Assembly (NCBI RefSeq): GCF_026419855.1
Contig: NZ_JAOAKP010000017.1
Span: forward strand, 1-33,443
DNA: 33,443 nucleotides
Reading direction: 5' to 3'
From: Methanothrix sp.
GTDB lineage: Archaea; Halobacteriota; Methanosarcinia; Methanotrichales; Methanotrichaceae
Position 1 is the stretch's first letter, and each line of letters begins with the position of its first letter. The position numbers and the translations under genes are program-made. Below are positions 1-33,443 of the stretch, piece by piece. Below the pieces are notes generated by a model. That model saw only the letters and a list, made by a program, of their open reading frames with translations, made no database searches and was not told where the DNA came from.

Positions 1-69
1 GATCTACTCTCCACGCATTCCTGGAATCGTCTTCTGCTTGCGGATTTTAAAGACTTATCCAACACAGCA
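1..69 (-). mobile_element. 117-bp miniature element, copy 1 (cut by window edge)
   Basis: This is the inner and terminal part of the same element that is complete at 15576-15692 and 16040-16156. It is read here on the minus strand and ends with the terminal inverted repeat TTATCCAACACAGCA at 55-69. The rest of the element, about 48 bp, lies outside the window, so its target duplication cannot be checked. No transposase for the family is seen in the window. Confidence 0.85.
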
Positions 70-163
70 CTAAAAACTTAATGGCTGCAAGCCCGCCGGT
101 CTTTCAGTGTGATTGATTTCACCGGCTCTTTGATCCATCAGAGCTCTTCTTCGCTCCTGCCAG

Positions 164-508
164 TTACAGCTTTTCTATATCCGAGGCCCTGCTCACCTCT
201 ATCTCGCTTCTGCCCATGTACTCTGATATGCGTCCTCTGACCTCGATGCGATCACCCGGTGACAGACTCCCTCTGACCTTCTCAGCAACCCTCGCCGGGA
301 TAAAGATCTGCATCGGGGTTGAGTCCAGTGTGATTATGAGATGACCGCCGGTGCGGGTCTCTCTGATGCTGAGAATACCTCCGCTCAGAGAGATCTCCTC
401 ATCGGATCCAGAGGTTCCAAATGCCCAGTAAGCGACGGCCAGAGAGGAGAGGGCCATCAGAAGCAGGACTATCGCTATCTTCTCCTCTCTCTGAAGCCAG
501 ATGCCCAC
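164..508 (-). CDS. Membrane-anchored OB-fold protein
   Basis: A 114-residue protein with a short charged N-terminus, one hydrophobic segment at about residues 12-30 and then a small beta-rich domain at about residues 40-110. The pattern of alternating hydrophobic strands and the segment SLSPGDRIEVRGRIS resemble an OB-fold nucleic-acid-binding domain, which would sit outside the membrane. The start is GTG. The only later Met (residue 18) falls inside the membrane segment, so GTG is preferred. It begins 15 bases after the stop of the small CxxC gene, which suggests co-transcription. The substrate is unknown: the OB-fold assignment rests on sequence pattern, and binding of nucleic acid is not shown. 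Confidence 0.75.
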   Translation of the reverse strand: MGIWLQREEKIAIVLLLMALSSLAVAYWAFGTSGSDEEISLSGGILSIRETRTGGHLIITLDSTPMQIFIPARVAEKVRGSLSPGDRIEVRGRISEYMGRSEIEVSRASDIEKL

Positions 509-523
509 TGCCCCCGCAGCTGG

Positions 524-697
524 TTACTTCTTGTTCTCCTTGGGACCGAACCGCTCCACCCATGCTGCATTGAGCGCCTCGAGACAGCTCTCACAAACGC
601 CCTTGTATGCGCCCTCGGGATTAGCAAGCGTGTGCACCTTGACCTTTATCGGTATCAGAGTCGGCTTTGCCACAGTACAGAGATCACAGTCTGCCAT
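524..697 (-). CDS. Small double-CxxC protein, 57 residues
   Basis: ATG-initiated ORF with a strong Shine-Dalgarno sequence (AGGAGG on the minus strand, around 703-709) and a TATA-like AT-rich stretch at about 733-746. The product has two Cys pairs, CDLC at residues 4-7 and CESC at residues 35-38, a layout typical of a small treble-clef or zinc-ribbon knuckle, and a Lys-rich C-terminus. It lies directly upstream of the OB-fold membrane protein and probably shares its transcript. I do not recognise the family. Metal binding is inferred from the Cys spacing only. The good ribosome binding site and the balanced composition argue that it is a real gene despite its size. Confidence 0.7.
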   Translation of the reverse strand: MADCDLCTVAKPTLIPIKVKVHTLANPEGAYKGVCESCLEALNAAWVERFGPKENKK

Positions 698-989
698 AGA
701 GAACTCCTCCTGCTAGACCTGCTGGGCGCTAATACAAATTTAAGCTTTCTCTCGCCAGGTACGAGCATCTACAACAGACTGCGCGGCTGGAACATATTCT
801 GCTCAGGCGGATTCATGCCCAAAAAGTGCACATCTCTGCAATTCGGTGGATCGGTAACATTACGGGGTTGCTCTTGTGTGTTCAGCAACTTAGAGGGCAC
901 GCATACTGGTTGCTGGATGCACTCATTCATTCGCCAGGAATACATAGCGGGAACAGTGCCCCTCAAAGCAAGTCATCAAATGGATAAGA

Positions 990-1005
990 GTGAATATATA
1001 AAATA
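990..1005 (+). promoter_or_regulatory. Probable TATA element of the beta-CASP nuclease gene
   Basis: The AT-rich stretch GAATATATAAAATATG lies about 50 bases upstream of the ATG at 1052, which predicts a leader of roughly 25-30 bases. The rest of the interval 698-1051 holds the promoter of the divergent small CxxC gene; I see nothing else in it that I can support. Confidence 0.5.
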
Positions 1006-1051
1006 TGTCTGTGCCGAAAGCTTGATCTTAATATGAAACAACTTTAAAAAG

Positions 1052-2425
1052 ATGAATCTAGAGTTCCACGGTGCAGCAGGTGGTGTTACAGGTTCGCACA
1101 TGGTTCTGGATGCGGGGGACATGCGAATCGGAATTGATGCAGGTCTCTTTCAGGGCAATGAGGCGCCCAGGGACCAGGCAGACCTCGGTCACGATCCGCG
1201 CTCGATGCGAGTGCTACTGCTCACTCATGCACATATCGATCACAGCGGCCGCGTGCCGCTATTGGTCAAAAAGGGCTTCTCAGGTGAGATCGTCTCAACT
1301 GCCGCTACGGCAGACCTCTGCGAGATAATGCTCAAGGATACTGCACAACTTATGATGGAAGCAGCAGAGCATGAGATGCTCCAAAGCGATCAGCGACGCA
1401 ACCCATTAGCCAGACCACTTTACGAGGAGAGGGACGTTGCAGCGGCCATGAAGCACTTCAGACCGATTAGATACGATAAAGAGCATGACCTGGGTCGATT
1501 TTCGATCAGGTTCAGGGATGCTGGTCATATCCTGGGATCGGCGATTATAGAGTTATCATTCGGCAAGAAGAGGCTGATCTTCAGTGGCGATCTCGGACGA
1601 CCGGGTGCTCCATTTCTTCGCGATCCTGGAAAGTTTGATGAGGCAGATTGGCTGGTGCTTGAATCCACCTATGGCGATGTGGATCATGGGAATATCGCCG
1701 AGAGAGGCAAGATGCTGCTGGATATCATTCTTGAGACGCTGGATCGAGGCGGAAATGTCGTGATTCCAGCCTTTGCCATCGGGAGGACGCAGGAGATACT
1801 TTATGAGCTGAATCCATATGCTGAAAAGGGAATGCTAAATGAGGTAAGCTGCTTTGTTGACAGTCCGATGGCGATCTCTGCGACCGAGATCTACGCTCGT
1901 CACCCAGAATGCTTTGATGAGGAGACGCTCTCTATGTTAAGAAGTGGCGATAGCCCGCTTGAGTTTCCTGGAATCCGGTATACAAGGTCGCGGGATGAGT
2001 CTAAGGCCATATACGATCACAAAGGGCCTCGCATCATAATCTCAGCGAGCGGAATGTGCACCGGCGGCCGGGTTCTGCATCATCTTATAAAGAATCTAGA
2101 GCATAATGGCTCCACAATACTCTTTGTGGGTTATCAGGCGGATGGAACGATTGGCAGAAAGCTACTGGACGGGGCAAGAAAGATACGAATAATGGATAAA
2201 GATCTGGATGTTAAGGCCCATATCAAGTCACTGGATGCATTTTCAGCTCATGCCGGCAGAAATGAGATCCTGAGCTGGCTGCGCTCATTCAGGCAGCTCC
2301 CAGGCAAGGTCTTTCTCAACCATGGAGAGCATCGAGCAACCAGAGCACTTGCAGAGGCGATAAGAACCGAGTTCGATTCAGAGGTCATCATCCCGGAGAG
2401 GGGGCAGAGATACAGGCTGTGCTGA
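1052..2425 (+). CDS. Beta-CASP metallo-beta-lactamase ribonuclease (aCPSF2-like)
   Basis: 457 residues with the full set of MBL/beta-CASP signatures: HAHIDH at residues 59-64, the zinc-ligand His in DAGHILGS (about 157-164), GDLGR at 179-183, the beta-CASP motif A region ESTYGD (204-209), and C-terminal AFSAHAGR and NHGEH segments. The beta-CASP cassette sits in the second half. There is no N-terminal KH region, so it is not the longer aCPSF1 termination factor; length and order match the KH-less archaeal aCPSF2 group, related to RNase J and CPSF73. Expected role: zinc-dependent endo- or 5'-3' exoribonuclease in RNA maturation or decay. It appears to be transcribed alone. Distinguishing aCPSF2 from aRNase J would need a tree. 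Confidence 0.92.
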   Translation: MNLEFHGAAGGVTGSHMVLDAGDMRIGIDAGLFQGNEAPRDQADLGHDPRSMRVLLLTHAHIDHSGRVPLLVKKGFSGEIVSTAATADLCEIMLKDTAQLMMEAAEHEMLQSDQRRNPLARPLYEERDVAAAMKHFRPIRYDKEHDLGRFSIRFRDAGHILGSAIIELSFGKKRLIFSGDLGRPGAPFLRDPGKFDEADWLVLESTYGDVDHGNIAERGKMLLDIILETLDRGGNVVIPAFAIGRTQEILYELNPYAEKGMLNEVSCFVDSPMAISATEIYARHPECFDEETLSMLRSGDSPLEFPGIRYTRSRDESKAIYDHKGPRIIISASGMCTGGRVLHHLIKNLEHNGSTILFVGYQADGTIGRKLLDGARKIRIMDKDLDVKAHIKSLDAFSAHAGRNEILSWLRSFRQLPGKVFLNHGEHRATRALAEAIRTEFDSEVIIPERGQRYRLC

Positions 2426-2505
2426 ACTACCGCTGGAGAAATCAATATTCTCAGGGGTATTTTTGGCATTTGGCGCGGATTTTGTGCTCATATTACAAGT
2501 TCAGA

Positions 2506-2644
2506 CCTGAGCTCCTCATCATTTAGGCAAGGTGAGACGGAAATGTGGCGAATGATGCTGCTTTTCTTAGAAGATAACTGTGCCATTACTCACAAATAAT
2601 CAGTATGCTGCGGACCCATATGTCTAAATTATGGGGAGTTCAGG
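2506..2644 (+). mobile_element. 139-bp miniature inverted-repeat element, copy 1
   Basis: The element starts CCTGAGCTCCTCATCATTTA and ends with an imperfect inverted copy (about 17 of 20 positions). It is flanked by a 6-bp direct repeat TTCAGA at 2500-2505 and 2645-2650. A second copy of exactly the same length lies at 13435-13573. It has no coding capacity. The ends resemble the left end of the IS630-type element at 25387. Apart from this element and the promoter of the next small gene, the interval 2426-2796 shows nothing I can support. Confidence 0.85.
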
Positions 2645-2796
2645 TTCAGATGCATGCGTCCTTGTGGGATCTATGTCGTATCATGCCAGTACACGCTGAT
2701 TTCTGACAACTTTTAAGTTATCCAAACCAAGGTCCGAGATAGAATCTTAGCACAAATTTATTAAGTGATGAGGTGAGAGCAGCATAGGGGATATCA

Positions 2797-2925
2797 TTGA
2801 AAGTAACATATACAGATAAAAGTGGGAAAAAGGTAGAGCAGACTTTTAGTACTGAGGAAGAGGGCAAGAAGCTGAAGGAGAAGCTCAAGGCGCTGGGAAT
2901 AACAGACGCAAAGTGGGAATGGTAA
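2797..2925 (+). CDS. Small charged protein, 42 residues
   Basis: A TTG-initiated ORF preceded by AGGGG eight bases upstream and by a TATA-like AAATTTATTAAG at 2754-2765. An in-frame TAG shortly upstream leaves TTG as the only sensible start. The product is a compact 42-residue protein with a beta-strand-like start (KVTYTDKSGKKVEQTF), a highly charged helix (EEEGKKLKEKLKALG) and a C-terminal WEW. This amphipathic, well-balanced composition looks like a folded small protein and not random translation. I do not recognise a family. It lies between the 139-bp element and a secreted protein gene; a functional link is not evident. Confidence 0.6.
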   Translation: MKVTYTDKSGKKVEQTFSTEEEGKKLKEKLKALGITDAKWEW

Positions 2926-3064
2926 CTGGAGACTATCCCGGCCGAAAGGGATTTGCTTCCTGCATCATCGCCCATAGATATCTTTAAAAGAGTGGTTTCA
3001 CTCCGGATACGGGCAGATCTTCGCCTTATCCGGAACATGTATTTGAGACAAAGCTGGTGAGATT

Positions 3065-3577
3065 GTGAATAGATTGGCCATATTAATAGCGATTTTTGCT
3101 CTGCTTGGATGCTCGGCTGCCCTTGATGCAAAGGTGATCACACCATGCGAGAGGACCCTTGTCGTCGATATTGGTGAGGGTTACTATATGAGTGCAGGTG
3201 ACATCGATACATCCTCTGGCATCTTTATGGAGAACTTCACGATAAGTGGTGAGGCCGGTAAAGCAGATGCGGTGGTCTTCACCCCATACGATGAAATCCT
3301 GAAGATGTTGAGCAAGGAGTCATTCCTGGATATAATGTCGGTGGCGCTGATGGTCGAGGCCACAAAGGAGGGATATGAGACCGGCAACTGGACAGTCTCC
3401 AGCTACTACGGAGCGCCTGTGGTTGTGCATAACATGACATTCATCTCAGGTACCCTTGCGGGCAGCGATGGATACCTTGCGGTATGGCACGCGGGAGATG
3501 ACAGTTACATAATGCTGTTATCCATGCTGGACAGCAACACAACATCAGAGATTATCAGCACTGCAAGAATAGTCTAG
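3065..3577 (+). CDS. Secreted or lipid-anchored protein of unknown function
   Basis: 170 residues starting at GTG with GGTGAG just upstream. The N-terminus has a hydrophobic signal region and a lipobox-like LLGC at about residues 13-16, so lipid attachment at Cys16 is possible; otherwise cleavage after the Ala-rich stretch near residue 22 is likely. The mature part is beta-rich and contains several N-x-S/T sites (NFT, NWT, NMT, NTT), fitting an extracellular S-layer-glycosylated environment. No known domain is recognised. Its TAG stop overlaps, by four bases (CTAG), the stop of the convergent dUTPase gene. Confidence 0.8.
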   Translation: MNRLAILIAIFALLGCSAALDAKVITPCERTLVVDIGEGYYMSAGDIDTSSGIFMENFTISGEAGKADAVVFTPYDEILKMLSKESFLDIMSVALMVEATKEGYETGNWTVSSYYGAPVVVHNMTFISGTLAGSDGYLAVWHAGDDSYIMLLSMLDSNTTSEIISTARIV

Positions 3578-4065
3578 ATGTTCTCCCCCTGGTAGGCTCC
3601 GCTGTAGGCTTTCTGCGCTGCGTCCTTCATGGTGATGAAGACGAGCTGCATGAGCCTTGCGTTCTTTTTTATGCGTATACCATGCGGGTTGTGGACCACG
3701 AGAAGCGACTGTGACCTACCAGTGTATCCAGGATCCCAAACCGCAGTGGAGAGACTCGCTCCGCATCTCAGAAGGCTCGATCTGGGAAGCGCGAACGCCA
3801 TCATATCCATGGGCATCCTGACGATCTCGTTAAACGTCACCAGATAAGCACCCATCTCCAGGAAAGCCCATCCATCTTCATCGAACTGAACGACCTCGGT
3901 CTCTGCGACCCTGCGCTCGCTGTTGTCGAGGTCGATTGATCCTGACGACATAAACCTCTCGATGCTTCTGGCGGTAAGATCCACCCCGCATATCTGCTCC
4001 TGGATCTCCCGGTCTGCAAACGACTCCATGTAGCTCAGTGCATCCTTTCCAGAGATCACCGACAT
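3574..4065 (-). CDS. dut: dUTP diphosphatase, archaeal dCTP-deaminase-like type
   Basis: Hydrolyses dUTP to dUMP and pyrophosphate, keeping uracil out of DNA and supplying thymidylate synthesis. The protein shows the family signatures DLDNSERRV, the PRSSLLRCG motif that binds the phosphates, and TAVWDPGYTGR, followed by the conserved LVVHNP and ARLMQLVF strands. Length (about 163 residues) and motif order match the archaeal dUTPase subfamily of the dCTP deaminase superfamily. Three in-frame starts exist (TTG 4077, ATG 4071, ATG 4065). I chose 4065 because GGGG then sits six bases upstream and the product begins MSVISGKDA, as in relatives. The AT-rich motif at about 4096-4108 may serve both this gene and the divergent one. 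Confidence 0.93.
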   Translation of the reverse strand: MSVISGKDALSYMESFADREIQEQICGVDLTARSIERFMSSGSIDLDNSERRVAETEVVQFDEDGWAFLEMGAYLVTFNEIVRMPMDMMAFALPRSSLLRCGASLSTAVWDPGYTGRSQSLLVVHNPHGIRIKKNARLMQLVFITMKDAAQKAYSGAYQGENI

Positions 4066-4145
4066 GATCATCCCCAAGGGTTAAATTCGATGACACCTTA
4101 AATATCATAGGGTGCTCCGGACCGGTCCGTTTCTGGGGGTGGAGC

Positions 4146-4496
4146 GTGTCTGTGCATCCCGGGGATGGAAGTGTGGATGGATTGATTGTGTTCGAGGTGG
4201 AGATCGAGGATCCCACCGTCATGCGGTCCAGGATAATCTGGCCGACCACAGTGGGCCCATGGATAGAGGGCGGTGTGGATGAGCTTGTAGTTCATCTGAT
4301 CTACGCGATGTGGTCCGCCTATAACACAGCCTGGGCTCTGTCTCTAGTGATATCAAGCCGTTATGCGGATCTCGGCATCTCAGTCTCAGAGTCCCTCTCG
4401 AAGCTCATCTGCTCGCTGGGCGCTGTGGAGATAAGCGAGATACGCATGGACAGAAACGCTCTGGAGGAGCTCAGGAACGACAGGATAGAGCCGTGA
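4146..4496 (+). CDS. Hypothetical protein, 116 residues
   Basis: GTG start with GGTGGAG immediately upstream. It is divergent from dut, and the two genes share an 80-bp promoter region with a TATA-like CTTAAATATCAT. The protein is soluble and acidic, with a beta-rich N-terminal part (GLIVFEVEIEDPTVM) and a helical middle and C-terminus. I see no recognisable catalytic or metal-binding motif and no membrane segment. Codon use resembles its neighbours. Function unknown. Confidence 0.65.
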   Translation: MSVHPGDGSVDGLIVFEVEIEDPTVMRSRIIWPTTVGPWIEGGVDELVVHLIYAMWSAYNTAWALSLVISSRYADLGISVSESLSKLICSLGAVEISEIRMDRNALEELRNDRIEP

Positions 4497-4723
4497 TATC
4501 TGCGCTAGAATGGAATATATGCTGTTAGCATCGCGGCCGCATATCGGGGAAGGTTGTGTACCCAGCCATTGAAGCGCGCATCAGACGTGTCCATGCACTA
4601 CAGAGCCAGTGACCGCTGATTCCATATGGCTGATCAGATACCACAAAACTGTGTGTTCGGATGCAGCGCATCTGGGCGTTAACTTCTTTTTGCTCTGCGA
4701 CATGAATCGGGCTGGGTGGTTCT

Positions 4724-5224
4724 ATGAACGCGGAGCTCGAGGATAGGGATGTTATAGAGTACTTCAAGCGCAGCTACAGAGCCGTCGACGGGCTGTGGTT
4801 CATGAAGGTCGAGGAGCGCTACGGCTTCGATACAGCTCTTGAGATAGATGACGATGTCTGGAGGGTGATGCCGAAGATACAGGCGCGAGCCCTGAAGTCG
4901 ATGATGAATGAGTCGGAGGGTCTAGAATCTCTTACGAGATGCTTCGCAGCAAAGCTCAACCTGGAGGAGTTCGAGTTCGAAAGCTCATCTGACGGGAGGT
5001 ATGCCAGGTTCCATGTGACAAGATGCCCCTGGCATGAGATCATGGTAAGAGCCGGGAGAGCTGAGCTGAACGAGCGCGTCGGATCCAGGATATGCTGGAG
5101 CGAGCTGGTGGTCTGGGCATCAGAGTTCGGCGAGGGGATCGTTCCCAGAAGAGGCAGAAGGATCTGCAGAGGAGATGAGAGCTGTGAGATCGAGTTCGAG
5201 CTTAAGAATGGAGCGGAGCATTAA
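4724..5224 (+). CDS. DUF6125-like / ATC-hydrolase-like protein
   Basis: 166 residues starting at ATG with GGGTGG seven bases upstream. The N-terminal RSYRAVDGLWFMKVEERYGF and the VWRVMPKIQAR segment resemble archaeal proteins annotated as DUF6125, distantly related to the L-2-amino-thiazoline-4-carboxylic acid hydrolase group. Cys residues occur in TRCF, TRCPWHE, SRICW and RRICRG, and CPWHE could be a metal or catalytic site. Activity is unknown and the family name is from memory of sequence pattern. The 230 bases upstream (4497-4723) contain no gene I can support. Confidence 0.72.
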   Translation: MNAELEDRDVIEYFKRSYRAVDGLWFMKVEERYGFDTALEIDDDVWRVMPKIQARALKSMMNESEGLESLTRCFAAKLNLEEFEFESSSDGRYARFHVTRCPWHEIMVRAGRAELNERVGSRICWSELVVWASEFGEGIVPRRGRRICRGDESCEIEFELKNGAEH

Positions 5225-5315
5225 AATCATCCGTAATCGATGTGTCTCTCATTATGGCATGCTGCGCTCTTCGCAGCACTTCGAGTTATGAATACAATGC
5301 GGATGGTGCCTGTTA

Positions 5316-6326
5316 TCACATTCTCTCTGTTATCACATTTCTCTTCTCGAAGAGATCGATCTCATCGAGCGATATCGCAGCGCACCCTGTGGTTCTGAGG
5401 TAGTGCGCGAGAAGTCTCGACCTGACGCCTGCAGGATGGTAGAAGATCACAGCCTCAGGGGATACATGATCGAGCATTCTCATGATCCCGCGAAAATCCA
5501 GGTGGTCGCTCAGGCGTATCCGCTTCCATGAAACATCCGCCCTTCCGGTGAGCATGTATCTCTCTGGCGAGCGCACACTTGAAAGGTTTCTGGGAGTCAC
5601 GACAGAGACTCCATCACAATCCCGGAAATCGATGATGTCTCCGGCATCTGGCATCAGAGCCTCTGTGAGCCTTCTACCCTCCTCGTCCATGCCGATCGGA
5701 TCTCTGAATCCCATCGCTCTTATCAGAGATACCGCGCGCTGCGCCTTGCCAAACGCGTATGCTCCGAAGGACGATCCGGCGCTGAGCGCCTCCCAGAATC
5801 CGTTCAGATCATCATCGAATATGCAGGATGCGTCCCATGGGTCTCCGTAGTTCGCCTCTGCCACCAGAAGATCGCATTTCGGGAGCGATCTGTAGTCCTT
5901 CACATCCCCTGTCACTAGGATCCTCACGCCCAGACCGTTCTCCCAGTAAAATGCCGATGACCCGATGGTGTGCCTGGTGGGGTATGTTCTCAGCTCGACG
6001 CCATCGACATCAACTCTGTCCCCTATCTCAAAGATTCTGCCTGCATAGCTCCGATCGTGCCTGATCTCCAGCGCCAATGCAGTCTGCCGGGAAGCTATCG
6101 CTCTTGGCGACCTCATCGCGGAGCTTCCATGGTGATCACTGTGCGCATGTGTTATTAGATACGCATCCGGCTGGTCGCAGCCCGGTGCTCTGCTGGTGTC
6201 CACAGAGAACTTATGATCATCGAAGAGCAGCGAGAGATGCGGAGCAGGATTGCCGTTGCCGTTCAGCCTCCTGATGGGCCAGACCCCGAATTCGCTGAAC
6301 AGATCATGTATACGACGCGCACCTAT
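5316..6326 (-). CDS. MBL-fold exonuclease-like protein (SNM1/Artemis-like), unusual start
   Basis: A metallo-beta-lactamase-fold protein with THAHSDHHG, a VTGDVKD metal-site segment and HPAGVRSRL near the C-terminus, related to SNM1-type and ligase-associated exonucleases; it probably acts on nucleic acid. The first standard start is GTG at 6203, but that begins inside a typical MBL strand (FSVDTSRA). The frame stays open upstream to a TGA at about 6348-6350 and encodes a natural N-terminus containing GNGNPAPHLS. This extra part holds no ATG, GTG or TTG. AGGAGG at 6334-6339 lies seven bases before an in-frame ATA at 6326, so I mark that as the likely start. A sequencing error or a CTG start is the alternative. 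It is the last gene of the asd operon. Confidence 0.75.
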   Translation of the reverse strand: MGARRIHDLFSEFGVWPIRRLNGNGNPAPHLSLLFDDHKFSVDTSRAPGCDQPDAYLITHAHSDHHGSSAMRSPRAIASRQTALALEIRHDRSYAGRIFEIGDRVDVDGVELRTYPTRHTIGSSAFYWENGLGVRILVTGDVKDYRSLPKCDLLVAEANYGDPWDASCIFDDDLNGFWEALSAGSSFGAYAFGKAQRAVSLIRAMGFRDPIGMDEEGRRLTEALMPDAGDIIDFRDCDGVSVVTPRNLSSVRSPERYMLTGRADVSWKRIRLSDHLDFRGIMRMLDHVSPEAVIFYHPAGVRSRLLAHYLRTTGCAAISLDEIDLFEKRNVITERM

Positions 6327-6337
6327 GCGACCGCCTC

Positions 6338-6634
6338 CTAAAGAAGCTCATCGATCGCGTTGCTCAGCTCCTCTTTGGGTGTGACGCCAAGCCAGCGGCG
6401 CACCTCCTTGCCGTCCTTCTCAAGAACTATCGTCGGCACCACCATGATATTGTACCTGTTCGCGAGCTCCATGTTGCTGTCGACATCTACCTTTTTGATC
6501 TCTATCCTCCCGCTGTACTTCTTCTCCAGCTCCTCCATTATCGGCGTCTGCATCCTGCAGGGGCCGCACCAGGTCGCGAAGAAATCTATAAGCACAGGTT
6601 TGTCCAAATCTTCAACCTCCTCAAATGATGTCAA
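6338..6634 (-). CDS. Thioredoxin
   Basis: A 98-residue minimal thioredoxin with the active site WCGPC at residues 22-26 and the cis-proline VVPT at residues 65-68. It reduces protein disulfides in the cytoplasm. It starts at TTG, overlapping the end of the Ahb gene by 14 bases, with GGAGT five bases upstream, so it is translationally coupled. The AGGAGG that follows its TAG stop appears to serve the downstream MBL gene. Placement behind heme-synthesis genes suggests, but does not prove, a role in keeping the Fe-S enzyme AhbD or its partners reduced. Confidence 0.95.
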   Translation of the reverse strand: MTSFEEVEDLDKPVLIDFFATWCGPCRMQTPIMEELEKKYSGRIEIKKVDVDSNMELANRYNIMVVPTIVLEKDGKEVRRWLGVTPKEELSNAIDELL

Positions 6635-7070
6635 ACTTTACTCCTATCTTGAAAATCTTGATGGTCGGAAGCACGAGCATCTCTCGCCCGGTCCTTCTCT
6701 TTATCTCAGATATTATCTCATCAACACGCTCCGCAGGTGCGGATATCGTGAACCACAGGTTGTAGCCACTATCGTTCGGCCTGAGATAGTTGTGAGACAC
6801 CTCATCGTACTCGTTCACAACAGAGCTAACAACATCTGCATCTTCGGGAGATACCTTCATCGCGACGAGAACGCCGCTCATACCGAGACGCCTCAGATCC
6901 AGAATCGGCCCGATCCTGCGGATGAGCCCGAGCTCCTTCAGCCTGACGACTCTTCTTATGAGCTCATCCTCCCCGATTCCCAGGCTCTCCGCGAGCTTCA
7001 GGAAGGGTCTCTCAACAATAGGAAACGACTCCTGAAGCACTGCGAGGATCCTCAGATCGATCTCATCCAA
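6621..7070 (-). CDS. Siroheme decarboxylase subunit (AhbA/AhbB type)
   Basis: 149 residues with an N-terminal Lrp/AsnC-type winged helix (MDEIDLRILAVLQESFP, then GEDELIRRVVRLKELGLIRR) and a C-terminal ferredoxin-like domain containing SHNYLRPNDSGYNLWFTI. The FPIVERPF and HNYLR signatures belong to the AhbA/AhbB siroheme decarboxylases, which remove two carboxyl groups from siroheme in the alternative heme pathway. These normally work as an A/B pair. Only one subunit is here, so its partner must lie elsewhere, or this copy acts alone. A and B cannot be separated by eye. It overlaps ahbD by 8 bases and thioredoxin by 14. Confidence 0.85.
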   Translation of the reverse strand: MDEIDLRILAVLQESFPIVERPFLKLAESLGIGEDELIRRVVRLKELGLIRRIGPILDLRRLGMSGVLVAMKVSPEDADVVSSVVNEYDEVSHNYLRPNDSGYNLWFTISAPAERVDEIISEIKRRTGREMLVLPTIKIFKIGVKFDII

Positions 7071-8040
7071 TGGATCCCCTCCAGGCGCATGCCGGATCCT
7101 CTCCCAGATAATCGCCGGTGAGCGCGTATGCCCTTGCCCTGCAGCCGCCGCACGTTCTTACGTAACTACAGCTACCACATCCGCCCTTCAGCTTTCGCTC
7201 CCTGAGATCATTCAGAAGCGGTGAGCTGCTCCATATCTCTGAGAAAGAGCGCTCCCGGATGCTGCCCGCTGATACCGGAAAGTAGCCACACGGAAAGACA
7301 TCTCCTGTTCTCGAGATGAAAACAAACCTTATTCCTGCTATGCATCCCCCGGCGCTGTGCTCCTGTGAGAGACCCTTCTCCACGAGCACCCTTCTGTACT
7401 GCGGTGCGCACGTGGGACGTATCTCGATGGATCGCTCTTCCGATACAATTCTCTCAAGAAGAGATCGCTGCATTTCCGGCGAGATGCTATCCACAGCTCT
7501 GCCCCTGCCTGTAGGGACCATGAAGAATATGTGCACAGCTGCCGCGCCTTCTCGCTCTGCAAGCTCCAAAAGAGATTCAAGCTCATCGATATTTCCTGGT
7601 GTGACTGTCATGTTTATCTGGAACTCAACTCTCCCACTCAGAGCACGCATGCCGCGGAGGGCCATATTAAAAGAGCCCCTTCCCCTTGTGGCATCGTTAG
7701 TCTCGGCGCGCGCACCATCGAGACTTATGCTTACCCTGGAGATTCCTGAGAGGAGTATCCTGTCCACGATCTCAGGTGTTATCAGCGTGCCGTTTGAGGC
7801 GAGAGAGACCCTGACTCCGGAGTCGGCTGCGTATCTCGCAACCTCGAAGACATCTGATCGGAGCAGAGGCTCGCCTCCGGAGACTATCAGCATCGCCCCG
7901 AGCGGAGCGATCTCTCCGATCAGGCGTTTGATCTCAGCGGTGCTGAGCTCATCTGCAGATGGTGCTCGCTCAGCAGACGCCCTGCAGTAGCTGCAGCTCA
8001 GGTTGCATGCACCTGTCGACTCCCAGGCTACGAGCAGCAT
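7063..8040 (-). CDS. ahbD: Radical SAM/SPASM heme b synthase (AhbD-like)
   Basis: 325 residues. The radical SAM cluster motif CNLSCSYC is at residues 12-19 and is preceded by WESTGA. A GGEPLL SAM-binding motif follows, and a C-terminal SPASM-type Cys cluster (GCGSC, RTCGGCRAR, GEDPAC) binds further Fe-S. This pattern and the neighbouring siroheme decarboxylase fit AhbD, which oxidatively decarboxylates the two propionates of Fe-coproporphyrin III to give heme. Its start codon directly follows the asd stop (TGA then ATG). Alternatives are AhbC or a related SPASM maturase; the WE-T-ACN and RA-AY-GD-EDPAC patterns favour AhbD. Heme is expected in methanogens with membrane cytochromes. Confidence 0.8.
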   Translation of the reverse strand: MLLVAWESTGACNLSCSYCRASAERAPSADELSTAEIKRLIGEIAPLGAMLIVSGGEPLLRSDVFEVARYAADSGVRVSLASNGTLITPEIVDRILLSGISRVSISLDGARAETNDATRGRGSFNMALRGMRALSGRVEFQINMTVTPGNIDELESLLELAEREGAAAVHIFFMVPTGRGRAVDSISPEMQRSLLERIVSEERSIEIRPTCAPQYRRVLVEKGLSQEHSAGGCIAGIRFVFISRTGDVFPCGYFPVSAGSIRERSFSEIWSSSPLLNDLRERKLKGGCGSCSYVRTCGGCRARAYALTGDYLGEDPACAWRGSIG

Positions 8041-9069
8041 TCAGAGCAGACCCTTTTTGTGAAGAAGCTCGGCGTTCAGTATGCTCGCTCCTGCAGCCCC
8101 ACGGATTGTGTTGTGGCCCATGCAGATATACCTGATACCGGGCCTGATCCTTCCCACAGAGACTGACATGCCCCTCCCTGCGTTCCTGTCCAGCCTGGGC
8201 TGCGGCCTGTCCGGCTCATCCCTAACTATTATAGCCTTCTTTGGTGAAGTCGGGAGATCATCCAGCCCGGGGTTGAAGTCAAGGAAGGCCTGCCTGACCT
8301 CAGCCGGCGTGGGATCTTCTTTCATCTTAACCCAGACAGCCTCTGTATGGCCATCCATAACTGGAACACGATGGCAGCTCGCGCTCACCGTGAAATCCGC
8401 CGGCACTATTTTCTCCCCATCAAACCTTCCCAGGATCTTCTGGGCCTCGGTCTCGACCTTCTCCTCCTCGCCAGCGATGTAGGGTATGATGTTGTCGAGG
8501 ATCGCCATGGATGGCACCCCCTCGTACCCTGCACCGCTGACCGCCTGCATCGATGCGACATGAACGCTCTCTATGCCGAACTGCATCAGCGGCTTGAGCG
8601 TGAGTGCGAACATGATGGTGGTGCAGTTTGGATTCGTGGTGATGTAGCCTTCCCATCCCCTCCGCTCCTTCTGGACCTTTATGAGATCTATGTGATCAGG
8701 GTTGCATTCGGGTATGAGCAGAGGGACATCCGGAACCATCCTGTTTGTCGCGGTGTTCGAGGCGACGACGAACCCGGCCTCCGCGAACTCCGCCTCAACC
8801 TTTTTCGCCTCATCTGATGGAAGTGCTGAGAACACTATATCCGCGTCGACCTCCTTTGGATCGACCCTGACAACGGTCATGTCCGCGAACTCCTCCGGCA
8901 GCTCGCTCTCCAGCCTCCATTTCGCAGCCTCGCGGTACTTCTTTCCTGCGCTTCTGTCAGATGCTGCCAGGCTCGTGAGCTCGAACCACGGATGATCCCT
9001 AAGTCCTTCGATAAAACGCTGTCCCACAGCGCCCGTCGCTCCCAGGACGCCTGCCTTGATCTTTGCCAT
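8041..9069 (-). CDS. asd: Aspartate-semialdehyde dehydrogenase
   Basis: Converts L-aspartyl-4-phosphate to aspartate semialdehyde with NADPH, feeding lysine, threonine and methionine synthesis. 342 residues, the length of the archaeal/fungal branch. The Rossmann motif [11 protein letters not shown] is at residues 7-17, the catalytic Cys at 149 in TNPNCTT, and the active-site His in [11 protein letters not shown] start with the Shine-Dalgarno GGAGGGTG at 9077-9084 and a TATA box at about 9113-9123. It leads a five-gene minus-strand operon with two heme genes, thioredoxin and an MBL nuclease. Confidence 0.96.
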
Positions 9070-9076
9070 CGATGAT

Positions 9077-9123
9077 CACCCTCCGAACTGAGATGGCATA
9101 GAAGATGGTGTGGTATATAATTA
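9077..9123 (-). promoter_or_regulatory. Promoter and ribosome binding site of the asd operon
   Basis: On the minus strand a TATA box AATTATATACC (9113-9123) is followed about 25 bases later by a predicted transcript start near 9092. A long Shine-Dalgarno sequence GGAGGGTG (9077-9084) lies eight bases before the ATG. That 8-mer is perfectly complementary to the loop sequence CACCCTCC of the candidate small RNA at 15804-15892. Confidence 0.65.
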
Positions 9124-9339
9124 CTGCTCCTGAAAGGATGCAGAGGGACCACGGCATCGCCAGGCCTGACGTATTCGGCGGAGAGCATCGGATCTTGTGC
9201 TCGAATCATCGAACGTCCTGTCAGAAAATAGACAGCTAGCGGTGCAGTACCTCACACATCCCTTGACATGCCATTGATCTTAATGATAAGAGTAGATGTC
9301 CCGCAACCCAAAAGCTTATATTCGTCAAATGTCGAAGAG

Positions 9340-9495
9340 ATGCTGACCGATATGTTCGAGAGAAATGCATGCACTTATGGCTTAGCTCACATGAGCTGGT
9401 TCAGTGTGTACGACTGGGAAAAGCCGGAGCCGAATCCTGAGCCCAGGATGCCCAGGAGAAGGAGACCATTTATCAGCAGCCCGTGTGGCTGCTAA
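9340..9495 (+). CDS. Small Pro/Arg-rich protein, 51 residues
   Basis: An ATG ORF about 25 bases downstream of a good TATA box (AAAGCTTATATTCG, 9311-9324), so a leaderless transcript fits. The product ends in a Pro/Glu then Arg-rich stretch (KPEPNPEPRMPRRRRP) and a terminal CGC. The promoter motif closely resembles those of the DUF2193 operon and the small RNA. An in-frame upstream ATG at 9268 would lie before the TATA box. I do not recognise a family; the basic tail might bind nucleic acid. The 270 bases between the asd start and here hold only the asd promoter and this one. Confidence 0.42.
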   Translation: MLTDMFERNACTYGLAHMSWFSVYDWEKPEPNPEPRMPRRRRPFISSPCGC

Positions 9496-9520
9496 CTCCA
9501 GTCTTTTGAATAGGTCTCAA

Positions 9521-9612
9521 GGCTCATGTCCGCAAATCATCAGATATCGTATCGAGCCAAATTTTTCGGATCGTTGGGCGTCGTTTTTCATCATTCTCTG
9601 AGAATCCGCTAA
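9521..9612 (+). repeat. Structured intergenic repeat, unit A (tandem with unit B)
   Basis: First unit of a tandem pair, 92 bp. It starts GGCTCATGTCCGCAAATCAT and ends near CCGCTAA. GGCTC at 9521-9525 can pair with GAGCC at 9554-9558. Related units are at 9613-9720 and 31188-31295. The repeat lies upstream of the DUF2193 promoter and so is not part of that leader. Confidence 0.7.
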
Positions 9613-9720
9613 GGCTCAACTCCGCGAATTATCGGAGATCTGAATTGAGCCGGAATTTCGGGGATCTGTGAGGTCTCTTTTCCTTCTATGCCAAGACGCT
9701 AATTCAGCTGGATGAGACAA
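9613..9720 (+). repeat. Structured intergenic repeat, unit B
   Basis: Starts directly after unit A. It has the clearest fold: GGCTCAA (9613-9619) with TTGAGCC (9645-9651), and nested inside CTCCG (9620-9624) with CGGAG (9633-9637). Its end GCTAATTCAGCTGGATG matches the end of unit C at 31 kb. GTCTCA at 9514-9519 and TGAGAC at 9713-9718 bracket the pair, but the match is too short to be called terminal repeats. Confidence 0.7.
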
Positions 9721-9758
9721 CTTCCTTTTAATGGGAACTGTGTTAGCAAATAACAAAA

Positions 9759-9772
9759 CGAAATTCTTATAT
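9759..9772 (+). promoter_or_regulatory. BRE/TATA promoter of the DUF2193 operon
   Basis: A strong archaeal promoter: BRE-like CGAAA followed by TTCTTATAT, then TCG. It is nearly the same as the small RNA promoter at 15771 (CGAAAACTTTATATTCG). It predicts a transcript start near 9795 and therefore a leader of about 80 bases. Confidence 0.75.
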
Positions 9773-9792
9773 TCGTGATTGTCTGTATTGTC

Positions 9793-9868
9793 TTTGGGGT
9801 TTGAGGGCAGTTATACGTATTTTGATCAGCAATGCGCATGATACCCAAATCCCTCGTTAGGCGGAGTG
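9793..9868 (+). promoter_or_regulatory. Possible folded 5' leader of the DUF2193 operon
   Basis: Two pairings interlock in the predicted leader: TTTGGG (9793-9798) with CCCAAA (9844-9849), and GAGGG (9803-9807) with CCCTC (9851-9855). The order a-b-a'-b' allows either an H-type pseudoknot or two competing hairpins. The second arms end a few bases before the Shine-Dalgarno GGAG (9863-9866). The stems are short and the first arm lies right at the predicted transcript start, so this is tentative. Confidence 0.35.
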
Positions 9869-9874
9869 ATGGGC

Positions 9875-11374
9875 ATGTCAGATCTATACAAAAAAATGGT
9901 TGACGAGGCCATGATGGCCCAGCGTGCAGATGTTGAGACTGTAAAGAGAAAGAGAGGCCAGGACTTTGTCGTATCAGATACGAAGGCGTATGTCGATGTG
10001 GTCAACAAGATGAAGGTCGCGGACGGCCAATCAAAGGCCGTGATAAAGCTGCACGTCGACTCGGTGAACGCGCACTACGACATACTGAGCTCCCTCACAA
10101 AGACGATACGTCCGGAGGATGATCCCTTTGTGGAGCACTACCAGACGCCGGCCATAATGGAGATACTCTATGAGGAGGACGAGAAGTTCAGGAAGAGCGT
10201 CGAGGCGTTCATACAGGCAGTGGGAAAGGCAGAGGCGCTGATCGGTCTTGAGGTGGTCAGGAGGTACGGCGGGTTCTACGGTCCGACATGCGTCGTTGAC
10301 TTCGCACTGATCCCTGGATCGACTAGCAATGTCGTGAACAGGATACTCAAGACCGTGGATATTCCGGAGCACCACAAGCAGGCGATACTTGCTGCGAAAT
10401 CCTGGGGCATGAACACATCCTATGGCGTAGGCGAGGTCTTCGCGCATGAGATAGAGAAGGGTGCTACGCTCTCAGACGCCATCAGGAAAGAGATCGAGAT
10501 GATCCAGATGGTGTACCGAACACCCATCGAGGCGCAGGCGAAGCTGATGGATGCTGCAGGGCACACATCGTTCGATGTGAGAAAGTACATGCAGAGCTAC
10601 AAGAGCAGGATGAAGGGCGCGGTCAAAGCTGCGATAGATGATGGTGTGCACTATGGCAACATAGTCACAGTGCCAGCATACTGCGTCGGGGACATAGCGC
10701 ATCACATCGCGCAGTCGACATTCAACATGTGCAAGGATGATGTTGTGATGGCGACAATTGAGGCCACAACAGAGGTAATGGAGTCGACACTTAACAATGC
10801 TGTCGATAAGTTCAAGAACGAGTACCAGCCGCTCGCGCTCGCCACCGGCGCATCAGCATGCGCTGTCGAGCACATCCTGGAGCTCGACGGGTTCAACGCG
10901 ATAATGATCGTGGATCTTCTCACCAAGAGATTCCACAACTACGTGCAGCTTTATCCGACAAGAAGCGCGGCTGCCGAGCTGCACAACTGCGACTTCATGG
11001 ATATGATACTCAGAGGCTGGAAGTACCTCGACAAGGCCATGCGCATGAGGAATGGCGCGAAGACGAAGATCGTCCCGAAGGTCATGGGATTCGATGTTGA
11101 TCTCGATCCAATACACAGGAACGATGTTCTGATGAACCCGCAGAGATACGCGTATCCGGGATGCGCCATCTCCGTCAGATTCTCTGCGCTGATGAGGCTT
11201 GCTGATTATCCCTGTCTGCTCACAAGCGAGCCTGTGACTGCCACGATGATGACCAACATAATAGCTCTGCATAAGGAGAAGCCTGCATCGCCTGCAAGAG
11301 TGTGCAAGGACTGTGCTGCTGCGTCTCTGATAGACTTCAGGCATCAGTACTGCCAGTGGAAGGAAGCGGTGTGA
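9875..11374 (+). CDS. Methanogen protein of the DUF2193 family
   Basis: A 499-residue soluble protein whose sequence (for example DSVNAHYDILSSLTKTIRPE, RRYGGFYGPTCVVDFALIPG and LAAKSWGMNTSYGVG) matches my memory of the conserved methanogen family DUF2193. It is mainly helical with scattered conserved Cys and His (PTCVVDF, GHTSFDVRKYM, PAYCVGDIAHHIAQ, AVEHILELDG, ARVCKDCAAAS). No known enzyme motif can be named. GTG 9866 and ATG 9869 are also possible starts; I prefer ATG 9875 because GGAG is then eight bases away. The strong promoter suggests high expression. It is followed after 8 bases by DUF2180 and then aqpM, in what looks like one operon. Function unknown. Confidence 0.85.
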   Translation: MSDLYKKMVDEAMMAQRADVETVKRKRGQDFVVSDTKAYVDVVNKMKVADGQSKAVIKLHVDSVNAHYDILSSLTKTIRPEDDPFVEHYQTPAIMEILYEEDEKFRKSVEAFIQAVGKAEALIGLEVVRRYGGFYGPTCVVDFALIPGSTSNVVNRILKTVDIPEHHKQAILAAKSWGMNTSYGVGEVFAHEIEKGATLSDAIRKEIEMIQMVYRTPIEAQAKLMDAAGHTSFDVRKYMQSYKSRMKGAVKAAIDDGVHYGNIVTVPAYCVGDIAHHIAQSTFNMCKDDVVMATIEATTEVMESTLNNAVDKFKNEYQPLALATGASACAVEHILELDGFNAIMIVDLLTKRFHNYVQLYPTRSAAAELHNCDFMDMILRGWKYLDKAMRMRNGAKTKIVPKVMGFDVDLDPIHRNDVLMNPQRYAYPGCAISVRFSALMRLADYPCLLTSEPVTATMMTNIIALHKEKPASPARVCKDCAAASLIDFRHQYCQWKEAV

Positions 11375-11382
11375 GGGATTGA

Positions 11383-11592
11383 ATGAGATGCTATCTCTGC
11401 GCCCTCGAGGGCAAAACCACCGAGGCGGTCGCGATATGCATAGTCTGCGGGATGGGCGTCTGCATGGATCATCTAGTCAGGGATGAGATAGAGGTCTGGG
11501 AGGGAGGGTATCCCTTCCCCTCGAAGAAGCTGAAGAGAAAGCTCCCCAGGATCCTCTGCAAGCCATGCTACGCTGTATATCACGAGGGATGA
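11383..11592 (+). CDS. Cys-rich DUF2180 zinc-binding-like protein
   Basis: 69 residues with paired Cys: MRCYLC at residues 3-6, CIVCGMGVCMDH at about 18-29 and CKPCYAVYH near the end. This CxxC...CxxC-x4-C-xxH...CxxC layout resembles a B-box or double zinc-knuckle module and matches the archaeal family DUF2180. It begins 8 bases after the DUF2193 gene, with GAGGG upstream of its ATG, and ends 3 bases before aqpM, so all three are probably co-transcribed. It could be an adaptor or a metal or redox sensor; that is inference. Confidence 0.85.
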   Translation: MRCYLCALEGKTTEAVAICIVCGMGVCMDHLVRDEIEVWEGGYPFPSKKLKRKLPRILCKPCYAVYHEG

Positions 11593-11595
11593 GAT

Positions 11596-12333
11596 ATGTC
11601 CCTGGCTAAGAGATGTGTTGCTGAGGTCATAGGGACGGCGATCCTGGTCTACTTCGGCGCCGGAGCAGCTGCCATAACGCTCATGATCTCGAAGGGCTCC
11701 AGCCCGCCGAACCCCTTTAACATCGGGATCGGGGCTCTTGGTGGCCTTGCAGACTGGTTCGCAATAGGCATGGCATTCGCCATAGCGATCGCAGGCGTCA
11801 TATACGCTCTGGGAAGGGTCTCGGGGGCACATATAAACCCGGCTGTGACGATAGCGCTCTGGGCTACCCGAAGGTTTCCGAGCAGCGAGGTGATTCCGTA
11901 CATAGCGGCGCAGCTGATCGGCGCCTCCCTCGGATCACTGCTCTTCGCAGCAAGCGCTGGATCTGACGCTGTGATTGTCGGCGGGCTCGGAGCGACAGCG
12001 CCTTTCCCGGGCATATCGTTCGGGCAGGCTGTGCTCGCAGAGGCGATGGGGACTTTCCTGCTGATGCTCGTGATCATGGGGGTGGCTGTTGACGAGCGTG
12101 CGCCCCAGGGGTTCGCAGGGCTTGTGATAGGCCTGACAGTCGGTGGGATCATAACGACCACTGGTAACATCGCCGGCTCATCCCTGAACCCTGCCAGGAC
12201 GTTCGGTCCCTACCTGATAGACCACATCATGGGCGGCCCTGTGCTCTGGAGCCACTATCCGATATACGTCATAGGTCCGGTGCTCGGTGCACTGGTGGCA
12301 GCGTTACTCTACGATATGCTGGCAAAAGAATGA
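11596..12333 (+). CDS. aqpM: Aquaporin AqpM
   Basis: A 245-residue MIP-family channel, the length of Methanothermobacter AqpM and very similar to it throughout. Six membrane helices carry the two pore motifs NPA at residues 81-83 and 198-200. The selectivity-filter residues of AqpM (Phe, Ile, Ser, Arg) appear at 61, 186, 195 and 201, one residue earlier than in the Methanothermobacter protein. Characterised AqpM passes water and, more slowly, glycerol, and has been proposed to pass small molecules such as H2S and CO2. It ends an operon behind DUF2193 and DUF2180. Its stop codon lies inside a terminator-like palindrome. Confidence 0.96.
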   Translation: MSLAKRCVAEVIGTAILVYFGAGAAAITLMISKGSSPPNPFNIGIGALGGLADWFAIGMAFAIAIAGVIYALGRVSGAHINPAVTIALWATRRFPSSEVIPYIAAQLIGASLGSLLFAASAGSDAVIVGGLGATAPFPGISFGQAVLAEAMGTFLLMLVIMGVAVDERAPQGFAGLVIGLTVGGIITTTGNIAGSSLNPARTFGPYLIDHIMGGPVLWSHYPIYVIGPVLGALVAALLYDMLAKE

Positions 12334-12350
12334 AAAATATTCATTCTTTT
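12324..12350. terminator. Bidirectional terminator overlapping two stop codons
   Basis: A perfect 10-bp inverted repeat, AAAAGAATGA (12324-12333) and TCATTCTTTT (12341-12350), with a 7-base loop. It gives a T run in both reading directions. The two arms contain the stop codons of aqpM (+) and of the convergent membrane protein gene (-), so the coding ends and the terminator coincide. Confidence 0.7.
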
Positions 12351-13225
12351 ATCTCGATTTTATTCTCCTTCTCAGCGTATCCTCCGATATCGTCTTTCAC
12401 AGAAACGCGAAGAACGTATTTGCCCTTTGCAGCATTCTTCCACGTCCAGTAGTTCTCTTTCTGATAGTTAGTTCCATTCACCCAGTTGTTATTCTCGTCC
12501 CAGATCTCAAACTTGTACTGGAGGGGCCTTCCGGATGGATTGTTAGCAGTGCAGGAGAGCCTCACATCACCCGGTTTGGGTGTAGAAGAGTCCTTTGGAT
12601 CGAAGCTGGTGATTTCCAGCTTGGCTGCTTGAGATGGCGCTGGAGAACCACCGCCTCCATTTTGTGGCTCAGTGCTCTGCGCAGCGCGACCGCCAAAGTA
12701 GAAGCCTATTATGGAAGAGATAGCTCCGGTCAGCGCAAGGAGTATGTCCTTCAGCATCGCGTTTTCCTGAGCAGAGGGGTTGAAGATGAGCAGAAATATG
12801 GCGGCACCGAGGATGACAGAGAGCGTCAGGGCCATTGTGGCCCTGGCCACGCCCTGCATCCCGCTGGACTGAATGGTCAGTGCGTCTTTTACCAGGTTGA
12901 TCAGCTCCGCCTGGTCGCAGTTGGTCGACAGCTTTTTTTCCAGCAGAGTTCGGACATCTCTCAGATGATCGTAGAAGCCCTTGATGTTCAATAAGATGGG
13001 CAGGCTGGCGAAAGCAAAAAGAAGTATGATCACAAGATATAGGAACCATGGTTGCAATGAGGAGGTGAAATTTTTAATCCCCAGCGTGGCGTTTTCTATC
13101 ATGAGAGTGGCATTTGAGATATCTGATGTCTGCTGTGCGCGTGTTCTTACTACAAAATGCAGGATTAAAAGCAACGACAGTACAACATAGAACAAGTTCA
13201 ACTTTCGGTTGTAACGTGGTAACAT
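12341..13225 (-). CDS. Membrane protein with C-terminal Ig-like domain
   Basis: 294 residues from the chosen ATG. Hydrophobic segments lie near the N-terminus (NLFYVVLSLLLILHFVV), in the middle (WFLYLVIILLFAFASLPILL) and in a pair (ATMALTLSVILGAAIFLLIF; ILLALTGAISSIIGFYFGG). A linker of Gly, Pro and Ser then leads to a beta-sandwich of about 90 residues (LEITSFDPKD to KIEIKE) like an Ig or PKD-type fold. The open frame extends further upstream, but the TATA box CTATTTATATAG (13245-13256) lies inside that extension and 25 bases before ATG 13225, so a leaderless start at 13225 is preferred. Possible N-glycosylation sites (NATL, NFTS) follow the first segment. Function unknown. Confidence 0.75.
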   Translation of the reverse strand: MLPRYNRKLNLFYVVLSLLLILHFVVRTRAQQTSDISNATLMIENATLGIKNFTSSLQPWFLYLVIILLFAFASLPILLNIKGFYDHLRDVRTLLEKKLSTNCDQAELINLVKDALTIQSSGMQGVARATMALTLSVILGAAIFLLIFNPSAQENAMLKDILLALTGAISSIIGFYFGGRAAQSTEPQNGGGGSPAPSQAAKLEITSFDPKDSSTPKPGDVRLSCTANNPSGRPLQYKFEIWDENNNWVNGTNYQKENYWTWKNAAKGKYVLRVSVKDDIGGYAEKENKIEIKE

Positions 13226-13243
13226 GTGCACATATTGACCGGT

Positions 13244-13256
13244 ACTATATAAATAG
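13244..13256 (-). promoter_or_regulatory. TATA box of the Ig-domain membrane protein gene
   Basis: The minus-strand sequence CTATTTATATAG is centred about 25 bases upstream of ATG 13225, predicting a leaderless mRNA and excluding the longer N-terminus. From here to 13434 the sequence is AT-rich, with nothing else I can support. Confidence 0.65.
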
Positions 13257-13434
13257 ATTTGTGAGGCCTTCTTGTAAAATGCCCACCATAAAAAGCAAAT
13301 CGCAATCATGATTTTTCAAATCCGTGATTATAAAATTTGTATACTGTTTAATTTTCTTTTCTGTTTTGCATTTGTGACACCGCCTCCTGAAGCAGGACTT
13401 CCTCTGCATTTGCTGTCTGTCAGAGCCCATCGAT

Positions 13435-13573
13435 CCTGAGTTCCTCCTCGTTTAGGCGAGGTGAGACGGAAATGTGGCGAATGATGCTGCTTTTCCTGGA
13501 AGATAACTGTGCCATTACCCACAAATAATCAGTATGCTGCGGATCCATATGCCTAAATTACGGAGAGCTTAGG
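13435..13573 (+). mobile_element. 139-bp miniature inverted-repeat element, copy 2
   Basis: About 90 percent identical to the copy at 2506-2644 and exactly the same length. It is flanked by the 6-bp duplication ATCGAT at 13429-13434 and 13574-13579. Its right end read inward, CCTAAGCTCTCCGTAATTTA, matches the first 20 bases of the IS630-type element at 25387 at 19 positions. Confidence 0.88.
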
Positions 13574-13671
13574 ATCGATGCAGTTGAAGAGATCACGGGT
13601 TCGGTTCTTGTTGACACTCGGCATAACACCATGCTTAAATACAATCCCCACGAACACAGCAACAGATCTGT

Positions 13672-14028
13672 ATGACGCGAATCTTTATCCTGTTCCTGGC
13701 TCTGATCGCATCTCTGATCTGCGCCGATGCGGCTGACTGGCTTGGGGGAGGGTATGTGGGGTCGCCCGACTACAGCGAGATAAGGCAGTACTTCACGGAT
13801 CCGATATTCTATACAAAGGTCCCTGTATCGCAGCCGCTGAGCTTCTACAGGCCGTACACTGGCGGATTCTCCTATCCGCTCACTGCAGTCCAGTCTGACT
13901 TCAGAAACAGATCTCTGGCCGCGATGATCTGGGAGCCATTTGAGGTGAACTGGACGAAGACTATGTTCACAGCGAAGAGCAGCTCATCGCTGAGGGTCTT
14001 CAAGGACGGGACCTGGCAGAGCTTGTAG
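13672..14028 (+). CDS. Secreted protein of unknown function
   Basis: 118 residues with a clear signal peptide (IFILFLALIASLICADA, about residues 4-20), followed by a mature part of about 95 residues rich in aromatic residues, Ser and Pro. A TATA box (GCTTAAATACAATC, about 13634-13646) lies 30-40 bases upstream of the ATG. Two N-x-S/T sites (NRS, NWT) fit an exported protein. I see no metal-binding or catalytic motif and do not recognise the family. The next gene, nth, follows after 55 bases with no obvious link. Confidence 0.75.
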   Translation: MTRIFILFLALIASLICADAADWLGGGYVGSPDYSEIRQYFTDPIFYTKVPVSQPLSFYRPYTGGFSYPLTAVQSDFRNRSLAAMIWEPFEVNWTKTMFTAKSSSSLRVFKDGTWQSL

Positions 14029-14083
14029 TACCGACTGACAGGTTCTGAATTTTTCGGAATCGAACGGATACGAAGCTTGATGG

Positions 14084-14797
14084 ATGAAGCTGGAGCACTC
14101 TGAAGAAACATGCATCTGGCAGGTCCCCCTCATGCCCGATGATCTTCTCGTTAAAGTGATCGAGATCCTGGAGAGAGCCTATGGTGTGCCCGAGGCCAGG
14201 AGCTTGGATCCTGTGGATCTGCTGGTGATGACGATACTCTCACAGAACACGTCTGACATGAACTCCAGCAGGGCGTTTGAGCAGCTGAAGAGCAGGTTCA
14301 GGAGCTATGATGAGATCCTGAATGCCTCCGAGGATGAGATCGCGGATGCGATCCGCCCGGGCGGGCTGGCAGATATAAAGGCCGCCAGGATCAAAGGAGC
14401 TCTCGAGAGGCTGAGAGAGGACTTCGGCTCTGTGGACCTCTCACCGCTGCAGAAGATGAGCCCGGAGGAGGCCAGGAGCTACCTCACATCGATCCCCGGA
14501 ATCGGGCCGAAGACTGCATCTGTGCTCATGCTCTTCGGCTTCAACATGCCTGCGATGCCGGTTGACACACACGTCTACCGCGTCTCAAGAAGAATCGGCC
14601 TGGTGCCTGAGAGCGCGAGCATCGCCCAGACGCAGAAAATCCTGGAGGAGATCACGCCGCGCGAGAATTACCTGTCCCTTCACATCAACCTGATCCGCCA
14701 TGGCAGGCTCGTCTGCAGGGCCAGGAATCCGCTCTGCGATAGGTGCGAGCTGGGAGACCTCTGCAGATACATACAGGTGCAGCGCGAGCAGAGCTGA
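14084..14797 (+). CDS. nth: Endonuclease III (DNA glycosylase/AP lyase)
   Basis: Excises oxidised pyrimidines and nicks abasic DNA. The helix-hairpin-helix LTSIPGIGPKTAS (residues 134-146) contains the catalytic Lys143, and PVDTHVYRVSRR contains the catalytic Asp161. The 4Fe-4S loop is complete: Cys 211, 218, 221 and 227 in the canonical C-x6-C-x2-C-x5-C spacing. 237 residues in this frame. The first 16 residues are unlike the family, and an internal ATG at 14132 (MPDDLLVK) is an alternative start; neither has a convincing ribosome binding site. Confidence 0.93.
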   Translation: MKLEHSEETCIWQVPLMPDDLLVKVIEILERAYGVPEARSLDPVDLLVMTILSQNTSDMNSSRAFEQLKSRFRSYDEILNASEDEIADAIRPGGLADIKAARIKGALERLREDFGSVDLSPLQKMSPEEARSYLTSIPGIGPKTASVLMLFGFNMPAMPVDTHVYRVSRRIGLVPESASIAQTQKILEEITPRENYLSLHINLIRHGRLVCRARNPLCDRCELGDLCRYIQVQREQS

Positions 14798-14878
14798 TTA
14801 AGCAGAAGCGCGGCTCAAACTTTCAATACAATCGCATACCTCAATTGCGTAGAATGTCTGCCATCTGCCATTTGAGTG

Positions 14879-15428
14879 CTACCTTATCCTGCTCAGCAGA
14901 CGGTTGGCCTCCTCCAGATCGAACCTCTCAGGGTCGAAGGGTCTTCCCACCCAATTCAGCATGCTTTCATGCTCCGGATGAGTTGGATCGCAGATGGCCT
15001 CCAGGAACTCGTAGTAACCGCTGACACCACCGCAGTCCTCAGGTGGGCTGGAGGCGCTTCCCTGCCAGAAAAACAGGATGCTTCAGCGACGGATCTGGAG
15101 GCAGGATCTTCTCCACAAGTATCTCGTGAAGCCAGCTATCTCCAAAATCGTACTCGTAAACGAATTCGACCTTCTCTGTGGGTGCAATCTTAGAGAGCCT
15201 GACGCGAGTTTCGTTTTTAACATCCCTGGGCAGAGGGTCATCCGGCAACGGGATCGAGTAGCAGGTATCCCCGACTATGAACTGATGAAGATGATAATCA
15301 TCCCATGGCATTACAGCCTGGATGATTTTATGCAGCTTCAACAGCGTGATGTCTCCCCTGACCAGCACCCTGCGCCATATGGGAGGCCTGATCTCATCGA
15401 GAGTTATCTTGAGCTGATAAATCGGCAC
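14879..15428 (-). pseudogene. Frameshifted pRiA4b ORF-3-like gene
   Basis: The N-terminal 129 residues (MPIYQLKITLDEIRPPIWRR and DYHLHQFIVG) belong to the plasmid pRiA4b ORF-3-like family. Translation stops after LAGKRLQPT at 15039. In another frame just downstream the expected continuation is intact: PPEDCGGVSGYYEFLEA, then a stretch ending LLSRIR and a stop at 14879. A frameshift near 15045-15055 (one base gained or two lost) therefore splits the gene. GTG start at 15428 with an AT-rich TATA-like stretch at 15443-15457. Molecular function of the family is not established. The preserved second half suggests a recent mutation, a sequencing error or, less likely, programmed frameshifting. Confidence 0.82.
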
Positions 15429-15575
15429 CTCTTCGGTCGGCTTTTTAAAAGCTATGATCTCACATCCAACTATCTGTTATGAATTCATACCTATTTAACC
15501 TGTGGTTGCGGCATGTTGATCGTCGCTCCCGTCCGTCAGGAGGGGGCCAGTTATCGCTGTATCCACATTCAAACC

Positions 15576-15692
15576 TGCTGTGTTGGATAAGTCTTTAAAA
15601 TCCGCAAACAGAAGACGATTCCAGGAATGCGTGGAGAGTAGATCAGAATCAATAGCTAGAGACGTTATCACAAAGGGTTATCCAACACAGCA
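15576..15692 (+). mobile_element. 117-bp miniature inverted-repeat element, copy 2 (complete)
   Basis: Bounded by perfect 15-bp terminal inverted repeats TGCTGTGTTGGATAA and TTATCCAACACAGCA. It is flanked by the 8-bp target duplication TTCAAACC at 15568-15575 and 15693-15700. It encodes nothing obvious and must have been moved by a transposase supplied elsewhere. Confidence 0.95.
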
Positions 15693-15770
15693 TTCAAACC
15701 CGCAAACCAGAATGACGATCTGAGTCGGGAACTGATTATATCTCCCCAAATATTCGTAATCATGATATAC

Positions 15771-15787
15771 CGAAAACTTTATATTCG
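15771..15787 (+). promoter_or_regulatory. Strong BRE/TATA promoter of the candidate small RNA
   Basis: CGAAAACTTTATATTCG combines a BRE-like purine-rich element and a TATA box, nearly identical to the promoter of the DUF2193 operon. It predicts transcription starting at about 15803-15808. No conventional gene follows in the next 500 bases. Confidence 0.75.
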
Positions 15788-15803
15788 ACTTTAGACTAAG
15801 TAA

Positions 15804-15892
15804 TGAACGGCAAAAGTCGAACTCGACACCCTCTTCTCATTGCTACTCCCTTCTACACCCTCCCGACTTTTGCCACCCCCTTAGTTTTTAGT
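15804..15892 (+). ncRNA. Candidate small RNA with anti-Shine-Dalgarno loop
   Basis: About 25 bases after a strong promoter comes a perfect 11-bp inverted repeat, GGCAAAAGTCG (15809-15819) and CGACTTTTGCC (15864-15874), enclosing a 44-base loop that is almost free of G. The loop contains ACACCCTC twice (15826-15833 and 15855-15862) and CTCCC once, all complementary to archaeal Shine-Dalgarno sequences. The T-rich TTAGTTTTTAG (15881-15891) can end transcription. This is the layout of a trans-acting small RNA of about 88 bases. A leaderless 30-residue ORF (ATG 15803, stop 15893-15895) also fits the promoter spacing and cannot be excluded. No known RNA family is recognised. Confidence 0.6.
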
Positions 15893-16039
15893 TGAGGAGC
15901 GCTTCCACCATGTATCATCTTCTGTGGAGTGGGTGTGTGACAAGAAACACATGCTCCACTGGTCGTGACCAATAGCCGAATGGGACGACTCCGACTGCCT
16001 CTGATGGTTCAGTGCTGCAGGGCGAGGTTGCGTATCCAG

Positions 16040-16156
16040 TGCTGTGTTGGATAAGTCTTTAAAATCCGCAAGCAGAAGATGATTCCAGGAATGAGTGGAG
16101 AATAGATCGGAATCGATATCTTTAGACATTATCTAAAAAAGTTATCCAACACAGCA
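16040..16156 (+). mobile_element. 117-bp miniature inverted-repeat element, copy 3 (complete)
   Basis: Same length and same perfect 15-bp terminal inverted repeats as copy 2, about 85 percent identical inside. Flanked by the 8-bp duplication GTATCCAG at 16032-16039 and 16157-16164. Between the small RNA and this element lies a short hairpin, GTGGAG (15924-15929) with CTCCAC (15954-15959). The interval 15429-16327 otherwise holds no gene I can support. Confidence 0.95.
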
Positions 16157-16327
16157 GTATCCAGAGGATCTTACATGACCGGTAAGCTAAATAACGTCAA
16201 TCCTGCTTTCTGCTTCTGGTCAATCTGATGCAGAGGATTGCATGATTGGAAATCTGATCTGAGCGCATCCAAACCGCGCACTTTTTAGATGAGTATTGCG
16301 TACTGGTTAACATGCGGGTGATCCGGT

Positions 16328-16699
16328 TTGAAGGCTGTCATGATCTCCGGAAGGACCCTCGCGCAGGGAGCTGGCTGCGAGGATAAGATGTCTCCACTGT
16401 ACATCAACGAGGTCTCATGCTGCTATCTCTCCGAGGAGGACTACAGGGCGCTGGGCATCTCCGATGGGAAGAACCTGCTTCTGACCAGCCCACATGGAAG
16501 TGCGGTGCTGAGGGCTGGTGTGGACAAGGGGCTGCCACAGGGCATGGTCTTTATCCCCATGGGGCCATGGGCGAACATGCTGATAGGCACAGATACAAAT
16601 GGCTGCGGAATGCCCGGATTCAAGGGTGTGGAGGTGGAGGTCACACCCACGGATGAGAAGGTTCTGGATATTCGCGAACTGATCTCAAGAGGTCGATGA
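16328..16699 (+). CDS. fwdD: Formylmethanofuran dehydrogenase subunit D
   Basis: 123 residues. It is the molybdopterin-dinucleotide-binding beta-barrel subunit, with YLSEEDYRALGISDGKNLLL, GMVFIPMGPWANMLIG and TNGCGMPGFKGVEVEV. Together with FwdB it holds the tungsten or molybdenum cofactor of the enzyme that reduces CO2 to formylmethanofuran, the first step of CO2 reduction to methane (reversed when methyl groups are oxidised). TTG start with GGTGAT upstream. It overlaps fwdB by four bases and leads the D-B-A-C operon. W versus Mo type cannot be told by eye. Confidence 0.95.
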   Translation: MKAVMISGRTLAQGAGCEDKMSPLYINEVSCCYLSEEDYRALGISDGKNLLLTSPHGSAVLRAGVDKGLPQGMVFIPMGPWANMLIGTDTNGCGMPGFKGVEVEVTPTDEKVLDIRELISRGR

Positions 16700-17994
16700 T
16701 ATTGCAGATAGAAGATGTGCTCTGCACCTTCTGTGGCTGCCTCTGCGACGATATCAGGGTCGAGGTGGACGGAGGCAGGATCGAGAAGGTCAGGGGGGCG
16801 TGCAGGCTTGGCTCCTCGAAGATCATGGGTCACAACAGGATAAAATCGCCCATGATACGCGTGAATGGAAGCCTTAAGGAGACGAGCTACGATGAGGCTT
16901 ACAGAAAGGCGGCTGAGATTCTTGTCAGCGCGAAGCACCCACTCCTCTACGGCTGGGCATCCACGACATGCGAGGCGCTGAAGAAGGGAATTCTCCTCGC
17001 GGAGGAGATCGGCGGCGTGGTCGATACCACAACAAGTGTATGCCACGGCCCGTCGATCATAGGAATCGAGGAGAAGGGGCTCGTCGGCACCACACTCGGG
17101 CAGATAAAGAACCGCGCAGATCTCATAGTGTTCTGGGGGTGCAATCCATCAGAGGCGCATCCGAGGCACACGCTCAGATACTCATCAAATGCCTGTGGCA
17201 GGTTCACCCCCGATGGCAGAAAGGGCAGAAAGGTGCTGGTCATCGATGTGAGGGAGACGAGGACTGCCAGGAATGCCGACAGATTTCTTAGAATCCAGCC
17301 AGGTACTGATTACGAGATCATATCTGCGCTGCGGATGATCGTAGGAGGAAAGGCGGAGTCTCTGCCTGAGGATATAGCGGGCGTGTCCAGAAAGGAACTA
17401 ATAGAGATCGCGGAGATGATGAAGGGCGCGAAGTTCGGCGCGATCTTCTTCGGTCTTGGATTGACGCAGAGCAGGGGCAGGTACAAGAACGTCGATAACG
17501 CGCTATCTCTGGTCTCGGAGCTGAACAGCCACACGAAGTTCGTGATAATGGCGATGAGGGGTCACTACAACGTCACAGGCGCAAACCAGGTTCTGACATG
17601 GTCCTCAGGGTATCCGATGGCCGTTGATTACGCGCGAGGTGCGCCGTACTACAATCCCGGGGAGACGTCGTGCTGCGATCTCCTGAGCAGGCGCGATGTC
17701 GATGCTGCCCTGATCATAGCCTCAGATCCGGCATCGAACCTGCCCAGAGGCTGCGTTGAGGCTCTCGCGGAGATGCCCGTGATACAGATAGATCCTTTCG
17801 AGAATCCAACGACGCTCTTTGCGGATGTTGTGATACCAAGCGCGATCGCAGGCATCGAGGCTGAGGGGACAGCCTACAGAATGGATGGTCTCTCGCTCCG
17901 CCTGAGAAAGCTCGTGGATGCCGAGTACCCAAGCGATGTTGAAATACTCCAGGCAATTCTCGATAATGTCAGGAGGCTCAGAGATGATAATTAA
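16696..17994 (+). CDS. fwdB: Formylmethanofuran dehydrogenase subunit B
   Basis: 432-residue catalytic subunit. The N-terminal 4Fe-4S motif is C10, C13, C17 (CTFCGCLC), and Cys116 in TTTSVCHGPS is the expected ligand of the W/Mo centre; it is Cys, not selenocysteine. It reduces CO2 to formate, which then passes to the FwdA site. The molybdopterin oxidoreductase fold continues with VFWGCNPSEAHPRH and the C-terminal QIDPFENPTTLFADVVIPS. ATG start overlapping the end of fwdD; the end overlaps the start of fwdA. Confidence 0.96.
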   Translation: MILQIEDVLCTFCGCLCDDIRVEVDGGRIEKVRGACRLGSSKIMGHNRIKSPMIRVNGSLKETSYDEAYRKAAEILVSAKHPLLYGWASTTCEALKKGILLAEEIGGVVDTTTSVCHGPSIIGIEEKGLVGTTLGQIKNRADLIVFWGCNPSEAHPRHTLRYSSNACGRFTPDGRKGRKVLVIDVRETRTARNADRFLRIQPGTDYEIISALRMIVGGKAESLPEDIAGVSRKELIEIAEMMKGAKFGAIFFGLGLTQSRGRYKNVDNALSLVSELNSHTKFVIMAMRGHYNVTGANQVLTWSSGYPMAVDYARGAPYYNPGETSCCDLLSRRDVDAALIIASDPASNLPRGCVEALAEMPVIQIDPFENPTTLFADVVIPSAIAGIEAEGTAYRMDGLSLRLRKLVDAEYPSDVEILQAILDNVRRLRDDN

Positions 17995-19684
17995 AGGGGG
18001 CATTGTCTATGATCCTGCCAACGGGATCTTCGGCGAGGAGATGGACATATGCATAGAGAACGGCCGGATAGTTGAGGATGCGGGAGGAGAGGTGATAGAT
18101 GCCAGCGGTCTTCTCGTAATGCCAGGCGGGGTGGATGCGCACTCGCATATAGCAGGGCCAAAGATGAATACAGGCAGGATAATGCGCCCCGACGACTCCA
18201 GGATCGGAACCGAGCCTAGGACGCGGGTCTGTAGGCCGTCAACTGGATACACGGTGCCGAACTGCTACGCGATTGGCTACAGGTACGCCAGGCTCGGATA
18301 CACAACAGCATTCGAGGCCGCAACTCCAATCATAGAGGCCCGCCACACGCATGAGGAGCTTGAGGAGATACCGATCATTGACAAGGGGGCGCTCACTCTC
18401 TTCGGGAGCAACTGGACCGTGATGGAATGTGTGCGCGACAACGATCTCGGAAAACTTGCAGCATATGTCGCGTGGGGTCTTAGGGCAGCGCGCGGGTATG
18501 GCATTAAGATCGTGAATCCGGGCGGTGGAGAGGCCTGGGGCTTTGGTTCGAATGTTAAGGGCGTGCATGATCCCGTTCCGCACTTCGATGTGACCCCTGC
18601 GCAGATAATAAGAGCGCTGGCAGAGGTCAACGAGCGACTGAGGCTTCCACACTCGATACACCTCCACTTCAACAACCTGGGCAGACCCGGGAATTACACC
18701 ACAGCGATAGAGACACTGGAGCTTCTGAAGGACATCAAGCCGAGCAGGATGCGACAGGTCGTGCATGTTGCGCACATGCAGTTCTCAGCATACGGAGGCA
18801 CAGGCTGGAAGGATTTCGAGTCAAAGGCATCTGCGATAGCGGATTACTTCAACCAAACGAATCACGCGACTATGGACCTTGGCCAGATAATCTTCGGCCC
18901 TGCCACAACCATGACTGCTGATGCGCCGCTGGAGTACGCAAACGCTAGGATCGGACACCAGAAGTGGTCGAACCACGATATAGAGCTCGAGGAGTCCAGC
19001 GGTGTGGTGCCGTGGGTTTACATGAGAAAGATGCCTGTCAATGCTGTGCAGTGGGCCATAGGGCTGGAGCTCGCGCTGCTCACCAACGATCCGTGGAAGG
19101 TGGTTATGACAACAGACCACCCGAACGGTGGGCCGTTCGTAAACTACCCTGAGATCATAGCGCTGCTGATGAGCAGGGAGAAGCGCGAGGAGGAGATGAA
19201 GACCCTGCATGAGGTTGTGAGATCGAGAAGCACCCTGCCATCAATCGAGAGGGAGCTGGACTGGTCAGAGATCGTGATAATGACGAGAGCTGCACCTGCG
19301 CGAATTCTGGGCCTAGAGGACAAGGGGCATCTTGGCACTGGCGCTGATGCGGATGTGTCGATATACAACATCAAACCAGATGAGATCGACCCGTCGAAGG
19401 ATCATGCAAAGGTTAAGGTCGGCATGTCCAGAGCGAAGTACACGATAAAAGGCGGTGCTGTTGTAGTGAGGGATGGCGAGATAGTCGCAGCACCCCAGGG
19501 AAGAACCTACTGGGTCGATGCCGCTGTTCCTGAGAGCGATATGGATCGCATGCTCTTAGACCTCAAAGAGAAGTTCGAGAGGTATTACAGCATAAGAATG
19601 TCGAACTACATGGTGCAGGACGCATATATATCAAATCCGTTTGTGGTAAGGGCAGGGGTGCAGCCTCTAAGAGAGGTGATCTGA
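17984..19684 (+). CDS. fwdA: Formylmethanofuran dehydrogenase subunit A
   Basis: 566-residue amidohydrolase-fold subunit that condenses formate with methanofuran at a dinuclear zinc site. The metal motif HSH (residues 53-55, in GGVDAHSHIAG) is intact, with further expected ligand segments such as SIHLHFNNLG, VVHVAHMQF and MTTDHPNGGPF. I set the start at ATG 17984, with AGGAGG at 17971-17976, giving an N-terminus MIIKGGIVYDPANG typical of the family; a longer in-frame ATG at 17918 lies inside fwdB and is unlikely. It is followed after one base by fwdC. Confidence 0.96.
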   Translation: MIIKGGIVYDPANGIFGEEMDICIENGRIVEDAGGEVIDASGLLVMPGGVDAHSHIAGPKMNTGRIMRPDDSRIGTEPRTRVCRPSTGYTVPNCYAIGYRYARLGYTTAFEAATPIIEARHTHEELEEIPIIDKGALTLFGSNWTVMECVRDNDLGKLAAYVAWGLRAARGYGIKIVNPGGGEAWGFGSNVKGVHDPVPHFDVTPAQIIRALAEVNERLRLPHSIHLHFNNLGRPGNYTTAIETLELLKDIKPSRMRQVVHVAHMQFSAYGGTGWKDFESKASAIADYFNQTNHATMDLGQIIFGPATTMTADAPLEYANARIGHQKWSNHDIELEESSGVVPWVYMRKMPVNAVQWAIGLELALLTNDPWKVVMTTDHPNGGPFVNYPEIIALLMSREKREEEMKTLHEVVRSRSTLPSIERELDWSEIVIMTRAAPARILGLEDKGHLGTGADADVSIYNIKPDEIDPSKDHAKVKVGMSRAKYTIKGGAVVVRDGEIVAAPQGRTYWVDAAVPESDMDRMLLDLKEKFERYYSIRMSNYMVQDAYISNPFVVRAGVQPLREVI

Positions 19685-19685
19685 G

Positions 19686-20459
19686 ATGCGGACCATCACC
19701 ATAAAACTTCCAGAGTATCGTGGAGTTCCGGTGGAGGCGGAGAGGATATCTCCAGATGTTCTTGCGGGTCTCAGCATCAGGGAGATCTCTGAGGTTGAAG
19801 TATGGCAGGGCAACAGGAGACTGAAGCTATCGGATATCTTTTTGATCTCGGGCGATCCTGATCCGGACAGGCCGGAGAACACAAGGATCGTTGTTGAGGG
19901 GGACCTCTCAAAGATCAAGCGCCTCGGTGAGGGAATGTCGACCGGAGTTGTGGAGATCATCGGAAACGCTGGGATGCATGCAGGGAACAGCATGCGTGGT
20001 GGCGTCCTGCAGATAAAAGGAAACGCCGACGACTGGCTCGGCAGGGAGATGCGCGGAGGCAGGATCGTTGTTGAGGGGGATGCAGGCAACTACGCTGGCG
20101 CTGGCTACCGTGGCGAGCGATGCGGCATGCGCGGCGGGGAGATAATTATAAAAGGGAATGCAGGTGCATTCCTTGGCGAGCATCTCTGTGGCGGGACGAT
20201 CGAGGTTGTGGGGGATGCAGGAGACTTCCCTGGATGCGCGAACCAGGGAGGTGTCATACGCATACACGGACACGCTCACCTCCCGGGAGCTGAGATGGTC
20301 AAGGGCAGCATAACCGCAGGGAGCGCGCGTGTGCTACCCAGCTTCGCATACGAGGGGACCGTGGAGCTGGGTGGTCTGACTTACAAAAAATATGTTGGAG
20401 ATCTGGTTGAAAATGGCAAAGGGGAGCTCTACGTCGCCTCTGACCAGATCGGTAAATAA
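19686..20459 (+). CDS. fwdC: Formylmethanofuran dehydrogenase subunit C
   Basis: 257 residues. The middle is a right-handed beta-helix built from repeated G-x-x-G-x-x-M/L-x-G-G units (GNAGMHAGNSMRGG, GNADDWLGREMRGG, GDAGNYAGAGYRGE, GNAGAFLGEHLCGG, GDAGDFPGCANQGG), as in glutamate synthase domain 3. It is a structural partner of FwdA and FwdB. ATG start one base after the fwdA stop, which completes the D-B-A-C order. Confidence 0.96.
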   Translation: MRTITIKLPEYRGVPVEAERISPDVLAGLSIREISEVEVWQGNRRLKLSDIFLISGDPDPDRPENTRIVVEGDLSKIKRLGEGMSTGVVEIIGNAGMHAGNSMRGGVLQIKGNADDWLGREMRGGRIVVEGDAGNYAGAGYRGERCGMRGGEIIIKGNAGAFLGEHLCGGTIEVVGDAGDFPGCANQGGVIRIHGHAHLPGAEMVKGSITAGSARVLPSFAYEGTVELGGLTYKKYVGDLVENGKGELYVASDQIGK

Positions 20460-20496
20460 TAAATCATGTCAGCATATACAGCTTTGAGGTGTCGAG

Positions 20497-21636
20497 TTGA
20501 TCGATCGCAGCAGGATCTATGAGATTCTGGACGGATATGAGATGGATGATGTCAGAATAGGCATGATCGCATCTCATTCCGCCCTCGATGTCGCTGATGG
20601 CGCTGTGGAGGAGGGGTTCAGAACCCTGGCTGTCTGCCAGGAGGGGCGGGAGAGGACCTATGTGAAGTACTTCCGGGCGGAGCGGGCACCGGATGGAAGG
20701 GTAATCACAGGAATGATAGATGAAGTGGTGGTCTTAAAGAAGTTCAAGGATATTCTCGACCAGCAGGATCTGCTGATCAGAAAGAACGTCCTTTTTGTTC
20801 CAAACAGATCGTTCACATCTTACTGCGGGATCGATTCAGTGGAGGATGAGTTTGAAGTCCCACTTGTGGGCAGCAGGAACCTGCTCAGATCTGAAGAGCG
20901 GGGCGACAAGATGGACTACTACTGGCTCCTCGAGAAGGCAGGCCTGCCCTACCCGGAGCAGATAGAGCCGGACGAGATCGACTGTCTTGTCATAGTAAAG
21001 CTGCCACATGCCGTCAAAACGCTTGAGAGGGGTTTCTTCACAGCAGCATCCACGGAGGAGTACTACGAGAAGTCGGAGCTTCTTCTCCGTCAGGGAGTGA
21101 TAGACAGCGATGGCCTAGAGCTCGCGAGGATAGAGAGGTACATAATAGGCCCGGTATTCAACCTTGACTTCTTCTACTCGCCTCTCAGGGATCGCATCGA
21201 GCTTCTAGGGATCGACTGGAGGTTCGAGACAAGCCTTGACGGGCATGTGAGGCTTCCGGCACCGCAGCAGCTGAAGCTGAACGAGAAGCAGATAAACCCT
21301 GAGTACACGGTCTGCGGCCACAACTCCGCGACGCTGAGAGAGTCTTTACTGGAAAAGGCGTTCGATCTCGCTGAGAAATACGTCGCAGCGACAAAGGAGT
21401 ACTATCCACCAGGTATAATCGGGCCGTTCTGCCTGCAGACGTGTGTCGATAAAGATCTGAACTTCTACATCTACGATGTCGCGCCCCGCATAGGTGGAGG
21501 AACAAATGTACATATGGCAGTGGGCCATCCGTACGGAAATGCGCTCTGGCGGACGAATATGTCCACAGGGAGGAGGCTGGCCAGAGAGGTGAAGCTTGCG
21601 ATAGAGAGCGATGAGCTCAGGAAGATAGTGACCTGA
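20497..21636 (+). CDS. purP: Formate-dependent FAICAR synthetase PurP
   Basis: 379-residue ATP-grasp enzyme of archaeal purine synthesis. It makes 5-formamidoimidazole-4-carboxamide ribonucleotide from AICAR, ATP and formate. Family hallmarks include MIASHSALDVADGA near the N-terminus, the MDYYWLLEKAGLPYPEQ segment, and the C-terminal ATP-grasp pieces IGPFCLQTCVDKDLNFYIYD and APRIGGGTNVHM. TTG start with GAGGTG upstream. It begins 37 bases after fwdC, in the same direction, so read-through is possible. Both this enzyme and the Fwd complex handle one-carbon formyl or formate chemistry. Confidence 0.95.
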   Translation: MIDRSRIYEILDGYEMDDVRIGMIASHSALDVADGAVEEGFRTLAVCQEGRERTYVKYFRAERAPDGRVITGMIDEVVVLKKFKDILDQQDLLIRKNVLFVPNRSFTSYCGIDSVEDEFEVPLVGSRNLLRSEERGDKMDYYWLLEKAGLPYPEQIEPDEIDCLVIVKLPHAVKTLERGFFTAASTEEYYEKSELLLRQGVIDSDGLELARIERYIIGPVFNLDFFYSPLRDRIELLGIDWRFETSLDGHVRLPAPQQLKLNEKQINPEYTVCGHNSATLRESLLEKAFDLAEKYVAATKEYYPPGIIGPFCLQTCVDKDLNFYIYDVAPRIGGGTNVHMAVGHPYGNALWRTNMSTGRRLAREVKLAIESDELRKIVT

Positions 21637-21700
21637 TGACCTGGAAACCTTTTCGTCCAAAGCCCAGGGAAAATTCAGAGAAGGATTCAGGGGGAATACC

Positions 21701-22132
21701 TTGCCCGGATCTGAAGAGCCGCCCCGGAAGCTCAGACGCACGCTTGAGAAGCTCGCAAAGGAAGGGGAGCGCGTACAGCTCGTGTACCCGGCGCTGCTGG
21801 AGCGGCACTGCGACAGGAACACGCTGGCGCTGGCGAGGCTCGGCGGCAATGTGCGGATATCGAGCTGGGTGGTCGTCACAGATAAGAATCTGCACTTTGT
21901 GAGAGCAGGCATACTCTGGGACAGCGTCCAGAGCATACCGCTCGAGCGCATAACTGATATCGAGTACGTCGATGAGTTCCACACAAACACCATCAAGATC
22001 CGGGTCGGGGAGCTGTCAGAGAACCTTGTATTCTACGATGAGCTCGAGGGAATACGCTTCTATCAGTACATGAAGTTCGAGAGATGGAAGGATACGTCTA
22101 CGTCGTCTCACATTGCATCCTCAACCCACTAG
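21701..22132 (+). CDS. PH-domain-like protein
   Basis: 143 residues with no signal or membrane segment. The pattern WVVVTDKNLHFVRAG, ILWDSVQSIPLERITDIEYV and NTIKIRVGELSENLVFY is that of a bacterial-type PH fold of seven strands with a closing helix (GIRFYQYMKFERW). TTG start with GGGGG nearby. The C-terminal 16 residues are encoded in the 49-base overlap with the next gene and look unstructured. It might bind a partner protein or membrane surface; ligand unknown. Confidence 0.7.
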   Translation: MPGSEEPPRKLRRTLEKLAKEGERVQLVYPALLERHCDRNTLALARLGGNVRISSWVVVTDKNLHFVRAGILWDSVQSIPLERITDIEYVDEFHTNTIKIRVGELSENLVFYDELEGIRFYQYMKFERWKDTSTSSHIASSTH

Positions 22133-22533
22133 TAAGGGTCAGGGGGCTCAGGCAGCCTGAGCTCTGTCACAAAGGCCCGTTCATACAGCTCCCCTGCCCG
22201 GAGGCGATCTACATGGGGCTGGATAGATGGGCTGTGACGAGGAACCAGCTCGATATTCCTGAGTACCGGAGGTTCTGCAGGGAGCTTATGCGATCATCTC
22301 TGGACGCTGTGGAGATGCTCTCCAGGCATTACAGAATAGCGATCGTGGGTGTTGCAGGAAGCCCGAGCTGCGGCGTGTTCACCACAACCACAGGCTACAT
22401 GGGGGGAATGGTTAGGGAGTCAGAGCACGAGGTGATCCAGGGCATGGGGATATTCATGGAGGAGCTGAGGCGTGCCATGGACGGACGGGGGATCGACGCG
22501 GAGTGGCACGAGGCGCGCAGCCACGGGGATTGA
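22084..22533 (+). CDS. TudS-like putative desulfidase (CD3072-type)
   Basis: 149 residues with three well-placed Cys: C11 in SHCILNP, C38 in LPCPEA and C96 in GSPSCGV. In TudS desulfidases three Cys hold a 4Fe-4S cluster whose free iron takes sulfur from thiolated substrates. The PCPE and SPSCG motifs and the length fit the TudS-related family named after Clostridioides difficile CD3072. An in-frame ATG at 22084 sits within the upstream PH gene, so translation is coupled. The substrate in this organism is unknown. Confidence 0.78.
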   Translation: MEGYVYVVSHCILNPLVRVRGLRQPELCHKGPFIQLPCPEAIYMGLDRWAVTRNQLDIPEYRRFCRELMRSSLDAVEMLSRHYRIAIVGVAGSPSCGVFTTTTGYMGGMVRESEHEVIQGMGIFMEELRRAMDGRGIDAEWHEARSHGD

Positions 22534-22770
22534 TCTGACATAAAAATGATTCAAGTCCGATCAGGATATGGAGAACATCCATGTGATTCCTGGAACTTTT
22601 GGCGAGAGGTTTTTCCCGGTTCCTGATAAGTGAGAGCGCAAACTACGATCATCAGGCCGGAGAGGAGGTCACCGACTTCCTGGAATCCAAATTTAATGAA
22701 GTCTCAAAATGACTCCGTAAAATCTGAGCATCTCGTAATGAAAAACCCCAGATTCATTTTGGTGTTCGGC

Positions 22771-23628
22771 ATGCATCCAATTGTTAAATCATCTGCTATG
22801 GCACTGGTTCTTGCAGCCTCGCTGATCCTATCCGGCTGCATAGAGCTGCCTCAGGGAGATAACACGAGCAATAAGCTTCTGGTGGTCGCCACAATACAGC
22901 CGCTTGGCGAGTTCGTCAGGGCTGTCGGCGGGGATCGCGTTGATGTGATGGTGCTGCTCCCGCCCGGGGCTGAGCCGCACACATTCGAGCCCACGCCGGC
23001 GCAGATGAAGCGTGTTGAGGATGCAGATCTTTATGTGGAGAACGGCGCTGGTCTGGAGCTGTGGCTGGAGAGATTCCCCGTCGGGGGATTGAAGGTCGTT
23101 GATAGCTCTGAGGGGGTCGAGCTTCTCTACCTGAACGGCACCCCCGACCCCCATATCTGGCTATCGCCCCGGTGTGCTGCGATCCAGGTTGAGAACATCT
23201 GCCGGGCCCTGATCGAGGTGGATCCTGAGGGCAGGGGGTTCTACGAGAAAAACAGAGATGCTTACATAAGCGAGCTCAGAGGTCTCGATGAGTATCTAAA
23301 GAGCAGGCTCTCCAGAGCATCCGGCCGCATCTTCGTCGTGGATCATCCAGCATGGAGCTACCTCGCCAGGGATTACGGGCTGGTCCAGATCGCAATAGAG
23401 GAGGGAGAGCGGGAGCCCGGGCCGAGGCGCATCGCCTACATAATAAAAACCGTGAAGGATAACAACATAAAGGCGATACTAGTCGAGCCGGAGTTCAACC
23501 CGAAGATGGCAGAAGTGATCGCATCAGAGGCTGGCTGTCAGGTCGTGGAGATCGATCCACTTGCAGGTGATTATATAAATAACATGAGGTCTGTAGGAGA
23601 TCTCATAGCGGAATCGATTGGGGCATGA
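22771..23628 (+). CDS. Metal ABC transporter substrate-binding lipoprotein (Zn/Mn type)
   Basis: Binds a divalent metal outside the cell and delivers it to the permease. A lipoprotein signal ends in the lipobox LSGC. Metal-ligand segments of the cluster A-I family are visible: GAEPHTFEPTP, DPHIWLSP, VDHPAWSYL and an acidic LVEPEFNPK. No His-rich loop follows the first ligand, which leaves zinc versus manganese open. The frame is open further upstream (22630 and ATG 22738); I chose ATG 22771, which gives a normal signal peptide. A TATA-like AAATTTAATGAAG lies at about 22688-22700. The end overlaps the ATPase gene by four bases. Confidence 0.9.
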   Translation: MHPIVKSSAMALVLAASLILSGCIELPQGDNTSNKLLVVATIQPLGEFVRAVGGDRVDVMVLLPPGAEPHTFEPTPAQMKRVEDADLYVENGAGLELWLERFPVGGLKVVDSSEGVELLYLNGTPDPHIWLSPRCAAIQVENICRALIEVDPEGRGFYEKNRDAYISELRGLDEYLKSRLSRASGRIFVVDHPAWSYLARDYGLVQIAIEEGEREPGPRRIAYIIKTVKDNNIKAILVEPEFNPKMAEVIASEAGCQVVEIDPLAGDYINNMRSVGDLIAESIGA

Positions 23629-24380
23629 TGTCAGCGGTCTCTATAGAGGGTCTCACAGTCAGACTTGATGGCAGGGTCGTGCTTGAGGATATCTGGCTGG
23701 AGGTGGATGAGAGGGATTTTCTGGGTCTGATAGGCCCGAATGGGGGTGGCAAATCAACTCTTCTTAAGGCTATCCTCGGGCTTGTGAGGCCTTCATCAGG
23801 CAGGATCACAGTCTTCGGCAGGGATCCTGTAGCTGCAAGACCTCTGGTCGGATATCTGCCGCAGCACAGCATCTTCGATCAGAGATTTCCTGTGAGGGTC
23901 CTAGATGTTGTTCTCATGGGAAGATACCCGCGTGTGGGCATGCTCAGGCGGTACAGAAAGGAGGATCTGGATGCAGCGAGAAGAGCGCTCGATGCCGTCG
24001 GCATGTTAGGGCTAGCGGATCGTGAGATTGGGGCTCTCTCAGGTGGCGAGCAGCAGAGGGTCTTCGTCGCCAGGGCGATCGTATCCGATCCGAAGCTGCT
24101 TCTGCTTGATGAGCCGACCACTGGCGTGGATGTCGCGCAGCAGAGGGAGTTCTACGATCTCCTGAAGCATCTCAACAGCAGAATGGCCATAATAATGGTA
24201 TCACACGATCTATCTGCGATCTCAGCTCACGTCGAGAAGGTCGCGTGTTTGAATCAGAGACTTTACTACCATGGGTCCAAGGAACTCACAGAGGAGGACC
24301 TCACCCAGGCGTACGGTTGCCCCATAGTCGATATAATCGCGCATGGGATCCCGCACAGGGTTTTTAGGGAGCACAGGTAG
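23625..24380 (+). CDS. Metal ABC transporter ATP-binding protein
   Basis: 251 residues with Walker A GPNGGGKST, a Q-loop (YLPQH), the signature LSGGEQQRVFVARA, Walker B LLLLDEPT and the switch His in MVSHDL. It powers import through the ABC-3 family permease that follows. ATG at 23625 overlaps the stop of the binding-protein gene; ATG 23628 is equally possible. The C-terminal extension (YHGSKELTEEDLTQAYGC) is typical of ZnuC-like proteins. Confidence 0.93.
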   Translation: MMSAVSIEGLTVRLDGRVVLEDIWLEVDERDFLGLIGPNGGGKSTLLKAILGLVRPSSGRITVFGRDPVAARPLVGYLPQHSIFDQRFPVRVLDVVLMGRYPRVGMLRRYRKEDLDAARRALDAVGMLGLADREIGALSGGEQQRVFVARAIVSDPKLLLLDEPTTGVDVAQQREFYDLLKHLNSRMAIIMVSHDLSAISAHVEKVACLNQRLYYHGSKELTEEDLTQAYGCPIVDIIAHGIPHRVFREHR

Positions 24381-24386
24381 ATCGCC

Positions 24387-25205
24387 ATGAACGCCCTGAT
24401 AGGAGAGATGATGCAGTATGAGTTCATTAAGACCGCCCTTATTGCGGGGCTGATGCTCTCCGTGCTCTGTGGTGTCGTTGGAGTGTACATAGTTCTGAAC
24501 AGGATCGTATTCATAGGCGATGGTGTCGCACACGCTGCCTTTGGCGGCATCGGCCTGGGATACCTTCTGGGAATAGATCCCTTCGTTCTCGCACTTGTAG
24601 CAGCAGTCCTCTCCGCCGCGGGCATCGGTGCTGTGAGCAGATCGAAGGTCTCGGAGGACACCGCAATAGGTGTCTTCCTAGCGATGGGAATGGCACTTGG
24701 TGTGCTCCTCATGAGCATGAGCACCGGATACTCCAGAGACCTCTTCGACTACCTTTTTGGAAACATACTAGCGGTCTCCTGGATCGATGTGAAGATAATG
24801 ATCGTCTTGACTGTGATCATAACAGCGCTGGCACTTGCGTTTTACAGGGAGTTCCTGATCCTCTCGTTCGATCCCCACTACGGCGAGGCGCTGGGCCTGC
24901 CGGTGGGCAGGCTGAAGATGCTGCTCCTCTGCATGGTGGCGTTCACTGTTGTGATGCTGATAAAGATCGTGGGGATAATAATGGTGATAGCCATGCTCAC
25001 GATACCGGCTGCCATAAGCAGGCAGCATCTCTGCGATCTAAGGAAGATAATCGCGCTCTCAGTTATTCTGGGCATGATATTTGTGACTTCAGGTCTTGTG
25101 GTATCCTATGCTTTTGATCTCCCATCAGGGGCGACGACCATACTCATAGCATCCGCTGCGTTCTTCTCCAGCACCGCTGCTTCACGGAGAAATGCGTTTG
25201 TATAG
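24387..25205 (+). CDS. Metal ABC transporter permease (ABC-3 family)
   Basis: 272 residues with about eight hydrophobic segments from the first (TALIAGLMLSVLCGVVGVYI) to the last (TTILIASAAFFSS). The cytoplasmic-loop motif GDGVAHAAFGGIGLG (ABC-3 family) and SFDPHYGEALGLPVGRLK are conserved. It follows the ATPase gene after 6 bases and completes the importer. Its TAG stop shares its last base with the closing stem of the structured element at 25205-25381. Confidence 0.93.
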   Translation: MNALIGEMMQYEFIKTALIAGLMLSVLCGVVGVYIVLNRIVFIGDGVAHAAFGGIGLGYLLGIDPFVLALVAAVLSAAGIGAVSRSKVSEDTAIGVFLAMGMALGVLLMSMSTGYSRDLFDYLFGNILAVSWIDVKIMIVLTVIITALALAFYREFLILSFDPHYGEALGLPVGRLKMLLLCMVAFTVVMLIKIVGIIMVIAMLTIPAAISRQHLCDLRKIIALSVILGMIFVTSGLVVSYAFDLPSGATTILIASAAFFSSTAASRRNAFV

Positions 25206-25381
25206 GTAAGCAGGCAGAGAGCCCTCCCCTTCAGGGAGGGGATGAATGCCGTACGATTCCAGTTCACCGGTTACCATATGTTCTCGCTCTTATCCATATG
25301 ATGGCTTGCCAGAAGAGTCGCTGGTCCTGCTGTGCGTTCTTGGAGAATGAACGTGTGGTCCCAGCAACCAGCTTGCTTACC
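25205..25381 (+). other. 177-bp multi-hairpin element downstream of the metal importer
   Basis: Closed by GGTAAGCAGGC (25205-25215) and GCTTGCTTACC (25371-25381), which pair at 10 of 11 positions. Inside are three further hairpins: CCCTCCC with GGGAGGG around loop CTTCA (about 25222-25240), two CATATG blocks near 25276 and 25296 that can pair, and GCTGGT with ACCAGC (about 25320-25372) enclosing CGTTC with GAACG. The first hairpin followed by GATGAATGCC resembles the right-end hairpin of IS200/IS605 elements. It could be a transposon relic, a structured RNA or a 3' UTR element. No coding capacity is seen. Confidence 0.5.
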
Positions 25382-25386
25382 TCTAA

Positions 25387-26530
25387 CCTAAGCTCCCCGT
25401 AATTTATAGTCTTACGCTAAACTTAATATAATACTAGTATATGAATAGACTGATCATATGAAAGGCGTCAGGTTGGAGATACAGAATGCGGAGGAGATAC
25501 CTGTCAGGCTGCGCGATGAGAAGGATGACCGTGTAAAGGCGCGGCTTGTTTTTCTCAATGCGATAGCGAACTATCATATCGACTTTGAGTCGGCGTGCGC
25601 GATGTGCGGGATAGTGACATCAACAGGGTATCTCTGGATAAGAAAGTGGAACAAAGAAGGGTATGAGGGGATAAAGGATAAAGAGAACGCTGGCGGCAGG
25701 CCACCACGTTTATCGGAAGATGATCTTAAGCTGCTCAGAAAGGAGCTGGAGGGCAAAGAGTACTGGAGCACCAAAGAGGTGAGGGAGAAGATACATGAGA
25801 TTTTTGGAGTGAGCCTGTCCGAAGACCAGGTAGTGAGAATACTGAGGAATAAGCTGGGTATGCTGTTTTCAAAACCGTTTCCTGTGGATTACAGGAGACC
25901 AGATGACGCAGAAGCGATACTCGAGAACCAGCTGAGTCTTGTGTTCTCGCTTCTAAGAGCCAGAGGAATTCGTGATGAGGAGATAGCGATAGGTTTCGTT
26001 GATGAGACCAGGCCTCAAAACACGCCCAACACCGTAAGGGTGTGGAGCTTTGAAAAGGTGAGATCTATAAAAAATACAACAAAATTTGAAACAAATACCA
26101 TCGGGTTCTATGCAATAAAAGGAACCAGCGTTCAAAAGTTCCTGGAAAACTCAAAGGCCGGGTCAATAGCAAGCTTTTTCGAGGATGTAAAAGCTGCAAA
26201 CTCCGATTACAAGGCTATTGTTGCCATAGTCGATAATTTCGCATCTCATAAAAGTAAAATCGTGAAAAATAAAGTCGCAGAGCTCGGAATCTATCTTGTC
26301 TACCTCCCACCATACTCCCCTGACCTGAACCCAATAGAGTTCATATGGAAATCCATAAAGAGGCTACTTTCTGTTACATTTGTCAAAAACCTGGAAGATG
26401 CAAAAAGAATCATCTCAGAAGGTTGGGCCAGATCCGCCTCTTACCTGAGCTATGCTAAAGCATGGATACAACGGTTCCTCAGAGCTGTAGGTTATACAGA
26501 GTTATGCGGATAACTATATTCAAGCTCGCG
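25387..26530 (+). mobile_element. IS630-type insertion sequence, right end unclear
   Basis: The left end CCTAAGCTCCCCGTAATTTA (25387-25406) matches the termini of the 139-bp elements. It is followed by an AT-rich TATA promoter (AAACTTAATATAAT, 25421-25434) and the transposase gene. A convincing inverted right end was not found. CTATATTCAAGCTCG at about 26514-26528 could be a decayed version, so the end coordinate is approximate. Confidence 0.7.
25458..26513 (+). CDS. IS630-family transposase
   Basis: 351 residues, apparently intact. An N-terminal helix-turn-helix (CGIVTSTGYLWIRKWNKEG, about residues 48-66) and a second winged-helix part are followed by a DDE_3 catalytic domain. The three acidic residues are in FVDET, IVDNFASHKS and SPDLNPIEFIWKSIK, and LPPYSPDLNPIE is the family hallmark. 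The ATG lies about 25 bases after the TATA box, so the mRNA is probably leaderless. No frameshift is seen, so the protein could be active and might move the 139-bp elements in trans. Codon use is more AT-rich than in its neighbours. Confidence 0.95.
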   Translation: MKGVRLEIQNAEEIPVRLRDEKDDRVKARLVFLNAIANYHIDFESACAMCGIVTSTGYLWIRKWNKEGYEGIKDKENAGGRPPRLSEDDLKLLRKELEGKEYWSTKEVREKIHEIFGVSLSEDQVVRILRNKLGMLFSKPFPVDYRRPDDAEAILENQLSLVFSLLRARGIRDEEIAIGFVDETRPQNTPNTVRVWSFEKVRSIKNTTKFETNTIGFYAIKGTSVQKFLENSKAGSIASFFEDVKAANSDYKAIVAIVDNFASHKSKIVKNKVAELGIYLVYLPPYSPDLNPIEFIWKSIKRLLSVTFVKNLEDAKRIISEGWARSASYLSYAKAWIQRFLRAVGYTELCG

Positions 26531-26578
26531 ACCGCGCTCAGTAGGTTATAATACCAAGAAGATCGCGCTGAGGAGCGA

Positions 26579-27832
26579 CTACCTGCTAGGATGTGCCCTA
26601 GGGTCGCGCATCCTCACAAGCGGTTTGGCGAGATGCCTTCTTGCAGACGGCGGGACCTCGTAGAGGCCCTCCTCGATATCTCTTGACAGCTCCAGGACCT
26701 CGGCCTCGATGGATCTCGTCCTGCATCTCCTGCACCTGTATCCCTGGCCGGCCCCGGCAGACTCCATGCGCCTGCCGCATGCGCAAAGTGGCGGCCTCGA
26801 TCTCCTCTGCTTCTCCATGGAGATTATATCGATCTTCTCCAGGTTCAGCGTGCTGGACTTCATTGAGCCGTAGACCTCTATCAGATCTCCGGGAATCAGC
26901 GATCTGACGATCTTTCTGAAGCATTTCGTCGGCTCGAATGCGGCGCACTCAATTTTTCGCCCTCCCACATCGATGGGGAAGAATACGTGCCCACCCTCGA
27001 TCGCTCGCGGCTTCCCGGCAACACTGCCGCGCAGCCTGTAGCTCCTGTCATCATTGAGACATGTATCGCGGCCCCTCATATCTATGATGTGCGCATCCGT
27101 CCCCTGGTTTGTGACGTACATCACGCATCTCTCAGGCGCCTCAGATCTTATCATGCTGAATGCCCTTCTTATCGCATCGGGATCATCCCCGCGAATCCCG
27201 AAGAGCACCGGATCGGGTGAGTGAGGGGAGAAGACTATGCGCCTGTTCGAGTAGTCTACAGTGTCCCATGTTGCAGGATATGTCGCTCTATCCGCCTCCC
27301 ATATCGAATCCTCATCGAGGGATCTCGGCGTGCCCCAGAGCTCTCTCCGCCTGTAGGCTATTAGCTCGTATGTGGAGTCATCGAACTCCGAGCCGACAGC
27401 CGCGAGCGCGCCTATGAGACCTCTCTGATTTTTGAAGCCGCGGTGCCATATGCCCTCGGCTGTGAGTATACCCTTCGCCTCCTCGATCTCCAGGATCTCC
27501 GTGACCGCCCTCCTGTAAAACTGCCTCATCTCTTCAGTGACCCTCTCTGCGATCACGAGCCCCGGGTTCGTGTTTATTCCAGAAAGATCCGAGAGCTCCA
27601 GGAGTGTATCCAGGGCGGTCTGCCCGATACTCTCAGGGTCCTCAGCCTCCACAGGTATGGCGATGGCTGCATTTCCCCTGGTCTTGTATCTCGCACAGGG
27701 ATTGAGGCGCACAAGCTTTGGCGTGCAAACATGATACCCGCTCGCCCTGAGCCTTTCTATGAGAACCGCAGCGAGATACGTTGTGCAGAAGCCCCTCTCA
27801 GAGTCCGTGTCGTCTATTCCTATGATAAGCAT
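26579..27832 (-). CDS. tiaS: tRNA(Ile2) 2-agmatinylcytidine synthetase TiaS
   Basis: About 417 residues. It attaches agmatine to C34 of tRNA-Ile(CAU), which lets that tRNA read AUA codons. The N-terminal kinase-like start MLIIGIDDTDSERGFCTTYL is diagnostic, followed by RLNPCARYKTRGNAA. An OB-fold (about residues 290-350) and a C-terminal zinc ribbon CACGRR...CRRCRT complete the family architecture. The start could be TTG 27838 or ATG 27832; ATG gives the usual N-terminus. Its role with AUA is worth noting given the apparent AUA start codon of the MBL gene. Confidence 0.95.
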   Translation of the reverse strand: MLIIGIDDTDSERGFCTTYLAAVLIERLRASGYHVCTPKLVRLNPCARYKTRGNAAIAIPVEAEDPESIGQTALDTLLELSDLSGINTNPGLVIAERVTEEMRQFYRRAVTEILEIEEAKGILTAEGIWHRGFKNQRGLIGALAAVGSEFDDSTYELIAYRRRELWGTPRSLDEDSIWEADRATYPATWDTVDYSNRRIVFSPHSPDPVLFGIRGDDPDAIRRAFSMIRSEAPERCVMYVTNQGTDAHIIDMRGRDTCLNDDRSYRLRGSVAGKPRAIEGGHVFFPIDVGGRKIECAAFEPTKCFRKIVRSLIPGDLIEVYGSMKSSTLNLEKIDIISMEKQRRSRPPLCACGRRMESAGAGQGYRCRRCRTRSIEAEVLELSRDIEEGLYEVPPSARRHLAKPLVRMRDPRAHPSR

Positions 27833-27838
27833 CTCCAA

Positions 27839-28216
27839 ACCACGTCTATCGGTTCCAGAGAATTGTCACTGCCAGCCACAAAATCAGATGCGTTCCATAA
27901 ATAAGCCTTTGGCTGAGCCCCTGACACTCGGGATTTTGGTACGGAAATGCAACTTGATCTTCATCTGCAGAGATGGCCTGTGCGTCATGAGCGTTTTTTA
28001 TGACGTAATACGATCGTATGATTGAACCAGTGAATAGCATGCCGGGAATGATGAACCCGAAATAAGCCGCAGACCTCGATGGTCATAAAGTGAAAACACA
28101 TGCGTTCAATCGCATTTCTGACGCAGTCTCGAGGCGACTCCAGCCACATATATTGCACCTCCTGGATCCTGAAGGGATCTACGATCCAGATTTCCATGGT
28201 CCGGTTGACCAAAACA
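27839..28216. other. Intergenic region between tiaS and the regulator
   Basis: About 380 bases with the tiaS promoter region on its left (TATA-like GCTTATTTATGG, minus strand, about 27895-27906). I find no tRNA, no convincing small ORF with a ribosome binding site, and no copy of the repeats found elsewhere in the window. Confidence 0.5.
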
Positions 28217-28251
28217 CTTATATCTAACCTTTTGTTACTAACCATCGGTTA
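28217..28251 (+). promoter_or_regulatory. Promoter with operator-like palindrome
   Basis: A TATA box CTTATATC (28217-28224) is followed by the perfect palindrome TAACC-ATC-GGTTA (28239-28251), which covers the expected transcript start. An extra half site CTAACC lies at 28224-28229. A repressor bound here would block initiation. The adjacent winged-helix regulator is the obvious candidate, as autoregulation; this is inference. Confidence 0.55.
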
Positions 28252-28266
28252 TGATTTCGCGGCAGG

Positions 28267-28890
28267 GTGTTCGGCTTGGATCCAGTCGAGCTGCTTGATG
28301 TTCTGGGGAATGAGAACAGGAGGCGCATACTTCAGCTTCTCTCGTTCCGGCCGTTCTACTTCAACGAGATAGCCAAGAGGCTCGATGTTGGACCTAAGGC
28401 TGTGATAGATCATCTTGGTGTTCTGGAGGCTGCCGGCCTGATAGAGTGCTACAGGGATGATAGGAGGCGCAAGTACTTCCGGCTTGCGAGAAATCTAGTA
28501 CTTGAGGTTGCGCTAGCGTCGCACTCATATGGGGTGAGGGCCTATGCGCTCTCCAGTCCATCAGTGGAGAGGGAATCCGACTGCCGCGATCTCAGAGAGA
28601 TACATCAGGAGCTCTCGGCGCTCGCGGCTGAGATGGACAGGCTTAGAATGATGATGGCGGATGTGGCAACGAGGGAACTGAGGCTGCGTCAGAGGGCCAT
28701 GAGAGCGATAGAGGAGTGCGCTACCGATGAGATCGAGGAAGAGCTGTTATTCTCTCTTCTATCAGGCAGCTCCACCGAGGAGAAGCTCGCCGAACGGCTC
28801 AAGATACCAGCACCGGTCGTGAGAGAATCGCTCGTGAGGCTTGAGTCGAGAGGGCTGGTGCGCTTCGAGAATGGCTCCTGGAGCATTTGA
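28267..28890 (+). CDS. ArsR-like winged-helix transcriptional regulator
   Basis: 207 residues. The N-terminal winged helix-turn-helix (LLDVLGNENRRRILQLLSF, then FNEIAKRLDVGPKAVIDHL and YFRLARN) is followed by a helical, probably coiled-coil middle (about residues 110-160). A C-terminal second winged-helix-like segment follows (TEEKLAERLKIPAPVVRESLVRL), so it may contact DNA with two domains. GTG start. No metal-binding Cys pair is seen in the ArsR recognition region, so a metal signal is unlikely. It lies 20 bases upstream of cdc48 and is probably co-transcribed with it. Confidence 0.85.
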   Translation: MFGLDPVELLDVLGNENRRRILQLLSFRPFYFNEIAKRLDVGPKAVIDHLGVLEAAGLIECYRDDRRRKYFRLARNLVLEVALASHSYGVRAYALSSPSVERESDCRDLREIHQELSALAAEMDRLRMMMADVATRELRLRQRAMRAIEECATDEIEEELLFSLLSGSSTEEKLAERLKIPAPVVRESLVRLESRGLVRFENGSWSI

Positions 28891-28898
28891 ATCCGTGA

Positions 28899-31076
<2,178 letters not shown>

Positions 31077-31187
31077 GTGGATTTTATCGCCGGAGAGGGC
31101 AGACCCCTCAACACTTTGCCTGAAGGTTCTCACCTGGCTGGTGGAGGCACAAGAGCGCGGTACTCGATTGTGATGATATCTTAGGCC

Positions 31188-31295
31188 GGCTCATGTCCGC
31201 GAATAATCGGATATCCGGATTGAGTCTAGCTTTTCGGGACCATTGGTCGCCTATTTTTCGCCATTCTCTGCGAGTTCGCTAACTCAACTGGATGT
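31188..31295 (+). repeat. Structured intergenic repeat, unit C
   Basis: A single copy of the repeat found in tandem at 9521-9720. GGCTCA at 31188-31193 pairs with TGAGTC (31221-31226) if a G-U pair is allowed, and TCCG with CGGA nests inside. The end (GCTAACTCAACTGGATG) matches unit B. The rest of 31077-31575 contains only a weak minus-strand frame at 31330-31563 that I do not support as a gene. Confidence 0.68.
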
Positions 31296-31575
31296 ACCCA
31301 TAGGTCTCCCCGCTTTTGATTTCAGCGTGTCACCGAATACTTTCGCGCTGCATGGCTAATGGCTTCATATCTCCACAGCTACTACTATCTTGACCGCTCG
31401 TCACCGCTGTTACTGCTACTCCCGGACGGGCGGATCTATCCCCCTTCTTTATAACCATCATCGGACACGTTCCTGGATTTTGTGGATTGGTACCCTTCGG
31501 AAAAGAGGCCAGATCGATTGCTTCGAGGATACCGGATTCTCGCCGCTCCGGCGGTTCGACCACATGAGCTCACCA

Positions 31576-31869
31576 TCAAATTATGGGTCTGTGAAGCACG
31601 GATTGGAGTTTCGTGTCCAGGTCAGATGCAATTTCGACCAAAATTTTGAAGACATCCAGCGCGATCGCTGATACCCCCTCTCCTAACCTGGTCGCGAGCT
31701 CACCAAGAAGTTCGCAGGCCAAGCCTATGATATACGCTAAAGCACTCTTTGAGATCTCAAGGATGTGAGCAACGGGCATAACTGTATCTAATTTTTCACT
31801 ATTCTGTGCCCAGATGAATATGCATAAGATTGCCACCATGATGACGAGAACAATAGCGGATTTCCTCAT
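31576..31869 (-). CDS. Small exported or membrane-anchored protein
   Basis: 97 residues starting at ATG, with GAGGT upstream and a TATA-like stretch ATTATTATACATAAAAC (minus strand, about 31910-31928). The N-terminus MRKSAIVLVIMVAILCIFIW is a signal peptide or membrane anchor. The rest is an amphipathic helical region with few charged residues (LEISKSALAYIIGLACELLG, then AIALDVFKILVEIASDL). No family is recognised. Its isolated position among repeats leaves some doubt. Confidence 0.55.
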   Translation of the reverse strand: MRKSAIVLVIMVAILCIFIWAQNSEKLDTVMPVAHILEISKSALAYIIGLACELLGELATRLGEGVSAIALDVFKILVEIASDLDTKLQSVLHRPII

Positions 31870-31959
31870 TCAGGAGACCTCTTCACATCCGATATCATGG
31901 TTTCTGTAGTTTTATGTATAATAATTTTTTGTATAGCATTATATATGCGTTGTGTGTAA

Positions 31960-32022
31960 ACTGAGCTCCCAATCATTTATAGTATTCTGCATAAGTTGAT
32001 ATAATATTCATATTACATAAAA
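31960..32022 (+). mobile_element. Relic of an IS630-type left end
   Basis: The sequence ACTGAGCTCCCAATCATTTATAG and the following AT-rich stretch (ATAAGTTGATATAATATT) align with the first 60 bases of the IS630-type element at 25387, including its promoter region. No transposase follows, so only the end survives. Confidence 0.6.
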
Positions 32023-32097
32023 CCATGTACGAATTGCGGCATATCCAGCATATTTTAAATTGGCTTATATGAAGTGACGCAAAGGGCTATACTTTCG

Positions 32098-32154
32098 ACG
32101 CATTCCTGGAATCGTCTTCTGCTTGCGGATTTTAAAGACTTATCCAACACAGCA
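32098..32154 (-). mobile_element. 117-bp miniature element, copy 4 (truncated)
   Basis: 57 bases nearly identical to the corresponding part of copy 1, ending in TTATCCAACACAGCA. The other half of the element is missing and no 8-bp duplication is found. It ends 12 bases from the stop codon of the flavodoxin-fusion gene. Confidence 0.85.
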
Positions 32155-32166
32155 GTGCCCCTGCAT

Positions 32167-33162
32167 CTATACGATATGGTGAGATTGAGCCTGCCCCGAT
32201 CCTGTCGCCCCGAACTCAGGAAAGTCATAGATCTGTGTTATCTCGTAGCCTCTGGATTTCAGCCTGGCGCAGAGGAGCTCAGCTCGTTCCAGCACGATTT
32301 TGACCATGTGGAGACGCACAGGGAGCGATGAGATCGTGGTCTGGCTTATCCCCTTCTGCCTGAGCACGTCGCTGTACTCCTCGCTGCCCATCTCGACAAA
32401 GCATGCCCTTCCTGATAGCTGTATACCCGCAACATCCCTCATGCTCTCATATGGATCGTAGACCGCAACTGAGACCCTGTCATTAAGCACGATGTTTGCG
32501 AACTTCTCCCCTCCTTCGCTCAGGAAGTAGATCGAGCCATTCCTGTAGAGATACTCAAGAGGCGTCGCCCTGACCCTTGAACCATAACCTGTTGCAAGTG
32601 TGCATGTGTTGTGAGATGCGAGAAACGCATCTATCAGCCTCCGGAGCTCGTTGACCGGCATTCTTGGCGAGATCATGTCTCTCGACCTCTTTATCTCCAG
32701 CCCGAACTCGACAACCTCCTCCCCGACCAGCGTGTCTATGTCCTGTAGGAGAAAGCCCTTCCTCTTGCAGAACGACTCCATGCCGAGAAGATCGTTCGAG
32801 CTGAGCCTCTCGATGCACATCCTCCCTCCAAGGGCCCTCGAGAGAAACACGCTGTCTCCGATCATCTTTTTGAGGCTTTCCAGGTTTGTCTCCCCATCCT
32901 TCCTGTCTATGGATGTGGTGAAGAGCGCGATCTTCTTTTCGCGCAGCCAGCTCAGGTTCTCCCTCACGAAGTTCCAAAGGTTCGGGCTGATAACACCCTT
33001 GTACACGGGCGCGCCCAGAACGAAGAGATCAAACCTCCTGTGCTCCGGCTGGATCTCGCCGACCTTCACCGCATCAGAGGGGCCGAGTATCAGCGAGAGT
33101 GTCCGTGCGACCTCCTCCGTCGAGCCGTATCTGCTATCATAAACTACAAGAGTCCGGATCAT
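32167..33162 (-). CDS. Flavodoxin / PNPOx-like split-barrel fusion protein
   Basis: 331 residues with two flavin-type domains. The N-terminal flavodoxin (about residues 1-160) begins TLVVYDSRYGSTEEVA, the FMN-phosphate loop, and continues with FVLGAPVYKG. The C-terminal part (about 175-331) is a pyridoxamine-phosphate-oxidase-like split barrel (ASHNTCTLATGYGSRVRATPLEYLY, IYFLSEGGEKFANI and VSVAVYDPY). A two-flavin redox protein is likely, with the flavodoxin passing electrons within the chain. I set the start at ATG 33162; a TATA-like TTAAAAAG (minus strand, near 33185-33195) 25-30 bases upstream suggests a leaderless mRNA. The longer frame from 33195 would begin inside that promoter. Confidence 0.88.
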   Translation of the reverse strand: MIRTLVVYDSRYGSTEEVARTLSLILGPSDAVKVGEIQPEHRRFDLFVLGAPVYKGVISPNLWNFVRENLSWLREKKIALFTTSIDRKDGETNLESLKKMIGDSVFLSRALGGRMCIERLSSNDLLGMESFCKRKGFLLQDIDTLVGEEVVEFGLEIKRSRDMISPRMPVNELRRLIDAFLASHNTCTLATGYGSRVRATPLEYLYRNGSIYFLSEGGEKFANIVLNDRVSVAVYDPYESMRDVAGIQLSGRACFVEMGSEEYSDVLRQKGISQTTISSLPVRLHMVKIVLERAELLCARLKSRGYEITQIYDFPEFGATGSGQAQSHHIV

Positions 33163-33373
33163 CCCATGAAGTATTGATTTGCCTCTTTTTAACATCTTCC
33201 TTGCGTGCGATATAACAGAGGCTCGTTCATGTGCAATTGGTTAAGGCTGTTTGGTGGAAGAATCAATCAACAATTTTTATATTGGTATTATCTTGGAGCT
33301 AATCGTTGTGAGTATTGCCATCGATATCATCAAGCAATACGAAACCTGTAGTTGCAAATTGTTAAAGAAGTCG

Positions 33374-33388
33374 TCTCGAAACTATAAA
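33374..33388 (+). promoter_or_regulatory. TATA promoter of a gene running out of the window
   Basis: CGAAACTATAAATACC is a BRE/TATA-like element 40-50 bases upstream of the ATG at 33425. A second AT-rich motif, TTTTTATATTGG, lies near 33275. The interval 33163-33373 shows nothing else that I can support. Confidence 0.5.
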
Positions 33389-33424
33389 TACCTCTTTCTG
33401 ACACATTATCAATCGTGAAGTTAG

Positions 33425-33443
33425 ATGGAATTTAAAGAGCTGA
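33425..33443 (+). CDS. Possible start of a truncated gene
   Basis: Only six codons (MEFKEL) follow an ATG near the window edge. The support is the promoter at 33374-33388 and the absence of another start. Identity cannot be judged. Confidence 0.3.

Follow-up and report, generated by a model that had tools for sequence, protein, structure and literature searches.

The hairpin gene unit and its surroundings

The DNA analysed here (in the following, the window) is a stretch of 33,443 nucleotides from Methanothrix sp. (contig NZ_JAOAKP010000017.1). At about positions 15766–15892 it carries a promoter, an 11-bp stem, a G-poor loop of 44 nt and a pyrimidine-rich tail, which together form one unit (Table 1). 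This unit is located between two miniature elements (15576–15692 and 16040–16156), direct copies of about 117 bp with 88% identity that display terminal inverted repeats of 21–26 bp (TGCTGTGTTGGATAA...). A preliminary description of this DNA had listed the promoter, the stem, the loop, a repeated loop motif, a T-rich end and the flanking elements, all of which were found in place.

The 5′ end of the predicted small RNA was set at 15806–15809 from the spacing to the TATA box, and its 3′ end at about 15892 from the pyrimidine-rich and T-rich tail. Positions 15807–15892 are predicted to fold into a single 11-bp stem closing the 44-nt loop, with an energy of −15.5 kcal/mol as compared to −6.6 ± 2.1 for shuffled sequences (z = −4.2); none of 200 dinucleotide shuffles was as stable as the native fold. 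The loop (15820–15863) contains two G residues in total. The promoter pattern has one perfect match within the window, and with at most one mismatch it occurs at five places genome-wide, all five upstream of copies of the window hairpin. One promoter-like match (G000:C61:7820) was dropped, as it apparently lies inside a reading frame. A search of the window with the covariance models of Rfam 15 gave no match at the gathering score; the best sub-threshold match (17.5 bits versus a gathering score of 48, on the wrong strand) is regarded as chance.

Table 1. Features of the hairpin gene unit and of the two associated loci (positions without prefix refer to the window).
Feature	Position	Strand	Basis
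BRE and TATA box CCGAAAACTTTATATTC	15770–15786	+	100% identical in six species
Operator-like imperfect inverted repeat TTCGACTTTAGACTAA, just 3′ of TATA	15785–15800	.	Family consensus TCGnCAATTGnCGTA; position-specific conservation, 90 copies
Predicted small RNA, about 86 nt	15807–15892	+	Fold, conservation, TATA spacing
Closing stem, 5′ arm GGCAAAAGTCG (perfect 11 bp)	15809–15819	+	Invariant in genus; family pair counts
C/U-rich, G-poor loop, 44 nt	15820–15863	+	97% identical in six species; predicted 98% unpaired
Loop motif ACACCCTC, two occurrences	15826–15833 and 15855–15862	+	Read from sequence
17-nt seed TCATTGCTACTCCCTTC	15837–15853	+	Perfect complement of leader site G000:C92:18776–18792; 16 nt common to loop of small RNA L005
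CCTCC anti-Shine-Dalgarno core, 3′ edge of loop	15859–15863	+	Family enrichment
Closing stem, 3′ arm CGACTTTTGCC	15864–15874	+	Invariant in genus
Pyrimidine-rich tail ACCCCCTTAGTTTTTAGT, likely 3′ end	15875–15892	+	Family consensus TCCCTCCTT; 90% identical in genus
Predicted small RNA L005/L101, 68-nt hairpin GGCACGAGGTCGCGTTTAATTACCCCCTTCATTGCTACTCCCTTTCGCATCTCGTGCC	G000:C114:19735–19803	+	Own promoter CCTAAAAGTTAATAAGG
Purine-rich leader L004/L100	G000:C92:18589–18899	+	Several sites complementary to L005, one to the window small RNA

Conservation and coding potential

The unit was aligned with orthologues from the genomes of five other species of the genus (six including the window). The BRE/TATA region and the two arms of the stem are 100% identical to the window. 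The loop follows with 97%, the tail with 90% and the operator-like repeat with 89%, and the spacer ahead of the stem reaches 70%. Outside of the unit, identity drops to 45% upstream and 44% downstream. The contrast between these flanks and the core parts at 90–100% delimits a conserved block that is bounded by the promoter and the tail. One relative retains the neighbouring genes of the unit (a pRiA4b ORF-3-like gene and fwdD), and in other relatives the neighbours differ. Hence, the unit is independent of its flanks, both miniature elements included. The initial proposal of a small RNA under its own promoter, in which a closed stem carries an open C/U-rich loop and the end is rich in pyrimidines, is supported.

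As a competing reading, the preliminary description had considered a leaderless ORF of 30 residues. In the window genome, an ATG at 15803 indeed opens a frame of about 30 residues through the hairpin. However, a 2-nt deletion within the loop disrupts this frame in one species. In others the start codon is replaced by ATT/TTG or TTA, and four of the six species have no usable start. Frameshift and lost starts indicate that the unit is not a peptide gene, and the codon pattern thus favours an RNA over the frame.

A multi-copy family of predicted small-RNA genes

Homology search with the window copy retrieved paralogues from the same genome as well as homologues throughout the family. Five sibling copies, the window hairpin being one of them, are present in this genome, and all have the same promoter. 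A covariance search with a model termed R1 was positive in 139 of the 238 genomes of the class; the listed Methanotrichaceae genomes have 3–15 copies each, and genomes from its other families usually have one. When 393 genomes were drawn evenly from the phylum, none of the matches listed lay outside of the class. The window copy scores 80.5 bits against R1 (E = 6.8e-15); its sequence belonged to the training set, yet the 139 genomes contain independent copies. It displays the features by which the family is defined, an 11-bp stem of the GGCAAAAGUCG/CGACUUUUGCC type around a pyrimidine-rich loop. Among the named records that show the stem pattern are Methanothrix/Methanosaeta, Methanocrinis, Methanolobus, Methanomethylovorans and ANME-2. 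Tandem copies occur, for example four within 500 bases at G015:C24. Matches of the bare stem pattern in bacterial contigs and in one viral contig were taken as chance, the pyrimidine loop being absent where inspected.

The stem is kept in 100 distinct copies, which again favours an RNA. Across these copies (11 pairs each), 944 Watson-Crick pairs, 114 G-U pairs, 9 A-C cells and 33 other cells were counted. As G-U pairs of an RNA from the opposite strand would appear as A-C cells, the asymmetry of 114 versus 9 points to selection on a transcript of this strand. With a stem core that hardly varies, there are few compensatory double changes; this near-invariance leaves room for a protein that could read the stem as a binding site. 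The loops of the family, which average 34% C, 34% T and 8% G, vary among copies in length (20–50 nt) and in flanking sequence.

On this comparative evidence, the window hairpin is a member of a predicted family of small-RNA genes that is absent from Rfam and previously uncatalogued. The preliminary description had missed the paralogues and the class-wide family, as well as the operator-like motif and a second predicted small RNA with the same seed (see below).

In several Methanosarcinaceae-type genomes, a DUF2117 gene and/or a sodium:solute symporter is found in the vicinity of the single-copy homologue, and in another family of the class the homologue adjoins a gene of a TPP-enzyme (porB-like); the loci with these neighbourhoods are L066, L067, L070, L077, L082 and L084.

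Promoter and operator-like motif of the family

Upstream anatomy was examined in 90 copies whose 5′ flank was long enough. In these copies the stem is preceded by a BRE/TATA element, and the TATA box scores high in 68 of them; the distance from the start of the TATA box to the stem is 30–32 nt in 63 of these 68, within a full range of 28–33 nt. Located 3′ of the TATA box, the imperfect inverted repeat TCGnCAATTGnCGTA displays position-specific conservation over the 90 copies. The window copy shares this arrangement, with its own promoter, the fixed distance and the operator-like motif. The motif is a putative operator. Since it is common to all copies, the siblings are probably switched by one factor at this shared site. 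One may speculate that this factor is the winged-helix-like protein encoded in the leader operon described below.

Directly 5′ of the BRE, many copies (e.g. L042, L246, L251) carry a second motif, CGTCGATyGyCTTA, that resembles the one behind the TATA box; the TATA box may be flanked by two operator sites. A promoter similar to that of the small RNA, with an operator-like motif (CCCAAAAGCTTATATTCGTCAAATGTCGAAG), was also found in the window at 9307–9495 (+ strand) before a conserved frame of 51 amino acids, which ends in CGC, is 82% identical in a second species and is without a Pfam match.

Anti-Shine-Dalgarno character

The preliminary description had drawn attention to an 8-nt match between the repeated loop motif and the Shine-Dalgarno sequence of asd. 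This match is present: CACCCTCC at 9077–9084 (+ strand) corresponds to GGAGGGTG before asd on the − strand. Pairing of the loops with translation starts was screened on 322 predicted starts; these came from 400 kb sampled from the complete genome of a related member of the genus. For the window-type loop, paired runs of at least 7 nt were found at 7.8% of the 322 starts, as compared to 11.6% on average for composition-matched shuffled loops; runs of at least 8 nt occurred at 7 starts versus 4–5 equally long control stretches. At these starts the window loop thus performs no better than shuffled loops, whereas two sibling loops match ribosome-binding regions more often than all 40 shuffles. The asd match lies within chance, and asd was discarded as a specific target.

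For the family, the anti-Shine-Dalgarno character itself is supported. CCTCC is present in 82 of 89 Methanotrichaceae loops (about 14 expected from shuffling) and in 62 of the 89 tails (about 11 expected), so that 87 of the 89 copies carry CCUCC in the loop or in the 3′ tail. Anti-Shine-Dalgarno pairing of the family is a credible prediction. Perfect complementarity to the loop consensus of the family over 16 nt was found at loci of the small RNAs only, which indicates that there is no single obvious target of the consensus.

A second predicted small RNA and a possible common leader target near mcm

The longest complement of the window loop measures 17 nt and is formed by the seed TCATTGCTACTCCCTTC with GAAGGGAGTAGCAATGA. 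It is present in all six genomes of the genus, with one mismatch in one species. The site lies in a conserved, purine-rich leader region of about 300 nt, which has its own TATA box and a hairpin with compensatory changes; no conserved reading frame was found in this region. The leader is followed by a frame of 52 amino acids, a protein of 148 amino acids and mcm, in this order. The 148-aa protein gives weak winged-helix matches below the cut-off. Among composition-matched shuffled loops, one in 100,000 reaches 17 nt in this leader. Taken alone, the 17-mer has a modest genome-wide E-value of 0.067; the match gains its weight from the fact that the leader is picked out independently by a second predicted small RNA, L005. 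Predicted accessibility of the leader site is moderate (0.27–0.70), and about 185 nt separate the site from the first convincing start codon that follows. A frame of 28 amino acids that starts at the site (MNVRFEGG...) was considered as an mRNA target and dropped, as one species has a stop codon within it and the others show divergent sequences; the region is for this reason treated as a leader. In another genus, the orthologous 148-aa gene is 50–55% identical and has a longer leader (L225–L228) with GGGAGTAGCAATGAAGGGG-type sites.

L005 was matched in all 37 Methanotrichaceae genomes searched, with 91–96% identity in most and 82–92% in a more distant genus, and is thus conserved more deeply than the window small RNA. 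No Rfam family was found for it. Its 5′ hairpin is variable in sequence, and its loop carries the same 16-nt seed as the window loop. L005 pairs with the leader in several blocks, with a predicted duplex energy of −92 kcal/mol as compared to −49 for the window loop. The leader may possibly serve as a target or as an RNA sponge.

Proposed mechanism and alternative explanations

At the level of sequence, the window RNA has the properties of a trans-acting antisense small RNA: it is separately encoded, non-coding and displays an accessible complement to another predicted transcript. From these features we infer transcription, binding and a direction of the effect as follows. We consider it fairly probable that the window RNA is a trans-acting antisense RNA from a multi-copy family of siblings, and that this copy has become specialised towards the leader of the winged-helix-like gene. 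The conserved stem would keep the C/U-rich loop open, and the loop, along with the C/U-rich tail in most siblings, would base-pair with purine-rich RNA. Most siblings would expose CCCUCCU, fit for the masking of Shine-Dalgarno sequences, and the window copy would additionally have gained the seed UCAUUGCUACUCCCUUC. It would most likely bind AAGGGAGUAGCAAUGA in the long leader of the winged-helix-like gene near mcm, at a site also used by L005, in competition or in cooperation. An SD-AUG-like element of the leader (GGGAG-N5-AUG) would be covered by such a duplex, which may result in repression or re-folding; with the same molecules, the leader may instead titrate the small RNAs. We put forward a broader version as a tentative idea: that multi-copy sibling antisense RNAs throughout the class are co-switched by one transcription factor acting between TATA box and start, and that in Methanothrix two unrelated hairpins converge on one leader, as target or sponge, whose operon possibly encodes that very factor.

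Other explanations have to be weighed against the specialised antisense RNA. All siblings might act as general anti-Shine-Dalgarno decoys or repressors that mask the ribosome-binding sites of many mRNAs via CCUCC, with no privileged target and asd as one of many. The enrichment of CCTCC well above shuffled expectation and the two sibling loops that exceed all shuffles speak for this; however, the window loop fails to do so at the 322 starts, and its 44 nt are conserved over their full length, well past CCTCC, so that we regard this explanation as rather unlikely. Less probable still is an RNA that binds or sequesters a protein, where the near-invariant stem and the pyrimidine loop would be recognised by an RNA-binding protein and the multiple copies would titrate it. 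The conserved sequence of the stem core with its very few compensatory double changes would fit, as would a multi-copy family with a common loop consensus, but the loops vary between copies in length and flanking sequence, and the 17-nt complement shared with the unrelated hairpin L005 would be left unexplained.

The location between two element copies, and the presence of copies at unrelated places of the genome, may suggest a part of the miniature transposable elements or a palindrome acting at the DNA level, such as a site of recombination or replication. Yet promoter and tail set sharp limits to the conserved block, the flanks including the elements are unconserved elsewhere, a promoter is present at the copies examined, and wobble asymmetry is meaningless for DNA. 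A DNA-level role is hence very improbable, and an origin from the flanking elements was rejected because these are not conserved with the unit in other species. The faintest prospect, which was rejected, is that the unit encodes a leaderless peptide of about 30 residues: beyond the ATG at 15803 and its open frame in the window genome, this reading faces the two-base deletion, the lost starts and a stem that is kept with strand-specific wobbles.

Relation to known systems

To our knowledge, very few archaeal small RNAs have a defined family. Multi-copy anti-Shine-Dalgarno small RNAs are known from bacteria, and the present data suggests that such RNAs arose in archaea too. The family predicted here is a new class-wide one, with a specific candidate partner for the window copy. 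With a covariance model it can be followed through Methanothrix, Methanolobus and ANME-type archaea, where a genome may contain up to 15 siblings. Together with the common operator-like motif and a concrete candidate RNA partner, this renders archaeal post-transcriptional control testable in major methane cyclers.

Cuckoo/CcsR RNAs of alphaproteobacteria carry a CU-rich, anti-SD-like loop motif. They resemble the window family in that homologous siblings occur in several, partly tandem copies, which we take as an analogy only. CcsR RNAs form a cluster of four, co-transcribed with the gene of a DUF1127 protein and cut by RNase E (PMC10253847), whereas each copy examined of the window family has its own archaeal promoter. 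No DUF1127 match was found among the scanned neighbours of family copies. LhrC-type RNAs of Listeria are another bacterial case of several sibling small RNAs with C/U-rich pairing loops; they differ from the window family in structure and promoter.

The characterised archaeal small RNAs used for comparison are those of Methanosarcina mazei (PMC3510493, PMC5867862). In this species, sRNA162 uses a single-stranded linker to mask a ribosome-binding site (PMC3510493), and masking of such sites is also described for sRNA154 and sRNA41 (PMC5867862). These are likewise RNAs of a methanogen with unpaired or loop segments shown or proposed to pair over ribosome-binding sites, and if our model holds, the window-type RNAs would work like them. 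sRNA162 has three stem-loops and homologues detected in Methanosarcina only (PMC3510493). The RNAs of the window family, on the other hand, have a single hairpin whose stem is conserved, and their genes occur in many copies per genome that have the operator-like motif in common; in six large-genome relatives, presumed to be Methanosarcina, R1 gave no convincing copy (best E = 0.04). A dRNA-seq study on Methanolobus psychrophilus describes 195 small RNAs (PMC5378194), and a homologous transcript may already have been detected among these.
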